From Chthonomonadales bacterium (GTDB lineage: Bacteria; Armatimonadota; Chthonomonadetes; Chthonomonadales; CAJBBX01): a stretch of DNA of 64,000 nt. The translations under genes and the position numbers were made by a program. Under the pieces are notes generated by a model, which was given only the letters and a program-made list of their open reading frames with translations, made no database searches and was not told the origin of the DNA. The stretch is taken from positions 1 to 64,000 of the forward strand of contig JADLGO010000001.1 in assembly GCA_020849275.1 (NCBI GenBank), in the 5' to 3' direction. Every line of letters begins with the position of its first letter. Within the stretch, counting starts at the first letter, position 1. Of the stretch, positions 1 through 64,000 are shown piece after piece.

Positions 1-469
1 TCATCCCCGGCATCGTCGTGGTCAGCAGCGCCGACATCGCGATGACCTGGGCGCCACGCTCCCGCGCCGCCTCCACGAACTTCTCCGGGCTCACGTCCAC
101 GCCCAGGTCGATCACCTCGAAGCCGCCGCCCTCCAGCATCGCCGCCACCAGGTTCTTGCCGATATCGTGCAGGTCGCCCCGCACCGTCCCGATCACCACC
201 TTGCCCGTCGGCTTCGCCCCGGTCTCCGCCAGGCGCGGGCGGATGAACTCCAGCGCACCCTTCATCGCCCGGGCGGCGATCAGCAGCTCGGGAACGAAGT
301 ACTCGTTGGCCTCGAAGCGTCGGCCCACTTCGTCCATCGCCGGGATCATGTAGCTGGAGAGCAGGTCCTGCGGGTCCGCGCCCTCCTCCAGCGCCTTCTG
401 GACGATGGTCTTCGTGGTTGGCGTGTCGCCCTCCAGCACGGCGACGTACAGGGGTTGCAGGTCGGTCAT
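1..469 (-). CDS. Corrinoid (B12)-binding protein, MtaC/MtbC type, 3' end outside window
   Basis: The 156 visible residues give a four-helix cap (about 1-88) followed by the start of a Rossmann-like cobalamin domain. The signature GDLHDIGKNLV places the lower axial histidine at His101, as in the corrinoid proteins of methanol and methylamine methyltransferases and in MetH. Such proteins carry a methyl group on cobalt between a substrate-specific methyltransferase and an acceptor enzyme in the cytoplasm. The ATG at 469-467 is preceded by GGGAGGAG, and a good promoter lies at 532-559. The C-terminus runs off the window, so no partner methyltransferase is visible on that side. The UroD-like protein at 19281-20501 belongs to a superfamily that includes corrinoid methyltransferases, but is 19 kb away. 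Confidence 0.88.
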   Translation of the reverse strand, partial: MTDLQPLYVAVLEGDTPTTKTIVQKALEEGADPQDLLSSYMIPAMDEVGRRFEANEYFVPELLIAARAMKGALEFIRPRLAETGAKPTGKVVIGTVRGDLHDIGKNLVAAMLEGGGFEVIDLGVDVSPEKFVEAARERGAQVIAMSALLTTTMPGM

Positions 470-531
470 GTCGCGCGTCACTCCTCCCTCAGGTCATTCG
501 GCCGCCGCGCACGGCGCACGGGACCGAGGTG

Positions 532-559
532 AGTATACAATACGCCGATCCGAGAGCAA
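532..559 (-). promoter_or_regulatory. Sigma-70-type promoter for the corrinoid-protein gene
   Basis: Read on the minus strand, TTGCTC is followed after 16 bases by TATACT. The predicted start site near 525 leaves a leader of about 55 bases before the ATG at 469. The A/T-rich -10 box stands out in this G+C-rich context. The rest of 470-721 shows no gene. Confidence 0.5.
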
Positions 560-721
560 TGTCGTTGCGGCGGAGAGGCGGTGTGTTGCGATTCCCTGTC
601 GGCGCGGCCGGCTCCGACGAGCGTGATCGGCGTGAGCAGTTGTGATATTCTGCCGGGGATTGGCGGATTCCTGCCGGGTGGCCTCCTGGCCCCGGCGCGC
701 GGAAGGCGGGGCAGCCGGCGG

Positions 722-1603
722 CTACACCCGGGTGACGATGCGGCGCGGCGCCTCCGCCTCGTTCCCGCCGCGCCGTACGTAGCGGCTGGGCGGCGCGCCC
801 CAGTGCCGTTTGAACGCCGCGCTGAAGTAGTGTACCGACGGGAAGCCCATCTCGTTGGCGATCTGCGAAACGTTGAGCCGTCCGTCCTCCAGCAGCCGAA
901 GCGCTCGCTGCATCAGCACGTTGCGCACGTAGCGCCCGAGCGGCACGCCCATCTCCTCCGTGAAGCGGTGCGCCAGTCGCGACGGGCTCAGCCCGACGGC
1001 GCGCGCCACCTCCTCCGCCGACAGACGGTAGCAGGCGTTCCGCTCCACGTAGCCGCGGGCGCACTCGACGGGGTGCGAGTAGGGGGAGTGCACCGCCCGC
1101 CGCGGGGTAGCGGGCGACAGGCGGCGCGCCACATCGATGAGCCATGCCGTCATCAGCGACTGGAGGAGGTGGGCGGTGCCAAGGCCTGGCTGGCGAGCCT
1201 CGTCGAGCACGCGGGTCAGCAACGGCAGGCTCTCGGAACAGCCGGAGAGGTAGCGGGCCGGAGCCAGGCGGAACGCCATCTCAATGTCGGGCAGGCCGGC
1301 CACTTCGACGGCCGCATAGAACATGCTCCAGTCGCCCAGGTCGGCGCCGCGCATCTCGTGGAGCTGGCCGGGCTTCGTCAGGCAGAGATCGCCCGCGTCC
1401 AGCCGGTAGCGTTCGCCGTCAACCGTGTAGAGGGCGCGTCCCTCGGTCATCACGCAGATCTCGTAGTGCCCGTGCATGTGCGGGGGGATGACGCGACGCG
1501 CCGTGCAGACCGCGGTCCCGAAGTAGTTGACCTGGATCCACGCGTGGGATACCGGACGTTCGAACCGTTCCTCGATGCACGCGCCGCACGGCAGCAGGCA
1601 CAT
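722..1603 (-). CDS. AraC-family transcriptional regulator with cupin sensor domain
   Basis: This 293-residue protein has an N-terminal cupin domain (about 35-115, with PHMHGHYEI supplying the usual histidines) and a C-terminal AraC DNA-binding domain (about 185-278). The latter has two helix-turn-helix units, the second containing IANEMGFPSVHYFSAAFKR. Regulators of this build usually sense a sugar and control neighbouring carbohydrate genes. The start has a strong site (GGGAGGCCCCT, then ATG). The gene lies 51 bases downstream of the GH99-like gene on the same strand, so the two may share a transcript. The extreme N-terminus carries Cys2, Cys6 and Cys9 (CLLPCGAC), which is not part of the cupin fold and might bind metal. 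The ligand cannot be told. Confidence 0.9.
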   Translation of the reverse strand: MCLLPCGACIEERFERPVSHAWIQVNYFGTAVCTARRVIPPHMHGHYEICVMTEGRALYTVDGERYRLDAGDLCLTKPGQLHEMRGADLGDWSMFYAAVEVAGLPDIEMAFRLAPARYLSGCSESLPLLTRVLDEARQPGLGTAHLLQSLMTAWLIDVARRLSPATPRRAVHSPYSHPVECARGYVERNACYRLSAEEVARAVGLSPSRLAHRFTEEMGVPLGRYVRNVLMQRALRLLEDGRLNVSQIANEMGFPSVHYFSAAFKRHWGAPPSRYVRRGGNEAEAPRRIVTRV

Positions 1604-1654
1604 AGGGGCCTCCCGCGCGGCCGGACGGTGCGCCGCCCGGCCCGCTCCTGGATT

Positions 1655-2785
1655 CTACCCTCCGTCGCCAAAGACCTCGCGTATTGCCCGCAGGTAACCC
1701 ATCCCCCTCTCGGTGTCCGGCTCGAGATAGCTGCCCTCCGTCCACTCGTTCCAGGCGTTGATGCTCATCATCTGGATGCCGTGACGGTCCATGTGTGCGC
1801 GCACCCGGCGCAGGGCCGCCGCGAACGCGGCCGGCGTGTTGCCATCGAGCACCGGGGTCCAGGGATAGCCGGTCGTGCGGTAGGTGTCGGACTGGCAGCA
1901 GCGTGGGCTGGGGTCCCACCCAACGGTTGCGTTCGGGAAGTAGGGCAGGGGGATCTCGGAGACGGCGCGCTCCGCGTAGGCGAGGTACCCATCCTCCATC
2001 GCGCGATAGGGCGTGGTCGGCTCGCCGACGGGCGCCACGTGATGGACCCACACGTAGCTCGTGAAACTGTCGAACCCGAGGGCGGGCAGCACGCGGGCGG
2101 GGTCCTGGATCACCTGCTCGCCGGGCAGCACGATGTGGCCCCAGAGCACGCAGTTCAGGTGCGGCTCGGGCTGCCCGGCCGCCCGACATCGCCGGCGCAG
2201 CTCCTCCAGGCCCTCGCGGCCGGCCTCCACGCCGCCCAGGCCCCGAAGGAAGGTGGCGAGCTCGTAGATCGAGAAGTAGGGCCGGCCGTCCACGCGCAAG
2301 TAACCGGGATGGGCGAAGTGGTCCGCCACCAGACGGTCCATGATGCGGCCCCAGCCGGCCGGGGAGACCTCGCCCCGCTGCAGCACATCCGGCTCTCCCG
2401 CATACTTCGCCGGGTGGATGTCGACCCAGGTATGGTTGGCCCACATGAGCGCGTACTGGAGGCGGTGGCGGTTGGAGGCTCCCTTGTAGCCCTCATCGAG
2501 GCAGCGGTTGAGGAATGGGCCGTCCTCGTAGTGGTACCAGTCGAAGAGGAAGTGCCCGATGCCGTGGTCGGCGGCGGTATCGATCTTGCGCGCGAAGACG
2601 GCCGGGTCGGCCTCGTCCTCGAAGCCCCAGAGCGGCACGCGCGGCTGGCGGTGGCCCGGGAAGCGCGGATGCGCGCGGCGCACCAGCTCCCATTCGGTCC
2701 AGCCCGCGCCATGCGCCGCCTCGTTGCGCGGATCAACGTGGTAGTTCGGGAAGTAGTAGGCCCCCACCTCGTAGCGGCCGGCCAT
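1655..2785 (-). CDS. GH99-like (WbsX-type) domain protein
   Basis: The 376-residue protein begins MAGRYEVGAYYFPNYH and ends with the NAWNEWTEGSYLEPD block. Both are hallmarks of the WbsX/GH99-like family, TIM-barrel proteins found with polysaccharide metabolism and O-antigen clusters. Family members resemble endo-alpha-mannosidases, but most have no tested activity. The ATG at 2785 was chosen over the longer open frame because GGAGGG lies six bases upstream; the upstream extension is arginine- and proline-rich noise. There is no signal peptide, so it is probably cytoplasmic. It is divergent from the hydrolase gene at 2955 and precedes the AraC regulator, which may control it. Confidence 0.85.
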   Translation of the reverse strand: MAGRYEVGAYYFPNYHVDPRNEAAHGAGWTEWELVRRAHPRFPGHRQPRVPLWGFEDEADPAVFARKIDTAADHGIGHFLFDWYHYEDGPFLNRCLDEGYKGASNRHRLQYALMWANHTWVDIHPAKYAGEPDVLQRGEVSPAGWGRIMDRLVADHFAHPGYLRVDGRPYFSIYELATFLRGLGGVEAGREGLEELRRRCRAAGQPEPHLNCVLWGHIVLPGEQVIQDPARVLPALGFDSFTSYVWVHHVAPVGEPTTPYRAMEDGYLAYAERAVSEIPLPYFPNATVGWDPSPRCCQSDTYRTTGYPWTPVLDGNTPAAFAAALRRVRAHMDRHGIQMMSINAWNEWTEGSYLEPDTERGMGYLRAIREVFGDGG

Positions 2786-2954
2786 GCGTCCCTCCGTGGC
2801 GTCTTGCGGCGCTGCGACGGGCCCACGTTCCGCGCGCGCGGGGCCCGGTCCTGCCGAATCACGCGAAACGCACGTGAACTGCTGTGTTGGCACGGATCCT
2901 GCAGCGCCGGTGCTACCCGGCAACCGTGCCGAGTGCGTGCGAGGGAGGGTGACG

Positions 2955-5417
2955 ATGACCAGGAAGGCGGCGGTGGAATCGGGCGAGGGCGTCAGGCAAT
3001 GGCAGGAGTTCCTCGCCGGTCAGAAACTCTACGCCGGTCGCATCGACGGGTACTTCGGCCCCAGGACGCAGGCAGCCACGGTCGCCTTCCAGCGGGCGCT
3101 GAACGACGCCTCGCGCCTCGGCGCGGAGGCGGAGAGCAAGACGCGGGCGGCCACGGCCGTTTCTGAGCCGGCCCAGGTCACGCTCACGCCGGACGGCATC
3201 GTGGGCCCGCTGACGCTGGCGAAGGCGCGGGATCTGGGCTACCAGCCCCCGGAGGTGGGGCAGCGCCTCGGCCGAAGCCGTTTTGACGTTGGGCCTCACC
3301 GCGATGACCTGCGCGAGTGTCGCCCCTACTTCCTGGTGCCGCTGCTGGGCCTGGCGCCGGAGGAGCAGCGCGAGTATGCGCGCCGCAAGATCGCGGACGC
3401 CGCCCTCGGGCTGGCTGCGGCCGGCAAGCCGGTCACCGACCTGTACTTCCTGAGCCACGGGTGGCACCGCAACTTCTACGGCGCGATCGAGGCCTACGAC
3501 CGGCTGACGAGCCGCTATTCCGCGCTCCTGCGGCGTGGCCGCCTCGCCGGCGGCGACGCCGGGCACTCCCCGATGTTCGTCACGCTCCACTGGCACTCCG
3601 ACCCCGGCGACGACGACTTCGCCGACCGCGCCGGCCGCAAGGGCCGTGACAGCTACATGGCCAACGTGCGGGCTGTGTTCGATGTCGATGCGCCGCGCCG
3701 CCGAGCCGCGCCGTGCGCGGCCGCCAACCCGCTCAACGACTTCGAGGACATCTTCGAGCTGCTCTCACAGGTCTCGGCCCCGGGCATCCACGCCCTCAAC
3801 CCGTTGTTCGAGGAGCGCGGGAGCGAGTTGCTCAACGCTCTGGACTGCTATGAGCTGCGGTGCGCGCGCACCCCGGCCAGCCGCGCGGAGAAGGCGGCCG
3901 CCGTCTGGCGCTGCTACCACGAGGCCACGCCCAGCCGCGTCCTGCTCGACCAGGACGCCGAGCCGGAGCGCTACAACACGCCCTGGCAGGCCCTATGGGT
4001 GACCGGCAAGGTGCTGGTGCCCACCGTCGGCCTCAGCGCGCTACTTCTGTTCCTCTTCAACATAACCAGGCCGCACCTCGCGACGGCCTGGAGCTACCTT
4101 GCGCAGATCCCACTGCCGGTGTACGTGATGGCGCTGGCGGTCTGCCTCCTCGTGCTCGCCACTGCCGCGGCATGGCAGCAGAGCGTGCACCAGAACCGCC
4201 GTGGGCGAACGCTGCCGATCGGCGTGGCGCTCATGTGGGTCCCCGTGCAGGTCATCGCCACGGTGCCCCTTCTCGCCGTTGCCCTGACCACTTTTCTCGT
4301 CGGCGGCCTCTACGCGCGGCTGACCGGCTGCAAGGCCCCCGTGCCGCTCCTCTTCGACGAGCGACTGGGCCGCCGCGACGACCCGGTCTCGACACACGCG
4401 GTCGATCGCGCCGTCTACGCGCGGTCGGCCCTTGCCTGGCTCGCCCGGCTGCCCGTCCACCTGCTCTGCGCGGCGCTCGCGCCGGACAGCGCGGCCGTCG
4501 GCATCGCCAGCGCGCTCGACCGGCAGCTCGCCTTCTGGCAGATGCAGCGCAAGGCGGTGGAGGCCGGCCGCGCGGCCGCGCGGTTCGCCGCGGACCTCCT
4601 GGCGGAGGCGGAGGCGCTCGGCGGCGCCCGCGTCCATCTGCTCGGGCACAGCTTCGGCGGGCTGGTGGTGGCGAACGCGGCACGGCACCTGGCGCTCGAC
4701 TCGGAGCTTCGGGAGAGGCTCGGCGAGCGGCGGTTGCACTCGATCTGCCTGATCGAGGCGGCGCTCGGAAGCGCCTGGTTCGAGAGCGAAGAGGCTCTGC
4801 GCCGATCGGTGGACGGCGCCATCGCCAACATCTACTCGGCCTACGATACCGCCAACGGCTTCTACTATCCGCTCGGCAACAACGGGCGCCTTGCCGCGGG
4901 CAGCGTCGGGATGTTCCGCGTGGGCGCCGAGGCGCCCGAGCGGCGGCTGCGGTTCGCCTCCATCACCTCGCCGCCGGACCTCGACTCGCCGGAGTACCTG
5001 CCCGAGGGGGTCACGCCCAGGCCGCGCGGCGCCGGACCGCGTCTGCTGAACCTGGACGCGAGCCGACTCATCTTCAGCGGGCCGCCGGCGGCCGGCGGCG
5101 GGCACAGCGACATCTACAAGGACGACGTGGTGCATCTCGCGGCTGCCGTGACGGCCATTTCGGCGGCGCCCCCTCCGCCCGGCCCGCCCTCCGCCGCGAA
5201 GCCTGCCGCAGCCGACACGGCGAGCCCGGCGGAGCCGCCGGACGCCTCGCCCGAAGGCCGGGAGCCTGGCGGCGGACTGCCCATGGAGCGCGTGCTTGAG
5301 GAGGTCGACACGCTGCCACCTTCCGAGGCCGCCGTGCGCGAGCCGGAGCGGCCCGCCGTCGCCGCGTCGCGCCCGGCTCGCCGTCGCAGGGCGCAGCCGC
5401 CCGACCGTCGCTCGTGA
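2955..5417 (+). CDS. Peptidoglycan-binding, three-helix membrane, alpha/beta-hydrolase fusion protein
   Basis: This 820-residue protein starts at an ATG behind GAGGGAGGG. Residues 13-50 form a PG_binding_1 repeat (GRIDGYFGPRTQAATVAFQ), followed by a second half-repeat (PDGIVGPLTLAKA) after an insertion. Hydrophobic stretches near 350-368, 386-407 and 419-455 look like membrane helices. The C-terminal part has an alpha/beta-hydrolase nucleophile elbow, LGHSFGG with Ser566, and a likely catalytic histidine in GGGHSDIYKDD. An LSHGWHRNFYG segment precedes the helices, so the hydrolase fold may begin N-terminally and be interrupted by the membrane part. The last 90 residues are Pro/Ala/Glu-rich and probably disordered. 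The substrate is unknown; a lipase- or esterase-like role at the envelope is an inference. Confidence 0.75.
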   Translation: MTRKAAVESGEGVRQWQEFLAGQKLYAGRIDGYFGPRTQAATVAFQRALNDASRLGAEAESKTRAATAVSEPAQVTLTPDGIVGPLTLAKARDLGYQPPEVGQRLGRSRFDVGPHRDDLRECRPYFLVPLLGLAPEEQREYARRKIADAALGLAAAGKPVTDLYFLSHGWHRNFYGAIEAYDRLTSRYSALLRRGRLAGGDAGHSPMFVTLHWHSDPGDDDFADRAGRKGRDSYMANVRAVFDVDAPRRRAAPCAAANPLNDFEDIFELLSQVSAPGIHALNPLFEERGSELLNALDCYELRCARTPASRAEKAAAVWRCYHEATPSRVLLDQDAEPERYNTPWQALWVTGKVLVPTVGLSALLLFLFNITRPHLATAWSYLAQIPLPVYVMALAVCLLVLATAAAWQQSVHQNRRGRTLPIGVALMWVPVQVIATVPLLAVALTTFLVGGLYARLTGCKAPVPLLFDERLGRRDDPVSTHAVDRAVYARSALAWLARLPVHLLCAALAPDSAAVGIASALDRQLAFWQMQRKAVEAGRAAARFAADLLAEAEALGGARVHLLGHSFGGLVVANAARHLALDSELRERLGERRLHSICLIEAALGSAWFESEEALRRSVDGAIANIYSAYDTANGFYYPLGNNGRLAAGSVGMFRVGAEAPERRLRFASITSPPDLDSPEYLPEGVTPRPRGAGPRLLNLDASRLIFSGPPAAGGGHSDIYKDDVVHLAAAVTAISAAPPPPGPPSAAKPAAADTASPAEPPDASPEGREPGGGLPMERVLEEVDTLPPSEAAVREPERPAVAASRPARRRRAQPPDRRS

Positions 5418-5439
5418 CGCTCCACGGCTGCCCGCCGTC

Positions 5440-8400
5440 TCAGCCTCCGCCCAGGCCGCGAAACACGTAGCGGCCCACCGACACCCAGTCGGCGCCGACG
5501 TTGTCGAATCGCACCTCGTGCGTGCCGGCGGGTACCTCTACGCCGATCTCCTCGCCGTACTCACCGGCGAAGGGATCCTGCTTGCCGTCCCGGTCCGGCA
5601 GCGCGCGGCGCAGAACCTCGCGGCCGTCGAGCCAGGCCACCAGCTCCGCGCCACCCGGCGCGCCCGAGGGCACGGAATCGACGCGCACCGCGACGGCCCC
5701 GGGCCGCGCGAGCGTCAGCCGGAACGTCGGGCCGCGGCCGAACTTCGCCCGGTGCAGATCGCCGTGGATGAGGTACGGAACAGACGCGGCCTCCGGCGTG
5801 AGCGTCCCGTCGGCGCCCACGGTCAGCGGGCCCTGCGTCTGTGGGGTGCCGTAGCCGCCGACGGGCCGCAGCACGAGCTCGCCGCGCTCCCACAGCAGCA
5901 GCGGGTGGCGCGCGAGCGCCAGGCCGCTGCGCCCTTTGCCGAACCGCAGCGTCAGCTTCCCGGGCAGCCGAAACCGCACCGAGAGGGTGTGCGCCTCCGG
6001 ATCGTAGTTCGCCTCGCCCCCCTCGCAACTCTCGAAGCTGTCCGTGATGGTCAGGAGCTCGGCGTCGCCAGACAGTGACGAGTTGAAGGTTGGAGTGAAC
6101 GCGCGGTCGGTCCAGAAGATCGCGTCCGGGAGCCCGTTGCGCACGCATCGCGTGAGGTCGGCCACGAACAGATGGCGCCCGGTCTCCCGGTCGCGCCCGG
6201 CGTACATCAGGTTGGCGTCGTCGGCATCGTCGGCGCGGCACCACACCCGCACGCCGGCCCGAGCGGCCGCCGCGCGCAACTCTGGCACCGCCGCGCGCAC
6301 CCACGGGCCGCCCGACGGCGTCACCAAAGAGGTATCGGCCGGCAGCGGGTAGAGCACCACGCGCCCCTTGCCCAGGCGCGCTTCGAGCGGACGCAGCGGA
6401 TCCGCGGCCGCGGCGGCGCGCACGGCCTCCGCGCCCATGCCGAGCAGGCCGGCGAGGCCGGGCGTCGGCGTGACGCGGCGGTCGGCCCCCACCGTGTAGG
6501 CCAGGCAGCCGGGCCCGAAGCCCACGAGCGTACCTCCGCCGCGCACCCATGCGCCGATCGCCGCCACGGCGCGCCGGGTCGTTAGCGTAACGGAGCTGTT
6601 CGGCACCACGAGCAGCTTGCGGCCGGCCAGGCCGCCGTCCTCCACCATCGCGTCGTCCACCACGTCCGGCGAGCCGAGCGCGCGTCCCCACGAGGGGTAG
6701 CCGCGCTCGGGGAACCAGAGCGTGTTGATCGTTTCGTAGAGCGCGACGGCGTCTCCGTTGGACCGGTCCGGCCGGTACCAGGAAGTGACGTAGGAGTGGA
6801 AGATGGCAGCCTCGCTCGGCACGTAGGCGGTGCGATGGCGCAGCACGAGCGGCGCCAGGTGGGTCCACACGCGCGAGAACCAGTGATTCGGGTCGAAGAG
6901 CTCACCCACGTGCGCGAGGTGCACGCGGTCGGCGCCACAGGCCAGCGCGTTGAGCGCCGTGGCATACTGGTGATGGACCTGCAGGTAGGGCGGGCCGATG
7001 TGCTCCACCATGAGCTCGATGCCGTATTGCGCGCACGCCGCGCGGCTGTAGCGGCATGAGAAGAGCGTCTCGCCGTCGGTGTCGCTGAGGAAGGCCGGCC
7101 GTACCTTCGCAAGGATGCGGGCGACCGGGCCGATGTTGCCCTGGGCGATGCCCTGCGAGAGCCCGATCTTCGGCCCGCCGAGCATCACGGCGAGCGGCTT
7201 GCCGGTCTGCGCGCGCGCCGCCCGGAGGCTTCGCGCCGTCACGTCGTCGAGCCACCCGCTGTACCAGTGCATGAAGTCCGACCAGCGCCGGCGGCGGTCG
7301 ATGCCGGAGCCGTCATCGGCCGGCCCCGCTGGCGGCAGCGCGTCCTCCCATCGGGCGAGCGGCGTGCCCCACGCGCGGGAGAGCGCGGCCAGGTCGTCGC
7401 GGTAGGCCCGGCGCAGCCACCGCTGGAACCCCGCCTTCGCCGGGCGGCTGAACACGGCGAACTGACCTGCGGTCGATTGCGGGTAGTGGGCCTCGCCGTA
7501 CATGCTGATCGGCGAGGAGAGCATGAAGGACGCGATCCAGGGCGCCCTGGCCCGCGCCCGCGTGCGCTCGGCCACGTAGCGGCAGAAGCGCTCCACGACG
7601 GTCGGGTGGAACATGGCGCTCTCGATGCCCTCGCCGGTGTGGTTTCCTTGCGCGTCCTGGTCCATGTCGGCGTCTGTCAGGCCGAGTCCGGCGATCATCT
7701 CGGGGCCGGAGGGGCGTCCCGGACAGCTGTTCGTGACGATGCCGGCGAGGAAGGCGCGCTGCTGCGGGAGGGTGGCGTCGTAGTTGGACGAGAAGCCGAT
7801 TCCGAGTCGCCGGCAGGCGTCGGCCTTCGACCAGTCCAGGCCGGGCCAGGACCAGTTGCCGAGCCGCGGAAGCTCGCGGGCCGGCGGCAGGGCGGCGATC
7901 CGCGCGTCGAAGGGTCCGGTGGCGAAGCGAGCGCCGTCGCCGCGCAGGCGGACGGCGGCGATGTCGTCGATCCACAGGCGGGCCGGCCCGATGTCGCCCG
8001 AGGCGTCGATCTGCAGTGAGATGAGCGCCATCAGGCGCAGCGCGTGCCGCGGCTCGCTCGCCTGGAGGCGCGAGAGCGGGATGCGAACCTCATGCCAGGT
8101 GGTCTCGCGGAGGCTCACGGGCGCCTGAAACATGACCGGCTTCAGGTCGTCGGTCCAGGCCTGGAGCCCGATGCGCACCTCGTGGTCCGAGCCGTCGCCG
8201 CGCATCCAGAGGCGCAGCGTGTCGGCGCCGGCGGCGGCCCACAGCTCGCCGGCCTGGGCGGCGGGCAGCCAGGCATTGGCCCAGCCCTCGCCGGGGTGGA
8301 AGCGCACCTCCAGGCACCGGCTGCCGGAGTGGGCGCCGCCGGCCGCGGCGATGGAGACGAGGGTGGCCTCCGGTGTGGCGCGGGTGGCCTTGCCCGCGTC

Positions 8401-8529
8401 GTTGGTCTGCCACCCGGCGATGCCGGCCTCGAAGTCGGCGATCGGCACCGCGCGCGGAGCGCCGGCGGCCGGCGCGCTTGAGGCGAGAGCCGCGCAGAGC
8501 GCGGCGACGGCGCAGTGGATCCTCGGCAT
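5440..8529 (-). CDS. Secreted multidomain glycoside hydrolase-like protein (GH42-like architecture)
   Basis: The 1029-residue product opens with a signal peptide (MPRIHCAVAALCAALASSAP). It has a beta-sandwich of the carbohydrate-binding kind (about 30-170, starting ADFEAGIAGWQ), a TIM-barrel region (about 185-560) and a segment like the GH42 trimerisation/amidotransferase-like domain (GRKLLVVPNSSV with GAWVRGGGTLVGFG). The C-terminal beta-rich module ends in HEVRFDNVGADWVSVGRYVF. Candidate catalytic acids are the Glu residues in MYGEAHYP and LMVEHIGPP, but I cannot fix them by alignment. The ATG at 8529 has AGGAGA upstream. It is divergent from the oxidoreductase at 8733. The GH family is assigned only by general architecture; the exact family and substrate are open. 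Confidence 0.7.
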   Translation of the reverse strand: MPRIHCAVAALCAALASSAPAAGAPRAVPIADFEAGIAGWQTNDAGKATRATPEATLVSIAAAGGAHSGSRCLEVRFHPGEGWANAWLPAAQAGELWAAAGADTLRLWMRGDGSDHEVRIGLQAWTDDLKPVMFQAPVSLRETTWHEVRIPLSRLQASEPRHALRLMALISLQIDASGDIGPARLWIDDIAAVRLRGDGARFATGPFDARIAALPPARELPRLGNWSWPGLDWSKADACRRLGIGFSSNYDATLPQQRAFLAGIVTNSCPGRPSGPEMIAGLGLTDADMDQDAQGNHTGEGIESAMFHPTVVERFCRYVAERTRARARAPWIASFMLSSPISMYGEAHYPQSTAGQFAVFSRPAKAGFQRWLRRAYRDDLAALSRAWGTPLARWEDALPPAGPADDGSGIDRRRRWSDFMHWYSGWLDDVTARSLRAARAQTGKPLAVMLGGPKIGLSQGIAQGNIGPVARILAKVRPAFLSDTDGETLFSCRYSRAACAQYGIELMVEHIGPPYLQVHHQYATALNALACGADRVHLAHVGELFDPNHWFSRVWTHLAPLVLRHRTAYVPSEAAIFHSYVTSWYRPDRSNGDAVALYETINTLWFPERGYPSWGRALGSPDVVDDAMVEDGGLAGRKLLVVPNSSVTLTTRRAVAAIGAWVRGGGTLVGFGPGCLAYTVGADRRVTPTPGLAGLLGMGAEAVRAAAAADPLRPLEARLGKGRVVLYPLPADTSLVTPSGGPWVRAAVPELRAAAARAGVRVWCRADDADDANLMYAGRDRETGRHLFVADLTRCVRNGLPDAIFWTDRAFTPTFNSSLSGDAELLTITDSFESCEGGEANYDPEAHTLSVRFRLPGKLTLRFGKGRSGLALARHPLLLWERGELVLRPVGGYGTPQTQGPLTVGADGTLTPEAASVPYLIHGDLHRAKFGRGPTFRLTLARPGAVAVRVDSVPSGAPGGAELVAWLDGREVLRRALPDRDGKQDPFAGEYGEEIGVEVPAGTHEVRFDNVGADWVSVGRYVFRGLGGG

Positions 8530-8732
8530 GATGTCTCCTATTCCGTCGCCCGCCCTGCCGCGGGCGCCGCTGGCCGGGGTCGGGCGCGGCAAGCGACGCC
8601 CTTGCGCGTCGGGCAGGAGCCCGGGCTTCGCGGCTCGAACCCCCGGACGTACGCGCCGCGTCCGGCCCGCTGCCAGCGAGGGCGCCATGCCCACCGCCGG
8701 CCGGCCGCGAGCCGCGCGGGAGGAATGAGCCG

Positions 8733-9806
8733 ATGGACCCCGCGCCGACCACGCTCGCCGAGTTCGGCATCGAGCCGGCCTTCGCCATGCCGCGCCGCGA
8801 CGATTGGCGGATCGGAATGGTCGGATTTGGCAGTATCGCGCGCCACGCCCACGCGCCCGCCTACCGGGCGATGGGCTGGCCGATGGTCGCCGTTGCCGAC
8901 CCCGACTCTGGCGCACGCCGGGCCGCCCGCGACCTCGGCGTGTCCGCCGTCTACGACGACTACCGCGCTCTGATCGCCGATCCACGCGTCGAGGTGGTGG
9001 ACCTCCTCGCTCAGGCCAACGTGCGCGAGGAGGTCGTGGAGGCGGCCGCCGATGCGGGGAAGCCGCTCATCACCGAGAAGCCTCTGGCGCGCACCGTGGC
9101 CGAGTGCGAGCGCATGATCGGGCGCGCCGCGCGCGCCGGCATCGCGCTCGCCGTCCATCAGAACTACCGATGGATGCCGGCCAACTACGCGGCGCGCGCC
9201 CTCGTGCGGGCCGGATGGGTTGGGGAGCCCTATCTGGTCAGCATCCAGATATTCGGTAGCCAGGATGTGCACCTCGCCGGCCACGCCTTCTACGCAAGCT
9301 GTGACGACTTCCTCACGGTGCAGTGGGACAACCACCTGGCCGACCTGTTGCGCTGCTGGACCGGCCGGAATGCGCGCCGTGTGCTGGCCCGGACCGGGCG
9401 CATGGCCGGTCAGAGCTTCGCCAGCGACAACCTGATCTGCGTGCTCGCGGACTTCGGCCCCGGTCTCACCGGCCACGTCCTGCACCACGAGCTCCTGCGC
9501 TCCTCGCTCGCGTCGCAGCCGTGCCGCATCGACGGCGACGGCGGCTCGCTCGTCTTCGATCTCTGGGGCACAACGATCACGCTCGATTCGGTGCGGCTGG
9601 AGGGCGGGCCGCGCCGCATCGACCTGGCGCCGCTCGGCCTGCCGCCCTCGTTCGCCGGCAGCATGGGCGACTTCCTGGCGGCGGTCGAGGAGGGCCGCGA
9701 GCCGGAGGTGAGCGGCCGGCGAAACCTGGCGACGATCCGCACCATCATCGCGGAGCACGCGAGCGCGCGGGCTGGCGGCGTGTGGGTGGAGGTGGCCGCC
9801 GGATGA
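8733..9806 (+). CDS. Gfo/Idh/MocA-family NAD(P)-dependent oxidoreductase
   Basis: The 357-residue protein has an N-terminal Rossmann fold with GMVGFGSIARHAHAPAY (about residues 29-45) for the dinucleotide and the family motif ITEKPLA, whose lysine contacts cofactor and substrate. The C-terminal alpha/beta dimerisation domain follows, with HQNYRWMP at its start. Enzymes of this family oxidise, reduce or epimerise sugars and cyclitols in the cytoplasm. The ATG has GGGAGGAA nine bases upstream. It faces away from the secreted glycosidase at 5440-8529, so it may process a sugar that enzyme releases. Substrate is not predictable from sequence alone. Confidence 0.88.
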   Translation: MDPAPTTLAEFGIEPAFAMPRRDDWRIGMVGFGSIARHAHAPAYRAMGWPMVAVADPDSGARRAARDLGVSAVYDDYRALIADPRVEVVDLLAQANVREEVVEAAADAGKPLITEKPLARTVAECERMIGRAARAGIALAVHQNYRWMPANYAARALVRAGWVGEPYLVSIQIFGSQDVHLAGHAFYASCDDFLTVQWDNHLADLLRCWTGRNARRVLARTGRMAGQSFASDNLICVLADFGPGLTGHVLHHELLRSSLASQPCRIDGDGGSLVFDLWGTTITLDSVRLEGGPRRIDLAPLGLPPSFAGSMGDFLAAVEEGREPEVSGRRNLATIRTIIAEHASARAGGVWVEVAAG

Positions 9807-9900
9807 GGGCGCACCGCGCGGCGACGAAACCCGGTTCGCGCCGTCCACGTCTCGTAGGCGTGCGCGCGGCCGGCGGCGGCGAGCGCGCGGGAGGTGTGCC

Positions 9901-10242
9901 ATGTCCGAGCCAATGTGCCTCGCGCTGGCCTGGTCGCTCACCGGGGCGCTGCTCTGTGTGCTCGCGGTTCCGCTCATCCGCAGCCGCGTTCCTCGCAACC
10001 CATTCTATGGGTTCCGCACGCGCAAGACGCTTCGCTCCGACGCCATCTGGTATCCCGCGAATCGCTACGCCGGCCGTGCGCTGTTCGTCGCGGGCCTCGT
10101 CATCGCGGTCGGCGGCCTGCTGACCATGAGCATCGCCTGGGCGCTGCCGGCCGAGGTCGTCTGCTGGTTCGGGCTGGCGCTCATCGTCGTCCCGTTGACT
10201 GTCGCCGTCGCGAAGAGCCTGCTGTTCCTGCGGCGCCTGTAG
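9901..10242 (+). CDS. SdpI-family small membrane protein
   Basis: This 113-residue protein has three hydrophobic helices (about 8-26, 55-77 and 82-105) and the loop PRNPFYGFRTRKTL followed by WYPANRYAG, the conserved signature of the SdpI/YhfL family. In Bacillus subtilis SdpI gives immunity to the SdpC toxin and signals to a repressor; most family members elsewhere are uncharacterised. The start has GGGAGGTGTGCC upstream. Its last 62 bases overlap the end of the convergent GtaA-like gene on the other strand, an unusually long coding overlap. No SdpA/B/C-like gene is visible nearby, so an immunity role is not supported by context. Confidence 0.8.
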   Translation: MSEPMCLALAWSLTGALLCVLAVPLIRSRVPRNPFYGFRTRKTLRSDAIWYPANRYAGRALFVAGLVIAVGGLLTMSIAWALPAEVVCWFGLALIVVPLTVAVAKSLLFLRRL

Positions 10243-12829
10243 AGGCGGGGATCGCCGCGATCCCGACGTCGATGTACTGTCCGCCGGCCGTCTGGCGGCA
10301 GTGCACCGCGAGAACGTTCTCGCCCGCGCGCAGCGCCCGGCGGGCCGGCAACGACATCGGCGCCCGCACGTAGTCGACGGTGTAGCCGCCGAGGCGCGCG
10401 GCCGGGACGCCGTTCACGAACACCTCGGCGTCCTCGTCGTGGTGGATCCAGAGGCGGGGCTCGCGCGGCATCGCGGCGCCGAGGGTGAAGCGGCGGCGTA
10501 GCCATATGTCGCGCGTCGTCCACGTCGTCCCGATCCGCGCGCCCGGAGTGCCCGGCGCCCCGAACCCCGAGAGCCCCTCCCGCCAGCCCGAGTCGTCGAA
10601 CGCTGGCCGCGCCCAGTTCTCCGCCGGCCGCTCCAGCGTGTAACGCCAGGGCGCGGCCAGCGTGTCGGCGGCCGCGAGGGCGCGCACCACCGGCGCCGGG
10701 GTGGGCTGCGGCGCCCAGCTCGCCGTGACGCGGGCGCCGCGGGCGAACCAGGCTCGCCAGCCAGCCGGGTCGTTCATCAGCCGGATGAACGCGCCGCCGA
10801 CGACCGGCCGCGCCTGCATTCCGGCCTGGTCGGGCCGGTCGGTCCAATAGAAATCGGTCGCGGGCACGCGCTGCGGCGTGGCGTTCAGGAACGCCTCGAC
10901 CGGGCGGAGCAGCGCCTCGAAGTCCGCCTGGCGGTCGGCCAGGCTGGCCGACCAGACGCTCCAGTCAAGCTTCGTCCAGGCCTTGCGGCTGTCCAGTGGA
11001 AGGCCGTAGCGGTTCTGGGCGCGCAGGCAGAAGGCGACCTCGCGACGCGCCACGGACGGGGGGAAGAGCCCGAGCGCGAGCAGGTGGTCCCACACCAGGT
11101 TGTACTTCTGGCTCCAGGTGCCCGGGCGGTCGAACGCCAGCAGCGTGTGGTCGCCCTCGGTCGCCATCCGCGCCCAGCGCGCGGCATAGGCGCGCGCCAG
11201 GGCGGCGTAGCGGGCGCCCTCCCGCGCGCGGCCCGTCTGGCGGCAGAGGCCCGCATAGGCGCCGAGGGCTAGAATGGCCTTGACCGACAGGTTGGCGTTG
11301 TGCGCGAGATGGCCGGCGAAGTCGTCGGTGCAGAGCTGGTTCTCCGGGTCCATCCCCTTTCGCCGCAGGTAGTCGGCCCAGCGCCCGATCAGCGCCCAAT
11401 AGCGGCGCGCGAAGGCCGGGCTTCCCTCCGCCCTGGAGAGCGCCGCGACCATCAGGATCATGTTGGCGCTCTCCTCGACCGGCATCTGGTTCTCCTCGCT
11501 TCGCTCTCCGCCGCCATAGACCTGCCCGGTGGCGTGCGGGTAGGTGCCCAGGTCGTGCGGCGCGAAGGGGAAGCGCCAGCGCGGCGAGGCGGCGTAGTCC
11601 AGGACGGGAACGAGCATCGCGCGGGACAGGGCGGAGCCCATCAGCAGGAAGAGCGGCGACATCGGGTAGATGACATCGACGGTGGCGATGCAACCGTTGC
11701 TGAAGTTCTCCTTGGGGAAGAGGAGGGGCATGCCTCTGGCGTCGGCGGCGAGCTTGTTGGCGGCGATGCACTGGCGGTAGAGCAGTGCGCCGATGCGGGC
11801 GTAGGTCTCCCCTCCGGCGGCGCGAAGGGCGGCCAGGAGACGCTCGTCGAAGGCGCGGCTGCGCGCCTCGAGCGCGGGGTAGTCGGTGCGGGCGGAGCGC
11901 AGGAGGCCCTCCGCGTCCATGCCCGCGCGGCGCCAGTAGGGGCGCAGCATCTCCCCGAAGTACAGGATCGAGCGACGATCGTCGTAGGCCACCATCGCCT
12001 GGCGGGTGACGGGGCGCGCGTCCACGGGCGTCGCGGCGAAGGCGGCGGCGAGAACGACGCCGCGATCGTCGGCGCGGCGCGGCATGTCCGGGTCGTCGCG
12101 CCGGGGCAGCGCGCCCTGCTCGGCGAACGCGCGCCGCAGCGCCTCTCCGTCGCCGATGGCGGTGGCGACTCCCCGCGCGTCCGGCGCGGCCACATAGAGG
12201 TATCCCCAGTCGATGCGGACGTCGTCGCCGCGCGCGACGAGGATCGGCTGCTCGACGGTTCCGCAGCGCATCGCCTGTAGGCCGGGCACGCGCGCCCGTC
12301 CCCAGCGCACGGCCTGGCGCGGGGTGTTGACGGCGATCTCGCATCCCGCGTCGAAGTAGAGCGCCACGCGGTGCGAGCGGCCGTCGGAGGCGCGGGCGCG
12401 CCAGGTGAGGTAGGTGACGGGCCGTGAGAGCGTGTCCAGGTCCTCGGGCAGCATCGGTGAGAGGAACGTGAGCGCCAGCGAGACGCCCGCGCCCTGAAAG
12501 CGGTAGACGGTCCGCGTGGGGCGCACTTCCAGGGAGACCTGGGGGAGCGCGGGCGCGTCCGCGGGGTCGGAGCCCATCAGGCGGTAGACGCGGCCATCGA
12601 TCCGCACCAGGCTGCGCATCGCCTGCGCGCGGCCGGTCCAGTGCACGGTGGCGGCGTCCGTCAGCCGGTCGGCGGGCGACCAGATGCTGAAGTAGGGGTC
12701 GTGCGTGACGAGGGGTACCGATGGCGGCCGGAAGGCGCACAGGGCACGGGGCGCCACGTTCGTGAACAGGCACGGCAGCAGCACGAACGCCACGCATCGG
12801 GCGAGGACGCGCGCGGTGGCAAGGCGCAC
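10181..12829 (-). CDS. Secreted GtaA-like glutaminase/glycosidase (DUF4965-DUF1793 type) with C-terminal sugar-binding module
   Basis: The GTG at 12829 is chosen because CCAGGAGGCC precedes it and it opens a signal-peptide-like stretch (VRLATARVLARCVAFVLLP). The 882-residue product then shows VPLVTHDPYFSIWSPAD, the N-terminal signature of fungal/bacterial glutaminase A-like proteins. A six-hairpin region follows, with LLFPKENFSNGCIATVDVIY, PHDLGTYPHATGQVY and GTWSQKYNLVWDHLL. Residues after about 730 add a galactose-binding-like beta domain (WRYTLERPAENWARPAFDD, and WLRRRFTL). Family members are called glutaminases after Aspergillus GtaA, but many lie in glycan-degradation settings, so true activity is uncertain. 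The 3' end overlaps the SdpI-like gene tail to tail by 62 bases. Confidence 0.8.
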   Translation of the reverse strand: MRLATARVLARCVAFVLLPCLFTNVAPRALCAFRPPSVPLVTHDPYFSIWSPADRLTDAATVHWTGRAQAMRSLVRIDGRVYRLMGSDPADAPALPQVSLEVRPTRTVYRFQGAGVSLALTFLSPMLPEDLDTLSRPVTYLTWRARASDGRSHRVALYFDAGCEIAVNTPRQAVRWGRARVPGLQAMRCGTVEQPILVARGDDVRIDWGYLYVAAPDARGVATAIGDGEALRRAFAEQGALPRRDDPDMPRRADDRGVVLAAAFAATPVDARPVTRQAMVAYDDRRSILYFGEMLRPYWRRAGMDAEGLLRSARTDYPALEARSRAFDERLLAALRAAGGETYARIGALLYRQCIAANKLAADARGMPLLFPKENFSNGCIATVDVIYPMSPLFLLMGSALSRAMLVPVLDYAASPRWRFPFAPHDLGTYPHATGQVYGGGERSEENQMPVEESANMILMVAALSRAEGSPAFARRYWALIGRWADYLRRKGMDPENQLCTDDFAGHLAHNANLSVKAILALGAYAGLCRQTGRAREGARYAALARAYAARWARMATEGDHTLLAFDRPGTWSQKYNLVWDHLLALGLFPPSVARREVAFCLRAQNRYGLPLDSRKAWTKLDWSVWSASLADRQADFEALLRPVEAFLNATPQRVPATDFYWTDRPDQAGMQARPVVGGAFIRLMNDPAGWRAWFARGARVTASWAPQPTPAPVVRALAAADTLAAPWRYTLERPAENWARPAFDDSGWREGLSGFGAPGTPGARIGTTWTTRDIWLRRRFTLGAAMPREPRLWIHHDEDAEVFVNGVPAARLGGYTVDYVRAPMSLPARRALRAGENVLAVHCRQTAGGQYIDVGIAAIPASTGAAGTAGSSRRRQSTGRR

Positions 12830-12971
12830 GATGGGCCTCCTGGCCGCGCCGCGGTGGGCGCGGACCGGGCACGAGACGGCGGCCGCACGCGTACATCCTG
12901 ATCGGGCGGCCGCGCCCGTTTCATGGTACCACACGCCTGCCAACTGAACCGCCCGACGAGGAGTGATCGCA

Positions 12972-13787
12972 ATGCCCGAGAGCTACATGCCGAACGAGGC
13001 CGACGTACGCTTCTTCCACCAGAACGGGTACTGGGTTGCGCCGAGCATCTTCGGCGCCGACCTGGTGGAGCGCGCCCGCGAGCACATGGAGATGCTGCGG
13101 CGCAAGGAGTTCGAGAAGGGCGAGGAGCCGCTGGCGCACTACCAGCCGAGTGGCGACGCGGCGCTCGGCCTGCTGAAGATCGACAACGGCTGGTGGGCCG
13201 ACCGCGTGATCGAGCGGATCGCCACGAGCGCGGCGCTCGGCCAGGTGGCCTCGGCGCTCCTCGGGGCGCCGAAGGTGCGGCTCTGGCACGACCAGGTGCT
13301 TCTGAAGCCGGGCGGGGGCGGCGCGGCCGGCCACGTCGGGTGGCACCAGGATCGCGGTTACTGGGCCTCCAGCAGCACCGCCGACATGCTCACCGCCTGG
13401 GTGGCGCTGGACGACGTGGACGAGTCGAACGGGTGCATGCGCGTGGTGCCCGGCAGCAACCACTGGGGGCTCGTGAACGAGAGCGACTTCTTCAACCCGG
13501 ACATGGAGGGCCAGCGCGAGCGGATGCGGGTTCCCGAGGGCGCGGAGTGGGGCGAGGTACCTCTCATCATGTGTGCCGGGCAAGCGAGCTTTCATCACTG
13601 CATGACGCTGCACGGCAGCGGGCCCAACCGTACCGATCGGCCCAGGCGCTCCGTGGCAGTGCACCTGATGTCGGGCGAGGCGCGGCTGGTGGCGGGCAAG
13701 GGGCACGCGAACGAGCGCGTGCTCGGCGGCCGCGACGGTGACCCCTTCGCCGGCCCCCGGTTCCCGCTCGTCTGGCCCGCCGCGTAA
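12972..13787 (+). CDS. Phytanoyl-CoA dioxygenase (PhyH)-family Fe(II)/2-oxoglutarate oxygenase
   Basis: The 271-residue protein carries the facial triad of this family: WHQDRGYW supplies His-x-Asp and the distal HGSGPNRTDRPRRS supplies the second His and the 2-oxoglutarate-binding Arg. NGCMRVVPGSNHWG is the usual conserved loop. Such enzymes hydroxylate small molecules in the cytoplasm. The ATG at 12972 sits eight bases after GAGGAG; a GTG three codons earlier is inside that site and is less likely. It is divergent from the GtaA-like gene and convergent with the next small gene, with only two bases between them. The substrate cannot be inferred from the neighbours. Confidence 0.87.
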   Translation: MPESYMPNEADVRFFHQNGYWVAPSIFGADLVERAREHMEMLRRKEFEKGEEPLAHYQPSGDAALGLLKIDNGWWADRVIERIATSAALGQVASALLGAPKVRLWHDQVLLKPGGGGAAGHVGWHQDRGYWASSSTADMLTAWVALDDVDESNGCMRVVPGSNHWGLVNESDFFNPDMEGQRERMRVPEGAEWGEVPLIMCAGQASFHHCMTLHGSGPNRTDRPRRSVAVHLMSGEARLVAGKGHANERVLGGRDGDPFAGPRFPLVWPAA

Positions 13788-13789
13788 CC

Positions 13790-14188
13790 TCAGTCCGTCA
13801 CGCCGGGACCGTTTGGCGGCGGGGGCATCTGGGTGGGCGGCAGGTTGTTACCCCCGGGCGGCGCGCTGTAGTTGGCCGCGGGCGCGCCGCCCAGCGTGCC
13901 CGCAGGGCCTCCGCCGGGAGCGCCCGGCATCGTCGGGCCGCGCAAGAGCGGGCTCGCAACGAGCCCCTTCTGCGTTGCCTCCCCGAGCAACTCACGCTCC
14001 GCCGGCGTCATGCGCGCCGGGTCGCCGCCGCTGCGCAGCAGGACCGCGTTGGCCGCGCGCGCGAGCGACGCCGTCCGCGCTGGCTCGGACCGCTGCTCGG
14101 GAGCCGCCCGGAGCAGCATCACCACGGCCGCGATCAGGGCGAGAACGCACACACCGGCCAGCGCCGCGATCGCCGTTCTCCTCCGCAT
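13790..14188 (-). CDS. Small membrane-anchored Pro/Gly-rich protein, function unknown
   Basis: The 132-residue product has one N-terminal hydrophobic segment (about 6-27) after MRRRT, which may be a signal anchor, and a helical part (about 35-85) with RMTPAERELLGEATQKGL. Its tail is very rich in Pro, Gly and Asn (for example GGNNLPPTQMPPPPNGPG). The start has GGGGAGGGG upstream. It lies 105 bases downstream of the YVTN-phosphoesterase gene on the same strand, so co-transcription is plausible. I recognise no family. A surface or periplasmic spacer role would fit but is unproven. Confidence 0.6.
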   Translation of the reverse strand: MRRRTAIAALAGVCVLALIAAVVMLLRAAPEQRSEPARTASLARAANAVLLRSGGDPARMTPAERELLGEATQKGLVASPLLRGPTMPGAPGGGPAGTLGGAPAANYSAPPGGNNLPPTQMPPPPNGPGVTD

Positions 14189-14292
14189 GGTCCCCTCCCC
14201 TCGTTGCATCCTCGGCGGTCCAACACCGTTCTGTCTCGTTCCGGGGAGGAAGGGTTCCCACGGCCGGGTCCGGCTCGGGGCCCGTCGCGCTC

Positions 14293-16875
14293 TCAGTCGT
14301 CGCCGTCGGGCTCGGCGGGTGGGTCGAACTTGCGCCATGGAAACGGCTCCGCGGGCCGACAGGCCGACCAGACGGCGCGCGCCACGACCGTCGGGTTCAC
14401 GCGGTCCACGTCCGACCAGTCCTGCCGCAGCGAGGCGGCCGCCAGCCGCCGCCGCTCGCCCTTCAGCGCGCGGGTCGGCGGGTTGAGCTCGTCCAGGCGC
14501 ACGCGAGCGGGCCGATGGACGAAAGGCCGCCAGTCCGGGCGGGTCGTGAAGCACGCGGTCATCGGCTGGCCCGTGCGGTCGAAGCGGTTCATCGGCGGAA
14601 GGCCGAGCACGAGCCCCATCGTGCGAACGAGGGACGTGTGGTTGTAGGGTTCGTGCACCACCGCGCCACGCCGCGTGTAGGGCGAGACGCAGAAGGCCAG
14701 CGTGCGGTGGCCGTCCACGTGGTCGAGGCCGAGTTGCGAGTCGTCCTCGATGATGAGGATCAGGGTCTCGCGCCAGAATCGCGAGTGGGAGATCCGGTCC
14801 ACGATGCGGCCCATCGCCAGGTCGTTGTCGGCCACGGCGGCGCGCGGCGTGGGCATGCCCGGCGAGGTGCCGGACGTGTGGTTGTTCGGCAGCAGCAGGA
14901 TGCATAGCGATGGCATCGTGCCGCTCTTCTCGAAGGCGTCCAGGTCGGCCAGGAACTGGTCGGCGCGCCACTGGTCGCTCACGATGGAGGGGAACCCGAT
15001 GAAGCGCGGGTGCAGGAACGGCCGAAGCGCCACGTTGTCGGTGTCGGCGGTGATCTGGTAGCGGCCGGCCCCGGAGCGGTAGTCGTCCCACAACTCCTTC
15101 CACGTGGGCCGTCGGCCAGGATCGGGACCGACGATGCGTGGCCGGTTCACGAACTCGCCGTAGACCCGCACGCTCACCCCCTCGGCCGCAGCCGCATTCC
15201 AGAGGAAGCCGGCGGGCGAGTAGGCCAATGGGTCGCCGCCGTTGTAGGGGTAGCTGCGGACATTGGCGCTGTAGTTCTGCTCCATGTAGCCGTTGGCGAC
15301 GGACGAGGAGGTCCACTGGTGCCCGTCGGCCGAGTTGGTGCCGCTCGTGTAGGTGTTGTCCAGGAGCACGAACTCGCGGGCGAGGGCGTGGTGGTTGGGC
15401 GTGACCTGCTCACCGAACAGCGTGAGCGACGCGTCGCCGTTGCCCTCGGGCATGTCGCCGAGCGTGCTGTCGTAGGTGTGGTTCTCCTTGATGATGTAGA
15501 CCACGTGGCGGAACACGCTGGGCTCGCCCACGCGCTCGGGCACCGGCACGGGCTTTCGCCCGCGCCGCGCCTGGAGCGTGGGGCGCCAGCGGTTGTTGGC
15601 GGCCACCCGCCGCGTCTGGGCGGCGATGTCGGCGACGTCGCCCGGCGCCACGAACTGCACGGTGCCCACGCTGTCATGAACGCCCAGGCCGCCCGTGCGG
15701 CCGGCTGGACGGGCGCCGATGCCCTTCGTGCTCGCCACGTACAGCCGTCCGTCGCCGCCGGCGGCCACGGCGACGGGGTACCACCCGGCCGCAAACCAGC
15801 CCGTCACGCGCGGTCCGGGGGCAAGGTCAACGGCGGCCACGGCGTTCGCTCCGCCGCACGCCACCCAGAGCCGCCGGCCGTCGGCCGAGAGCGCGACGGC
15901 GGTGGGCATCTGGCCGAAGCCCGGGTCACGCGGCGGCCGCAGCGTCAGGCGCCCGGTTTCCCGCAGCGACGCCGTGTCGACCAGCGAGAGGTCGTCGCCA
16001 TCGGAGTTTGCGACGTAGAGGGTGCGGCCGTCCCGCGATAGCGCCAGGCCGGAGGGCTGCCGGCCGACCGGCACGTCGGTCGCCGCGCCGGTTGCGAGGT
16101 CGACGACGCTCAGGCTGCCGCGGAGCGCCGCGTCGGTGCGGCGGTCGACGCGCACCGGCGTTCCGGCGGAGAGCTCCGTGCCGTCGGCCTCGGCGGGGGG
16201 CACGGCCCCTCCGCGGTTGGCGACGTAGAGGGTACGGCCGTCGGGCGAGAGCAGGATGCGGTAGGGGCAAACGCCCACCGGGAACGTGCGGGTGACGGCA
16301 AGGCCGGCAACGTCCAGCTCGGCAACGGCGTTGCGCACGCTGAGCGCCACGTAGATCCGCTTGCCGTCAGGCGCCACGGCGATGCCCGTGGGCTGAGGGT
16401 TGGCGGGCTGCCCGCGCGGCGGTCGCGCCCCGGCGGGCTCGACGGCCAGCGTGCCGACGGACTTCCAGGCGCCGTCGCGATCCGACAGGAGGCTCACGCG
16501 GCCGTTGCCGCCGGAGACATAGAGCGTGTCGCCGGCAGGGCTCCACGCCACGCCGAGCGGGCCGCCGCCCATGGCGACCTGCCCGCGCGGCTCGCCGTCC
16601 GCTCCGAAGAGCGCGACGCGGGCGGTGGCGAGGACGGCCAGCGTCCGGCCATCGGGGGAGAGCGCGATGTCCTTGGGGCGCGCGCCCTCGAGCCGCTCGA
16701 CCCTGCCGACCGGCGTGATCATCTGGTTGGTCGAGACCAGGTAGGCCCCAGAGGGCTGCCCGCCGAGCGTGCGGTAGGTGGCCTGCGAAGCCACGACGAC
16801 GGCCCCGATGGCGATGATGGAGACGGCGGCCGCTGCGGCGACGAACCGTCCGAGCGCTCTGCGTTTGACATACAT
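14293..16875 (-). CDS. YVTN beta-propeller fused to phosphoesterase (alkaline phosphatase superfamily)
   Basis: The 860-residue protein begins with a signal anchor (MYVKRRALGRF, then hydrophobic 12-32). Residues about 50-430 form a beta-propeller with repeated SPDGRTLYVANRGG-type YVTN motifs. The C-terminal half (about 480-830) is a phosphoesterase of the acid phosphatase/phospholipase C-like family. It has VVYIIKENHTYDSTLGDMPEG, where Glu-Asn-His-Thr is the conserved active-site start, and the metal-binding IIEDDSQLGLDHVDGHR. The enzyme is expected to act outside the cytoplasmic membrane on phosphate esters. The ATG at 16875 has GGAGGAAGCCG upstream; the longer open frame is rejected. This fusion occurs in Armatimonadota, Acidobacteria and Planctomycetes as far as I know, with no tested role. 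Confidence 0.87.
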   Translation of the reverse strand: MYVKRRALGRFVAAAAAVSIIAIGAVVVASQATYRTLGGQPSGAYLVSTNQMITPVGRVERLEGARPKDIALSPDGRTLAVLATARVALFGADGEPRGQVAMGGGPLGVAWSPAGDTLYVSGGNGRVSLLSDRDGAWKSVGTLAVEPAGARPPRGQPANPQPTGIAVAPDGKRIYVALSVRNAVAELDVAGLAVTRTFPVGVCPYRILLSPDGRTLYVANRGGAVPPAEADGTELSAGTPVRVDRRTDAALRGSLSVVDLATGAATDVPVGRQPSGLALSRDGRTLYVANSDGDDLSLVDTASLRETGRLTLRPPRDPGFGQMPTAVALSADGRRLWVACGGANAVAAVDLAPGPRVTGWFAAGWYPVAVAAGGDGRLYVASTKGIGARPAGRTGGLGVHDSVGTVQFVAPGDVADIAAQTRRVAANNRWRPTLQARRGRKPVPVPERVGEPSVFRHVVYIIKENHTYDSTLGDMPEGNGDASLTLFGEQVTPNHHALAREFVLLDNTYTSGTNSADGHQWTSSSVANGYMEQNYSANVRSYPYNGGDPLAYSPAGFLWNAAAAEGVSVRVYGEFVNRPRIVGPDPGRRPTWKELWDDYRSGAGRYQITADTDNVALRPFLHPRFIGFPSIVSDQWRADQFLADLDAFEKSGTMPSLCILLLPNNHTSGTSPGMPTPRAAVADNDLAMGRIVDRISHSRFWRETLILIIEDDSQLGLDHVDGHRTLAFCVSPYTRRGAVVHEPYNHTSLVRTMGLVLGLPPMNRFDRTGQPMTACFTTRPDWRPFVHRPARVRLDELNPPTRALKGERRRLAAASLRQDWSDVDRVNPTVVARAVWSACRPAEPFPWRKFDPPAEPDGDD

Positions 16876-17020
16876 CGGCTTCCTCCTGCCTGCTGCTCGA
16901 CCGCGACGCGCGGCTTCGGCCGGGCCACGCCGGTGGCGTGCCGGCTGCCCGCGCCGGGGGGTCTGTTCCACGCCGCGCGCGCCCCGTCCTCCGGCGGCCG
17001 CCGGCGCTCTTCCGCGCCCC

Positions 17021-17049
17021 TTGACGCCTGGCGGAACCGGGCGTACACT
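17021..17049 (+). promoter_or_regulatory. Sigma-70-type promoter upstream of the PepSY gene
   Basis: TTGACG is followed after exactly 17 bases by TACACT. The predicted start site near 17056 leaves about 53 bases to the ATG at 17109. Confidence 0.6.
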
Positions 17050-17108
17050 ACAGGCAGAGGCCGCCTCTCCCCCGATGTCGCGGCCGCGTTCCCTGGAGAG
17101 GTGCAGCG

Positions 17109-18467
17109 ATGCGTTCATCCGGGACGTGCGGGCCATGCCGGCTGACTCGCCTTCGCGCCGGGGGATCCTCCTTGTGCCTCCTGGCGCTCAGCCTCCTTGC
17201 GTCCAGCGCCGCGGCGGTCACCTGCGCTCGGAGCGTCGCCCGATCTCTCTCGTGGACCACGTGCCCTACCGTCGCTCCAGAGGCCCGGCCAGCCAGGTCG
17301 CGCGCACGCGCCAGCCGTTCGCGCGGCTACATCACGCCCGAGCAGGCGGTGCAGGCCGTGCGCGACTTCTGGGACGACCCGACGATCGAGGGAACCGTCA
17401 GCCGGCTGTACGAGGACGACCCGTTGGGACCATGTGGTGTCTTCTTTGACGTGGTGGTCGGCGATAGTGTCCACGCAGGCACCTACTCCGTGCGCGCGAC
17501 CGACGGGGCCGTGATGTCGGCCGACTTCCCCTGTCCCGACGACTATGACGCCGGGCTCTCGCCCACGCTCACCCTCGAGCAGGCGCAGGCCATCGCCGAG
17601 CGGTTCCTGCTGGAGCACTACCCGCCCTTCGCCCAGGGCGTCTGGCAGCGCCTGCCCGAGTACATGATACGCAACGACTGGCAGTACGGCTTCGCCTGGT
17701 ACCCCGTGCTCAACGCCTACGGCGTGCTGGGTCCGTTCGACGTTCGCGTGGAGGTCGACGGCGTCACCGGACAGGTGCGGCGCTTCCTTCGCCCGCGGGA
17801 GCGCATCACGGGGCCGACGGTGCCGCAGGTCACGATGGAGCAGGCCCGGCAGGTCGCGGTGCTCCACTGCTGCTACGACCCCGCGCTCGTTCCCTTCACC
17901 GAGGTCCGGCTGGAGCTCATCGAGGACAAAGGGAGTACGCAGACCCTCAAGTGGACGTTCTGGCAACAACCGGACCTTCCGGACGACCCGTGGTTTCGCT
18001 GCGCGATCAGCGTCAACGCGGTCACGGGGGAGTTCTGGCAGCACGAGTACCCACTGGGCGGCGGCATCGGCCCGAAGGCGCCGCCCAACCCGAACCGCTA
18101 CCGGCGGCACGGGCCGCGCGTGCGCTCGGGTCCGGGCGCCCCGCGCCAGGTGGAGACGCCCGACTACACGGACCTGCGCATCGAGGGTGGCCGGGCGTGG
18201 TGCCGAATGGCGGCGTTCCACGTCTTCGGCGCCGAGGCGCGCGTGGAGGACGGGGAGGTGAGGGTGCGCGCGCGCGGCCATGAGGTGCTGGGCGCGCAGG
18301 TGGGGGCGCGCCGGCTGGCCGGCGGCTGGTGGCTGCCGCTGCGGCGGACGGCGCGTGCGCTGGGCTGGCAGGTGGACTGGCTGCCGGCGACGAAGGAGGC
18401 GCCGCTGATGCCGTCCATGGAGCGGGCGGCGGCGACGCCGCGCCGCTCCACGCCGTCGGCGCGGTAG
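17109..18467 (+). CDS. Secreted PepSY-domain protein with C-terminal copper-amine-oxidase-N-like domain
   Basis: The 452-residue protein starts with a signal sequence (hydrophobic about 18-37). Two or three PepSY-like units follow: YITPEQAVQAVRDF, LTLEQAQAIAERFLLEHY and VTMEQARQVAVLHCCYD each open one, and each is followed by a strand ending in VDGVTGQVRRF or VNAVTGEFWQHE. The C-terminal 90 residues (GHEVLGAQVGARRLAGGWWLPLRRTARALGWQVDW) resemble the copper amine oxidase N-terminal-like domain used as an extracellular binding module. PepSY units often inhibit or regulate proteases. The ATG has GGAGAGGTG upstream. No protease gene adjoins it, so its target is unknown. Confidence 0.72.
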   Translation: MRSSGTCGPCRLTRLRAGGSSLCLLALSLLASSAAAVTCARSVARSLSWTTCPTVAPEARPARSRARASRSRGYITPEQAVQAVRDFWDDPTIEGTVSRLYEDDPLGPCGVFFDVVVGDSVHAGTYSVRATDGAVMSADFPCPDDYDAGLSPTLTLEQAQAIAERFLLEHYPPFAQGVWQRLPEYMIRNDWQYGFAWYPVLNAYGVLGPFDVRVEVDGVTGQVRRFLRPRERITGPTVPQVTMEQARQVAVLHCCYDPALVPFTEVRLELIEDKGSTQTLKWTFWQQPDLPDDPWFRCAISVNAVTGEFWQHEYPLGGGIGPKAPPNPNRYRRHGPRVRSGPGAPRQVETPDYTDLRIEGGRAWCRMAAFHVFGAEARVEDGEVRVRARGHEVLGAQVGARRLAGGWWLPLRRTARALGWQVDWLPATKEAPLMPSMERAAATPRRSTPSAR

Positions 18468-18492
18468 GATGGCGAGCGGGGCGCACTCCATC

Positions 18493-18522
18493 TGGACACC
18501 GCCCGAGCGGTCGTGATATGAT
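18493..18522 (+). promoter_or_regulatory. Promoter with a palindrome in the spacer, before the deoC operon
   Basis: TGGACA and TATGAT are separated by 18 bases. The spacer holds the inverted repeat ACCGC-CCGA-GCGGT (18498-18511), placed where a repressor would block polymerase. The deoC start follows 58 bases after the -10 box. Confidence 0.5.
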
Positions 18523-18579
18523 GCGCGCGGCCAGCCAGCCATGGTCGGGCGAGACGTGCGCGTGACGGAGCGGGAGGGC

Positions 18580-19284
18580 ATGGTGGACTACACGTTCGAG
18601 CAGATCGCGGCGATGATCGACCACTCGCTGCTGGCCCCGACGCTGACCGACGAACAGATGGAGGAGGGGTGCCGGCAGGCCCGCGCCCTCGGGGTGGCGA
18701 GCGTGTGCATCAAGCCCTACGGGCTGCGGCGCTGCGCCGACATCCTGGCGGGCAGCGGCGTCCGGCCGAGCACGACGGTCGGCTTCCCCCACGGCGGGCA
18801 CGCGACGGCGACCAAGGTGGCGGAGACGTGCCTGGCGCTGGCGGACGGCGCGGCCGAGGTGGACATGGTGATCAACGTCGGCAAGGCGCTCAGCGGCGAC
18901 TGGGGCTACGTACGCGCGGACATCGCCGCCGTGGTCGAGGCCGCGCACGCGGGCGGCGGCCTGGTCAAAGTGATCTTCGAGAACTGTCTGCTGGAGGACG
19001 CGCACAAGGTCCGGCTGTGCCAGATGTGCGGCGAGCTGGGGGCCGACTGGGTGAAGACCTCCACTGGCTACGGCGGCGGGGGCGCCACGGTGGAGGACGT
19101 CGCGCTGATGCGCCGCCACGCGCCACCGCACGTGCAGGTGAAGGCGGCGGGCGGCGTGCGCACCCTGGCCGCTCTACTGGCCGTGCGCAAGGTCGGAGCC
19201 ACGCGCGTCGGCGCCACCGCTACGGCGGCGATCCTGCATGAGTGCCGCCTGCGCCCGGCCGCGGGGAGGGAGCCGTCGCCATGA
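18580..19284 (+). CDS. deoC: Deoxyribose-phosphate aldolase
   Basis: The 234-residue protein matches DeoC along its length. VKTSTGY holds the Schiff-base lysine (Lys159), VKAAGGVR the second active-site lysine (Lys188), and EVDMVIN the Asp95 that relays protons. The enzyme splits 2-deoxyribose 5-phosphate into glyceraldehyde 3-phosphate and acetaldehyde. I chose the ATG at 18580, close behind GGGAGGG; the upstream in-frame ATG at 18541 has no ribosome binding site. The stop overlaps the next start as ATGA, which indicates translational coupling. The usual deo partners (deoA, deoB, deoD) are absent here, so a related aldolase role in another sugar pathway is possible. Confidence 0.93.
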   Translation: MVDYTFEQIAAMIDHSLLAPTLTDEQMEEGCRQARALGVASVCIKPYGLRRCADILAGSGVRPSTTVGFPHGGHATATKVAETCLALADGAAEVDMVINVGKALSGDWGYVRADIAAVVEAAHAGGGLVKVIFENCLLEDAHKVRLCQMCGELGADWVKTSTGYGGGGATVEDVALMRRHAPPHVQVKAAGGVRTLAALLAVRKVGATRVGATATAAILHECRLRPAAGREPSP

Positions 19285-20501
19285 CGCCACACGACCAGGC
19301 GCTGCTGCGCGAGTTGGCCCGCCGCGTTGCCGAGATCGCCGCGCTGCCCGCGATGGAGCGCCGGCGCGCCGAGTGGCGCCGCCACAACCGCCTGCTCCCC
19401 GGCCGGCCGATGATCCTCATCTTCCCGGAGGGCGCGTGGGCCGAGCTCCTGCCCGAGCGAGACCTGGCCTGCGGCGAGCCCGAGGCGCGGCGCATCGAGT
19501 TCGAGCTTCGGCACCGCATCTACACCTTCGAGCACTTCCGCGCCGACAACGTGGTGGAGGAGGAGTGGACCGTGCACAGCGCCATCCACTCGACGGGCTG
19601 GGGCCTTGAGCCCCGCCACCACGACAGCCCGGCCCCGCGCGGGGCATGGGCCTTCGACCCGGTGATCCGCGAGCCCGCCGACCTCCGCAAGCTTCGCTTC
19701 CCCGAGGTGCGCCACGACGAGGCGGAGACGGAGCGCCGCCACGAGGCCGCCGAGGCGCTGTTTGGCGACATCCTGCGGGTGCGCGTGAAGGGTGTCGCGC
19801 ATGTGTCTTTCCACCTGATGGGCCTCTACACCGAGCTGCGCGGTCTCGAGCAGACGATGACCGACATGTGCGAGAACCCCGCCTGGCTCCACGAGGCGAT
19901 GGAGCTCCTCACGGAGGGGCACCTGCGCCTTGTGCGCCAGTTCGAAGAGCAGAACCTGCTGAGCCTCAACAACGACAACACCTACCACTCCTCGGGCGGG
20001 AACGGCTTCACCGACGAGTTGCCCGCGCCCGGCTTCGACCCGGGTCGCGTGCGCCCGCGCGACATGTGGGCCTCCGCCGAATCGCAGGAGCTCGCGCAGG
20101 TCTCGCCGCGGATGCACGCCGAGTTCGCCACCTGCTACGAGAAGCGGCTGCTCGCGCCCTTCGGCCTCAACGGCTATGGCTGTTGCGAGAATCTGACGCG
20201 CAAGCTCGAGGACGTGCTCACCATTCCGAACTTGCGCCGCGTCTCCGTGGCGCCCACGGCGAGCGTGCCCGAGTGCGCCGCGCGCATCGGGCGTCGGTGC
20301 ATCCTCTCGTGGAAGCCGGACCCCACCTTCGTGATCGGCCGGTTCGACGCCTGCCGGCTACGCGCCTATCTTCACGAGGCCATCGAGGCCGCCGAGGGCT
20401 GCCCGCTGGAGATGATCCTGAAGGACACGCACACCTGCGAGCACCGGCCGGAGCGCTTCGACGCCTGGTCGAGCATCGCCGAGGACATCGTGGCGGCCTG
20501 A
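19281..20501 (+). CDS. Uroporphyrinogen decarboxylase-like (UroD superfamily) protein
   Basis: The 406-residue protein belongs to the UroD/MtaA superfamily branch marked by NGYGCCENL (297-305) and by KDTHTCEHRPERF (381-393), where paired Cys and His could bind zinc. That branch is not haem-biosynthetic HemE. Its better known relatives move methyl groups to or from corrinoids, but this subfamily has no settled reaction. The start overlaps deoC by four bases (ATGA) behind GGGGAGGGAG, and the sugar isomerase-like gene follows 18 bases later, so all three are one operon. Length is somewhat above the 340-360 residues of HemE, with an extended N-terminus. A role in sugar or sugar-derived C1 metabolism is inferred only from context. 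Confidence 0.8.
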   Translation: MTPHDQALLRELARRVAEIAALPAMERRRAEWRRHNRLLPGRPMILIFPEGAWAELLPERDLACGEPEARRIEFELRHRIYTFEHFRADNVVEEEWTVHSAIHSTGWGLEPRHHDSPAPRGAWAFDPVIREPADLRKLRFPEVRHDEAETERRHEAAEALFGDILRVRVKGVAHVSFHLMGLYTELRGLEQTMTDMCENPAWLHEAMELLTEGHLRLVRQFEEQNLLSLNNDNTYHSSGGNGFTDELPAPGFDPGRVRPRDMWASAESQELAQVSPRMHAEFATCYEKRLLAPFGLNGYGCCENLTRKLEDVLTIPNLRRVSVAPTASVPECAARIGRRCILSWKPDPTFVIGRFDACRLRAYLHEAIEAAEGCPLEMILKDTHTCEHRPERFDAWSSIAEDIVAA

Positions 20502-20519
20502 GCCGTCGCGGAGGAGCCG

Positions 20520-21359
20520 ATGCCGCACCTTGCCACCAACGAGTATCCCTGGTCCGTGCTCTACGCGCGCGACGGCCTGGACTGGAAGGGCTCGATCGAG
20601 GCCGGCCTTGACGAGGTGGCGGCGAGCGGCGCGCAGGGGCTCGAGCCCGCCTTCGAGTCGCCGGATGCGGTGGGGCCGCTGGCCGCCGCGCTCTGCGCGC
20701 GCGGGCTGCAGATGCGCTCGCTCTATGTGAGCACGGCGCTGCACGAGCCCGCGCTGTTGGAGGCGAGCCTCGGGCGCGTGACGGCGATCGCCCGCGCCGC
20801 CGCCCGCGTGGGCACACGGATCGTGGTGACCAATCCCGAGCCCCTGAGCTGGAGCACTCCTCGTGATAAGGACGACCGACAGCTCGAGTGCCAGGCTGCC
20901 GGGCTCGAGCGGCTGGGTGGCGCGCTGCGCGACCTCGGGCTGACGCTGGCCTACCACAACCACGACACGGAACTGCGGTGTGCCGCGCGCGAGCTCCACC
21001 ACATGATGCTCGCGACCGACCCGGCGCGCGTGGCGCTCTGCCTGGACGCGCACTGGGTATACCGCGGCGCGGGCGACTCGGCGATGGCGCTCTTCGACCT
21101 CGTGGCGCTCTACGGCGACCGCGTCGCCGAGTTGCACCTGCGCCAGTCGTCCGGCGGGGTGTGGAGTGAGACCTTCGGCCCGGGCGACATCGACTACGCT
21201 CGCCTTGCGAGCGCGCTCCGCGCGCGCGGAGCGCGCCCGCATCTCGTGCTCGAGCAGGCGGCGGAGGAGGGCACGCCGCGCACGCTGGGCCGCGTCGAAG
21301 CGCAGCGGCGCAGCGTCCAGGCGGCCCGCGAGCTGATGAGTGGCCTCGAGGCGGTCTGA
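20520..21359 (+). CDS. Xylose isomerase-like TIM-barrel (sugar phosphate isomerase/epimerase) protein
   Basis: The 279-residue protein has the AP endonuclease 2/xylose isomerase-like fold. LAYHNHDTEL gives the typical His-x-His metal site, ALCLDAHWVYRGAG the following Asp and His, and LVLEQAAEE the C-terminal Glu. Relatives include IolE, hydroxypyruvate isomerase and tagatose epimerases, acting on sugars or inosose with a divalent metal. GGAGGAGCC precedes the ATG. It is the third gene of the deoC operon, and its 3' end converges with the coiled-coil gene five bases away. The exact substrate is not predictable; pairing with an aldolase suggests it isomerises a ketose before cleavage. Confidence 0.85.
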   Translation: MPHLATNEYPWSVLYARDGLDWKGSIEAGLDEVAASGAQGLEPAFESPDAVGPLAAALCARGLQMRSLYVSTALHEPALLEASLGRVTAIARAAARVGTRIVVTNPEPLSWSTPRDKDDRQLECQAAGLERLGGALRDLGLTLAYHNHDTELRCAARELHHMMLATDPARVALCLDAHWVYRGAGDSAMALFDLVALYGDRVAELHLRQSSGGVWSETFGPGDIDYARLASALRARGARPHLVLEQAAEEGTPRTLGRVEAQRRSVQAARELMSGLEAV

Positions 21360-21364
21360 ATCCG

Positions 21365-23131
21365 TCAGACGCGCCCGTCGCGCGAGCAGACGTAGCGATA
21401 GAGCTGGTGGATGATCTGGTTGACGCCGTAGCCGCTCGGCAGGAGGATGAAGTGCCCGTCGGCCGCCTTCATCCACTCGCGCCCCATCTCGCTCATGTCG
21501 TGGCCAGCATAGTTCTTGACCAGCAGCAGCATACCGGAGCGTCGAATCTGCGCCTGGAACCTGGCGGCCTTGTCGCTCTTCTTGCTGGCGACCCATTGCA
21601 CGTCCTCCGCGCCGAGCACCTCCTTGAGCTCGTCGCACACGCGCTGCCTGGGGACACCGCCGAGGATCAGAATTCGCTGGCCCTGAGCGAAGCCCGCGAC
21701 CACCTGCCGGTACTGCTCGATGGCCGCGTCGGACAGCTCCTCCTCCGGTCCCTCGCAGCCGCCGGGCTCCGCGGCGGGCGCCGCATCGAGCCCCTGCCGT
21801 CTGCGCTCCGCCAGCACAGCCTCCAGGATGCGCGCATACGGTTCCCTGGCCGCCAGCAGGCGCGGGCCGCTCTCCAGCAGAGCCGCGCGCACCCGCCGAT
21901 CGGTGGTCGGTACGCCCGCATCGAGGCACTCGTCCAGCAGCGAGTACAGCTCGCCATCCAGCCGCGCGCGGTCGGCGGCGGGAGCCTGCTCTCGCGCCGC
22001 CCGCCAGTTCTCCACGGCGGTGACCGCGCCGCCGCGCCGGGCGAGGCGCTGTTCCCGCTCGTCTGCCTGGGCCGCCTCCCGCTGCGCCGCGGCGAGCAGG
22101 CCCGGCATCCGATCGGCCAGCTCGTCCAGGGCGCGCAGGCTCATCTCCGAGCTGAGCGCGCTCAGGTAGCCGGCGTCGCGGGCCGTGTCGCGCAGGGAAC
22201 CGTACAGCTCGGTCTGCAGCTTGTCGGAGCCGCCATGGCTCTCCAGCGCGCGATAGAGGCCCTGCTGAACCGCGGCGATGGCGTTCAGCAGGTGCAGTTG
22301 CGCGGCGCCGGACCCGGCGGGGTGGGCGGCGCACCAGCGGTACGCCTCGGCGGCCTCGGCCGTTCGGGCGTAGCGCGCTCCAAGGCCGGCCCACGCCTCG
22401 GCGCCGAGGGACGCCTCCCCCGAGCCCCAGACGGCCTCGTCAAACGGGAGGCACGGCGCGGCGTCGCCGGCGTAGTAGCGCCCAACGTCGATGCGGTCGC
22501 GCAACTCCAGCGCGGCCGGCGCGACGTCCGCCCCCACCCCCGCGGCGCGCGCCTCGGCCAGAGTCTGGCCCACGGAGCAGACGACGGCGCGCACGCGCAG
22601 GCAGGCCGCGAGGTCGGGGCCCTCACGTCCACCGAGGCCCTCCGCGTCGAGCGTGTGCCAGCGCTCCTCGGCACTGGCGAGGCGCTCCCGGAACGGGCCG
22701 GCCAGCGCCGCGCGCTCGGCGTCCGACAGCGCGTGCGGCGCCGATGCGACGGTCTGCGCGCCTCGATCCGCGTCGGGGCCAGTACCCGCGTCGGGGCCGC
22801 TATCCGCATCGGGTCCACTATCCGCGCAGGCCACAGCCATCACCGGTGGCGCGGCGGGCTCCTCCGTCGGGCGCGGCGCTCCGAGCGGGGCCAGCCGTGC
22901 GCGGAACCCGGCAAGCACGTTCTCCAGCTCGGCCGCGATCTCAGAGTCACCCTCCTCACGGGCCAGCGCGAGCTCGGCGTCTACCCTGGCGATCGCTTCC
23001 TCCAGGTGCTGCTGTTTTCGGCGGACATCGCGGCGGCGCTCGCGCCGCTCCCGCACATCCGCCAGGTAGGCGTCTAGCGCCTCCGGGGAATCGTAGATCT
23101 CCTCCGCATCCGTCGTTCCATCCTGTCGCAT
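21365..23131 (-). CDS. Coiled-coil protein with a C-terminal DUF2325-like domain, function unknown
   Basis: The 588-residue protein begins at an ATG with AAAGGAGA upstream. Residues 15-75 are strongly charged and helical (ERRERRRDVRRKQQHLEEAI). A hexapeptide-repeat linker (DSGPDA units, about 102-123) separates this from a long alpha-helical middle. The last 110 residues, opening with GQRILILGGVPRQRVCDELK and ending VNQIIHQLYRYVCS, resemble DUF2325, a small Rossmann-like domain with a GG turn. The same block contains WVASKKSDKAARF and LLLVKNYAGHDMSEMG. No signal or membrane segment is seen, so it is probably cytoplasmic. DUF2325 proteins are found near defence and nucleotide-related genes, but function is not known. 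It is divergent from the fucosidase gene. Confidence 0.6.
   Translation of the reverse strand: MRQDGTTDAEEIYDSPEALDAYLADVRERRERRRDVRRKQQHLEEAIARVDAELALAREEGDSEIAAELENVLAGFRARLAPLGAPRPTEEPAAPPVMAVACADSGPDADSGPDAGTGPDADRGAQTVASAPHALSDAERAALAGPFRERLASAEERWHTLDAEGLGGREGPDLAACLRVRAVVCSVGQTLAEARAAGVGADVAPAALELRDRIDVGRYYAGDAAPCLPFDEAVWGSGEASLGAEAWAGLGARYARTAEAAEAYRWCAAHPAGSGAAQLHLLNAIAAVQQGLYRALESHGGSDKLQTELYGSLRDTARDAGYLSALSSEMSLRALDELADRMPGLLAAAQREAAQADEREQRLARRGGAVTAVENWRAAREQAPAADRARLDGELYSLLDECLDAGVPTTDRRVRAALLESGPRLLAAREPYARILEAVLAERRRQGLDAAPAAEPGGCEGPEEELSDAAIEQYRQVVAGFAQGQRILILGGVPRQRVCDELKEVLGAEDVQWVASKKSDKAARFQAQIRRSGMLLLVKNYAGHDMSEMGREWMKAADGHFILLPSGYGVNQIIHQLYRYVCSRDGRV
22768..22825. repeat. 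Tandem 18-base repeat, about 3.2 copies, inside the coiled-coil gene
   Basis: Units of the form CGCGTCGGGGCCAGTACC, CGCGTCGGGGCCGCTATC and CGCATCGGGTCCACTATC follow one another. They are in frame and encode DSGPDA-type hexapeptides, so copy number can change without frameshift. Confidence 0.85.
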
Positions 23132-23247
23132 CCTCGTCTCCTTTCGCGCGTTTGCGCGTCTCGCGCCGTCCTGCCATCGGCTCACGCAGGAGAAGCCTCC
23201 CGGCGCGACGCATTTGCTGGCGTCATCATCGCCCAAGGAGGAGCCCT

Positions 23248-24981
23248 GTGCGCACCTCGATCTTCTACGCCGCCGCCCTGCTCTGCCTTCCTTGCGTGAC
23301 CGCGCGCGCCCAGGATGTCCCACGCCCGGAATCGCCCGCCCACCTCGCCGCGCGAACGCAGTGGTGGCGCGAGGCCAGGTTCGGCATGTTCATCCACTGG
23401 GGCATCTACGCCGTGCCCGCCAGCGCCGCCGGCGGCGCCGAATGGTACCTGAGCGGATCGCGAGTGCAGGTGAAGGACTACGAGAAGCTCGCCGCGCAGT
23501 TCAACCCGGTGCGCTTCAGCGCCGCCGAATGGGTCCGCGCCGCGAAGAACGCCGGCATGAAGTACATCGTGATCACCAGCAAGCATCACGACGGATTCTG
23601 CATGTTTCGGACCACGCTGACCCCCTACAACATCGTTGACGCCACGCCCTTCAGGCGCGATCCGATGGCGGAACTGGCTGTCGAGTGCCGCAGGCAGGGC
23701 ATCCGCCTTTGCTTCTACCACTCCATAATGGACTGGCACCACCCCGACTATCTGCCTCGCCGGCCGTGGGAGGCCGAGACCCGGCCCGCGGCGGGCGCCG
23801 ACCTCAACCGCTACATCGACTACATGGAGGGCGAGCTCCGCGAGCTCCTGACAAACTACGGCCCCATCGGCGTCCTCTGGTTCGACGGCGGCTGGGAGCA
23901 CAGCGCCGCGGAGCTGCGGTCCGCCGAGGTCAACCGCATGATCCGCTCGCTGCAGCCGGGAATCCTGATCAACGATCGCAACCAGTTACCCGAGGACTTT
24001 TCCACGCCCGAGCAGACGATCCCCGCCTCCGCCATGGCCGGCGGCCGGCTGTGGGAGACCTGCATGACGATCAACGACACGTGGGGATACACGAAGGATA
24101 ACACGAACTGGAAGTCGGCCGCCGACCTGGTCCACAAGCTCTGCGACATCGCCAGTAAGGGCGGCAACTTCCTGCTGAACGTGGGCCCAACCGCCGAGGG
24201 TGTCTTCCCGCGGCCCATCCTCGAGCGGCTCGGCGAGATCGGCGACTGGATGCGGGTGAACGGCGCCTCCATCCACGGCACCACGCGGAGCCCCTTCCGG
24301 CGCCTCGCCTTCGAGGGCCGCTGCACCGCAAAGCGCAACGTGCTCTACCTACAGGTGTTTCGCTGGCCCGACGAGGGCCTGACGCTGTCAGGCCTTCAGA
24401 CCCCGGTGCTCGAAGCTCGCACGATGGATGGACAGCGTCTGCGCGTGACCCGCGCGGCCGGCGCCGAAACGACCTACGTCTCGCGCCCGGCTCGCCTCGA
24501 TCCGATCGCGACCGTGGTGGCGGTACGCCTGGCGGGCGCGCCCGTGGTGACTCAGACGGCGCTGGCACAGGAGCCCGGGGCGGACGGCGCCTTCGTGCTG
24601 GGCGCGGCCGACGCCGAGATCCACGGCACGACCGCGCAGTATGAGCAGGGCGCGCAGCGTGACAACATCGGCTTCTGGACGGTGCCCGGCGACTACGTCA
24701 CCTGGGTCTGTCGCGCGCCCGCAGCCGGGCGGTACCGGGTGGAGGTCACCTATGCCTGCCCGCCGGAGAACGCCGGCAGCCGGTACAGCGTGGGCGTGGA
24801 GCAGGGCGGCTCGGTGCAGGGGGAGGTGAAGGCGACCGGTGACTGGGGCGCCTTCCGCGCCGAGCCGCTTGGCGAGCTCGACCTGCCGGCCGGCGCGCAG
24901 ATCCTCGCGGTGCGCGTGCGTGAGATGCCGCGCGGCGCGGTTATGAACCTGCGGTCGGTGCGGCTGGTTCCGGTGCGCTGA
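23248..24981 (+). CDS. Secreted alpha-L-fucosidase (GH29) with C-terminal carbohydrate-binding-like domain
   Basis: The GTG at 23248 follows AAGGAGGAG and opens a signal peptide (MRTSIFYAAALLCLPCVTARA). The 577-residue protein has the GH29 landmarks FGMFIHWGIYAVP (45-57), TSKHHDGFCMF (110-120), and GVLWFDGGW, whose Asp213 is the expected nucleophile. GGNFLLNVGPTAEG also fits. After about residue 430 there is a separate beta-sandwich (FWTVPGDYVTWVCRAPAAGRYRVEV region) like the modules that often follow GH29 barrels. The enzyme should release terminal alpha-L-fucose from glycans outside the cytoplasm. No fucose transporter or isomerase adjoins it. Confidence 0.92.
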   Translation: MRTSIFYAAALLCLPCVTARAQDVPRPESPAHLAARTQWWREARFGMFIHWGIYAVPASAAGGAEWYLSGSRVQVKDYEKLAAQFNPVRFSAAEWVRAAKNAGMKYIVITSKHHDGFCMFRTTLTPYNIVDATPFRRDPMAELAVECRRQGIRLCFYHSIMDWHHPDYLPRRPWEAETRPAAGADLNRYIDYMEGELRELLTNYGPIGVLWFDGGWEHSAAELRSAEVNRMIRSLQPGILINDRNQLPEDFSTPEQTIPASAMAGGRLWETCMTINDTWGYTKDNTNWKSAADLVHKLCDIASKGGNFLLNVGPTAEGVFPRPILERLGEIGDWMRVNGASIHGTTRSPFRRLAFEGRCTAKRNVLYLQVFRWPDEGLTLSGLQTPVLEARTMDGQRLRVTRAAGAETTYVSRPARLDPIATVVAVRLAGAPVVTQTALAQEPGADGAFVLGAADAEIHGTTAQYEQGAQRDNIGFWTVPGDYVTWVCRAPAAGRYRVEVTYACPPENAGSRYSVGVEQGGSVQGEVKATGDWGAFRAEPLGELDLPAGAQILAVRVREMPRGAVMNLRSVRLVPVR

Positions 24982-24988
24982 AGGCCGG

Positions 24989-25588
24989 CTACTGGAGCAC
25001 GCGCATCAAGCGGAGCGTGTCCAGGTGGGCAATGGAGGTGAAGGCCAGGCCAACGCGGTGGCCACCGGCCTCCTGGGCGTGGCAGTGGGCGATGCGGGCG
25101 CGCGCCCGTATGGGTTCGCGCGCGTCCTGCCGATCCGCGCCGGCCGGGCCCATGCGGACCTCGACATAACGCGAGGCTCCCGCGTCGAGCGGCGTCGAGA
25201 GGAGCAGTCCACCCAGGCTGGCGTTCAGCGTGGTGCCGGGCTGCCACGGCCCGAACGAGCCGTCCGGGTAGAGCACGCGGATCATCACGGGCAGCGCGAT
25301 CTCGGTCCGGTCGCCGCGCCGGCGCTCAACCGAGCGAAGGGCGCCCGCCATCGTCAGCGTGAGGTCGCGCCCGGATCGGTCGGCGACGACGGCCGCGCCC
25401 GCGTAGAGGCGGGCGCGCGACGCGATGGTCAGCAGCACGGGCATGCCCGGCCGCAGGAGCCCCACGCCGCTGTCATGGTCCGCGAGCACCTGCAGTTCCA
25501 TGCTACCCTGCGACATCCGGCGCACCTGGGCGTACACGCTCGTGCCGTCCTGCTGCACCCGAACCTCCGCGACCCTCTCGGCGTTCAT
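24989..25588 (-). CDS. PilZ-domain (YcgR-like) c-di-GMP-responsive protein
   Basis: The 199-residue protein has an N-terminal YcgR-type flagellar-brake-like half (about 1-85) and a C-terminal PilZ domain. The RRGDRTEIALPVMIRV segment gives the expected Arg-rich box (an RxxxR pattern, from VERRRGDR), and NASLGGLLLST corresponds to the D/NxSxxG box. The protein is predicted to bind cyclic di-GMP and adjust motility or surface behaviour. The ATG at 25588 is preferred; only a distant GGGAG lies upstream, and a GTG six codons earlier has no ribosome site. It is a lone gene, convergent with the fucosidase by eight bases. Confidence 0.8.
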   Translation of the reverse strand: MNAERVAEVRVQQDGTSVYAQVRRMSQGSMELQVLADHDSGVGLLRPGMPVLLTIASRARLYAGAAVVADRSGRDLTLTMAGALRSVERRRGDRTEIALPVMIRVLYPDGSFGPWQPGTTLNASLGGLLLSTPLDAGASRYVEVRMGPAGADRQDAREPIRARARIAHCHAQEAGGHRVGLAFTSIAHLDTLRLMRVLQ

Positions 25589-25664
25589 GTGACCAGCGCT
25601 CCCCACGGGCGCGCCGGCAGCGCGCCATCGCCATTATCGGCAGGCGAGCCTGGATCACGTAGAA

Positions 25665-26612
25665 CTACGGAGCGGCGATGCCGATGGCGGCGAGGTCCTG
25701 GGCGCGGTCGCCCAACTCGGCGGGCACGATGGCGCAGACGGAGCGGGCGCGCTCCCAGGCGCGGTCGGCCACCGACTGTCGGACGGGCTCGAGCAACAGG
25801 TCGCCGGCATGCACCGCGATGGTGCCGAGGATGATCCGCTCGGGATTGAGGATCTGGATGAGATTGGCCAGGCCGATGCCCAGGTAGGTGCCGGCCTCCG
25901 CCAGGATGCTCCGCGAGAAGGGGTCGCCCTCGCGCGCGGCCGCCACCACGTGGCGCGCCTGGATGTCTGCCGGCTTGCCGCCCGCCGCCTGGAGCAGGCG
26001 GTTCCCTCTCCCGTAATCCAGGCTCTCCCGCGCCAGCCTGGCGATGGCCGGGCCAGAGGCGAGCGCCTCCAGGCAGCCGCACTTGCCGCACCCGCAGAGC
26101 GGGCCGTTCGGCAGGATCGTCTGATGCCCCACCTCGCCCGCCAGGTCGTTGGTTCCCCGGTAGAGCCGGCCGTCCAGGATCAGGCCGCCGCCGATGCCGG
26201 TTCCTATCGTAACGAACGCCATATTGCGCGTCCCGCGCCCCGCTCCCCAACGCCACTCGGCCAGGGCAGTCGCGTTGGCGTCGTTCTCCAGCGCCACGGG
26301 CACCCCTGGAAAGGCGCTCTCGAAGTACGCGCGTACCGGCACGGCGTCCCAACCGCGCAGATTCGGCGGGTCATGGACGATGCCGGTCCGGCTGTCCAGC
26401 GGCCCGCCGCACGAGATCCCGATCCCCTCTGGCGCGCCGCCAGCCTGCTCGGCCAGGAGCGCCCGGGCCATCGCCGCCAGGCGCTCAATGATCGCCTCGG
26501 GCCCCATCTCGTCGGCCCGCGTGGGCTCCTCGCGGCGGCGCAGCAAGCTCCCGTCCGGCATGCCGAGCGCCACCGCGCATTTCGTTCCCCCGATGTCCAC
26601 TCCGAGTAGCAT
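25665..26612 (-). CDS. ROK-family sugar kinase (glucokinase-like)
   Basis: The 315-residue protein begins MLLGVDIGGTKCAVALG, the ATP phosphate loop of the ROK family. ENDANATALAEW gives the catalytic Asp111. GEVGHQTI with His163 and CGCGKCGCLEALASG (Cys173, 175, 178, 180) form the structural zinc site. It should phosphorylate glucose or a related hexose in the cytoplasm. There is no N-terminal DNA-binding domain, so it is an enzyme and not a repressor. The ATG has GGGGGGAA upstream and a promoter lies at 26677-26704. It may feed hexoses released by the surrounding glycosidases into glycolysis. Confidence 0.92.
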   Translation of the reverse strand: MLLGVDIGGTKCAVALGMPDGSLLRRREEPTRADEMGPEAIIERLAAMARALLAEQAGGAPEGIGISCGGPLDSRTGIVHDPPNLRGWDAVPVRAYFESAFPGVPVALENDANATALAEWRWGAGRGTRNMAFVTIGTGIGGGLILDGRLYRGTNDLAGEVGHQTILPNGPLCGCGKCGCLEALASGPAIARLARESLDYGRGNRLLQAAGGKPADIQARHVVAAAREGDPFSRSILAEAGTYLGIGLANLIQILNPERIILGTIAVHAGDLLLEPVRQSVADRAWERARSVCAIVPAELGDRAQDLAAIGIAAP

Positions 26613-26655
26613 CCGTTCCCCCCTCGCCCGCCGCGGCGCGGCGCGAATCCGTGAC

Positions 26656-26684
26656 TTCCCTTGCCAGACCCGTTCGTATATAAT
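26656..26684 (+). promoter_or_regulatory. Possible promoter toward the NfeD-flotillin genes
   Basis: A perfect TATAAT (26679-26684) is preceded at 17 bases by a poor -35 (TTCCCT). It shares bases with the opposite-facing promoter of the ROK gene. The GTG start of the NfeD-like gene is about 100 bases downstream. Confidence 0.35.
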
Positions 26685-26704
26685 ACAGGACACGGGTGCG
26701 TCAA
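26677..26704 (-). promoter_or_regulatory. Sigma-70-type promoter for the ROK kinase gene
   Basis: On the minus strand TTGACG is followed after 16 bases by TATATA. The predicted start near 26670 leaves a leader of roughly 58 bases before the ATG at 26612. Confidence 0.5.
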
Positions 26705-26782
26705 TCAACACGGCCGATCTGCCGACAATTGGGCTGTGCTGGTTGCTAGAAAGGGCGGTACCCGCCGCCCGGGAGGACCCAG

Positions 26783-27520
26783 GTGCACCCCCTCGATATC
26801 TTCTTCTGGGCCTGCCTGATGCTGGGGGCGGTCTACACTTTCGCCTCCCTGCTCATGGGCGGATTCAGCCACCTCATGGGCGACACCGGCGATCTTGCCG
26901 ATGTCTCCGGCGCTGCGCACGGCGCCGCGCACGGCGCCGACGTGGGCCACGCCGGACACATGGACGCCGGGCAGGTCTGCGGCCACGTCGACCCCTCCAC
27001 CTTCGCCGGACACGTGGACGGGGGCCACGCCCCGGTAGGTCACGCGAGTGATGGCCACATCGACGGACACGACCAGGGAGATCACGGCGACCTGCGGGAC
27101 GGGGTGGCGCGGTTCAACATCCTCTCGTACCTGAGTCCCATCGCGGTGTCCGGGTTTCTGCTGGGGTTCGGCGGAGTCGGTGTTTTCGCGCGGCTCGTGG
27201 GCAGTTCGCACCTGGTGAGCGTGCCGCTGGCGGCGGCAAGCGGCGCGGCGCTCTACTACGGCTGCTACTGGCTCTCGCACTGCATGTTCGGGCGATCGCA
27301 GGGCACCAGCCACAGCCGGCGCGAGGACGTGATCGGCCTGCGCGCCCGCGTGGTGGCGCCCATCGACGGCCGGCAGCCCGGCATGGTTTCCTACACGATC
27401 GGCGGGAGCCGCCAGTCGCTGCCCGCCGTGACCGACGATGAAAAGCCGATCCCGATGGGCGCCACGGTGCGGATCCAGCGGGTGGAGGAGCACAAGGTCA
27501 GCGTCATGCGCCTGGACTGA
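26783..27520 (+). CDS. NfeD-like membrane protein with histidine-rich loop, flotillin partner
   Basis: The 245-residue protein starts at GTG behind GGGAGGACC. It has a first membrane helix (about 5-28), two more (about 117-136 and 145-166), and a C-terminal beta-barrel of the NfeD/OB type (about 182-245, from EDVIGLRARVVAPIDGRQPG). NfeD proteins act with flotillin/SPFH proteins in membrane microdomains; the flotillin gene follows 89 bases later. Unusually, the loop between helices one and two (46-101) holds 11 histidines, many as Gly-His or Asp-Gly-His, plus Asp and one Cys. Such a loop could bind zinc, nickel or copper. The usual NfeD has no such insert as far as I know. Confidence 0.82.
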   Translation: MHPLDIFFWACLMLGAVYTFASLLMGGFSHLMGDTGDLADVSGAAHGAAHGADVGHAGHMDAGQVCGHVDPSTFAGHVDGGHAPVGHASDGHIDGHDQGDHGDLRDGVARFNILSYLSPIAVSGFLLGFGGVGVFARLVGSSHLVSVPLAAASGAALYYGCYWLSHCMFGRSQGTSHSRREDVIGLRARVVAPIDGRQPGMVSYTIGGSRQSLPAVTDDEKPIPMGATVRIQRVEEHKVSVMRLD

Positions 27521-27609
27521 GCGCCCGGCGGATGCCGCGCCCGTCACTCGCGGCGGCGAGCGGGAATTGGGATCCCTGGAACCGGGGGAGTTCCTGAAAG
27601 GAGCCGAAC

Positions 27610-29280
27610 GTGCCTATTGATGCAGCCATCCTCATGTACCTCCTGATCGGCGCCGGTGTTGTCTTCGCTTTCCTGGTGCTGTCGGTCTCTGTCTACCGCT
27701 CGCTCTACCGGCGGGTTGGCCCCAACGAGGTGCTGGTCATCTCGGGAGGCAGGGGAGAGTGGGTCTCCGACGACGCCGGTGACCGCCGGCGCATCGGCTT
27801 CCGCATCGTCAAGGGCGGCGGCTCGCTGGTCAACCCGCTGACCGAGCGCGTCGAGATCATATCCCTGGAGCTGATCACGCTGGACATCGTGACGCCCGAG
27901 ATGTACACGAAGATGGGCGTGCCCATCAAGGTGGACGGCGTGGCGCAGATCAAGGTGCGCGGCGACGACGTCTCCATCCGCACTGCGGCGGAGCAGTTCC
28001 TGAACAAGTCGCGCGAGGAGATCAAACAGATCGCCTACCAGACCGTGGCCGGCCACCTGCGCGCGATCCTGGGGACCCTCACCGTCGAGGAGGTCTACGC
28101 GGCGCACGAGGCGTTCGCCCAGCGCGTCGCCGAGGTCTCCGCCGGCGACCTGGCCAACATGGGCCTGGAGGTCGTCAGCTTCACGATCCGCGAGATCAGC
28201 GACAGCCGCGGCTACCTGGAGGCGATCGGCAAGAAGCGCATCGCCGAGGTGAAGCGCGACGCCACCATCGGCGAGGCGGAGGCCAACCGCGACGCCGCCA
28301 TCCGGCAGGCGCAGGCCAGCCAGGAGTCCTCAACCGCCAAGTACCTGGCGGACACCAAGATCGCCGAGGCCGACCGCGACTACAGGCTGAAGGTGCAGGA
28401 CTACACGGCCTCCGTCAACCAGAAGAAGGCGGAAGCCGACCTGGCCTACGATCTGCAGCGGTACAAGACGGCGCAGTCCGTCAAGGAGCAGGAGGTCCAG
28501 GTCCAGATCATCGAGAAGCAGAAGCAGACCGAGCTAGAGCAGGCCGAGATCGTCCGCAGGGAGAAAGAGCTCATCGCGACGATCCAGCGGCCCGCCGAGG
28601 CGGAGCGTAGCCGCATCCAGACCATCGCCGAGGCCGAGCAGTTCCGCCTGTCGACGACGGCCCTGGGCCAGGGCGAGGCCGCGAAAACGACGGGCTTCGC
28701 GCAGGCCGAGGTGGTGCAGCGCACCGGCGAGGCGGAGGCGTCGGCCAACAAGGTGCGCGGCCTGGCGGAGGCCGATGTGGCCCGCGCCCGGGCTCTGGCG
28801 GAGGCCGCCGCCATCGAGGCCAAGGGGCTGGCCGAGGCGAAGGCTGTCGAGGCCAGGGGCCTTGCCGAGGCCGAGGCAGTGCAGGCCCGCGGCCTGGCCG
28901 AGGCGCTGGCGATGCAGAAGCGGGCCGACGCCTTCCGCAGCTACAACGAGGCGGCCGTCGCCCAGATGGTCGTGGAGAAGCTGCCGCAGATCGCCGAGGC
29001 GGTGGCCGCGCCACTCGCGCGGGTCGACAAGATCGTCCTGGTGAACACCAACGGCGCGGCGGACGGCGTCGGCGCGAGCCGACTCACCACGGAAGTGACC
29101 AACATCATCTCTCAGGTGCCGCCGGTCGTCGAGGCCATGACGGGGATCCGGCTGCAGGATCTGCTCAGTCGTGTGCCCGGACTCGGCCAACCGGCGATCG
29201 ACGTTACTCCATCCAACGGCGGCGACGGCACGGCGGCCGCGCCCACTCCTTCGGCCCAGCCTGGCGAACCGAAGGCCTGA
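27610..29280 (+). CDS. Flotillin-like protein (SPFH/Band 7)
   Basis: The 556-residue protein begins with one membrane helix (about 8-30), then an SPFH domain (about 35-220; VGPNEVLVISGG at its start, PIKVDGVAQIKV and DLANMGLEVVSFTIREI within). A long Glu/Ala-rich coiled coil (about 225-445) includes 11-residue repeats of the GLAEAKAVEAR kind. The C-terminal segment (about 450-556) ends Gly/Pro-rich. It corresponds to FloT/YuaG, which organises membrane microdomains. The GTG start follows AAAGGAGCC. Together with the NfeD-like gene it forms a two-gene operon of the yuaF-yuaG type. Confidence 0.93.
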   Translation: MPIDAAILMYLLIGAGVVFAFLVLSVSVYRSLYRRVGPNEVLVISGGRGEWVSDDAGDRRRIGFRIVKGGGSLVNPLTERVEIISLELITLDIVTPEMYTKMGVPIKVDGVAQIKVRGDDVSIRTAAEQFLNKSREEIKQIAYQTVAGHLRAILGTLTVEEVYAAHEAFAQRVAEVSAGDLANMGLEVVSFTIREISDSRGYLEAIGKKRIAEVKRDATIGEAEANRDAAIRQAQASQESSTAKYLADTKIAEADRDYRLKVQDYTASVNQKKAEADLAYDLQRYKTAQSVKEQEVQVQIIEKQKQTELEQAEIVRREKELIATIQRPAEAERSRIQTIAEAEQFRLSTTALGQGEAAKTTGFAQAEVVQRTGEAEASANKVRGLAEADVARARALAEAAAIEAKGLAEAKAVEARGLAEAEAVQARGLAEALAMQKRADAFRSYNEAAVAQMVVEKLPQIAEAVAAPLARVDKIVLVNTNGAADGVGASRLTTEVTNIISQVPPVVEAMTGIRLQDLLSRVPGLGQPAIDVTPSNGGDGTAAAPTPSAQPGEPKA

Positions 29281-29385
29281 GCGCCGGCCATACCAAGCAC
29301 GCGCGGGGCCGTGGCCGTTCACCGCGGTCCCGCCGTGCACGTCGGGCTCCGGGCGGGTGCCTCGATACGGCCCGGGAGACAGGAA

Positions 29386-30438
29386 GTGCCCACCCCGCCG
29401 CGCCTCGTGGCCGTACTGCTTCCCGCGGCCCTCACCCTCTGCGGGCTGCCGGCCCACACCACCGCGCGGCCGGCCCCGGCCCACGGGGAACGACGCCCGA
29501 TGACCTTCCGAAACCCGCTGAAGCTGGCCGGCGCCGACCCCTGGCTGATGTGCCACGAGGGGTGGTTCTACCTCTCCACGACCTCCGGGGTCGACGTGCG
29601 CCTTCGGCGCGCGCGCCGCCTCGGCGATCTCAAGGACGCGCCCGACGTCGTGGTGTGGAAAGATGGCCACCCCCGTCGGTCGCGCGACCTCTGGGCGCCG
29701 GAGTTCCACCGGCTCGACGGCGGCCGCGGGCTCCGCTGGTACCTCTACTACACGGCCTCCGACGGCGCCGAGCCGAACCACCGCATGTTCGTGGCCGAAA
29801 GCCAGGGCGACGACCCGCGAGGGCCCTATGCTTTCCGCGCGAAGCTGCGCACCGACGCGGACGACGCACAGTATGCCATCGACGGCACGGTGGTTCGTGC
29901 GTCCGGCGGCCGGCTCTACTTCGCGTGGTGCGGGCGGCCCAGCCCGGCCGGTCAGGGCCTCTACATCGCCCGCATGGCCAACCCGTGGACCCTCACGGGC
30001 GAGCGCCGCTACCTGGAGGCCGACGGCTTTGGCTGCCCCGTCGTGCGCGAGGGGCCCGTGGCCCTCGAGCGCGGCGGCCGCGTCTTCCTTGTGTACTCCG
30101 CCTGCTCCGCGGACACGCCCGACTATCGGCTCGGCATGCTGGTCGCCGACGCGAGCGCCGACCTGGCGGACCCCGCCGCGTGGCGACAGCACCCTCGGCC
30201 CGTGCTCGCACGCGCCGACGAGCGCGGCGTGTTCGGCCCCGGCCACTGCAGCTTCTTCCGCTCACCCGACGGCAAGGAGGACTGGATCGCCTACCACGCC
30301 AAGCCGGGCACCGCCGTTTCCTACGTCGACCGCTCGACGCGCGCGCAGCGCATCGGCTGGAGCGAGGATGGCACGCCGCGCTTCGGCGCTCCCCTTCCGC
30401 TGGACACGGACATCCCGGAGCCCTCCGGCGTCCGGTAG
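29386..30438 (+). CDS. Secreted GH43-like five-bladed beta-propeller glycosidase
   Basis: The 350-residue protein, started at GTG 29386 to include a signal peptide (LVAVLLPAALTLCGLPAHT), fits GH43. The three acids are Asp in AGADPWLM (base), Asp in YAIDGTVV (pKa modulator) and Glu in VVREGPVAL (acid). GVFGPGHCSFF is the conserved propeller motif near the C-terminus. GH43 enzymes cut arabinan, xylan side chains or galactan. The ribosome site is weak (GGGAGACAGGAA); an internal ATG at 29500 would drop the signal peptide. The next gene, an SGNH hydrolase, starts 106 bases later and could remove acetyl groups from the same glycan. Confidence 0.85.
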   Translation: MPTPPRLVAVLLPAALTLCGLPAHTTARPAPAHGERRPMTFRNPLKLAGADPWLMCHEGWFYLSTTSGVDVRLRRARRLGDLKDAPDVVVWKDGHPRRSRDLWAPEFHRLDGGRGLRWYLYYTASDGAEPNHRMFVAESQGDDPRGPYAFRAKLRTDADDAQYAIDGTVVRASGGRLYFAWCGRPSPAGQGLYIARMANPWTLTGERRYLEADGFGCPVVREGPVALERGGRVFLVYSACSADTPDYRLGMLVADASADLADPAAWRQHPRPVLARADERGVFGPGHCSFFRSPDGKEDWIAYHAKPGTAVSYVDRSTRAQRIGWSEDGTPRFGAPLPLDTDIPEPSGVR

Positions 30439-30544
30439 CGGGGGGGCTTGCCGCGCGCGCGGCTGCCGCGCACGCCGGGCGGTTCACGCGAGGCCAGCTC
30501 GGCTCCAACCACACTGGCGAGCGTACACAGAGGAGGGAAGATCG

Positions 30545-31774
30545 ATGCCGTACCCGAACGCGGCCGCCGCACTGGTCCTCGCCGCCGCGGCGGCGCTGCT
30601 GGCCGCGCGCCCGGCGCCTGCCCAGGAGCTCGATGCCGCCATGCCGAGCGTCCAGCCCGAGGTCTTGCGCCGCTCCCTCGTGAGCATGGGCGACAACGCG
30701 CGCCTGCTCCGCGTCCTCGACCGCGCCCGGCGTGGGCGGCCGATCGTGGTGGGGGTGATCGGAGGGTCCATCACGGCCGGCGCGGGGGCCTCGCGTGAGG
30801 AGTTCCGCTACGGCAACCGAGTGGCGCACTGGTGGCGGGAGACGTTCCCTGGCGCCCCGATCACCTTCGTCAACGCCGGCATCGGCGCCACGGGCTCCGA
30901 CATCGGCGCGCACCGGGTCCGGCGGCACTTGCTGGAGCGCCGGCCCGACTTCGTGGTGGCCGAGTACGCCGTCAACGACCCGAACACGCCCGCCGCCGCC
31001 GAGACGCTGGAGGGCATCGTGCGCCAGGTCCTCGCCCTGCCGAACCGGCCGGCGATGATGCTGCTCTTCACCATGAACCGCGCCGGCGGCAACGCCCAGG
31101 AGCAACACGGGCGCGTCGGCCGCCACTACGGCCTCCCGATGGTGAGCTTCCGCGACGCAATGTGGCCGGAGATTGGGGCCGGGCGCGTGCGATGGGAGGA
31201 TGTGGAGGCCGACGAGGTGCACCCCAACGATCGCGGTCACGCCCTCTGCGCTCTCTTCATCGAGAGCGCGCTCAAGAGGGCGCTCGCGGCGCTTCCGGCT
31301 CCCGGCGCGCCCCTGCCGCGCGTCGCCGCCCTCCCGGCGCCGCTCCTGTCCGACACCTACCAGCACACCGCGATGCTATCGGCCGACACCGTCACCGCCG
31401 TCCGCGCCGATGGCTGGAGCATGGCGGACAGCACGCCCTGGTTCGGCAGGAGCTGGACGGCGGATCAGCCCGGCGCGACGCTCGAACTCGACCTGGAGGG
31501 CACGGCCTTCAGCGTCGTCTTCTACCGCGTGAAGGGCCCGATGGGCCGCGCCGAGGCCACCGTGGACGACGGCCCCCCCGCGACGCTGGAGGCCTGGTTC
31601 AGCGCCGACTGGGGCGGCTACGATGCCTGCCAGCTCGTGGCGCGCGGCCTGAAGCCCGGCCGCCATCGCCTGCGGATTCGCCTGCTGGAGGAGCACGCTG
31701 CCGCTAGCCAGGGCACGCGCTTTGAGGTGCGCGCGGTGCTCGCCGCCGGACTGCCGACGGCGGGGCGCCGCTGA
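30545..31774 (+). CDS. Secreted SGNH/GDSL hydrolase (carbohydrate esterase-like) with C-terminal beta-domain
   Basis: The 409-residue protein starts behind GAGGAGGGAAGATCG and has a signal peptide (NAAAALVLAAAAALLAARPAPAQ). Residues about 50-240 form the SGNH fold. GGSITAGAG carries the catalytic Ser, NAGIGATGSDIGAHR the Gly block, EYAVNDPN the Asn block, and DEVHPNDRGH the catalytic Asp and His. The C-terminal beta-sandwich (about 270-400, WSMADSTPWFGRSWTA) is a likely carbohydrate-binding part. It probably de-acetylates a polysaccharide outside the cytoplasm. The order GH43 then SGNH suggests joint attack on an acetylated arabinoxylan-like chain, which is an inference. Confidence 0.85.
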   Translation: MPYPNAAAALVLAAAAALLAARPAPAQELDAAMPSVQPEVLRRSLVSMGDNARLLRVLDRARRGRPIVVGVIGGSITAGAGASREEFRYGNRVAHWWRETFPGAPITFVNAGIGATGSDIGAHRVRRHLLERRPDFVVAEYAVNDPNTPAAAETLEGIVRQVLALPNRPAMMLLFTMNRAGGNAQEQHGRVGRHYGLPMVSFRDAMWPEIGAGRVRWEDVEADEVHPNDRGHALCALFIESALKRALAALPAPGAPLPRVAALPAPLLSDTYQHTAMLSADTVTAVRADGWSMADSTPWFGRSWTADQPGATLELDLEGTAFSVVFYRVKGPMGRAEATVDDGPPATLEAWFSADWGGYDACQLVARGLKPGRHRLRIRLLEEHAAASQGTRFEVRAVLAAGLPTAGRR

Positions 31775-31870
31775 GGCCGCGCCTGGCCGCGCGTGGCCGT
31801 GCAGGACTGGCCGCGCCGCGCACGGAACAGGGGTGCGAGGATCGGCGCCGCGAGCACGGCCGCCGATCGA

Positions 31871-31896
31871 GGCGGCCTCATCGCGCCGAGGCCGCC
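31871..31896 (+). terminator. Possible hairpin terminator after the SGNH gene
   Basis: GGCGGCCTC and GAGGCCGCC form a nine-pair stem with an eight-base loop, between the SGNH stop and the E2 start. No T-run follows, so its role as a terminator is uncertain. Confidence 0.3.
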
Positions 31897-31965
31897 CCGC
31901 GACGGCGGGCGCGGCACGCCGGCCAGCAGAGTGCTCCACGAACGGCTTCAGGAGATGCGTCCACC

Positions 31966-33375
31966 ATGGCGGAATGGTTCAGGCTGCCGATGCTCGGGCA
32001 GACGATGGAAGAGGGAACGATCGTTCAGTGGTTCAAACAGGAGGGTGACACGGTGAAGGCCGGGGAGCCGCTCCTGGAGGTGATGTCCGACAAGGCCAGC
32101 ATCGAGGTGCCGGCGGAGAGCGCCGGGGTGCTCCGCAAGATCCTGGCGCCAGTCGACGCGACCGTGCCGGTACACAGCCCGATCGCGATCCTGGGCACGG
32201 CGGACGAGCCCATCGACGCGCTGCTGGCCGGCGCTGAGGGCGCCACGGCGCCCGCGCCGGCTGCCGCTCCGGCGTCTCGGCCCCCGGCCGCTCCCGCGCC
32301 GGCGCCCCAGCCCCCGGCCGCTCCGGCGCCAGCGCCCGCCGGGCCGGTGAACGCCTCGCCTCGCGCGCGCCGCATCGCCGACGAGCGGGGCGTGCCGATC
32401 GCCGCCCTGGCCGGGCGCGGCACCGGGCCCCGGGGCCGCATCATCGAGCCCGACGTGCTGGCCTACGCGCGGGAGCAGACGCCGGCCGTCGCGCCGGCCG
32501 GGGCGGCGCGCCCGCGCACCACCCCCCTGGCCGCGCGCATCGCCGAGGACCTCGGCGTCCGGATCGAGGACCTGTCCACGGGCCTGACGAGCGGACGCGT
32601 CACCGCCGACGCCGTGCGTCGCCACGCCGAGGCCGCCGCGCCGGCCGTCGAGGCCCCGGCCGCGCCCGCCCCCGAGGGGCCGGTCGTCGCGCAGGTCATC
32701 CCCTACCGGGGCATGCGCAAGATGGTGGCCGACACCGTCGCGCGCTCGCGGCAGACCGCGCCGCACGTCACCATCACGGCCGAGGTCGACATGACCGAGG
32801 CCATCGCCCTGCATGGGCGACTGCAACCGGAGGTGCTCAAGGCCTACGACACCAAACTAACCTACACCGACGTGCTGGTGAAGGCCGTGGCGCGCGCCCT
32901 CGCGGAGCACCCTCTCTGTAACGCGGCCCTCGTGGGCGACGAGATCCGCCTCTACGGAGCGCGCAACGTGGGCGTGGCGGTAAGCACGGACAACGGCCTG
33001 GTCGTCCCGGTCATCCGCGACGCCGACCGCAAGCCGCTTGGCGCGGTCTCGGTAGAGCTCAAGGCCCTGGCGGAGCGGTGCCGCACCGGCAAGCAGACGC
33101 AGGAGGACCTGAGCGGCGGCACCTTCACCATCACGAACCTGGGCATGTTCGGCGTCGACCACTTCGACCCGATCCTGGTGCCGCCGCAGGCCGCTATCCT
33201 GGGCGTGTGCCGCATCGTCAAGAAGCCGCTGGTCATCGACGACGCGGTCGCCATCCACGCGACGATGAACCTGTGCCTTTCGTTCGACCACCGCGTGCTG
33301 GACGGGGTTCCGGCGGCGCGCTTCCTGCAGCGGGTGAAGGAGCTTCTGCAGGCGCCGCTGATGATCTTCATCTGA
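31966..33375 (+). CDS. 2-oxoacid dehydrogenase dihydrolipoyl acyltransferase (E2), orphan, with two subunit-binding domains
   Basis: The 469-residue protein has one lipoyl domain (1-80, MSDKASIE with lipoyl Lys43) and an Ala/Pro linker (about 93-127). Two peripheral subunit-binding domains follow: SPRARRIADERGV with GRGTGPRGRI (129-167) and TPLAARIAEDLGV (185-220). The catalytic core (240-469) carries SFDHRVLDG with His442 and Asp446. Most E2 proteins of this class have one subunit-binding domain. It should transfer acyl groups from E1 to CoA within a pyruvate or branched-chain complex, but no E1 or E3 gene is in the window. GGAGATGCGTCCACC precedes the ATG. The strong hairpin after the stop suggests it is transcribed alone or as the last gene. 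Confidence 0.9.
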   Translation: MAEWFRLPMLGQTMEEGTIVQWFKQEGDTVKAGEPLLEVMSDKASIEVPAESAGVLRKILAPVDATVPVHSPIAILGTADEPIDALLAGAEGATAPAPAAAPASRPPAAPAPAPQPPAAPAPAPAGPVNASPRARRIADERGVPIAALAGRGTGPRGRIIEPDVLAYAREQTPAVAPAGAARPRTTPLAARIAEDLGVRIEDLSTGLTSGRVTADAVRRHAEAAAPAVEAPAAPAPEGPVVAQVIPYRGMRKMVADTVARSRQTAPHVTITAEVDMTEAIALHGRLQPEVLKAYDTKLTYTDVLVKAVARALAEHPLCNAALVGDEIRLYGARNVGVAVSTDNGLVVPVIRDADRKPLGAVSVELKALAERCRTGKQTQEDLSGGTFTITNLGMFGVDHFDPILVPPQAAILGVCRIVKKPLVIDDAVAIHATMNLCLSFDHRVLDGVPAARFLQRVKELLQAPLMIFI

Positions 33376-33378
33376 CGC

Positions 33379-33425
33379 GGAGGAGAGGGGGGAAGCGGCG
33401 GCGCATGCCGCTTCCCCGCTCCTCC
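33379..33425 (+). terminator. Long hairpin after the E2 gene
   Basis: GGGGAAGCGGC (33389-33399) pairs with GCCGCTTCCCC (33407-33417) over a seven-base loop. The outer arms GGAGGAG and CTCCTCC extend the stem after a small bulge. It begins four bases after the stop codon. There is no clear T-run. Confidence 0.6.
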
Positions 33426-33510
33426 CGCATCCGGCCGGGCCGCCGCGCCGGCGGCACGCCACGCCGCTCCGAGGTTCACGAGAGCCGGGACGAACGGCAG
33501 GAGGCACGAC

Positions 33511-33819
33511 ATGATCGGCGTCTTCGTCACCTTCCGCACCGGGGCCGGGGTCGATCGGGAACGCGCCATGGGCGTGGCCGCCAGGGCCGCCCCCAGCTTC
33601 CAGGGCATGCCCGGGCTGCGGTCGAAGGCCTTCACGTACGACCCGGAGTCGGGCACCGCCACCAACGTCTACGTGTGGGAGTCGGAGGCTGCGGCGCGCG
33701 CGTTCTTCACCGAGGAACTGCGCGAGCGGGTGACGGCCCTCTACGGCGTGGCTCCGGAGATCCGCTTCGTGGAGATTGCGGCGTTCGTCGACAACGGCGC
33801 GGGCGCGGCATCCGCGTAG
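33511..33819 (+). CDS. YdhR-like ferredoxin-fold monooxygenase-like protein
   Basis: The 102-residue protein has the compact dimeric alpha/beta barrel pattern of the YdhR family (VFVTFRTGAGVDRERA, then FQGMPGLRSKAFTYD, and NVYVWESEAAARAFF). Escherichia coli YdhR is a putative monooxygenase by structural likeness to ActVA-Orf6; activity is unproven. The ATG has CAGGAGGCACGAC upstream. It stands alone between the E2 hairpin and the DarTG pair. Confidence 0.8.
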   Translation: MIGVFVTFRTGAGVDRERAMGVAARAAPSFQGMPGLRSKAFTYDPESGTATNVYVWESEAAARAFFTEELRERVTALYGVAPEIRFVEIAAFVDNGAGAASA

Positions 33820-33995
33820 GCGCCGCGGTCCGGGCGCATGGGTATCCTGGGCGCCGGGGCGAGATTCGAGTCGTGTCTCGACGGCTCAGGCCCCAACGCA
33901 CCGGCGATCCTGTTCATGCACGAGTTCCAGTCGCGGACGCCGACGCGCGAGAACGAGGGCTCCGAAGGGGCGTAGGATATGGAGGCGATCGAGGG

Positions 33996-34646
33996 GTGAG
34001 CCGGCCGCCTGCCAACCCGAAGGTCTATCACGTTCTGCACTTGGACCGCTTGCCCCACGTGCTGCGGGCCGGCTTTCTGTTCTCGGACGCGATCATGAGA
34101 ACCAGACCCGGAACGGGAACGACTATTGGTCTTGGCGACGTGAAGCAGAGGCGGCTTCGCAATCGCTTGGCGTCGCACCCGGACCTCTGCGTCGGCAGGT
34201 GCGTGCCGTTCTACTTCTGCCCACGATCCGTAATGCTCTACGTGCTCTATAAGCGGAACATGCACGGGCTCTCTTACCAGGGCGCCCAGCAGTCGATTGT
34301 TCATCTTGAGCTCGACCTGCGACGAATGGTCGCATGGTGCGACCAGCAGGGCTTACGGTGGGCCTTCACGCTGAGCAATGCGGGGGCGGTCTTCTTTGAG
34401 GATCGAAGCGATCTCTCCCAGCTCGATCAGATCGACTGGGAGGCGGTTCGGGCAACGCAGTGGGCCGACCCGGACGCAAACGAAGGGAAGCAGGCGGAGT
34501 TCCTGGTAGAGAATCAGATCGACTGGAGTCTGGTTGAGTGCATTGGCGCGGAGGATCAGTCGGTGGTCGAGCGCGTCCACCAGGCGCTCGGCGGACGCTC
34601 GCCAAGCCCGGTAGTACCGATGGAACGGTCCTGGCACTATCCCTGA
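33996..34646 (+). CDS. darT: DarT DNA ADP-ribosyltransferase toxin
   Basis: The 216-residue protein matches DarT (DUF4433) in length and blocks. KVYHVLHLDRLPHVLRAGFL at the N-terminus is the NAD-binding start, FYFCPRSVMLYVLY follows, and KQAEFLVENQIDW carries Glu168, equivalent to the catalytic Glu of the known toxins. DarT transfers ADP-ribose from NAD to thymidine or guanosine in DNA and stops replication. Together with DarG it forms a toxin-antitoxin system that also blocks phage growth. The GTG start sits ten bases after GGAGG and gives the conserved N-terminus. The next gene starts 15 bases after the stop. Codon use is clearly less G+C-rich than the neighbours, suggesting transfer. Confidence 0.92.
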   Translation: MSRPPANPKVYHVLHLDRLPHVLRAGFLFSDAIMRTRPGTGTTIGLGDVKQRRLRNRLASHPDLCVGRCVPFYFCPRSVMLYVLYKRNMHGLSYQGAQQSIVHLELDLRRMVAWCDQQGLRWAFTLSNAGAVFFEDRSDLSQLDQIDWEAVRATQWADPDANEGKQAEFLVENQIDWSLVECIGAEDQSVVERVHQALGGRSPSPVVPMERSWHYP

Positions 34647-34661
34647 GAAGGTGAAGACGGC

Positions 34662-35714
34662 GTGATCCGGCTCAGGAAGGGCAACATCGTCGAGGACCAC
34701 TCAGAGGCGCTCGTCAACACGGTGAACTGCGTTGGCATCATGGGGCGCGGGATCGCGCTCGCGTTCAAGAACTCATTCCCGGGCAATTTCGTGGCCTATA
34801 GGGATGCGTGTAAGCGGCACGAAGTGGTACCGGGCCGGATGTTCGTGTATGAGACAGGTCTGCTCACGTCGCCGCGCCTCATAGTGAACTTCCCGACGAA
34901 GCGCCACTGGCGCGGCAGAAGCCGCATTGAGGACATCGCCGCGGGATTGGACGCTCTGATTCGCGAGATCGGGGACAGAGAGATCGCGTCGATTGCCATT
35001 CCGCCTCTGGGGAGCGGCCTCGGAGGACTTGACTGGGCCGAGGTGCTGCCGCTCATCGAGCGAGCTCTGGCTCAGGTGCCCTATGTCGAAGTCACGGTCT
35101 ACGAGCCGAGGGGGGCCACCGAAGCTGCGCCGGAACCTGTCTTGTCCGTGCCGCCTGGCATGACGCTTGCGCGCGCCGTGCTAATACTCGCGGTTCGCCG
35201 CTACCTGCGCGCGATGCTCGATCCAACCGTCACGCTGCTTGAGGTCCACAAGCTCCTCCTCTTCGCTCAACGGGCGGGCCAACCCCTCAGGCTCAAGTTC
35301 CGGGCAGGGCCGTACGGACCCTATGCGGAGAACCTGCGGTCTGTGCTCCGCGCCATCAACCACTACTACGTGGAGGCCGACCTGAGCCGGGGCGATCACC
35401 CGCTGGCGGAGGTTCATCTTCTGCCAGCGGCCGAGGCAGACGCCGAACGAGTTCTGTCCGGCGACACTGAGGCGACAGCGCGACTGGACCGCGTGTTCGA
35501 GCTCGTTGAGGGGTGGGAGACCCCACATGGGCTGGAGCTTCTGGCAACGGTCTACTGGGTAGCTCAAAAGCAGTGCGCCAGGGATCTTGAGCAGGTCATC
35601 TCCCAGACGCACGCCTGGAATCCGCGCAAACGGCAGTTCTCGGAGCGGCAGATCGAGATGGCATATACTACGCTCGTCAATAACGGGTGGATCGACGGCG
35701 AGATCGCCGCTTAG
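34662..35714 (+). CDS. darG: DarG macrodomain antitoxin (DNA ADP-ribosyl glycohydrolase)
   Basis: The 350-residue protein has an N-terminal macrodomain (about 1-150). NTVNCVGIMGRGIALAFK holds the ADP-ribose-binding Asn22 and glycine loop, NFPTKRHWR has Lys80 at the position of the lysine essential for activity in characterised DarG, and PPLGSGLGGLDW is the second loop. The C-terminal domain (about 160-350) is the one that binds and blocks DarT (RVFELVEGWETPHGLELLATVYW region). DarG removes ADP-ribose from DNA bases. The start is GTG with a weak AAGGTGAAG site. It follows darT as in known operons. Confidence 0.93.
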   Translation: MIRLRKGNIVEDHSEALVNTVNCVGIMGRGIALAFKNSFPGNFVAYRDACKRHEVVPGRMFVYETGLLTSPRLIVNFPTKRHWRGRSRIEDIAAGLDALIREIGDREIASIAIPPLGSGLGGLDWAEVLPLIERALAQVPYVEVTVYEPRGATEAAPEPVLSVPPGMTLARAVLILAVRRYLRAMLDPTVTLLEVHKLLLFAQRAGQPLRLKFRAGPYGPYAENLRSVLRAINHYYVEADLSRGDHPLAEVHLLPAAEADAERVLSGDTEATARLDRVFELVEGWETPHGLELLATVYWVAQKQCARDLEQVISQTHAWNPRKRQFSERQIEMAYTTLVNNGWIDGEIAA

Positions 35715-36145
35715 CATCGCCATGCCAGGGACCGTCGGTAGTGCCTGAGCTGGTGGGTTACCTACGGTGCCGCCTGGCAGCGCCGATGTGTCAGGACACC
35801 GGAGTCGGCGCCCATCCACGAATCCGAGCAGCACGCCTACCGCCGCTTCAGCCTGGCCCGCCGCATCGGTTGCCTTTTGCAGACCGCCGCGCCCAGCCGC
35901 AGACTGGCACGGCCGCCCGCCGGCGTCCTATGGCGCCCCTGGGCCGAGGCGCTGGAGTGCCCCCCGCAAGTCGCAGCCTCACACTCACCTTGGGCGTCCG
36001 GAGGTCCGCCCCGCCCGCCTTGGGCGGCCGCCGGGCCCCCTGTCTTCGAACGAACAGCCCCCGCCACGGCGGGGGCTGTTGGTCTCTGCGGGGCCGGCCG
36101 CGGCGGCCTACTGCTGGCTGCGGCGCCCTCGCACGTGGGCCGACG
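35715..36145. other. Gene-free stretch between darG and the sugar permease
   Basis: No open frame here has a start, ribosome site and family likeness. It contains the perfect hairpin at 36053-36080 and a Gly/Pro-codon-like G+C-rich tract. It separates the lower-G+C DarTG pair from the minus-strand genes. I find no transposase remnant or target-site duplication in it. Confidence 0.5.
36053..36080. terminator. Perfect inverted-repeat hairpin, likely bidirectional terminator
   Basis: AACAGCCCCCGCC and GGCGGGGGCTGTT are exact complements with a two-base centre (12 pairs with a CACG loop if folded tightly). It lies between convergent genes, after darG and before the permease end. The flanking A and T pairs give short A/T tails on both sides. 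Confidence 0.7.
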
Positions 36146-37090
36146 TCAGCGGCTCTCGCCCTCGTAGTAGACCCAGCGCGCCGAGGAGCGGAACACCACG
36201 AGCGTCGCCAGCAGGGTCAGCAGAAAGAGCACCCACGCCATCGCGCACGCGTAGCCCATGCGGAAGTAGGAGAAAGCGTTCTGGAACAGGTAGAGCGCGT
36301 AGAACAGCGTGGAGTTGGCCGGACCGCCCGGCGGGCTTCCGGTCATCAGGAACGCCTGCGTGAAGTACTGGAAGGTGCCGATCACTCCCAGGACCAGGTT
36401 GAAGAAGATGACCGGAGAGATGGCCGGCAGCGTGATGTGCAGCGTCCTGTGCCACGGCCCCGCGCCGTCGAGATCCGCCGCCTCATAGAGGTGCCGCGGC
36501 ACCCCCTGGAGCGCCGCAAGGTAGATCACCACCCCGCCGCCCACCATCCACAGGTCCAGCAGGATGAAGGCGGGCTTCGACCAGAGCGGGCTCTGAAGCC
36601 AGGGCGTGGTCGGGATGCGCAGCGCCTCCAGCGTCTTGTTGACCAGGCCGTATTCGGGGTTCAGCAGCCACAGCCAAAGAATCGACGAGGCCACCGTGGG
36701 CACCACCGACGGCAGGTAGTAGACCGTGCGGAAGAACCCCATGCCGCGCAGCTTCTGGTTGAGCAGCAGCGCGACCGCGATCGACACGATCAGCGCCAGC
36801 GGAAGCTCGATGAACATGAAGGCCGTGTTCGCCAGCGACGGCAGAAAGTAGTCGTGGTCGGTGAACAGCTCGACGTAGTTGCGAATGCCCACCCATCGGG
36901 GCGGCGAGAGCACGCGGTAGTCGCAGAAGCTGTAGTAGAGCGAGGCCCCGATGGGGTAGAGGGTGAAGAGGAGGAAGCCTGCCAGCCAGGGCGATACGAA
37001 GGCGAGCCCGCGCAGCACGTCACGACGGGCGGCGCGGCGCGCCGAGGGGCTGAGGCCGCCTGGCTTGTCGTTCGAACGCCTCGGATCCAT
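36146..37090 (-). CDS. Sugar ABC transporter permease (MalF/UgpA type)
   Basis: The 314-residue protein has six predicted membrane helices, beginning LAFVSPWLAGFLLFTLYPIG. The coupling loop EAADLDGAGPWHRTLHITLPAISP (written in part: EAADLDGAGPWHRTLHITLP) is the permease motif that contacts the ATPase. Such subunits pair with a MalG-type permease, a binding protein and an ATPase to import oligosaccharides. None of these is beside it: dapF is upstream (38 bases) and the downstream side is empty. The ATG has a modest AGGGA site. It may work with partners encoded elsewhere. Confidence 0.88.
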   Translation of the reverse strand: MDPRRSNDKPGGLSPSARRAARRDVLRGLAFVSPWLAGFLLFTLYPIGASLYYSFCDYRVLSPPRWVGIRNYVELFTDHDYFLPSLANTAFMFIELPLALIVSIAVALLLNQKLRGMGFFRTVYYLPSVVPTVASSILWLWLLNPEYGLVNKTLEALRIPTTPWLQSPLWSKPAFILLDLWMVGGGVVIYLAALQGVPRHLYEAADLDGAGPWHRTLHITLPAISPVIFFNLVLGVIGTFQYFTQAFLMTGSPPGGPANSTLFYALYLFQNAFSYFRMGYACAMAWVLFLLTLLATLVVFRSSARWVYYEGESR

Positions 37091-37128
37091 CGCGAGTCCC
37101 TGGTTCCTGTCGGGGCCGCTCGAGCGCG

Positions 37129-38016
37129 CTAGGCGGCCTGGCCGTCGGGGTCCAGCGCATAGCGGCCCTCGAACACGTACTCGGCGGGGCCGGTCTGCGC
37201 CAGGGCCTCGCCGTCGCGCAAGTGCACCGTGACGGCGCCGCCCTTGCTGCGGACCTCCACGTCCTCGCCCACCAGGCCGTGCAGGCGAGCCGCGACGGCC
37301 GCGGCGCAGGCGCCCGTGCCGCAGCCCCATGTCTCGCCGGCGCCGCGCTCCCAGATCCGCACTCGCAGCGCCTCGCCCTCACGGAGTGTCCACATCACGC
37401 TCGTGCGCTCCGGGAAGAGCGGGTGGTTCTCGATGCGCGGGCTCAGGCGCCGGAACGTTTCCTCGTCCGGCAACTCATCGACCAGGATGACCGCGTGGGT
37501 GGTGCCGGTGGATAGCGCCGTCACCGGGAGCACCTCGCCGTCGACCTCCAGTGGGTAGTCCGTCACGCGCTGGCCGGAAACGCGCATCGGGATATCGACG
37601 GGAGCGAAGCGCGGCAGCCCCATGTCTACCGTCACCGAGCACTCGCCGCCCGGCGCGTAGCGCACCGCGGCGGCCCGCATGCCCGCCAGGGTCGCGATGG
37701 TGAGCGCGCCGTCGGCGCCGGGGCGCGCGCGGCTTCCCGCCGCCGAGTCCGCCACGTAGCGGGCGACGCAGCGCAGGCCGTTGCCGCACATGTCCGGGGT
37801 GCCGTCGGGGTTGTACATTCGCATGGCGGCGTCGGCGCGGTGCGAGCGCTCGATCACGAGCAGGCCGTCGGCGCCGATGCCGAAGTGTCGATGGCACACC
37901 TCGCGCGCAAGGCCGCTCCAGCCGGGGTCTCGCAGATCGCGCCCATCCACCACCACAAAATCGTTGCCCACCCCTTGCATCTTGGTGAACGGTAGGTGAT
38001 CCTCGGGACGCTTCAT
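37129..38016 (-). CDS. dapF: Diaminopimelate epimerase
   Basis: The 295-residue protein has both active-site cysteines: Cys77 in NPDGTPDMCGNGLRC and Cys232 in ETWGCGTGACA. FTKMQGVGNDFVVVDG is the normal N-terminus. It interconverts LL- and meso-diaminopimelate for lysine and peptidoglycan synthesis in the cytoplasm. The ATG at 38016 has GGTGGGAA upstream; the longer reading frame is rejected. It sits between a secreted glycosidase gene (82 bases upstream) and an ABC permease gene (38 bases downstream), a combination with no obvious metabolic logic. Confidence 0.95.
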   Translation of the reverse strand: MKRPEDHLPFTKMQGVGNDFVVVDGRDLRDPGWSGLAREVCHRHFGIGADGLLVIERSHRADAAMRMYNPDGTPDMCGNGLRCVARYVADSAAGSRARPGADGALTIATLAGMRAAAVRYAPGGECSVTVDMGLPRFAPVDIPMRVSGQRVTDYPLEVDGEVLPVTALSTGTTHAVILVDELPDEETFRRLSPRIENHPLFPERTSVMWTLREGEALRVRIWERGAGETWGCGTGACAAAVAARLHGLVGEDVEVRSKGGAVTVHLRDGEALAQTGPAEYVFEGRYALDPDGQAA

Positions 38017-38098
38017 GCCGTTCCCACCGGCCGGCCGCGGCGGATTCGGCCGCCCACTGGCCGGGCGCCGGCCGCGGCGGGCCTTGCGGCCAGCGCGA

Positions 38099-40423
38099 TC
38101 ACTTCGCCACGGCCCGGCGCGCTTCCTCCTGGCCCCGGCGAGCGGGGCTGGCCGCGGCGGGCCGCGCCGCGCCGCCCACCGTGATCGGCGCGCCGGCCAC
38201 CGTTCGCACACGCCGGCCCAGCAGCGTGCCGCGCGCCCCGGAGGTGTCGCACACGAGCGTGGCGCGCTCGCCGCGCACCTCCAGTTCCCAGGTGCCGTTA
38301 CGCAGCGCCAGCGTCAGGATCTCCCGGGCGTCGCGCAGCAGGCGCGTCGCGGGCGCCCCCGCCTCGCCCAGCGTGTCGACCGGCGCCCGACCCCACTGCT
38401 TGATGACGCGGCGCGCCGGCGAGCCCGGCGGAGCGGGCGTTACTTCCTGCCCGGCGTTGCGCGCGCGGCTCACCATCTTCGCCACGAAATGACGCGACGT
38501 GCTCAGGGGCCGCCCATCCAGTGACACGACCATGAGGGCCCCGATGGGCGTGTGGGTGGTGAGCGTCCAGCCTCCCACGACCAGCGGGCGGCCGACCGGG
38601 AACTCGCCGCAGGCCGCCACCAGGCGCGGCGCGGTGATGGTGAGCAGGCCCGCGTCGGTGCGTCGCACGATCTGTCGCGTGCTGGAGACGAGCACGGGCG
38701 AGCCGAGGGCCGCGGCCGCGATCGGCGCCCCGGCCCCGCGCAGGCGCGCGACGACGGCCGTCACCGGCTCGCCGGCCCGCGCCGTCAGGGAGCGGCCCGA
38801 GGGCGTCGGCGAGCCGAGCGTGCTTCCTACGCGCGCCAGCCAGGCCAGTCGATGCAGGCTGCTGGGTCCGTTCGGCCACCGGAACAGGTCCTCCGGGCGG
38901 TAGGAGATCGTCACGCTCCAGGGGGACGGCGCCACGTCGCCGCGCAGGAACGCGAGCGCGCCGAGCGCGTAGAGCCCCCACACGGTCGGGTCCGCCTGAT
39001 GGTCGAAATCGGAGAGCGAGTCGGCGTGAGCGCCGGCGGTGCCGTAGCCGAAGAGCAGCACGGCGTCCCAGTCCTGCAGCGAGGCGTAGGCCGCCATCTC
39101 GGGCACGGAGATGGCGCGGTAGCGGTTGGGCCAGACGGTTGCCCACTCGCGAACCACCACCGGCCTGCCATCCCATCGCAGGCCGGAGAGCCATGGGGCG
39201 ATCTGGTAGGTCGTGGCGCTCCGTAGCGGGTTGGTATCGTTGAGGAAGAAGCTGCCGGTCCAGTCCTTGCCCTGGAAGGCGGGATGGTCGGCGTAGTAGT
39301 TCTCGCTGAGGAAGTCGAGGCCGGCGGCGCTGGCCACGTCTGGCACGATGTCGGCGGAGACGACGCCGGTGATCGGCACGCGGACGCCGAGGGCGCGCAG
39401 GTGCTCGCGCATGGTGCGGAAGTAGTCGCGCTGCACCTCATGGAGGAAGTGGACCCCGTCGCGAAGGCGGGCGGGTGCCCGGCGCACGTCCACCACGTTG
39501 GGCTCGGGAGCGCCGGGGGAGGAGAGCAGCGGGAGGCGCACGGAGTACGCGGCCGGGTCCTCCGCCTGGCCGAGCACCTCGGCGTCCTCCATGCGACCCC
39601 AGGCAGCGGCGAGGCGGCCGCGCGCGCCGTAGCGGCGGGCAAGCCAGACGTTCCACTTCTGCTGGAGGGCCGCGCCGTAGGGCGCGACCAGCGAGTCGAG
39701 CGCGTCGGCCTTCAGGAAGAAGCCGTGCTCGTTGCAGATCTCCACGAGCGCAAGGGCCGGGTCATCCACGTAGCGCAGGCCGGTAAGGGGGTTGCGGTGG
39801 GTGAGAAGCTGCTCCGCAAACTCCTTCTGAAGCTCGATCAGCCGCGCGTCGAACATGGCGTAGGGCTTCGCGGCGCGCCCGAGGAGCTCGGCGGCCGGCA
39901 CGTCGTCATCGGCGCGAAACTGGCGGAAGTCGAGCAGGTTCAGGTAGAAGTAGATGCCCCGCGCGCGCAGCCTGGCGATCCAGTAGTCGAGCGTGGCCAG
40001 GCGATCCTGGTTCAGCGCGCGGGTGGAGTTGCTGCCGGGCACGTCCAGCAGACCGCCGGCCGAGTCCAGCGCCTCGAAGCGCACCATGTTCGTGCCGGCC
40101 CGCGCCAGGGTCTCCACCACGCGGTCGATGCGCTCGTGGTCGATGAACACGCTGCGATTGCTGATGTTGACGCCCCAGAAGCGCGCGCGGGCGCCGTTGG
40201 GCCAGACGAAGTGGCCGGTGGAACCGACACGCAGGAATCCGCGCGCGCCGGCCGGCGCGCGCAGGCGCGGGCGGAAGTCCAGGAACGACGAGTCCGGGTA
40301 GAGGCCGGAGTTCGGGTCGGTTCGGCCGAGCGATTCGCCGGGCGAGGGCCTTGCCACGGCCGCCAGAGCGGCGCAGGCGGCGAGGCCGAGCGCAAGGGCG
40401 CGAGCCGCGCGCCTACTCCGCAC
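38099..40423 (-). CDS. Secreted GH5-like (clan GH-A) glycosidase
   Basis: The 774-residue protein starts at GTG and has a signal peptide (ALALGLAACAALAAVARP). The TIM-barrel region (about 65-480) contains FWGVNISNRSVFIDHERIDR, ALVEICNEHGFF with the Asn-Glu pair expected for the acid/base, and PVVVREWATVWP with a likely nucleophile Glu at a strand end. The C-terminal 290 residues are beta-rich. The enzyme would act on a beta-linked glycan outside the cytoplasm; the subfamily is not clear. The start overlaps the stop of the MOSC gene by 11 bases, so the two are translated from one message. Confidence 0.8.
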   Translation of the reverse strand: MRSRRAARALALGLAACAALAAVARPSPGESLGRTDPNSGLYPDSSFLDFRPRLRAPAGARGFLRVGSTGHFVWPNGARARFWGVNISNRSVFIDHERIDRVVETLARAGTNMVRFEALDSAGGLLDVPGSNSTRALNQDRLATLDYWIARLRARGIYFYLNLLDFRQFRADDDVPAAELLGRAAKPYAMFDARLIELQKEFAEQLLTHRNPLTGLRYVDDPALALVEICNEHGFFLKADALDSLVAPYGAALQQKWNVWLARRYGARGRLAAAWGRMEDAEVLGQAEDPAAYSVRLPLLSSPGAPEPNVVDVRRAPARLRDGVHFLHEVQRDYFRTMREHLRALGVRVPITGVVSADIVPDVASAAGLDFLSENYYADHPAFQGKDWTGSFFLNDTNPLRSATTYQIAPWLSGLRWDGRPVVVREWATVWPNRYRAISVPEMAAYASLQDWDAVLLFGYGTAGAHADSLSDFDHQADPTVWGLYALGALAFLRGDVAPSPWSVTISYRPEDLFRWPNGPSSLHRLAWLARVGSTLGSPTPSGRSLTARAGEPVTAVVARLRGAGAPIAAAALGSPVLVSSTRQIVRRTDAGLLTITAPRLVAACGEFPVGRPLVVGGWTLTTHTPIGALMVVSLDGRPLSTSRHFVAKMVSRARNAGQEVTPAPPGSPARRVIKQWGRAPVDTLGEAGAPATRLLRDAREILTLALRNGTWELEVRGERATLVCDTSGARGTLLGRRVRTVAGAPITVGGAARPAAASPARRGQEEARRAVAK

Positions 40424-40862
40424 GGGCCAGCAACTCCGCCTCGTCGCCCGGGCGCACCGTGCCGCCGACCACCACGCGCGCCAGCCAGCCGGCCCGGCCC
40501 TCGAGTGCGCTCGGAAGCCGTTCGTCCACCTTCGCGAGACGCGAGCAGGCCTTACGCGGCACAGTGATCTCGACCACGGCCTGGTCTCCCAGCCGAATGC
40601 GGTCGCCCGGGCCGAGGTCGGCCAGCGTGATCCCGGTCAGCGTCAGGTTCTCACCGACCGAGCCGGGGCCCACGTCCACGCCCTGGGCGCGAAGCGCCTC
40701 GTAGAGCGCCGCGTCGAACAGGCAGACCTCGCGCGGCCCGCTCACCGAGTGAAGGTTGCCGACGAAGCCCAGGTCCTCGCGCAGCACCCCCTCCGCCACC
40801 TTGGGTCGCGGAAAGCCGCTCCCCTCGCTCAAGCACACCGCCGCCACGCTCCCTCGCACCAT
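40413..40862 (-). CDS. MOSC-domain protein
   Basis: The 149-residue protein is a stand-alone MOSC domain. GSVGENLTLTGI is the family signature and PRKACSRLAKVD carries the conserved Cys106 that is proposed to carry sulfur. MOSC domains occur in molybdenum-cofactor sulfurases and in small enzymes such as YiiM that detoxify N-hydroxylated bases. The short length (YiiM is longer) fits the small uncharacterised group. GGAAGG precedes the ATG. The end overlaps the glycosidase start by 11 bases. No molybdoenzyme is nearby. Confidence 0.87.
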   Translation of the reverse strand: MVRGSVAAVCLSEGSGFPRPKVAEGVLREDLGFVGNLHSVSGPREVCLFDAALYEALRAQGVDVGPGSVGENLTLTGITLADLGPGDRIRLGDQAVVEITVPRKACSRLAKVDERLPSALEGRAGWLARVVVGGTVRPGDEAELLARAE

Positions 40863-40983
40863 CGCCTTCCTTCCTCGCGCGCGGGCCCGCGCACGCCACG
40901 GCGCGGGCGGCGCGTTGGGCGCCCACACGGCCGTGATGGGGATACTGTACCAGACCCGGAGGCGGCGCGCACGAGGTCGGGGC

Positions 40984-41697
40984 TCAGAACGCGGAGCGCG
41001 TGAAGAGACCAAACGCTTTCATGCCGGCCGAGAAGATGCCTGTCGCGAACTGGCCGGCGCCCGCCAGCAGGCCGATGCCGAACTGCCCGGCCGCGAGCAG
41101 CCCGAAGGCGAACTGGCCAACCGAGAGGGGAGCCAGCATGAACTGGCCCAGCCCGAAGACGAAGCCGATGCCGAACTGCGCGATGGTGATGGCCCCGATG
41201 CCGAACTGGCCGATCGCGATGACGCCGCGCGCCACCCGCAGCTTGCCGTTCTGGTCGCGCCCCCAGGCCACGTGCACGAGCGGCCAGCCACGGAAGGTAG
41301 CCGGAGACTTCCACTCGTAGCCGGTGCCGCGGCGCCACGGCCTGGCCTGACGCCCGCAGTGGGCGCAGAAGGAGGCATCGGCCGCCAGGCCCGCTCCACA
41401 TCGCTCGCAAGCGCCTGTGCGAACGCCGGCCGCCGGGGCGCCGGCCTGAACGCCATCCGGCCGCAGCGAGCGAGCGGCCTGCTCCGGCGTGCCGATGCCC
41501 TGAAGCACGCTGCGCATCTCGCTCTCGTCGCTGACCGGAACCGCCTGAAGGTCCGACTCGAGCTCGATGCGCGCGCGCAGGCGCGCGAGCAGCCCCTCGC
41601 GGTCGGCGAGCGCCAGGTCCGCCAGTTGCTCGCGTACGCGCGCCACGTACTCGGTGACCACCGCAGCCTCGCCGCGCAGTCGCTGCTCCATCTCCAT
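40984..41697 (-). CDS. HAAS-like helical domain, zinc ribbon and GQF-repeat membrane-associated protein
   Basis: The 237-residue protein has three parts. Residues about 1-75 are a helical domain like the HAAS/DUF1700 type (EQLADLALADREGLLARLRARI). Residues about 98-118 are a zinc ribbon (CERCGAGL, then CAHCGRQ). From about 152 to the end there are seven or so imperfect 8-residue repeats such as IGQFGIGAITIAQFGIG and VGQFAFG. The repeats are hydrophobic with regular Gln-Phe and Gly, and could form a beta-helix-like stack or lie in the membrane. The start is the first of two ATGs behind GAGGGCAGCACC. Function is unknown. Confidence 0.65.
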   Translation of the reverse strand: MEMEQRLRGEAAVVTEYVARVREQLADLALADREGLLARLRARIELESDLQAVPVSDESEMRSVLQGIGTPEQAARSLRPDGVQAGAPAAGVRTGACERCGAGLAADASFCAHCGRQARPWRRGTGYEWKSPATFRGWPLVHVAWGRDQNGKLRVARGVIAIGQFGIGAITIAQFGIGFVFGLGQFMLAPLSVGQFAFGLLAAGQFGIGLLAGAGQFATGIFSAGMKAFGLFTRSAF

Positions 41698-41942
41698 GGT
41701 GCTGCCCTCGTGAGCAAGACGGCCGGATCGTGCGGCCGGTTTCGCGGCGAGGCGGCGCGGACCCGCCCGCGGCATGGCGCCCGGCCGGCCCCCGAGCGAG
41801 CGCCGCCGCGGCGCGCGGAAGGAGGGCAGGCAGGCTCCGGCGAACCTGCCTGCACGAGCCGTCCGGGTCGGGTCGCCATGCCAGGCCGCGCCTCCCAGCC
41901 GCCCCACCCGTGCCTCGAGCCCAACAGGAGGCGCCTTCCCGC

Positions 41943-42479
41943 ATGAAACTCTCCCTCGCGCTCGCCGCGGTCCTGCTTGCGGCGCTCTCGTTGCCCGCGG
42001 CCGGCGCCGGCCCGAAGAAGCGCCCCGCGCCCGTGCCGCGGCCCGCCGCCCCTGCGCCGCACAACCGCTTCGTCACGGTGGAGGAGGTCGTCAGGGCGCG
42101 CCGCGCACCCGCCATCGCCGTCTCCGTGGAGGGCTACGTGGTCCTCGCGCGGCGCCTGAAGAGCGGCAGCGTTCAGCTATCGCTGGCCGACTCCATCGAC
42201 CACGTCCTGAGCGAGCGCGATGCCGACGCGCTGGCGAGAGCCGGCGCGCAGGCGGTGGTGCCGGCCGTCCAGCAGAAGCGCGGCGCGCGCTGGGCCTGGA
42301 GCGCCGCCGGTCTTCAGCGGCTCGCCATGTACATCGGCGCCGCGCGCGCCGAGAGGGCGCTCCGCGACACGGCGCCGAAGGTGCGGGTTACCGGCTGGAC
42401 GGCAAAAGGCCGCGCGGTCATCTCGCCGGTCACCGGCATCGAGTACCAGGACGACAACGGCGACTGGAAGCGCCTCTGA
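41943..42479 (+). CDS. Small secreted protein of unknown function
   Basis: The 178-residue product has a signal peptide (MKLSLALAAVLLAALSLPAAGAG), a short Pro-rich stretch, then a globular part. That part includes FVTVEEVVRARRAPAIAVSVEGYVV, which is OB-fold-like in pattern, and ends EYQDDNGDWKRL. AGGAGG lies upstream of the ATG. It is divergent from the GQF-repeat gene and ends near the hairpin at 42507-42534. I cannot assign a family. Confidence 0.65.
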   Translation: MKLSLALAAVLLAALSLPAAGAGPKKRPAPVPRPAAPAPHNRFVTVEEVVRARRAPAIAVSVEGYVVLARRLKSGSVQLSLADSIDHVLSERDADALARAGAQAVVPAVQQKRGARWAWSAAGLQRLAMYIGAARAERALRDTAPKVRVTGWTAKGRAVISPVTGIEYQDDNGDWKRL

Positions 42480-42506
42480 GGTGCCCAGGAGCCCGGGAAC
42501 GACGAT

Positions 42507-42534
42507 GGCCGGAGTCGCGCGAGCGGCTCCGGCC
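42507..42534. terminator. Hairpin with GNRA tetraloop between convergent genes
   Basis: GGCCGGAGTCGC and GCGGCTCCGGCC pair over 12 positions (one T-G) with the loop GCGA. It lies between the ends of two convergent genes and could stop transcription from both sides. No long T-run is present. Confidence 0.55.
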
Positions 42535-42555
42535 CGGGTGTCGGTGGGGTGCGCG

Positions 42556-43716
42556 TCAGGCCTGGGGCTTCTCCCAGTGGCGCGACGCCCACGAGAGCTC
42601 CACGGCTTCCAGCACTGCCTGGTTCCTCACGCCGTCCAGCCAATCCGGTGAGGCCGGCTTGCCGGCGGCAATGGCCTCCAGCAGGTCCTTCACCAGGTTG
42701 ATGAACGTGTGCTCATAGCCGATAATGTGGGCCACGGGCCAGTAGGCGCCGGCGTAGGGGTGCACGCTGTCGGTCGCCTGCACGGTGCGGAAGCCGCGCA
42801 CGTTGGGCTCGTCGTCGGCGAAGTAGACCTCCAGCTCGTTCATGCGCTCCAGGTTGAAGGCAACGCTCCCCTTGCTGCCATTGATCTCCCAGCGGTTGAA
42901 GTTCTTGCGCCCCTGAGCGAAGCGGGTGGCCTCGAACGTGCCGACGGCGCCGTTGTCGAAGCGCGCCAGAAAGATCGAGGAGTCGTCCACCGTCACGTCA
43001 CCCATCTGCTCGGCGGCCCTGCCTCCCAGACGGTCGTCGCTCTCGGCGAGCACGGGCCGCTGCTTGACGAACGTGTCGAGCATGCCGTTCACCTCGCCGA
43101 TCTCGCCCACGAGCCAGCGGGCCGTGTCGATGAGGTGCGCGTTGAGATCGCCGTGCGAGCCGGACCCGGCCACGCTCTTGTCGAGCCGCCACACGATCGG
43201 GAAGCTCGGGTCGGCGATCCAGTCCTGCAGGTACGTTCCACGCCAATGATAGATCCGGCCGATCCTCCCCTCGTCGATGAGCTGCTTGGCGAGGGCGACG
43301 GCGGGGGCCTTGCGGTAGTTGTGGCAGATGGCGTGGACGATGCCGGCCGAACGGGCGGCCTCCAGCATTCGCCTGGCGTCGGCCAGGCTGGTGGCGAGCG
43401 GCTTCTCGCACAGAACGTGCTTGCCGGCCTTCGCCGCGGCGATGGCCATCTCGGCGTGCACGTTGTTGTTGGTCGCCACGTCCACCAGGTCGATGTCCGG
43501 GCGGCTGACAACGTCCTCCCAGCGGGTGGCGTACTCCTGCCAGCCGTACTTCTCCGCCATCGCCCGGACCTTGTCCTCGCTGCGGCCGACGAGAACCTTC
43601 ATCACCGGCTCCACGTCCAGGTCGAAGTAGCGGGAGACCTGGCGGAAAGCGTTGCTATGGGCCTTCCCCATGAACTGATAGCCGATGAGCGCGATGTTGA
43701 GCGGACGTTTCGCCAT
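42556..43716 (-). CDS. Gfo/Idh/MocA-family oxidoreductase
   Basis: The 386-residue protein starts MAKRPLNIALIGYQFMGKAH (dinucleotide loop). It has HVLCEKPLATS with the family lysine, and GSHGDLNAHLIDTARWLVG, where Asp and His form the usual catalytic site (the GDxxxHxxD-type motif). It is the group annotated as sugar or inositol dehydrogenase-like, longer and different from the 357-residue protein at 8733-9806. GGGAGG precedes the ATG. It is separated from the RseB-like gene by 180 bases and probably has its own promoter. Substrate is unknown. Confidence 0.9.
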   Translation of the reverse strand: MAKRPLNIALIGYQFMGKAHSNAFRQVSRYFDLDVEPVMKVLVGRSEDKVRAMAEKYGWQEYATRWEDVVSRPDIDLVDVATNNNVHAEMAIAAAKAGKHVLCEKPLATSLADARRMLEAARSAGIVHAICHNYRKAPAVALAKQLIDEGRIGRIYHWRGTYLQDWIADPSFPIVWRLDKSVAGSGSHGDLNAHLIDTARWLVGEIGEVNGMLDTFVKQRPVLAESDDRLGGRAAEQMGDVTVDDSSIFLARFDNGAVGTFEATRFAQGRKNFNRWEINGSKGSVAFNLERMNELEVYFADDEPNVRGFRTVQATDSVHPYAGAYWPVAHIIGYEHTFINLVKDLLEAIAAGKPASPDWLDGVRNQAVLEAVELSWASRHWEKPQA

Positions 43717-43896
43717 CTGGATCGCCTCCCTTTGAAGCTGGAATGCCGCGCCGGCCGGCGTGCGGCGGCGGACCGAGGCCCCGGTTGGCCGGGTGACGGT
43801 TTCGCCGGTCCGCTGACCGTTTCCTGCCGCATGGCGAGACGGAGGAGGCGGGGCCGGCGCTCCGTGCGGCCGTCTGTCGCGGCCGCCCTGGCCCCG

Positions 43897-45189
43897 TCAG
43901 CGGCGCAGGCTGAGCACGCGCCGTTCGACGGCCTTCGGGGGCAGGCCGAAGCGAGTGGCCATGTCGCGCCAGGTCCAGCCCTGCAGACAGAGGGCGGCGA
44001 GGCTCGCGAACGGCTTGCCGGATCGGCGCGCGATGACCAGCAGGGCGGCGAGGGAGTCGACGCTCAGCCCGCGGTCGCGCATCGAGGCGAGGGCTCTGGC
44101 CGAGGCGCCGTAGGACCGGCGCAGTCTGGCGAGGAGCGGTCCCTCGTCCCCGTGATCCACCTGGTGGGCGACCGCCATCAGCATCCGCGGCTCCTCGCGC
44201 CCGATCACCAGCACGTCGAGCCGGTCCGAGCCGAGGTAGACCACGGTCTCGTCGCGCGCGGTGCGCGTGGCGCTGTACTCCAGCCACTGCGCGGGCCGCT
44301 CCGGCGGCGGCCTCGACTCGCAGATCGTCAGGTCGGTCATGCCGTCGGTGTAGTGCAGGTAGGCCGTCGGGCGACCTCCCACGGCGACGATGGTGCCCGC
44401 GCAGAAGGCGTGCCCGCTCGGCATCCGCAGCGGAAGGCGCACGGGGAAGCCGGTGGCGCGGCGCATCCGGCCCACATCGCCGAACACGACCGAGCGGCTC
44501 ATGTTGAGCCGCCTGGCGTCGCGCGGGAAGGCCGGAAGCACCTCGGACGCGGGGATTCGCGCGGGATACTCGACGCTGGTGTACATCGCCAGGCTGAGGG
44601 TATTGCCGCGGGCGTCGCTCTCCTTGCGCCAGAGGGGCACGCCGGTCGCCTGGTCGACCCAGAGCTGAAAGGAGCGGCGCCCAGGGGTGCGCGGCTCGAG
44701 CATCACGCGGTAGCATTCGCGCCCGGCCGAGTTCTCGCGGCCCTGCACGCGCACGCGGTAGTTGTGCTGGATGAGGCGCACCTGCCGCTCGATGTCCTTG
44801 CGAGCTCGCCCGAGAGGCATGGAGCGCTTCAGGCTGACGGTCTTGCGGCGGGGTTCGAAGAGACACATCCAGGCGCCGTCGTCGGACATGATGGTCCCGC
44901 GCTGCGCGGGCGGATCGAGGTAGACGGCGAGGCTGCGGCCAGATCGGCTTCGGACGATGCGCTTAGTGCTGATGCGCGGCTGCTGACCGCTGAGGTTCAC
45001 GACCACCATGCGGCCGCGCAGGTTCACGCCGCGCTGCGCCCGCGCCATCCGGCGCAGGACGGAGGCAGCGGAGGGAGAGGCGGCCGAAGCGGCCGAGGTG
45101 GCCGCGGGCAGCGTGCCGAGGGCGCAAAGGAGCAAGGCCGACCACCCCCATGCGGCGGCCGGCCCCGCGCACGCGTACCAGAGAGCCAT
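43897..45189 (-). CDS. RseB/MucB-like sigma-regulatory protein
   Basis: The 430-residue protein has a signal sequence, then a LolA/RseB-like N-terminal domain (ANVNLRG-type start at VLRRMARAQRGVNLRGRMVV, and LMYT-type end), with FQLWVDQATGVPLWRKESDARG. A middle domain (GRMRRATGFPVRLP, AVGGRPTAYLHYTDGMTDLTI) follows. In Escherichia coli RseB binds misassembled lipopolysaccharide and shields the anti-sigma factor RseA from proteolysis. The gene comes right after the sigma and anti-sigma genes (25 bases after the latter stop), which supports the assignment. The last 80 residues (SFASL..WTWRDMATRFGLPP) look like a helix-turn-helix-like tail, which is unusual. Confidence 0.8.
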   Translation of the reverse strand: MALWYACAGPAAAWGWSALLLCALGTLPAATSAASAASPSAASVLRRMARAQRGVNLRGRMVVVNLSGQQPRISTKRIVRSRSGRSLAVYLDPPAQRGTIMSDDGAWMCLFEPRRKTVSLKRSMPLGRARKDIERQVRLIQHNYRVRVQGRENSAGRECYRVMLEPRTPGRRSFQLWVDQATGVPLWRKESDARGNTLSLAMYTSVEYPARIPASEVLPAFPRDARRLNMSRSVVFGDVGRMRRATGFPVRLPLRMPSGHAFCAGTIVAVGGRPTAYLHYTDGMTDLTICESRPPPERPAQWLEYSATRTARDETVVYLGSDRLDVLVIGREEPRMLMAVAHQVDHGDEGPLLARLRRSYGASARALASMRDRGLSVDSLAALLVIARRSGKPFASLAALCLQGWTWRDMATRFGLPPKAVERRVLSLRR

Positions 45190-45214
45190 AGACTGACCGA
45201 CCGACGGGGTGGCG

Positions 45215-45799
45215 CTAGCGACGCGAGGGCAACGGCTGGTCCACGCGGGGTCCCGTCGGCATATAGTAGGGTGGTCCGGCCGTGCTCAGCGAGACCGGCT
45301 CGATGCCGCCAGAGAAGGTCGGCTGGGCCGGATCCCACGACTCGTGCAGGAACTGCAGATCGCGGATGGGCAGGGCGGTGGGAGCGGCCACGTAATCGCG
45401 GCGCGGCAGCGTGGCCAGGTCCACCGGGCCGTTGGCCGGGGTGGTGGGCACCGCCAGGAGCACTACGAGCGCTGCGGTGACCATGCCGGCTCCGAGCGCC
45501 GCGGCGCGGAACCGCTGCCGGGCGCAGGTGCTCTGCGTCTCCCACCAGCCGCCGAGCGGCAGGCATCGGCTCGCGCGGGGATCCGCCTCCAGCCTGCGAA
45601 GGATCTCGTCGGCCAACCCGGGCCGAGGGGTCTGGAACACCATCCCCGAGAGAAGGCGCTTGGTATTCAGCAGGGACTGATACTCGTCGTCACATTCGCT
45701 GCAAACCCGCAGGTGCTGCCGAACGTGCAACTGCTCCACGCCGGCCAGCTCACCGTCGATGTAGGCGGAGAGGAGGCTGTTGATCCTACGGCAATTCAC
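45215..45799 (-). CDS. Anti-sigma factor with zinc-finger (zf-HC2/RsiW-like) domain
   Basis: The 194-residue protein starts at GTG after AGGAGATCGAT, overlapping the sigma gene by 14 bases. The N-terminus has the His-x3-Cys-x2-Cys zinc motif (HLRVCSEC, His29, Cys33, Cys36) typical of anti-sigma domains that clamp ECF factors. One membrane helix lies at about 95-115 (ALGAGMVTAALVVLLAV). The extracytoplasmic part (about 116-194) is Pro-rich. It should hold the upstream sigma factor inactive until an envelope signal releases it. Confidence 0.88.
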   Translation of the reverse strand: MNCRRINSLLSAYIDGELAGVEQLHVRQHLRVCSECDDEYQSLLNTKRLLSGMVFQTPRPGLADEILRRLEADPRASRCLPLGGWWETQSTCARQRFRAAALGAGMVTAALVVLLAVPTTPANGPVDLATLPRRDYVAAPTALPIRDLQFLHESWDPAQPTFSGGIEPVSLSTAGPPYYMPTGPRVDQPLPSRR

Positions 45800-46391
45800 A
45801 TCGATCTCCTGTCGTCTCCCGGCACTGCGCCCCGCGAAGCCGGTTGCGGAGCATCTTGCGCCCGCGATGCAGCCGGGAGCGAACGGTGCCCAGAGAGCAT
45901 CCCATGGCCTCGGCGATCTCCTCGTACGAGAGCCCCTCGACGTCGGCCAGAATGACGGCATGCCGAAAGTCGTGGGGAAGCTCGTCGAGAGCCATCTGGA
46001 GCGGCTCGTCGAGCTCCATCTGGAGCATCATGGACTCCGGATCGCTGCTCACGTCGGGGATCTCGATCCGCACCTCGGTCTCGCCGCCGGCGTTCACCAG
46101 CGGCTGGTCGAGGGACTGCAGGCGTGCCTTCGGCCGCTTTCGCAACTCGTCGATGAACACGTTCGAGATGATGCGGTACAGCCAGTTCTCAAACGGCATC
46201 TGTCGGTTGTAGCGATCGAAAAACCGGTACGCCCGCACGAAGGCTTCCTGCGTCAGATCCTCCGCGTCGGCGTGGTTGCCCGCCATGCGATAGGCGATGT
46301 TATAGGCCTGGCGGTGGCACCTGTGCACCAGCGCATCGAACTCTCGCCTATCGCCCTGCACGCTCCGTGAGAAGGTCTCGCTGAAGTCCAT
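45786..46391 (-). CDS. ECF RNA polymerase sigma factor (RpoE-like)
   Basis: The 201-residue protein has region 2 (about 20-85, DAEDLTQEAFVRAYRFFDRY and FENWLYRIISN) and region 4 (about 140-190, DVEGLSYEEIAEAMGCSLGT then VRSRLHRGRKML). The acidic linker (about 95-125) is longer than in the shortest ECF factors. It would direct polymerase to envelope-stress genes. The first gene of a sigma, anti-sigma, RseB-like operon, it has a possible self-recognised promoter at 46421-46449. Confidence 0.95.
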   Translation of the reverse strand: MDFSETFSRSVQGDRREFDALVHRCHRQAYNIAYRMAGNHADAEDLTQEAFVRAYRFFDRYNRQMPFENWLYRIISNVFIDELRKRPKARLQSLDQPLVNAGGETEVRIEIPDVSSDPESMMLQMELDEPLQMALDELPHDFRHAVILADVEGLSYEEIAEAMGCSLGTVRSRLHRGRKMLRNRLRGAQCRETTGDRCELP

Positions 46392-46420
46392 GCGTCCTGC
46401 CCTGCCTCCACTATCTCTTG

Positions 46421-46449
46421 GTTACGGTCGTCTGGCGAACCGGAGTTCC
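46421..46449 (-). promoter_or_regulatory. Possible ECF-type autoregulatory promoter of the sigma operon
   Basis: On the minus strand GGAACT is followed after 17 bases by CGTAAC. GGAAC is the -35 core read by RpoE-like ECF factors. The predicted start site leaves about 24 bases to the ATG. Confidence 0.4.
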
Positions 46450-46566
46450 CGGGCGCCGGGGCACGCAACGGCGCAGGTGAAACGCGGCCGGCGCGCCGAA
46501 CGTCCTGTAGGCGGCGGGGCCGCGCCACCGGGCGCGCACACCCGCCGCGCGAGAGGAGCGGAGGGC

Positions 46567-47523
46567 ATGGCGAGCGTGTCGCAGGCGAAGTCCTTCTGGA
46601 AGGTGCTCAAGCAGGTCTCGGTGACGCAGATCGCCGAGGAATCGCACCGCGCCTTCTCGCTGGCGCTCGTGGGCTCGCCGGAGCGCCGGGCCGAGGCGCT
46701 GGCCCGGCTCTACCCCGGGCAGCCCGAGGAGAGCGTGCACCCGCTCATCCGCGCCTTCGACTCGACGGACCGCGAGAGCGGCTTTCCCGAGGAGGGCGGC
46801 AGCTTCGACATCGTCATCGATGCGGGCAAGGGCCGCGGCCCCACCCCTCAGGCAACCGCGATCTACAGCGTCGACGAGATCGGTGGCTGGGACCGACTGG
46901 TGGAGCGGCTGCTGGACGAGCGGCCCGACCTGGCGTTGAGCCTGGCGCGGCGGTTCCCGGGGCTGCGCGAGGCCGTGGCGGGGCGCGTGATCCGCGAGAC
47001 CGCCGTCGCCAACGCGGAGTTCGCCATGCTGAACGCGCTGCCCGGCATCGTGCCGATCCTCGGCCTGTTGCTGCCGACCACCGCGATCGGCGACATCGTG
47101 ATCCTCGCGAAGAACCAGGCGATGATGATGTTCCGTCTGGCCGCCGTGCACGACCTGCCGCTCGACCTGCGCGCGCGCTCGCGCGACCTCGCTCCGCTGC
47201 TGGGCAACGCCTTCGGCTGGCGGGCGCTCGCGCGCGAGGTGGTCGGCGTGGTGCCCGGTGGTGTTGGCATGGTGGCGCGCGGCATGATCGCGTATGCGGG
47301 CACGGTGGCCCTCGGCGAGGCGGTGCGTCGCCTCTACGCGCTGGGCCAGCAGCCCACGCGCGCCCAGATCAACCTCTACTATCGCAGGGCCTATGCCGGC
47401 GCGCGCGAGACCGTCCGCTCCATGGCCGCGCGCATCCTCGGTCAGCGGCGGCGGCGGCGCTCCCTGCCGCCCGCGCCCGAGCCCGAGTCCGAGACGCAGC
47501 CGCAGGGGCCCTCCGGGGCCTGA
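46567..47523 (+). CDS. DUF697/YcjF-like membrane-associated protein
   Basis: The 318-residue protein has a helical N-terminal half and a C-terminal half (about 155-290) with the DUF697 pattern. That half has LNALPGIVPILGLLLPTTAI (a hydrophobic pair), DIVILAKNQAMMMFRLAAVH, and VVGVVPGGVGMVARGMIAYAG before ALGEAVRRLY. DUF697 often occurs beside or within GTPase proteins of membrane function; here no GTPase domain is present. The tail is Arg- and Pro-rich. GAGGAGCGGAGGGC precedes the ATG. It is divergent from the sigma operon. Function is unknown. Confidence 0.72.
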   Translation: MASVSQAKSFWKVLKQVSVTQIAEESHRAFSLALVGSPERRAEALARLYPGQPEESVHPLIRAFDSTDRESGFPEEGGSFDIVIDAGKGRGPTPQATAIYSVDEIGGWDRLVERLLDERPDLALSLARRFPGLREAVAGRVIRETAVANAEFAMLNALPGIVPILGLLLPTTAIGDIVILAKNQAMMMFRLAAVHDLPLDLRARSRDLAPLLGNAFGWRALAREVVGVVPGGVGMVARGMIAYAGTVALGEAVRRLYALGQQPTRAQINLYYRRAYAGARETVRSMAARILGQRRRRRSLPPAPEPESETQPQGPSGA

Positions 47524-47551
47524 GCCGCGCCTCGCGCCAGGAGGACCCCCC

Positions 47552-48739
47552 ATGACGCCCGCCGCTCGCCGGGCCTCCGCTTTCGCGGCCGCGCTCGCCG
47601 CCTTCGCGCTCGCGCCGGCCTCCCCCGCGCCCGACCGCCAGACAGATCGCTCGGCGCTCTGGACGCGCGCCGGGCGCAACGTCATCGCCGGCTTCCGCAA
47701 CATGTACAACCTGCACGTCTTGCGCGTGCCGGATCGCGCCTTCCCCTACCGCGGCTGGTTCTTCGGGTGGGCCGCGTCCGACTGCAACCGGGGCATCCCC
47801 GGCTACCGCGGATGCGATGCCGTGTTCGCCGCCCGCGCCCGCGCGCTCGACGGGCCCTGGCAGGTCTACGCCGACGACGGGAGGTGGGACGCAACGGGTA
47901 GCCCGGCCCTCTGGCGGCCGGTGGTGTCTCCCGACGACACCTGGTTCGACGAGTGGCACAACGGCGATCCCAGCGTCGCGCGGGTGGGCCGCACCTTCTA
48001 CATGGCGTACAGCGCGGTTGGCCACAACCGTGACCGCGTGCCGGCCGGCGCTCCGGGCGACCGCGACGGCAGCCTGCTCTGCATTCGCGGGGCGGCCAGC
48101 GAGGATGGCGTGCACTGGCGCCGCTCCGACCGCCCCATCCTGCTGCATGCGCCCGACGTCGGCGCGCCGACCGTGTCCGAGGGCGACGCGCACGCGTTCG
48201 GCTCCTATCACCGCCCGACGCTGCTGCGCGAAGGCGGCCGGTTCCGACTGTGGTTCGACTACTGGGCGGGGCGCGAGAAAGGCCTGGCAATGGGCTACGC
48301 GGAGAACCGTGGCGATTTCCTCAACGCGCATGACTGGCGCGTGGTGCGCGCGGACGACGATCCGTGCCTGGCGCAGTTCCCCAACCCCGACGTGGTGCGC
48401 GCCGGGGACCTGCTGCACGCGTTCGGCGATCCGGCCGTGGATGGCGAGCACCCGTGGCGCAGCCGCAAGATCGTGGAGGCGGTCTCGCGCGACGGCTTGC
48501 GGTGGCTGGTCCTCGGCCACGTACGGCCCGACGCGGACGCGGAGGCCATCCACGTGCCGGAGGCCCTCGTTCGCCGCGCGGACGGGCGGACGGTGCTCGA
48601 CCTCTTCTACGCGTGTCAGGTCGGCGGCGCGCCCTACGACTACCGCTACGACCGCATCCGGCGCATGAGCCGCACGCTGGACACCGTCGGGGAGCGAGGG
48701 CTGGCCGCCCTGTGGGACGGCGCCTTCGTGCGGCGCTGA
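47552..48739 (+). CDS. Secreted GH43/GH32-like beta-propeller glycosidase-family protein
   Basis: The 395-residue protein has a signal peptide (ASAFAAALAAFALAPASPAP) and a five-bladed propeller pattern: WHNGDPSVARVGRTFYMAYS, SYHRPTLLREGGRFRLWFDY, and FPNPDVVRAGDLLHAFGDPA are successive blade starts. Asp in GDPSV and Asp in NPDVV fall at expected catalytic positions, but the acid Glu is not obvious to me. It could therefore be a binding protein or a phosphorylase-like member. CCAGGAGGACCCCCC precedes the ATG, and the gene follows the DUF697-like gene after 28 bases. Substrate is unknown. Confidence 0.68.
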   Translation: MTPAARRASAFAAALAAFALAPASPAPDRQTDRSALWTRAGRNVIAGFRNMYNLHVLRVPDRAFPYRGWFFGWAASDCNRGIPGYRGCDAVFAARARALDGPWQVYADDGRWDATGSPALWRPVVSPDDTWFDEWHNGDPSVARVGRTFYMAYSAVGHNRDRVPAGAPGDRDGSLLCIRGAASEDGVHWRRSDRPILLHAPDVGAPTVSEGDAHAFGSYHRPTLLREGGRFRLWFDYWAGREKGLAMGYAENRGDFLNAHDWRVVRADDDPCLAQFPNPDVVRAGDLLHAFGDPAVDGEHPWRSRKIVEAVSRDGLRWLVLGHVRPDADAEAIHVPEALVRRADGRTVLDLFYACQVGGAPYDYRYDRIRRMSRTLDTVGERGLAALWDGAFVRR

Positions 48740-48746
48740 GCGCGCC

Positions 48747-50621
48747 CTACGGCACCTCTCCGGGCCACTCCGTGCCCGCGAGGCTCGCAGCGTACGCTCC
48801 CTCGCCCCGGTTGGATGCCGTGATGCTGGCCTGCGCCGCCGCCTCCTGGCGCGCGGTCAGCATCACGGCGGCCGTGTAGCCGAGCAGCAGCAGGCAGGCG
48901 ACTGGCACGCCGATGCCCGCGAAGCCGCGCACGATCCCTACCGAGGCCGGCACGCGCCACACGCGGCTCAGGGCGACCAGCAGCCCGGCCACCAGCAGCG
49001 GGAGCGCGGGCGCGTAGACCGCCCACAGGAGCGCCGCCGAAGCCGCCGGGGCCGCGCGCTCGTTGCCCATCAAGGCCAGCGCTGCCGGCACGTAGACCGA
49101 AGCGCACTGAAACTGGAAGGCGACCAGCCACAGCGCCAACGCCGCGCCGGAGGCCGCCACCGCGACCCCGGCCGCCTCTCTCGGGAGCCCGTCCAGGCGC
49201 GCGGCGGCCGCCGACGCCAGAAGAGCGCCGCCGAGCAGGGCGCCGAGCAGGAGCGGCGTGCCGGGCCAGCCCCCGAGTCCCGATAGCACCGCGACGGCGC
49301 TGACAGCGCCCAGGGCCGCCCCGCCCGCCAGCGCCCGGCGCATGGCCGTCGGCAGCGGGCGTCCGCCGCGCATGGGCGCCGTCCGCGCGAGTGCCTCGCT
49401 TCCGAGACCGAGCAGCAGCATCCAGAGAGCGTTCAGCAGCAGCGGGATGTCCCACGCCCACCAGCGCGCGACATCGCCGACGCGGCTGAGGGGGAGGGAG
49501 TAGAACGCGCGCCCGCCCCCTCGCGCCAACGCTCCGGCCGCACGCTCGGCGCGCGCCCGCCGCGCCTCCTCCGGATGCCCGATTCGCTCCATGTACGCCG
49601 TGTACGCGGCCATCCGCCGCGCGGTCCAGACCTCTTGGTCCCTCGGCGCCGCGGGCTCCACCTCGCCGCCGGGCGTCCCCGTGGCGATCGCGGCGATGGC
49701 GATGCCGACCAGGGAGCCGATCAGGCTCTCCGAGCGCGCGCGCATCCGGCCGCCGATGCGACCCAGCGCGCGGCGGATCGTCAGGCCGTCCTCCGGCCTG
49801 CCGGCGCGCTCCGCGTCGATGGCCATCGCCAGGCCCATGCGCGCGACGGCCCGCATCCCGGCGAGGTGCGGGTAGACGGTAACGGCATCGACCGTCAGCC
49901 GGCCGAGGGCGCTGCGGTCGCCGAGTCCCTCCCGCTGCATCTGCTCGGCCCCCGCCACCTCCACACGACAGTAGTCGTTCCAGCCGGGCCGTGCCGACGC
50001 GCTCAGCAGCGCCTGCACGGCCTCCTGGTCGCGGTGCCCGGCGAAGAGGCCGAGGGCGCGCATCAGGGGGAAGAAGCTGTTGGTCGGGTCGAGACGCTCG
50101 CCAGCGAGTGCGTCCCTATCGAAGCGCGCCAGCGCCTCGGGCGCGGGCGACTTGCGACGCCGCGTGCGGTCCACCGGGCGCGAGCGCGGCGGGTCATCGT
50201 TCTCGTCCCGATCGATGCGAACCGCTTCAAGCGCGGCGAAACGCAGAGCGGTCGCGTAGACGGCAGGCTCGTCCGGGAAACGAGCCTTCAGCGCGCGGAT
50301 CGCCTCGGAACGCTCCTCGGCCGACGCGGGCCGGCGGACCGCGGAGGCGACCTGAACACCGAGGTCGCGCGGGTGCCGGGCGGCGTACGCCACCAACCCC
50401 GCGGCGTAGGTCGAGGTGCCCGCCTCCGGGGCGATCTCCGCTCCAACGAGGAGCTTGCGCACGCCGAGTGAGGCTGCCGCGCGGCTTGCGCCGAGCGGCG
50501 GCAGGCAAAGGGCAAGTTGATCGCGGACGATCCAGCCGGTCATCGGCATCGCGATTAGGACGAGCAGGGCTCCGGCGGTCAGGCCTACAAGAACCGCGCG
50601 TCGGGAAGACCGGGTGACCAT
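48747..50621 (-). CDS. Large polytopic membrane protein in an ECF-sigma operon
   Basis: The 624-residue protein has an N-terminal membrane helix (about 9-34), a long helical extracytoplasmic or cytoplasmic part (about 40-385) with Arg/Asp-rich segments (DRDENDDPPRSRPVDRTRRR), and at least five C-terminal helices (about 390-600). It starts behind GGAGGCATCG and comes 10 bases after the anti-sigma stop. The position suggests it senses or answers the same signal as the sigma/anti-sigma pair. I recognise no family and make no functional claim. Confidence 0.65.
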   Translation of the reverse strand: MVTRSSRRAVLVGLTAGALLVLIAMPMTGWIVRDQLALCLPPLGASRAAASLGVRKLLVGAEIAPEAGTSTYAAGLVAYAARHPRDLGVQVASAVRRPASAEERSEAIRALKARFPDEPAVYATALRFAALEAVRIDRDENDDPPRSRPVDRTRRRKSPAPEALARFDRDALAGERLDPTNSFFPLMRALGLFAGHRDQEAVQALLSASARPGWNDYCRVEVAGAEQMQREGLGDRSALGRLTVDAVTVYPHLAGMRAVARMGLAMAIDAERAGRPEDGLTIRRALGRIGGRMRARSESLIGSLVGIAIAAIATGTPGGEVEPAAPRDQEVWTARRMAAYTAYMERIGHPEEARRARAERAAGALARGGGRAFYSLPLSRVGDVARWWAWDIPLLLNALWMLLLGLGSEALARTAPMRGGRPLPTAMRRALAGGAALGAVSAVAVLSGLGGWPGTPLLLGALLGGALLASAAAARLDGLPREAAGVAVAASGAALALWLVAFQFQCASVYVPAALALMGNERAAPAASAALLWAVYAPALPLLVAGLLVALSRVWRVPASVGIVRGFAGIGVPVACLLLLGYTAAVMLTARQEAAAQASITASNRGEGAYAASLAGTEWPGEVP

Positions 50622-50631
50622 CGATGCCTCC

Positions 50632-51177
50632 TCAGGTTACCGGGCGGTCGCCCCGGCTGGAGCGGCACGCGGACGGGTCGGTTTCGGGCCGCGACTCCTT
50701 GCGTGGCACGTCGGGTTCCAGCCGCCCGAGGAGGCCGGCCAGCGAGCCGCCGGTCAGCACCGGCGCCTCGAGCGCGCGCTCGATGAGCTCCGGGGATGCG
50801 GCCGAGGCGTCGCGGACCGCGGGGACCGGAAGCGGAGCGCGGGCGCACCAGAGCGCCAGTGCCGCGGTGACGGCGGCGGAGCAGAGCGCGCTGGCCGCGG
50901 CGGCGCGCAGCGGCGACCGGGCGGGCGCCAGAGGGGCGGGCGTCGCCGTCAGCCGGCGCCGGACGTCGGCCCACCGGTCGAGCGTGGCAGGCGTCGGTTC
51001 GGCGGCGACCTCGCGCAGGGCATCCACGGCCGAGCGCACGCGCCCCGCCTCCGCGGCACAGGCAGGACACCGTGTGATGTGCTCACGAACCCTGGCCTCG
51101 TCAGAGTTCGAAAGCCGCCCCCAGGCGTCGTCCCACAGCCGCGCCCGCGCGCGCCGACAGGCGCCCCATGCAGTCAT
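50632..51177 (-). CDS. Anti-sigma factor with zinc-finger domain (second module)
   Basis: The 181-residue protein has His-x3-Cys-x2-Cys (HITRCPAC, His33, Cys37, Cys40) and one membrane helix at about 93-110. The Pro/Arg-rich C-terminal tail (about 150-181) is outside the helix. Its ATG lies three bases after the sigma stop, using GAGGAG inside the sigma gene's last codons. It is the predicted inhibitor of the sigma factor at 51181-51768. Confidence 0.85.
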   Translation of the reverse strand: MTAWGACRRARARLWDDAWGRLSNSDEARVREHITRCPACAAEAGRVRSAVDALREVAAEPTPATLDRWADVRRRLTATPAPLAPARSPLRAAAASALCSAAVTAALALWCARAPLPVPAVRDASAASPELIERALEAPVLTGGSLAGLLGRLEPDVPRKESRPETDPSACRSSRGDRPVT

Positions 51178-51180
51178 CGT

Positions 51181-51768
51181 CTACTCCTCCGTCTCGATCA
51201 CGCCGGCCAGCCGGTCCTTCAGACGCCGGCGGGCACGGAACAAGCGCACATGGACGCACGCGCGAGAGCAGCCGAGCACGCGCGCCGTCTCCTCGGGGCC
51301 CAGACCCTCCAGGTCACGCAGAACGATCACCTCGCGCTCCGCCGGACGCAGGGAAGCGATGGCCGCGCGCACGGCGATCGCGCGCATCCGGCGCTCCAGC
51401 GGCAGGGCGGGGTCGCCCAATGGGTCTTCCAGGTGCTCCAGACCCGCGCCGGCCGGCATCTCCGCGCCGCGGCGGCGCGAACGGAGGCGGTCGCGGCAGG
51501 TGTTCGCGCAGATGCGAAGGAGCCAGGTCTCGAGCGGGCAGTCGCCGCGGAAGCGGTGGAGCGCCTGGAACGCGCGAACGAAGGTGTCCTGCGCGGCATC
51601 GTCGGCTTCCTCCCAGTTCGCGAGCATGTGGTAGGCATAGCGGAAGACGAGCGCGTGGTGTCGGCGGTAGGCCGTCTCGAACGCGTCGAGGTCGCCGGGG
51701 CGGCACACGTCGGCAGCGCCGTCGAGTTCCATCCTGGCCGCCATCGTCGCCTCTGTCCGCGCCATCAT
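51181..51768 (-). CDS. ECF RNA polymerase sigma factor (second module)
   Basis: The 195-residue protein has region 2 (about 25-90; EEADDAAQDTFVRAFQALHR, LETWLLRICAN) and region 4 (about 130-185; DLEGLGPEETARVLGCSRAC and VHVRLFRARRRL). It differs clearly from the first ECF factor (for example HVRLFRAR in place of RSRLHRGR), so it should have a different regulon. The start is the first of two consecutive ATGs, with AAGGAG eleven bases upstream. A weak ECF-like promoter lies at 51795-51822. Confidence 0.93.
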   Translation of the reverse strand: MMARTEATMAARMELDGAADVCRPGDLDAFETAYRRHHALVFRYAYHMLANWEEADDAAQDTFVRAFQALHRFRGDCPLETWLLRICANTCRDRLRSRRRGAEMPAGAGLEHLEDPLGDPALPLERRMRAIAVRAAIASLRPAEREVIVLRDLEGLGPEETARVLGCSRACVHVRLFRARRRLKDRLAGVIETEE

Positions 51769-51794
51769 GGCCCGCTGGGCTCCTTCCTACCATA

Positions 51795-51822
51795 GAGACG
51801 CGCGGCGCGCCCGCCGATTACA
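51795..51822 (-). promoter_or_regulatory. Weak candidate ECF promoter of the second sigma operon
   Basis: On the minus strand TGTAAT is followed after 16 bases by CGTCTC. TGTAA and CGTC are -35 and -10 cores of several ECF groups. This is only a pattern match. Confidence 0.25.
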
Positions 51823-52061
51823 GGGAAAGCGGCTGGCGCACGCGCGCGGGCAGTTTGGTCACGGCGGCAGCCTGCATCGGGCCACCTCGGTCCGCGGCGA
51901 ACCCTCCGCGTGGCACGCGAGCGTCGACCGCCGGCGTACTTGTGAGCGTAGCGGCCGGGCCCCTTCGGGAGGCCGCAGACGGGGCGAGCCCACGGCGCGC
52001 GTCGGCCGCCCATGACCGGGGCCGCGCCGGGCGGCCGCGCCCGCTCACGGAGACATCAGCC

Positions 52062-54002
52062 ATGTCCTCTGCAGTCATCCCGCGCCGTTTGATGGTTCTG
52101 CTCGCCACCCTCACGCTCCTGGGGGCCACGGCGCCGGCGCGCGCCACGCCGGCGCTTGAGCGATTCGGCTTCCGCTGGGACGCGGCCTGGACGTGGGAGC
52201 AGCTAGAGGCGCGCGCGGCGCGTGAGGGCGATGGGCCCGCCGCGGGCGTGCGGGAGTTGCGGGGTCAGGTGCCGCTGGCGATGGCGCGCGTCCTGTTCCG
52301 GCACCTGGCCCGTCTGCCCAACATGCTCGACGCGCGCCGCGTTGGCCAGCGCGCGGCCATCGATCGCGGCTCGCAGCGGACGCGCGGCGCCGAGCAGGCG
52401 CTCTCCGAGGCGACGCGCACCCTGGCCCCACGCAACGATCTGGCCGGCATGTTGGAGTGCGCCCGTGCACTCGCGGCGGCCCGCGCCCGGCTGGCCGACC
52501 CCTTCCTGCCCGAGCTGCGCGGGCGGCCCTACCGGCCCGAGCCGGCCGCGCCGGGGCCGGTGGCGCGCCTGCGCATCCGCTTCGACTACCGCGTGGCCGA
52601 GACGCTGCTGGATGCACTCGAGAGCGGCGCGACCACCGACGCGGAGTGGAAACGCCTGGCCCATGACCCGGTCTTTCGGCCGATCCTGCGCAACCGCGCG
52701 CTTATCGGCGTGCGTTCCGAGGAGCTCGTGGGCTACTGGCAGCGCGCGCAGGACCCGGACCCGGTCAACCGCCTCTACGAGTGGGCCTATCCGGGCAGCT
52801 ACTTCGACTTCGGCGGCGTCGCCGTACGCGCCGGCGCCTACCGCTCCCTGCTGAGCGAGATGCGCGCGGCCGCCCCCAACATCGCCGCCCGCGCCGCCGA
52901 GCGCCTGGCCCCCTACCTGCCCTCCGACCTGCGGATGGAGGCCAGCGTCAACGTGCTCTTCGCCGGCGCCGTCGACGGCTGGGCGTCGCTGGATGAGCTC
53001 GGGATCGACCTGGAGCACTTCGGCGATGACTGGGACTACCTGGTGCGCGTCGTCGCGCACGAGTGTTACCATCGCGGCCAGACCCTCTCGCTGCTGCCGC
53101 TCACCGCTCAGTCTGTTCCGCCGGAGTGGCGGATCCTGCATGACGGGCCGATGGCCACCGTGTGGCGCGAGGGCTGCGCGGCCTACGTTGGTTACGCACG
53201 GCCGCAGCCGCCCACGCCCGCCGAGATCGCCGCGGGCTTCGCGCTCTTCGATCGCGCCTTTCGCCAGCGCGGCGACCGGGAGGGGCTGCGCCGCCTGCTG
53301 GCGGAGGGGATCGCGATGTCCGGCCCGTACTACCGGATGGGCTGGCACATGGCCCGGCTCATCGAGAAACACGACGGGGCGCGGGCGCTCGGCGAGTGCG
53401 CGGTGCTTGGGCCGGCGCACTTCTTTGCACGCTACCTGGAGGCCGCCGAGGCCGCTGGCGTGCCCCCAGCGCAGCGGTTTCGGCCCGAGGTGGAGACGGC
53501 GCTGCGCGCGCTCGCGGACCCTCTGGACGCGCCGACGCTGCTGGAGGCCGGGCGGATCCTGCGCGCCGTCGACCCGGGCGCGCGGCGCCGGCGGGCCGCC
53601 GCGTTCCTGGCGGCCGCGAAGGGAAACCCGCGGGCCGGGCTCGGGCTCGTGCAGGCCGGCGAGGCGCTGGCGCGCGCCGGGGGCGGCGCGGCGAGCGCGC
53701 TGCCGCTCCTGGAGACCGGCCTTCGCCACCTCGGGCCGCGCGCGGGCAACCTGGTGCGCCGCGAGGGGTATCTGCTGCTGGAGAACGGCGCCATCAAGCC
53801 GGCGCTCGCTCTCTTTCGGCTCGGGGCCCGGCTCGGGCCGGGTGACCCTGACCGGCAGTTCTTGCTGGGCGAGGGCTATCGGCTGGCGGGGAGTGGTGAG
53901 CGAGCGCGCGCCGCCTATCGCCGAGCGCTGGAGCTGAGCCCTGGCTTCGCGCCGGCCGCGCGGGCCCTCGCGCTGCTGGACGCTCGGGCCGCCCCTCCGT
54001 AG
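52062..54002 (+). CDS. Secreted HExxH zinc-peptidase-like protein with TPR tail
   Basis: The 646-residue protein has a signal sequence (PRRLMVLLATLTLLGATAPARA). Its middle domain has VAHECYHRGQTLSL, a His-Glu-x-x-His motif (His333, Glu334, His337), and later EGCAAYVGY, where Glu may be the third zinc ligand. This resembles DUF5700-type putative peptidases. The last 150 residues contain tetratricopeptide-like repeats (PALALFRLGARLGPGDPDRQ and RARAAYRRALELSPGFAPAA). GGAGACATCAGCC precedes the ATG. It would act outside the cytoplasmic membrane. It is divergent from the second ECF operon, so it may belong to that regulon. Confidence 0.7.
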   Translation: MSSAVIPRRLMVLLATLTLLGATAPARATPALERFGFRWDAAWTWEQLEARAAREGDGPAAGVRELRGQVPLAMARVLFRHLARLPNMLDARRVGQRAAIDRGSQRTRGAEQALSEATRTLAPRNDLAGMLECARALAAARARLADPFLPELRGRPYRPEPAAPGPVARLRIRFDYRVAETLLDALESGATTDAEWKRLAHDPVFRPILRNRALIGVRSEELVGYWQRAQDPDPVNRLYEWAYPGSYFDFGGVAVRAGAYRSLLSEMRAAAPNIAARAAERLAPYLPSDLRMEASVNVLFAGAVDGWASLDELGIDLEHFGDDWDYLVRVVAHECYHRGQTLSLLPLTAQSVPPEWRILHDGPMATVWREGCAAYVGYARPQPPTPAEIAAGFALFDRAFRQRGDREGLRRLLAEGIAMSGPYYRMGWHMARLIEKHDGARALGECAVLGPAHFFARYLEAAEAAGVPPAQRFRPEVETALRALADPLDAPTLLEAGRILRAVDPGARRRRAAAFLAAAKGNPRAGLGLVQAGEALARAGGGAASALPLLETGLRHLGPRAGNLVRREGYLLLENGAIKPALALFRLGARLGPGDPDRQFLLGEGYRLAGSGERARAAYRRALELSPGFAPAARALALLDARAAPP

Positions 54003-54116
54003 GCCGCTCGCCCTGGCGCCGCGCGGACCCTCCGACCATGCGCCGCCTCGCCCGCCGAGGCCGGTCCCGGATGCGAGCAAGTCGCCGGCGGCTCGGTCTC
54101 GTCGGCGGCGTGCCGA

Positions 54117-54671
54117 TCACTTTCGACCCCCGTCTGGGGACCCGAGCGCGCGCCCGGCGGGCCCGCGTGGGCCCGGGTTGCGCCGCGCGCCGAACACGAG
54201 GCGCGCCTGCGTCTGCATCGTCGCCCCCTTGCGGGCCGCCTCCCGGAGGCGCCAGGAGCTCAGCATGTGGCGCATCATGTGCAGGTGCGCCGCGATGGGC
54301 ATGCGCCAAAGCGATCCGCGCGGCTGCATGTCGAGCCGCTCCATCATGCCGATCACCTCCGGGCTGCGGCTCATCGTGAACACGTGGCGGCCGCGCTCCC
54401 AGGCCTGGCGCCACGCCTCCCGATAGAGAGCGCCGCCGATGCCGCGCCCGCGGTGCGCCGGCAGCACGTAGAGCATGGCGATGTCGGTCCAGCCGAGCGG
54501 CAGGTCCTTGCTCACGCAGGCGCCGGCGAGGCCGCCGTCGCGATCCGCGATGAGCACGTCCCGGAGACGGAGAAGCTCGCCCACGGTGTAGCCCAGGATG
54601 TTGGGCGTTGTCTGCACCTCCAGTTGCAGTAGCTCCGCCTCCTCGTGAGTGAGTGGCCGCCGGGTCAGCAT
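54117..54671 (-). CDS. GNAT-family N-acetyltransferase
   Basis: The 184-residue protein has the GNAT acetyl-CoA-binding loop HRGRGIGGALYREAW (Q/RxxGxG/A), with MLYVLPA before it and VFTMSRSPEVIGMMERLDMQ after it. The C-terminal 45 residues are a basic extension. The substrate is unknown. The start has an AGGAT site of moderate strength. It is divergent from the AI-2E family gene, whose promoter begins 58 bases away. Confidence 0.85.
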   Translation of the reverse strand: MLTRRPLTHEEAELLQLEVQTTPNILGYTVGELLRLRDVLIADRDGGLAGACVSKDLPLGWTDIAMLYVLPAHRGRGIGGALYREAWRQAWERGRHVFTMSRSPEVIGMMERLDMQPRGSLWRMPIAAHLHMMRHMLSSWRLREAARKGATMQTQARLVFGARRNPGPRGPAGRALGSPDGGRK

Positions 54672-54728
54672 GGCGATCCTGATGCGCCCGGGCGCCGGAT
54701 GCTCAGGGAAGCGGGGAGTCGGTAACGG

Positions 54729-54757
54729 TTGACGGCCGGCTCGTCTGCCCCTATACT
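54729..54757 (+). promoter_or_regulatory. Near-consensus promoter for the AI-2E family gene
   Basis: TTGACG, 17 bases, TATACT. The predicted start near 54764 rules out the in-frame ATG at 54762 as a translation start and supports 54795. Confidence 0.7.
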
Positions 54758-54794
54758 GCCGATGCAGGCCGAGCCATACGTGGACGGAGCAGCC

Positions 54795-55883
54795 ATGCCA
54801 GAGCCGCCGACACAGGTGCGTGTAACCAACTTCCGGGCCCTCGGGCTCTGGGCTCTCGTCATCTACCTCGCCTACAGCTTCCTCGATGCCGTCGCCCTGA
54901 GCGTTCTGCTCTTCGCCGTGGCGTTCTTCCTGGCCATCGTGCTGGACCCGCCGGTGCGCTGGTTGGACAAGCGCGGACTGTCCCGCGGGCCCTCGGTCGC
55001 CATCATCCTGCTGCTGGCCCTGACGTTCATCGGGCTAACCATCTACCTGGTCATCCCGCCGGTGTCGCGGGAGCTGAACGAGTTCATGCGGGACGCCCCC
55101 GACCTCGCCGCCCGCGTTCAGGGCCGCATGGAAGCATGGACGGCGCGCTATCCGTTCCTGCGTGACCAGATCCAGGCGTCCAACTTCCGCGAGCGTGCCG
55201 CCGCGCTCCTCTCGTCGGTCGTTTCCGGCATCGGCCGGTTCTCGCTGAGCTTCCTGGGGGGCCTGTTCGGCTTCTTCCTGGTACTCGTCATCACCATCTA
55301 TGCGGTGGCGGACCCGTCGCCACTGCTGAAGGGGGTGCTCCGCGCTTTCCCACGCCCGCACCGCACGCGGGCTCTGCGCATCTTCGCCGGCATCTCCCGG
55401 CAGTTCCAGGTCTGGGTTGGCGCCACCTTCTGGCTGATGCTGGCCGTCGGCGTCGTGAGCGGCTTCGGGCTCTGGATCGTCGGCGTGCAGTCGCCGCTCG
55501 TCTTCGGCATCCTGGCCGGCCTCATGGAGGCCGTGCCCACTATCGGCCCCGTGTTGTCGGCCATACCGCCGGCGTTCGTGGCGCTGGCGGATGACCCGAT
55601 GAAAGCCGTGTGGGTGCTCGTTGTCTTCTTCGTGGTGCAGCAGCTTGAGAACAACCTGCTCGTCCCGCGCATCATGGCCTCCGCCATGAACCTGCACCCG
55701 GTCTCAGTGCTCTTCTTCGTTGTCGCCATGGGCGCCATCCTGGGTCCGCTCGGAATCCTGCTGGCGACGCCCACATGCGCCGCGGTGAAAGTGGTCTACA
55801 AGGAGCTCTACCTGCGGCCCCAGAGGCAGGCGCGGCGGAGGGGGCGCCGTGCCGTCGCCGCCCGCCCCCCCGCCGCGGACTGA
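54795..55883 (+). CDS. AI-2E family transporter (TqsA/PerM-like) membrane protein
   Basis: The 362-residue protein has about eight membrane helices in the AI-2E family arrangement. FFLAIVLDPPVRWLDKRGLSR opens the first cytoplasmic loop, the extracellular region follows (VSRELNEFMRDAPDLAAR), and GLMEAVPTIGPVLSAIPP is the hallmark PxxGP segment, with QQLENNLLVPRIM in the last part. Family members include TqsA and the sodium/proton antiporter-like halophile proteins; substrates vary. The ATG at 54795 has GGAGCAGCC upstream. The tail is Arg-rich. The next gene begins 11 bases after the stop. Confidence 0.92.
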   Translation: MPEPPTQVRVTNFRALGLWALVIYLAYSFLDAVALSVLLFAVAFFLAIVLDPPVRWLDKRGLSRGPSVAIILLLALTFIGLTIYLVIPPVSRELNEFMRDAPDLAARVQGRMEAWTARYPFLRDQIQASNFRERAAALLSSVVSGIGRFSLSFLGGLFGFFLVLVITIYAVADPSPLLKGVLRAFPRPHRTRALRIFAGISRQFQVWVGATFWLMLAVGVVSGFGLWIVGVQSPLVFGILAGLMEAVPTIGPVLSAIPPAFVALADDPMKAVWVLVVFFVVQQLENNLLVPRIMASAMNLHPVSVLFFVVAMGAILGPLGILLATPTCAAVKVVYKELYLRPQRQARRRGRRAVAARPPAAD

Positions 55884-55894
55884 AGGGGGAACCA

Positions 55895-57910
55895 GTGCGA
55901 CGGCTTGTCGCGGTCCCCGCGGCCGCGCTCCTGCTGGCCTTTGTGGCGTCGCTCCCGCCGCCGGCGGCCGGCGCGCCCCAAGGAGACCCGACGATGCGAC
56001 GAGCGGAGCCGCCCCCGGCGCTCGCCGCCTGGCTGCGCCGCTTCCGGCGTCCGGCGCGTGCCTACACGCTCATCCCGTTCTGGTTCTGGAACGACGAGCT
56101 GGACGAGGCGGAGATCCGGCGCCAGATCGATGACTTCGAGGCGCACGGCGTCCACGGCTTCGTCGTCCACGCGCGCATCGGCCTGCCGGAGAGCATTCCG
56201 TTCATGTCGGAGCGGTTCCTGCACTTCGCGCGCATCGCGGTGGAGCACGCCGCCCGGCGCGGCATGGTGGTGCACCTCTACGACGAGGGGATGTATCCCT
56301 CCGGCTCTGCCTGCGGGCAGGTGGTGGCCGCAAACCCGGCGCACGCCGCGCGGTGCCTGATCCGCCGCGCGGTGCCCGATGGCGTCGAGCCGGCCCTGGA
56401 GCCCGGCGAGAACCTGGTGAGCGTCGCCCGGCTGCCCGACGGCCGCCGCATCGCCGTTCTGGACGCGCCCTCCCACGGCAAGATCCGCGGCGTTCACTTC
56501 GGGCAGGACGACGGCGAGCCTGGCCAGCCGCTAGCCGCCGACCTTCTGAACCCCGAGGCGACGGCCAGCTTCATCCGCCTGGTGCACGAGCGCTACTACG
56601 CCGCCCTGCGCCCACACTTCGGCCGCACGGTGCGCGCCATCTTCACCGACGAGCCCGACATGCTCGGTCGCGGCCACCGCCCCGATGCGCGACCGTGGAC
56701 CACCGGCCTGGAGACCTGGTTGAGCCGCCGCCTGGGGGTTGAGGTGGTGCCGCGCCTACCGGAGCTATCGCTGGACCTGCGCCCGGACTCGGCGGCGTTC
56801 CGCGCCGAGGTGGCGCGCGCCGTGCAGGAGCGCCTGGGCGAGACCTTCTACGCCCCGCTCTCTCGCTGGTGCGCCGCCCACGGCGTCGCCCTCACCGGCC
56901 ATCCCTCCGGCCCGGGCGACATCGGCGCCCTGCGCTACTTCCAGATCCCGGGCCAGGACATCGTCTGGCGCTACGTGGAGCCGGGCAAGCCCTCCGCGCT
57001 CGAGGGGCCGCAGAGCACCACGGCCAAGTGCGGCGCATCGGCGGCCCTGCACCTGGGGCGCCCGCGCAACGGCGACGAGGCGTTCGGCGCCTACGGATGG
57101 TCGTTCACCTACGAGGAGATGCGCTGGCTTACCGACTGGTTGATCGTCCGGGGCGTGGACCTCATCTGGCCCCACGCGTTCTACTACTCGGTTCGCGGCC
57201 CCCGGCGCGACGAGCGCCCGCCCGACGTCGGGCCGAACAACACCTGGTGGGGCCGCTACCGCGACTACGCCGACTACGCGCGCCGGCTCTGTGCGCTCGT
57301 GGCCACCGGCCGGCCCCGCGCGCCCATCGCCATCCTGGGCCGGCCAGACGACCTGCCCTGGCGGGCGGCGCGCGCGTGCTTCGAGGGGCAGCGTGACTTC
57401 CACTACCTGGAAACCGGCCATCTGCGCGACGGGTCCGCGCGCGTCGGCCGCGGCGGCATCGCGATCCGGGGGGTTCGCTACGCGGCGCTCATCGTGGAGG
57501 AGCCCGGTCGGCTGGACGATGGCACGCTGCGCGCGCTGGAGCCGCTGGTGCTCGCGGGGCGCGTCGTGGCCTACGGCGGCGCGGCGCCGCCCGGCTGGGC
57601 CGCCGCGAGCACGCCCGAGGCGCTGCGAGGCTGGCTGCGCGCGCGTGTGCCGCCCGATATTGTCCTCGATCCGCCGGACCCGGGCCTGCGATACCGGCAC
57701 ATGCGCCAGGCCGGGCTGGAGGTGTTTCTCCTGTTCAACGAGGGTGAGAGCCCTCTCGCCGGCCGCGTGCGGCTCCCGGGCACGCCCGGCGCGCGCTGGC
57801 TCGTCGACACACGCACCTGCGAGGCCCGCCGCGCGGCGCCTGGAGGCGAGGTGCCGCTGTCGCTCGCGCCGCACGCCACGCTCCTGATCGTCTGCTGCCC
57901 GGGCGCCTGA
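55895..57910 (+). CDS. Secreted GH106-like (alpha-L-rhamnosidase-type) glycosidase
   Basis: The 671-residue protein starts at GTG behind AGGGGGAACCA and has a signal sequence (AVPAAALLLAFVASLPPPAAG). It shows the GH106-type features IPFWFWNDELDEAEIRRQID, VHLYDEGMYPSGSACG, IFTDEPDMLG, and DLIWPHAFYYSVRGPRRDERP, which occur in the barrel of that family. GH106 removes alpha-L-rhamnose, but short members such as this (family proteins often exceed 900 residues) have not been tested. It directly follows the AI-2E family gene (11 bases), probably on the same message. Confidence 0.75.
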   Translation: MRRLVAVPAAALLLAFVASLPPPAAGAPQGDPTMRRAEPPPALAAWLRRFRRPARAYTLIPFWFWNDELDEAEIRRQIDDFEAHGVHGFVVHARIGLPESIPFMSERFLHFARIAVEHAARRGMVVHLYDEGMYPSGSACGQVVAANPAHAARCLIRRAVPDGVEPALEPGENLVSVARLPDGRRIAVLDAPSHGKIRGVHFGQDDGEPGQPLAADLLNPEATASFIRLVHERYYAALRPHFGRTVRAIFTDEPDMLGRGHRPDARPWTTGLETWLSRRLGVEVVPRLPELSLDLRPDSAAFRAEVARAVQERLGETFYAPLSRWCAAHGVALTGHPSGPGDIGALRYFQIPGQDIVWRYVEPGKPSALEGPQSTTAKCGASAALHLGRPRNGDEAFGAYGWSFTYEEMRWLTDWLIVRGVDLIWPHAFYYSVRGPRRDERPPDVGPNNTWWGRYRDYADYARRLCALVATGRPRAPIAILGRPDDLPWRAARACFEGQRDFHYLETGHLRDGSARVGRGGIAIRGVRYAALIVEEPGRLDDGTLRALEPLVLAGRVVAYGGAAPPGWAAASTPEALRGWLRARVPPDIVLDPPDPGLRYRHMRQAGLEVFLLFNEGESPLAGRVRLPGTPGARWLVDTRTCEARRAAPGGEVPLSLAPHATLLIVCCPGA

Positions 57911-57933
57911 GCGCCCGGCGCCGGTATGCCGCG

Positions 57934-59070
57934 ATGATCGCACCTACCTCCCGCCAACCGTCTCGGCGCGCTTGTCGCGGCGTCTCGCGCGCCCGGCGGC
58001 GCGCGCTGGCCCGCGCCGCCATGGCCGCGGCGCTGCTCGCCGCGGCGCTGCTGGCGCACGCGGCCCTTCGGGCGATCGGCTCTCGCACGGGCCCCATCGA
58101 GACCGCCCTGGGCCTGCTGGCGGCCCTGATGCCGGCGCCCATCTACGTGCTGGCGGTGCTCTGGCTGGACCGGCTGGAGCCGGAGCCGCCCGCGATGCTG
58201 CTCTGGTGCCTGGGGTGGGGCGCCACGGCCGCCTACGGGATGGCGCTCTGGATGGAGTCCGGAATGGACGCGCTGACCGCCGGCGCGCCGGCCTCCTGGT
58301 GGGGAGCGCTTCCCGGCCCCGTCAGCTGGGGCCCGCTGATCGAGGAGACGATGAAGCTGGCGGGATTGCTGCCTCTCGTGCTGTGGTGGCGGCGCGAGAT
58401 CGACAGCCGCCTGGACGGCGCGGTCTACGGGGCCATGTGCGGGGTGGGCTTCGGCGTGGCGGAGAACGTGCTCTACTTTGCGCTCACGCTGCACGACCCG
58501 GCACGCGAGGGCGCGGCGGCCACCTTCCTGGCGCGCGGCGCGTTCGCTCCGCTCACCCACGGCTTCTTCAGTGCCGTCGCGGGGACGGGACTCTGGATGG
58601 CCTGTCGCGCGCGCCGCCCGCTGTTCCGACGGCTGGCCGCGCCGGCCGGCCTGGCCGCCGCCGTGATGCTGCACGCAGCCTGGAACCTGGCCGCCATCTC
58701 GGAGCGGTGGGCCGCGCGCGCCCTCGTGCTCTTCGTGGTGGTCTATCCCAGTGTCCGCTACGCCGTGCTCGCGGCGATGTCCTCGCTGCGCGAGGAGGCG
58801 GCTTTCCTGCGCGAGCGTCTCCGCCCGGAGCTGGAGAGCGGCCTGCTGACGGCCGACGAGTACGCGGCGCTCACCTCGCTCCGCGGGCGCGCGCGGGCCT
58901 CGCTGGCCGCGCTGCGGCGAGGCATCGACGCCTGGCGGGTGCGCGAGGAGTGCCATCGCGCGGCCAGCGACCTGGCCTACCTGCGGCGCTCCCCGGAGGC
59001 CGCGAGCGCCGCCGCGGAGGACGCCTGCCGCGACCGGCTGGCCGCCGTGTGCCGGCGCCTGCGCGGCTGA
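57934..59070 (+). CDS. PrsW-family intramembrane metalloprotease
   Basis: The 378-residue protein has about eight membrane helices and all PrsW motifs: EETMK (Glu137, Glu138, Lys141 of EExxK), FGVAENVLYF (Glu177, Asn178), THGFFSA (His209) and MLHAAWN. In Bacillus subtilis PrsW begins the cleavage of an anti-sigma factor (RsiW). The two anti-sigma proteins in this window, both with one membrane helix, are possible targets, though they are 7-13 kb away. A C-terminal helical domain (about 285-378) is added beyond the core. There is no good ribosome site before the ATG. Confidence 0.87.
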   Translation: MIAPTSRQPSRRACRGVSRARRRALARAAMAAALLAAALLAHAALRAIGSRTGPIETALGLLAALMPAPIYVLAVLWLDRLEPEPPAMLLWCLGWGATAAYGMALWMESGMDALTAGAPASWWGALPGPVSWGPLIEETMKLAGLLPLVLWWRREIDSRLDGAVYGAMCGVGFGVAENVLYFALTLHDPAREGAAATFLARGAFAPLTHGFFSAVAGTGLWMACRARRPLFRRLAAPAGLAAAVMLHAAWNLAAISERWAARALVLFVVVYPSVRYAVLAAMSSLREEAAFLRERLRPELESGLLTADEYAALTSLRGRARASLAALRRGIDAWRVREECHRAASDLAYLRRSPEAASAAAEDACRDRLAAVCRRLRG

Positions 59071-59383
59071 CGAGGCTCACCGTGCGGCCGGCGCCGTCGG
59101 GTCCCCTCAGCCTTCACGCTGGAGGCGGCGATACGCTGGCGCAGCTCGGCGGCGGGCAGCGGCTCGAGCTGCTCCGCCTGCGCTCTGGGGTCGTTACCCC
59201 ACGCGCAAGCTGGGAAGGGATTCGGGAACGTGAAGAGCCGCGCCCGGTGGGCAAGGTGCGCGCCGATGGCCGTCTGCTCCGTCAGGGAGGCGCCCTGCCG
59301 GATGATCGCCAGCGCGCGCGGCGGCGCCGCCGCCCGCGGGGCGGGAGCAGCGGCGCGTGAGGCCTCGGTGCCGCCTACGCCGT
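59071..59383. other. Gene-free stretch with a degraded membrane-protein fragment
   Basis: No intact gene lies here. The minus strand holds the DUF2079-like fragment at 59190-59315. Nothing else is recognisable. Confidence 0.45.
59190..59315 (-). pseudogene. DUF2079-like membrane protein remnant
   Basis: Read on the minus strand, about 42 residues (ALAIIRQGASLTEQTAIGAH, then LAHRARLFTFPNPFPACAWG) match by eye the conserved periplasmic block of DUF2079 glycosyltransferase-like membrane proteins. There, a xxIPxxASV segment is followed by PHLxxRxxxYxFPNPF. No start codon, helices or remaining gene are present on either side. It lies directly downstream of the glycosidase gene ending at 59384. 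Confidence 0.4.
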
Positions 59384-62300
59384 TCACCGGCCGGCGGCCA
59401 GGCGCGGCTCGGCCCACACGCACCAGTCGAACGTGTAGTCGCCGAGCGAGTCCGTCACGAGGGTCAGCATCACGCGCCGGCCGGCCCACGGCCGCAGGTC
59501 CACCTCCACCGGCTTCCAGCCTTCGCCCGGTTTGGCGGCCTCGCGCAGCACGCGCCGGCCGTTCACCTCCACCTCGAACGCGGCGCCGGTGGACTTGGAG
59601 CCGTCGCGCAGCCCCACCGCCGTCACGAGCCTCATCGGGTCCGCCGGCAGCGCCAGCCAGTAGTCAACGAGCGTCCGGCCGGCCGTGGGTGGGTGCTCGC
59701 CCAGTGCCCGTTGGGGCTCGCCCCCGCAGGCGGCCTCGGCGACCGCCACGGGGAACACGGCGCCGGGCGTCTCCATCCCCGATGCCGTGAGCGACCGCAC
59801 GGCGAAGGGCAGGGCGAGCAGGTCGCTTCCGTCGCGGACGGGCAGCGGGTCGCCCGACGGCGCCAGCAGCACGTTTGGCAGCGGCAGGCGCACCTCCATG
59901 CCGCCGGGAACGGCGCGCGCCCGCGGCTCGCCCTCGGCCGCCAACAGCACGCGCACGGCGCGGCCGGCAATCAACACGCTTCGCTCCGCGCCGGGCCCGG
60001 CTGCGCGGCCCACGACGCGCGGCTGCTCGAAGCGGCCCCAGTCGAAGGCGGGGGAGCCCGCTGGCCCGGGATCGGCCTCCAGGCGCAGCGTGATCTCCCG
60101 TCGGCGGAAGCGCGAGAGGTCGAGGCGGAGCGCGAGGGGCGCGGTCTGGTCGTTGTGCGTTTCGGCCGAGATCCGCACGGCGCCGGCGCGCGCGATCACG
60201 CGGAAGGTGACGCCGTCCGAGCGGCCCTGCGCGCCCGGCCGAAGGTGGACGCCGCTCTCGAACCAGGCCAGCGGCGTGTCCGGCACGCGGAGGCGGTACT
60301 CCACGAACGTGAGGGCGTGTGGTCCAGCCTTCTGGACCGGCGGCAGGCCGCGCCAGGGCGGGTGCACGAAGAGGCCTGGGCCGTCGACCTGCGCCGTGGC
60401 GCCGGTCGCCTCGTCGGCGAACTCGCCCTCCGGGAAGCGGTGGGCCGGCCGGCCGGGGATGCTGGCCCCGCCGGAGGCGCTCCCGCGGAAGTCCCAGAGC
60501 CGGATGGTGTTCGGCGCGTCGCCGCTCGGCGTCAACTCCAGCGCGAAGCGCAGCAGGTCGGGGTGCACGCCCGCGCGCGTCACGGTGAAGCCGTCCGGGA
60601 GGGCGGCGAGGTGCGGGGCAGTCAGATCGCGCGGCTCAGGGCTCCAGAGGTACGACTGGCCAGGATCCAGGCCCAGCAGGCGCTCTGCGTCGTAGGCGGG
60701 CCATCCCGGCAGGGAGTCGGGAAGCCGCGCCTGCGATACGCCGTAGAGGCGTCGCCACACCACGCGCTCGGGGCCGCGCGTCGAGCGCCCCCGGCCGGCG
60801 GGCAACTCCACGAGCTCGGCGCCCTGGCCCCCGCGCACCACCGCGCGGCCCCCGCCGGCCAGCCGGTAGCGGAAGAGGTCGCTCGCGGCCCAGCCTGGCG
60901 AGAAGTCGGGCTCGGGCCGCCGACGCTGCCAGAAGCGTATTGTGCTCAGCACCGTGGCGGCGAGCGGCTGCGGGGCGCGAAGCTGCTCCACGCTCGGCCA
61001 GCAGAAGGTGGGCAGGACCCCGAAGTGGTCGTAGGCGCGCAGCCAGGCCATCGTCAGGTCCGGCGACGTGCCGGGGTTGGGCATGCCGAGGTAACCGTAC
61101 ATGGCGGTCCGCGGGAGCAGGACGGCTGAGCTCACCGGGTGGGCCATGTCGAGCAGGCGGTCGGTCCAGGTGCCCTCGGTGTGATCGACTCCCCAGGCGT
61201 GACGCTGCGCGAAGGTCTCGTCGCGGCAGGTCACCTCGTTCAGCCCCTCGCCGCTCAGCGCCACCTCGGGCAGCGCGCGCCGAAGATCCCGGTGCAGCAG
61301 GCGGTTGCCCTGGATGCAGGTCCTGCCATCCACGCGCCCGTTGGCGTCGTTGAAGATGCAGAGCGTCTGATCCAGGTGGAGCGCGTCCACGCGGTAGCGG
61401 GCGTACAGCTCCCTCATTCGCGACACGAAGAGCCGACGCCAACGGTCGGAGGCGGGGTTGATGTAGGCGAATCGGATCGGCGGGTCCGCGCGAGGCCAGT
61501 CCCACCAGAGCAGCTCCCGGGTGAAGGGGTCGCGCATCTGGTAGCGGCGCAGCTCCGCGTAGAGCGGGTTCTTGGGGTCGCAGCCGAAGTAGTTGACGTG
61601 GGGCATCACGCGGAATCCCAGCCGGTGCGCGGCGGCCACGAACGGGCCGAAGGCGGGCAGGGCAGTGTAGTCGGGGTAGTTGCGATCGTAGCCATCGCGG
61701 CGCCAGTCCGGGATGTAGAGGAGGGTCTGCCGCGGATCGACGCGCCGCGCGAGCTCGGCCAGCACCGATTGGTCCATGGCCATCGTGACCACGCCGCGAA
61801 TGCCGGCGGCCCAGGCGGGCCCATGCGTCCTCCGCGGCGTCAGATCCAGGCGCTTTCCCACGCGCCGCCGGTAGAGTGCCGCGCCCACCTGCCACGGCCC
61901 GCGGTAGGCCGTCATGCGCCAGCGGCCGCCGCGCACGCCGCTCAGCGGCTCGAAGGGAGCCACGTTGCGGCTCTCCAGCCGCAACCGGAGCGCCCCCGCC
62001 GTGTGCTGGACGGTGAGCTCCTTGAAGCCCGGCGCGGGCTCGTCGTCCATCACCAGCACGCCGCCGCGCTCCCCCTGGATCAGCACGAATCCGGCCTCCC
62101 AGCCCAGCGGGTAGTCGAAGGCGCGAGACCCGCGCGGCGCGTCGGCGCCAAAGCGCTGGCCGCTGTTGCCTGGCACGAGCACCGTCAGGCGGTCGGGCAC
62201 GTTGGCGATGGCCCAGGCGACGCCGGCCACCGAGCGGCTGGAGGCGCGGCCCTGCTGGCGGACCACCAGGTCGGCCCCGTCCGGCGCCGCGTCGGTGCTC

Positions 62301-62632
62301 ACGGCGGCGGCGCCGGACGTCGAGCTCGCCGGCCAGGCGCTGCGCTGCCGCACGCCGCGTCCCAGTGGCCGCGATTCGCGCTCCGGCGCCTCCGAACAGC
62401 GCAACTGGGGCAGCCCGGCGCGCCGCAGGCCCGCGAGGGCGGCGGGCGCCGCGGGCAGCACGAGGCGCTCGCCCGTCAGGCGGTTGGTGAGCGAGATGAC
62501 CTCACCGTCGCGAAACTCGGCCCGCAGCGCGGGAGTGTGCAGCACGGCCGGCTTCGGGGCGGCGGCGGCCGCCGCGCCGAAGCACACGAGGGCGACGAGG
62601 ACGAGCGGGCGGGCCCGCGTGATCGGGCGCAT
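59384..62632 (-). CDS. Secreted 1082-residue glycosidase-like protein (DUF6259-type barrel)
   Basis: A signal peptide (RARPLVLVALVCFGAAAAAAP) is followed by an N-terminal beta-sandwich (about 27-290) and a TIM-barrel-like region (about 300-600). That region has LLYIPDWRRDGYDRNYPDY, FRVMPHVNYFGCDPKNPLY, VDALHLDQTLCIFND and ALSGEGLNEVTCRD, with Asp in HLDQT and Glu in GEGLN as candidate catalytic acids. A long C-terminal part (about 620-1082) ends in a beta module (WAGRRVMLTLVTDSLGDYTF). This build resembles GH36/GH-like DUF6259 proteins. The ATG has GGAGGTGCCGCCG upstream. It is a lone gene; the substrate is unknown. Confidence 0.72.
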   Translation of the reverse strand: MRPITRARPLVLVALVCFGAAAAAAPKPAVLHTPALRAEFRDGEVISLTNRLTGERLVLPAAPAALAGLRRAGLPQLRCSEAPERESRPLGRGVRQRSAWPASSTSGAAAVSTDAAPDGADLVVRQQGRASSRSVAGVAWAIANVPDRLTVLVPGNSGQRFGADAPRGSRAFDYPLGWEAGFVLIQGERGGVLVMDDEPAPGFKELTVQHTAGALRLRLESRNVAPFEPLSGVRGGRWRMTAYRGPWQVGAALYRRRVGKRLDLTPRRTHGPAWAAGIRGVVTMAMDQSVLAELARRVDPRQTLLYIPDWRRDGYDRNYPDYTALPAFGPFVAAAHRLGFRVMPHVNYFGCDPKNPLYAELRRYQMRDPFTRELLWWDWPRADPPIRFAYINPASDRWRRLFVSRMRELYARYRVDALHLDQTLCIFNDANGRVDGRTCIQGNRLLHRDLRRALPEVALSGEGLNEVTCRDETFAQRHAWGVDHTEGTWTDRLLDMAHPVSSAVLLPRTAMYGYLGMPNPGTSPDLTMAWLRAYDHFGVLPTFCWPSVEQLRAPQPLAATVLSTIRFWQRRRPEPDFSPGWAASDLFRYRLAGGGRAVVRGGQGAELVELPAGRGRSTRGPERVVWRRLYGVSQARLPDSLPGWPAYDAERLLGLDPGQSYLWSPEPRDLTAPHLAALPDGFTVTRAGVHPDLLRFALELTPSGDAPNTIRLWDFRGSASGGASIPGRPAHRFPEGEFADEATGATAQVDGPGLFVHPPWRGLPPVQKAGPHALTFVEYRLRVPDTPLAWFESGVHLRPGAQGRSDGVTFRVIARAGAVRISAETHNDQTAPLALRLDLSRFRRREITLRLEADPGPAGSPAFDWGRFEQPRVVGRAAGPGAERSVLIAGRAVRVLLAAEGEPRARAVPGGMEVRLPLPNVLLAPSGDPLPVRDGSDLLALPFAVRSLTASGMETPGAVFPVAVAEAACGGEPQRALGEHPPTAGRTLVDYWLALPADPMRLVTAVGLRDGSKSTGAAFEVEVNGRRVLREAAKPGEGWKPVEVDLRPWAGRRVMLTLVTDSLGDYTFDWCVWAEPRLAAGR

Positions 62633-62691
62633 CGGCGGCACCTCCGGCAGACGGGGTTTGGCCCCTCTTCGCGGCGCGCCGCGTCCACCCC

Positions 62692-62720
62692 TTTCGCGGC
62701 GGCCACGGCCGTGATATAAT
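62692..62720 (+). promoter_or_regulatory. Promoter for the prepilin gene
   Basis: TTTCGC, 17 bases, TATAAT (perfect -10). The predicted start site leaves about 105 bases before the ATG at 62832. It lies in the divergent region with the glycosidase gene. Confidence 0.5.
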
Positions 62721-62831
62721 GGCCCGACGCTCCCGCGCGCGAATGCCACGGCGGCGCGTGCCGGGCCGCGCGGAGGGCAGACCGCGGGCAGCACTGCGTC
62801 GCTGCCCCGGCGCGCAGGAGGACACCGCGTC

Positions 62832-63596
62832 ATGGCTCCATCCGATCGTCGTGCCGCCTTCACGCTCATCGAGCTGCTCGTGGTGATCGCCATCCTCGCC
62901 ATCCTCGCCGCCATCCTCTTCCCCGTCTTCGCCCAGGCCCGCGAGAGGGCCCGTCAGGTCGCCTGCATGTCGAACGCGCGGCAGCTCGCCACCGCCAACT
63001 ACATGTACACGCAGGACTACGACGAGACCATCCTGCCGTCGACCAACTACGCGGTCCCGTCGAGCGACCCCCTGCGGATCTGGCCCGCGATGGTGCAGCC
63101 CTACGTTCGAAACCACGGCGTCTTCCTCTGTCCGAGCGCCTCCGGCGCGCGTTTCGCCGAGAACTGGTCGATGCGCGGCTACGCCCCCATCGGCTACAAC
63201 GCCCTCTCCGGCTACGACCCGGCCGGCATCGAGGCGCCCACGAGCGTGGCGGCGCTCGCGACCCTGGACGAGGCGGCGCGGACCGTGCTGCTCGGCGATA
63301 CGCCCAACGGACCCACGAGCGCCAAGTACCGCGGCTACGTGTTCGATCCGGTCAACGGCCTCCAGAACGCCGTGGATCCGCGCCTCTCGACGCCTCTGAC
63401 GGCCGACCGCGACCTGGTGGCGGAGAGTCCGCTCGCGCCCGCGCAGCTCAAGCCGCTCTACTGCCGCCACTTCGCGGACGGTCAGAACCACGGCACCGCC
63501 AGTCTGGTGCTGGCGGACGGCCACGCCCGGTCCTACTCGGCCGCCGCCATCCTGGCTCAGGGCGGCGGCGCGGCGCTTATCTGGAGGTTCCGCTAA
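62832..63596 (+). CDS. Prepilin-like type II secretion/pseudopilin protein (Armatimonadota type)
   Basis: The 254-residue protein has a short basic leader (MAPSDRRAA), then FTLIELLVVIAILAILAAIL, the type IV prepilin helix. FPVFAQARERARQ, CMSNARQL and YTQDYDETILPS follow, and the C-terminus has VLADGHARSYS, the DG/H-type end of the DUF1559-like group. The residue before the cleavage site is Ala instead of the usual Gly. Proteins of this family are present in many copies in Armatimonadota and Planctomycetes; most are uncharacterised. CAGGAGGACACCGCGTC precedes the ATG. Confidence 0.9.
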   Translation: MAPSDRRAAFTLIELLVVIAILAILAAILFPVFAQARERARQVACMSNARQLATANYMYTQDYDETILPSTNYAVPSSDPLRIWPAMVQPYVRNHGVFLCPSASGARFAENWSMRGYAPIGYNALSGYDPAGIEAPTSVAALATLDEAARTVLLGDTPNGPTSAKYRGYVFDPVNGLQNAVDPRLSTPLTADRDLVAESPLAPAQLKPLYCRHFADGQNHGTASLVLADGHARSYSAAAILAQGGGAALIWRFR

Positions 63597-63599
63597 CCC

Positions 63600-64000
63600 A
63601 TGTATGGCGCGGTCTGGGCCTACCCCTGGGATCTGCTCGACGAGGGGGTGGACGCGTCCCTCGCCCGGATGGCCGACGCCGGCCTCGCCGCCGTCAGCCT
63701 GGCCGCGGTCTACCATCACGTGCGCGCACTCTGTCCGCACAATCCGCGCCACGCGTTCGTGCACGGGGAGGGCGGCGTGGTCTACTTCCAGCCGGACGAC
63801 TCGCTCTTCCTCGCCGCCTCGCTGCGTCCGGCCGTCTCGGCGCTCGTGCGCGAGGGCGATCCACTGCGAGCCGCCTGCCAGTCCGCCGCACGCCACGGCC
63901 TGCGCGTGCACGCGTGGACGGTTCTGCACCACAACAGCCGCCTTGGCCAGGAGCGCCCGGACTGCGCCATCGAGAACGCCTTCGGCGATCGCTACCCGTT
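63600..64000 (+). CDS. TIM-barrel-like protein, glycosidase-like, 3' end outside window
   Basis: The visible 133 residues (MYGAVWAYPWDLLDEGVDAS, then AVSLAAVYHHVRALCPHNPR, and GLRVHAWTVLHHNSRLG) show alternating strands and helices of a TIM barrel. The W-x-V-L-H-H-N strand is of the sort seen in glycosidase-like barrels. There is no signal peptide. The ATG follows the prepilin stop by three bases, with GGAGG 13 bases upstream inside the prepilin gene, so the two may be translated together. The family cannot be fixed from this part. Confidence 0.6.
   Translation, partial: MYGAVWAYPWDLLDEGVDASLARMADAGLAAVSLAAVYHHVRALCPHNPRHAFVHGEGGVVYFQPDDSLFLAASLRPAVSALVREGDPLRAACQSAARHGLRVHAWTVLHHNSRLGQERPDCAIENAFGDRYP

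What the first reader, a model, noticed from the sequence alone, without database searches (positions are those of the whole stretch)
18493..21359. Three-gene catabolic operon: aldolase, UroD-like protein, sugar isomerase-like protein
deoC and the UroD-like gene overlap (ATGA) and the isomerase gene follows by 18 bases, all behind one promoter with a palindrome in its spacer. deo partner genes are absent. A UroD-superfamily member with NGYGCCEN and THTCEHRP motifs in a sugar operon is unusual; it may act on a sugar-derived methyl or carboxyl group. This is the best candidate here for an undescribed pathway.
Basis: partly seen in the sequence, partly recalled or inferred. Interest (0 to 1): 0.55.

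Follow-up and report, generated by a model that had tools for sequence, protein, structure and literature searches.

The report
Unnamed UroD-family enzyme in lineage-specific operon
The three-gene operon is real but is a local arrangement of this bacterium rather than a conserved pathway; its interesting part is a widespread, unnamed enzyme subfamily that, in the genomes examined, occurs only alongside the machinery for vitamin-B12-dependent methyl transfer.

Summary
They are probably one transcript. They are not a conserved pathway: of 61 loci elsewhere that carry the UroD-like gene, none shows this order. In same-family genomes the orthologues lie on different contigs. DeoC is the genome's only such aldolase and nucleoside phosphorylases exist elsewhere, so it is probably ordinary.

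The UroD-like protein (UroDL) is the finding. It belongs to a well-supported clade spanning nine phyla, has no NCBIfam match and falls below Pfam's URO-D cut-off. Its predicted fold is UroD/MtaA-like. HemE's catalytic Asp is absent; MtaA's zinc motif is altered but keeps an invariant Cys302. Every UroDL-bearing genome also carries the corrinoid activator RACE: 61 of 61 fresh genomes against 31 of 79 without UroDL. A 41% homologue sits in an mtaC-mtaB-URO-D cluster. Best reading: a stand-alone, corrinoid-linked methyltransferase, substrate unknown. Metal site and methyl transfer are inferred, not shown.

The parts
18493..18522 (+). sigma-70-like promoter, TGGACA-18-TATGAT with extended -10
   Evidence: 1 found, 0.2 expected; a consensus match only
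18498..18511 (+). palindrome ACCGC-CCGA-GCGGT in the promoter spacer, possible operator
   Evidence: 1 found, 0.29 expected by chance; weak
18541..19284 (+). deoC, deoxyribose-phosphate aldolase; likely start 18580
   Evidence: TIGR00126 202 bits, cut-off 117; nearest PDB 8qps E 6.6e-55; only match in the genome
19281..20501 (+). UroDL: member of an unnamed UroD-superfamily subfamily, proposed corrinoid-linked methyltransferase
   Evidence: PF01208 only 14.4 bits, below 23.9; no NCBIfam match; AF2 pLDDT 95.9; UROD Z 20.0, MtaA Z 16.8; 27-row clade 100/99
20520..21359 (+). sugar isomerase/epimerase-like TIM barrel (PF01261)
   Evidence: 61.6 bits, cut-off 31.1; IolE model below its cut-off, 53 of 290 bits; nearest PDB IolE 9zmu E 1.1e-5
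2..481 (-). corrinoid (B12-binding) protein cut off by the contig end; possible partner in trans, not part of the operon
   Evidence: PF02310 and PF02607 matches; 473-bp stretch at 97.3% identity at the end of contig C5

Best explanation
The trio is a real but lineage-specific transcription unit of a Chthonomonadales-like (Armatimonadota) bacterium. It combines the genome's single deoxyribose-phosphate aldolase, a sugar isomerase/epimerase-like protein and UroDL. UroDL is a stand-alone enzyme of an unnamed UroD-superfamily subfamily. Proposed mechanism: the TIM-barrel active site holds a metal, most likely Zn, through invariant Cys302 (the position of the Cys of the HxC zinc motif in MtaA) together with residues of the GCCE and KD-x-H-T-C motifs (candidates Cys301, Glu303, His384 and, in the close group, Cys386). 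The metal activates the heteroatom of a small substrate so that a methyl group passes to or from a shared corrinoid protein, which is kept reduced by RACE. Shown: ORFs, clade, predicted fold, loss of the HemE Asp, conserved Cys302, strict co-occurrence with RACE. Inferred: metal binding, methyl transfer, corrinoid partner. Unknown: substrate.
For: Fold: UROD Z 20.0, methylcobalamin:CoM methyltransferase (4ay8) Z 16.8, MetE about 10-11. Profile comparison with 15 MtaA-like URO-Ds: probability 98.1, E 6e-14, placing LHICG on YGCCE with the Zn Cys on Cys302, invariant in 47 of 47 rows; the global version places the third Zn Cys on Cys386. Co-occurrence with RACE: 32 of 32 UroDL genomes against 8 of 29 others in the first set, then 61 of 61 against 31 of 79 in 140 genomes not used before; by family 16 of 16 against 2 of 8. 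Controls DeoC and the isomerase show no such association (p 0.11 and 0.31). A 41% homologue in G002 sits in corrinoid protein - MtaB - unmatched ORF - URO-D - UroDL - S-methyl_trans - URO-D - URO-D. The own genome has MtaB, RACE and corrinoid proteins. URO-D genes adjoin UroDL in L010 and L013. Lineage-specific order: 0 of 61 loci.
Against: No corrinoid, activator or canonical methyltransferase gene adjoins UroDL in the window or in most close relatives; partners are heterogeneous. Co-occurrence is not corrected for phylogeny beyond family level and may reflect lifestyle or the general URO-D expansion: 6 to 28-plus URO-D genes in UroDL genomes, 0 to 19 in the others. RACE is also present in 39 of 108 genomes without UroDL. 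The His of the MtaA motif is Gly in UroDL, and Cys386 is conserved only in the close group (26 of 27 against 7 of 20), so the metal site is uncertain; some UroD-family methyltransferases such as CdmB have no zinc (PMC13222342, passages). The C-terminal motif alignment depends on a forced global alignment.
Confidence: 0.48

Rival explanations
1. UroDL is a corrinoid-independent enzyme of carbohydrate catabolism: it uses the UroD barrel, with or without metal, to decarboxylate, isomerise or cleave a sugar-derived acid. Its link to RACE is only because both are common in the same kind of saccharolytic bacteria.
For: Sugar-related neighbours at several loci: GH95 65 bp before the UroDL match in L011, FucI, a PF01261 protein and a GH106-like protein in L061, GH4 in L056, a PF01261 protein 16 bp away in L008, sulfatase and GH3 in L021, GH106-like in L150; a GH29 fucosidase at 22744-24981 in the window. 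The HxC motif of the methyltransferases is not kept.
Against: Neighbours are at least as often unrelated to sugars (DciA, DNA alkylation repair, thymidine kinase, DAHP synthase, MatE, histidine kinase), and no background rate of glycoside hydrolases was computed, so chance adjacency was not excluded. The perfect RACE co-occurrence is unexplained by this reading.
Confidence: 0.27
2. The three genes form a dedicated undescribed sugar pathway: isomerase, UroDL and aldolase act in sequence.
For: ATGA overlap and 18-bp gap behind one promoter; aldolase plus isomerase is a plausible pair, and DeoC orthologues in other genomes also adjoin PF01261 genes of another cluster.
Against: 0 of 61 UroDL loci have the order; the nearest cases are an isomerase orthologue 1.8 kb from a 35% UroDL paralogue with a subtilase gene between (L095) and DeoC 2.2 kb from a 34% paralogue on the opposite strand (L107, L109). 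DeoC is single-copy and equivalog-level.
Confidence: 0.08
3. UroDL is a heme-pathway uroporphyrinogen decarboxylase (HemE).
For: Best structural matches are UROD entries, Z up to 20.0.
Against: URO-D score 14.4 bits, below the cut-off. The HemE FSD Asp aligns with the SD of the MtaA-like proteins, which aligns with Val98-His99 of UroDL, not a conserved Asp. Paralogues reach 9-10 per genome.
Confidence: 0.02

Closest known systems
MtaA-type methylcobalamin:coenzyme M methyltransferases and their bacterial relatives (UroD superfamily)
   Same: Fold (4ay8 Z 16.8, 279 residues); Cys of the HxC motif kept as Cys302; UroDL occurs only in genomes with the RACE activator among the 201 examined
   Different: 12% identity; His of HxC is Gly; a GCCE motif instead; extra conserved KDxHT; no corrinoid gene adjacent in the window
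Uroporphyrinogen III decarboxylase HemE
   Same: Overall fold, Z 20.0 with 288 residues aligned
   Different: 14% identity, catalytic Asp absent, below the Pfam cut-off
UroD-family O-demethylases and dehalogenases (OdmB, VdmB, MtvB, CdmB; CmuA)
   Same: Same superfamily; the O-demethylases and CdmB act with a separate corrinoid protein and an activator (PMC10418091 and PMC13222342, passages seen)
   Different: No direct sequence comparison was made here; those systems are gene clusters, UroDL stands alone
Deoxyribose-phosphate aldolase (DeoC)
   Same: TIGR00126 above cut-off, both Lys motifs VKTSTG and VKAAGG present (the catalytic role of these Lys is recalled)
   Different: Sits outside any deo operon

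Membership tests
UroD superfamily (fold) | UroD-like TIM barrel | tested here: met
   AF2 model pLDDT 95.9; Foldseek E 2.8e-6 to UROD; Z 20.0
Pfam URO-D PF01208 | score above the gathering cut-off of 23.9 bits | tested here: not met
   14.4 bits; 8 of 47 family members match at E 0.01 or better
HemE | catalytic Asp of the FSD motif | tested here: not met
   transitive alignment; column 99 is mostly Q, S, H or N in the close group; the residue's catalytic role is recalled
MtaA/SCMT methyltransferases | Zn motif HxC ... C | tested here: not met
   His replaced by Gly300, Cys kept as Cys302; third Cys aligned to Cys386 by global alignment, 26 of 27 close and 7 of 20 distant rows
MtaA/SCMT methyltransferases | RACE activator and corrinoid protein in the same genome | tested here: met
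MtaA/SCMT methyltransferases | corrinoid protein gene in the same cluster | tested here: not met
   none among the neighbouring window proteins scanned, and the only B12-binding_2 match on contig C1 is at 245-457; met for a 41% homologue in G002
MtaA/SCMT methyltransferases | methyl transfer with a corrinoid protein | not testable with these tools
   needs protein
DeoC (TIGR00126) | score above the equivalog cut-off | tested here: met
   202 of 117.3 bits
IolE (TIGR04379), for the isomerase-like gene | score above the equivalog cut-off | tested here: not met
   53.1 of 290 bits
PF01261 xylose-isomerase-like | score above the gathering cut-off | tested here: met
   61.6 of 31.1 bits

The most novel reading that the evidence does not exclude
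UroDL and the large URO-D expansion of these Armatimonadota are a modular set of corrinoid-dependent demethylases. Many stand-alone substrate-specific subunits share one or two corrinoid proteins and a single RACE activator, and they remove methyl groups from O-methylated plant or algal sugars (for example methyl-fucose or methyl-rhamnose) released by the co-occurring glycoside hydrolases. UroDL would use a rearranged metal site, with a lone Cys in the GCCE motif and His-x-Cys near the last strand, in place of MtaA's His-x-Cys and lone Cys.
Probability: 0.17. Interest if true: 0.68.

Novelty: new variant of a known kind. Interest (0 to 1): 0.36.

Why it matters
UroDL is a common protein in little-studied phyla (93 of 201 genomes of the window's phylum at E 1e-30; relatives in nine phyla) with no Pfam-level or NCBIfam name. 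Its strict co-occurrence with the corrinoid activator points to an unrecognised set of B12-dependent methyl transfers in mostly uncultured carbon degraders. If the metal-site rearrangement is real, it would also be a natural experiment in how the UroD fold changes chemistry. The three-gene operon itself matters little.

Tried and rejected
Conserved three-gene pathway: rejected (0 of 61 loci; different contigs in same-family genomes). HemE: rejected. Sequence search of the PDB with UroDL alone found nothing, and the family profile only weak UROD matches, best E 0.023. PHROGs gave only a chance-level match. A fixed operon partner of UroDL was sought by Pfam scans of neighbours; none recurs. A deoxysugar link (GH95, FucI, GH106, GH29) was considered; no background rate for such neighbours was computed, so it stays a lead. 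An idea that contig C50 continues into the truncated corrinoid gene was looked at and not supported by the frames printed (only one strand was printed), so it was dropped. Paper searches for a description of this subfamily (eight searches of the held PMC library, listings only, plus passages of PMC10418091 and PMC13222342) found none; most subscription papers are not in that library.

Rows dropped before counts: from alignment A1 I left out L019 (first 28 residues in a separate piece), L027 (same contig as L012) and the fragments of L025 and L026. A1 keeps two pairs of identical rows (L003/L028, L004/L029), so its 47 rows are 45 different sequences. In one search, L003, L004, L009, L011, L012 and L023 were replaced by copies of the same contigs; the 61 loci include L026 (a fragment), L069 (the window genome's own paralogue) and L095, L107 and L109, which were added because searches showed two of the genes near each other. 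URO-D counts are capped at about 28 scored candidates per genome. One search used the E 0.001 threshold; one search used the E 1e-30 threshold; the positive sets agree on the shared 61 genomes. The genome lists in the scripts were copied by hand from the tables.
Full report
What is in the sequence. The window lies in contig C1 of a 4.80-Mb assembly in 73 contigs. Its nearest relatives for this gene are Chthonomonadales of the Armatimonadota. Three ORFs stand in the order reported: 18541-19284, 19281-20501 and 20520-21359, with an ATGA overlap and an 18-base gap. Alignments of close homologues begin at residues 8-17 of the first ORF, so deoC probably starts at 18580. One promoter-like site precedes them. 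The palindrome in its spacer is present but within chance for this window. Co-transcription is likely from spacing alone and was not tested.

The flanking genes. DeoC passes the equivalog cut-off for deoxyribose-phosphate aldolase with 202 bits against 117, its nearest solved relative is a DERA at E 6.6e-55, and it is the only match in its genome. The genome holds three PNP_UDP_1 and two Glycos_transf_3 matches elsewhere, so a scattered deoxynucleoside salvage route is plausible. The third gene is a PF01261 TIM barrel (61.6 bits against 31.1), distantly IolE-like but far below the IolE cut-off.

Conservation of the order. Orthologues of the three genes lie on different contigs in same-family genomes: UroDL, DeoC and isomerase are on C190, C107 and C1 in G007, and on C174, C336 and C218 in G010. 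Among 61 loci elsewhere that carry a UroDL gene, 33 of them at 50% identity or more, no locus shows the window's order. Only three show one of the other two genes at all: L095 has an isomerase orthologue 1.8 kb from a 35% UroDL, with a subtilase gene between them, and L107 and L109 have DeoC 2.2 kb from a 34% UroDL on the opposite strand. These three were added because the coordinates of earlier calls showed them. No other genome of the same genus was among the relatives searched, so conservation within the genus is untested.

UroDL as a family. The window protein scores 14.4 bits against Pfam URO-D (cut-off 23.9) and matches no NCBIfam model. Of 47 family members, 8 match URO-D at E 0.01 or better. 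One scan of genome contigs found 24 relatives in Armatimonadota, Chloroflexota, Poribacteria, Latescibacterota, Hydrogenedentota, Kiritimatiellota, Lentisphaerota, Spirochaetota and Planctomycetota. In a tree of 47 rows the window protein falls in a 27-row clade with support 100/99 that spans these nine phyla, and within an Armatimonadota clade with 96/97. Many genomes hold several more distant paralogues, up to 10 in G040.

Fold and active site. The AlphaFold2 model has mean pLDDT 95.9 and pTM 0.91. Foldseek's first 24 matches are UROD and M. mazei methyltransferase entries. VIA-align gives UROD Z 20.0 (rmsd 4.1, 288 aligned, 14% identity), MtaA 4ay8 Z 16.8 (rmsd 4.0, 279 aligned, 12% identity) and MetE entries about 10-11. 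A profile of 15 MtaA-like URO-Ds with the HxC...C zinc motif aligns with the UroDL profile at probability 98.1, E 6e-14. LHICG falls on YGCCE: His on Gly300, Ile on Cys301, Cys on Cys302, Gly on Glu303. Cys302 is invariant in 47 of 47 rows, Cys301 in 46 of 47 and Asp382 in 47 of 47; His384 is kept in 42 of 47. A forced global alignment places the third zinc Cys on Cys386, which is kept in 26 of 27 close and 7 of 20 distant rows. So the close group could still assemble a His-Cys-Cys site with the His moved from the GCCE strand to the last strand. That is inference; coordinates could not be measured. According to PMC10418091 (passages), His-Cys-Cys sites go with S-methyl transfer and carboxylate-substituted ones with O-methyl transfer; according to PMC13222342 (passages), some members such as CdmB need no zinc. 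The HemE catalytic Asp has no counterpart: it aligns with the SD of the MtaA-like proteins and this with Val98-His99 of UroDL.

Link to corrinoid methyl transfer. In 61 genomes the RACE activator (PF14574) is present in 32 of 32 UroDL-positive and 8 of 29 UroDL-negative genomes; collapsed to families, 16 of 16 against 2 of 8 (Fisher p 2e-4). In 140 genomes not used before the figures are 61 of 61 against 31 of 79 (Fisher p 1e-16, not corrected for phylogeny). DeoC and the isomerase show no such association in the first set (p 0.11 and 0.31). UroDL-positive genomes also hold many URO-D genes, 6 to the cap of about 28, against 0 to 19 in the others, so UroDL may simply be part of that expansion. 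The own genome holds one RACE gene, one MtaB and B12-binding_2 proteins on C1, C5, C11 and C18, of which one is cut off at window 2-481. In G002 a 41% homologue lies in a run of corrinoid protein, MtaB, an unmatched ORF, URO-D, UroDL, S-methyl_trans, URO-D and URO-D. This is direct contextual evidence for a relative, not for the window protein.

Neighbours. Neighbours of UroDL scanned with Pfam are heterogeneous. Some are sugar-related: GH95 in L011, FucI, a PF01261 protein and a GH106-like protein in L061, GH4 in L056, a PF01261 protein in L008, sulfatase and GH3 in L021. Some are URO-D genes (L010, L013, L068). Many are unrelated (DciA, DNA alkylation repair, thymidine kinase, DAHP synthase, MatE). 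No background rate was computed. UroDL behaves as a free-standing gene that drifts between operons.

Verdict. The operon is ordinary for its outer genes and lineage-specific as an arrangement. UroDL is an unnamed subfamily of a known superfamily, most likely a corrinoid-linked methyltransferase with an altered active site and an unknown substrate. No description was found in eight searches of the held library, which lacks most subscription papers.

Noticed in passing
window 2-481 (-): Corrinoid-binding protein (PF02607 plus PF02310) cut off by the contig end; the first 473 bp are 97.3% identical to the end of contig C5, so the genome has at least two near-identical copies.
   Followed up: partly
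window 22744-24981 (+): GH29 alpha-L-fucosidase (PF01120, 328 bits) near the operon, with an opposite-strand ORF between them; the true start is probably downstream of the listed one.
   Followed up: partly
whole genome and relatives: Very large URO-D superfamily expansion in these Armatimonadota: at least 28 members in the own genome (the scoring cap), none at HemE-like scores.
   Followed up: partly
L068 3180-12137: Cluster of corrinoid protein, MtaB, three URO-D genes, UroDL and S-methyl_trans, a bacterial methanol-type methyltransferase locus.
   Followed up: partly
L152, L154, L155: UroDL homologues of about 46-48% identity lie next to MatE transporter genes in three genomes.
   Followed up: no
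window 14293-17136 (-): 947-aa protein with beta-propeller (lactonase-like) and phosphoesterase PF04185 matches.
   Followed up: no
window 17109-18467 (+): 452-aa ORF directly upstream without any Pfam match at E 0.001.
   Followed up: no
many genomes: Many PF14574 (RACE) matches are listed with one in-frame stop codon; most likely the alignment runs past the gene end, but this was not checked.
   Followed up: no
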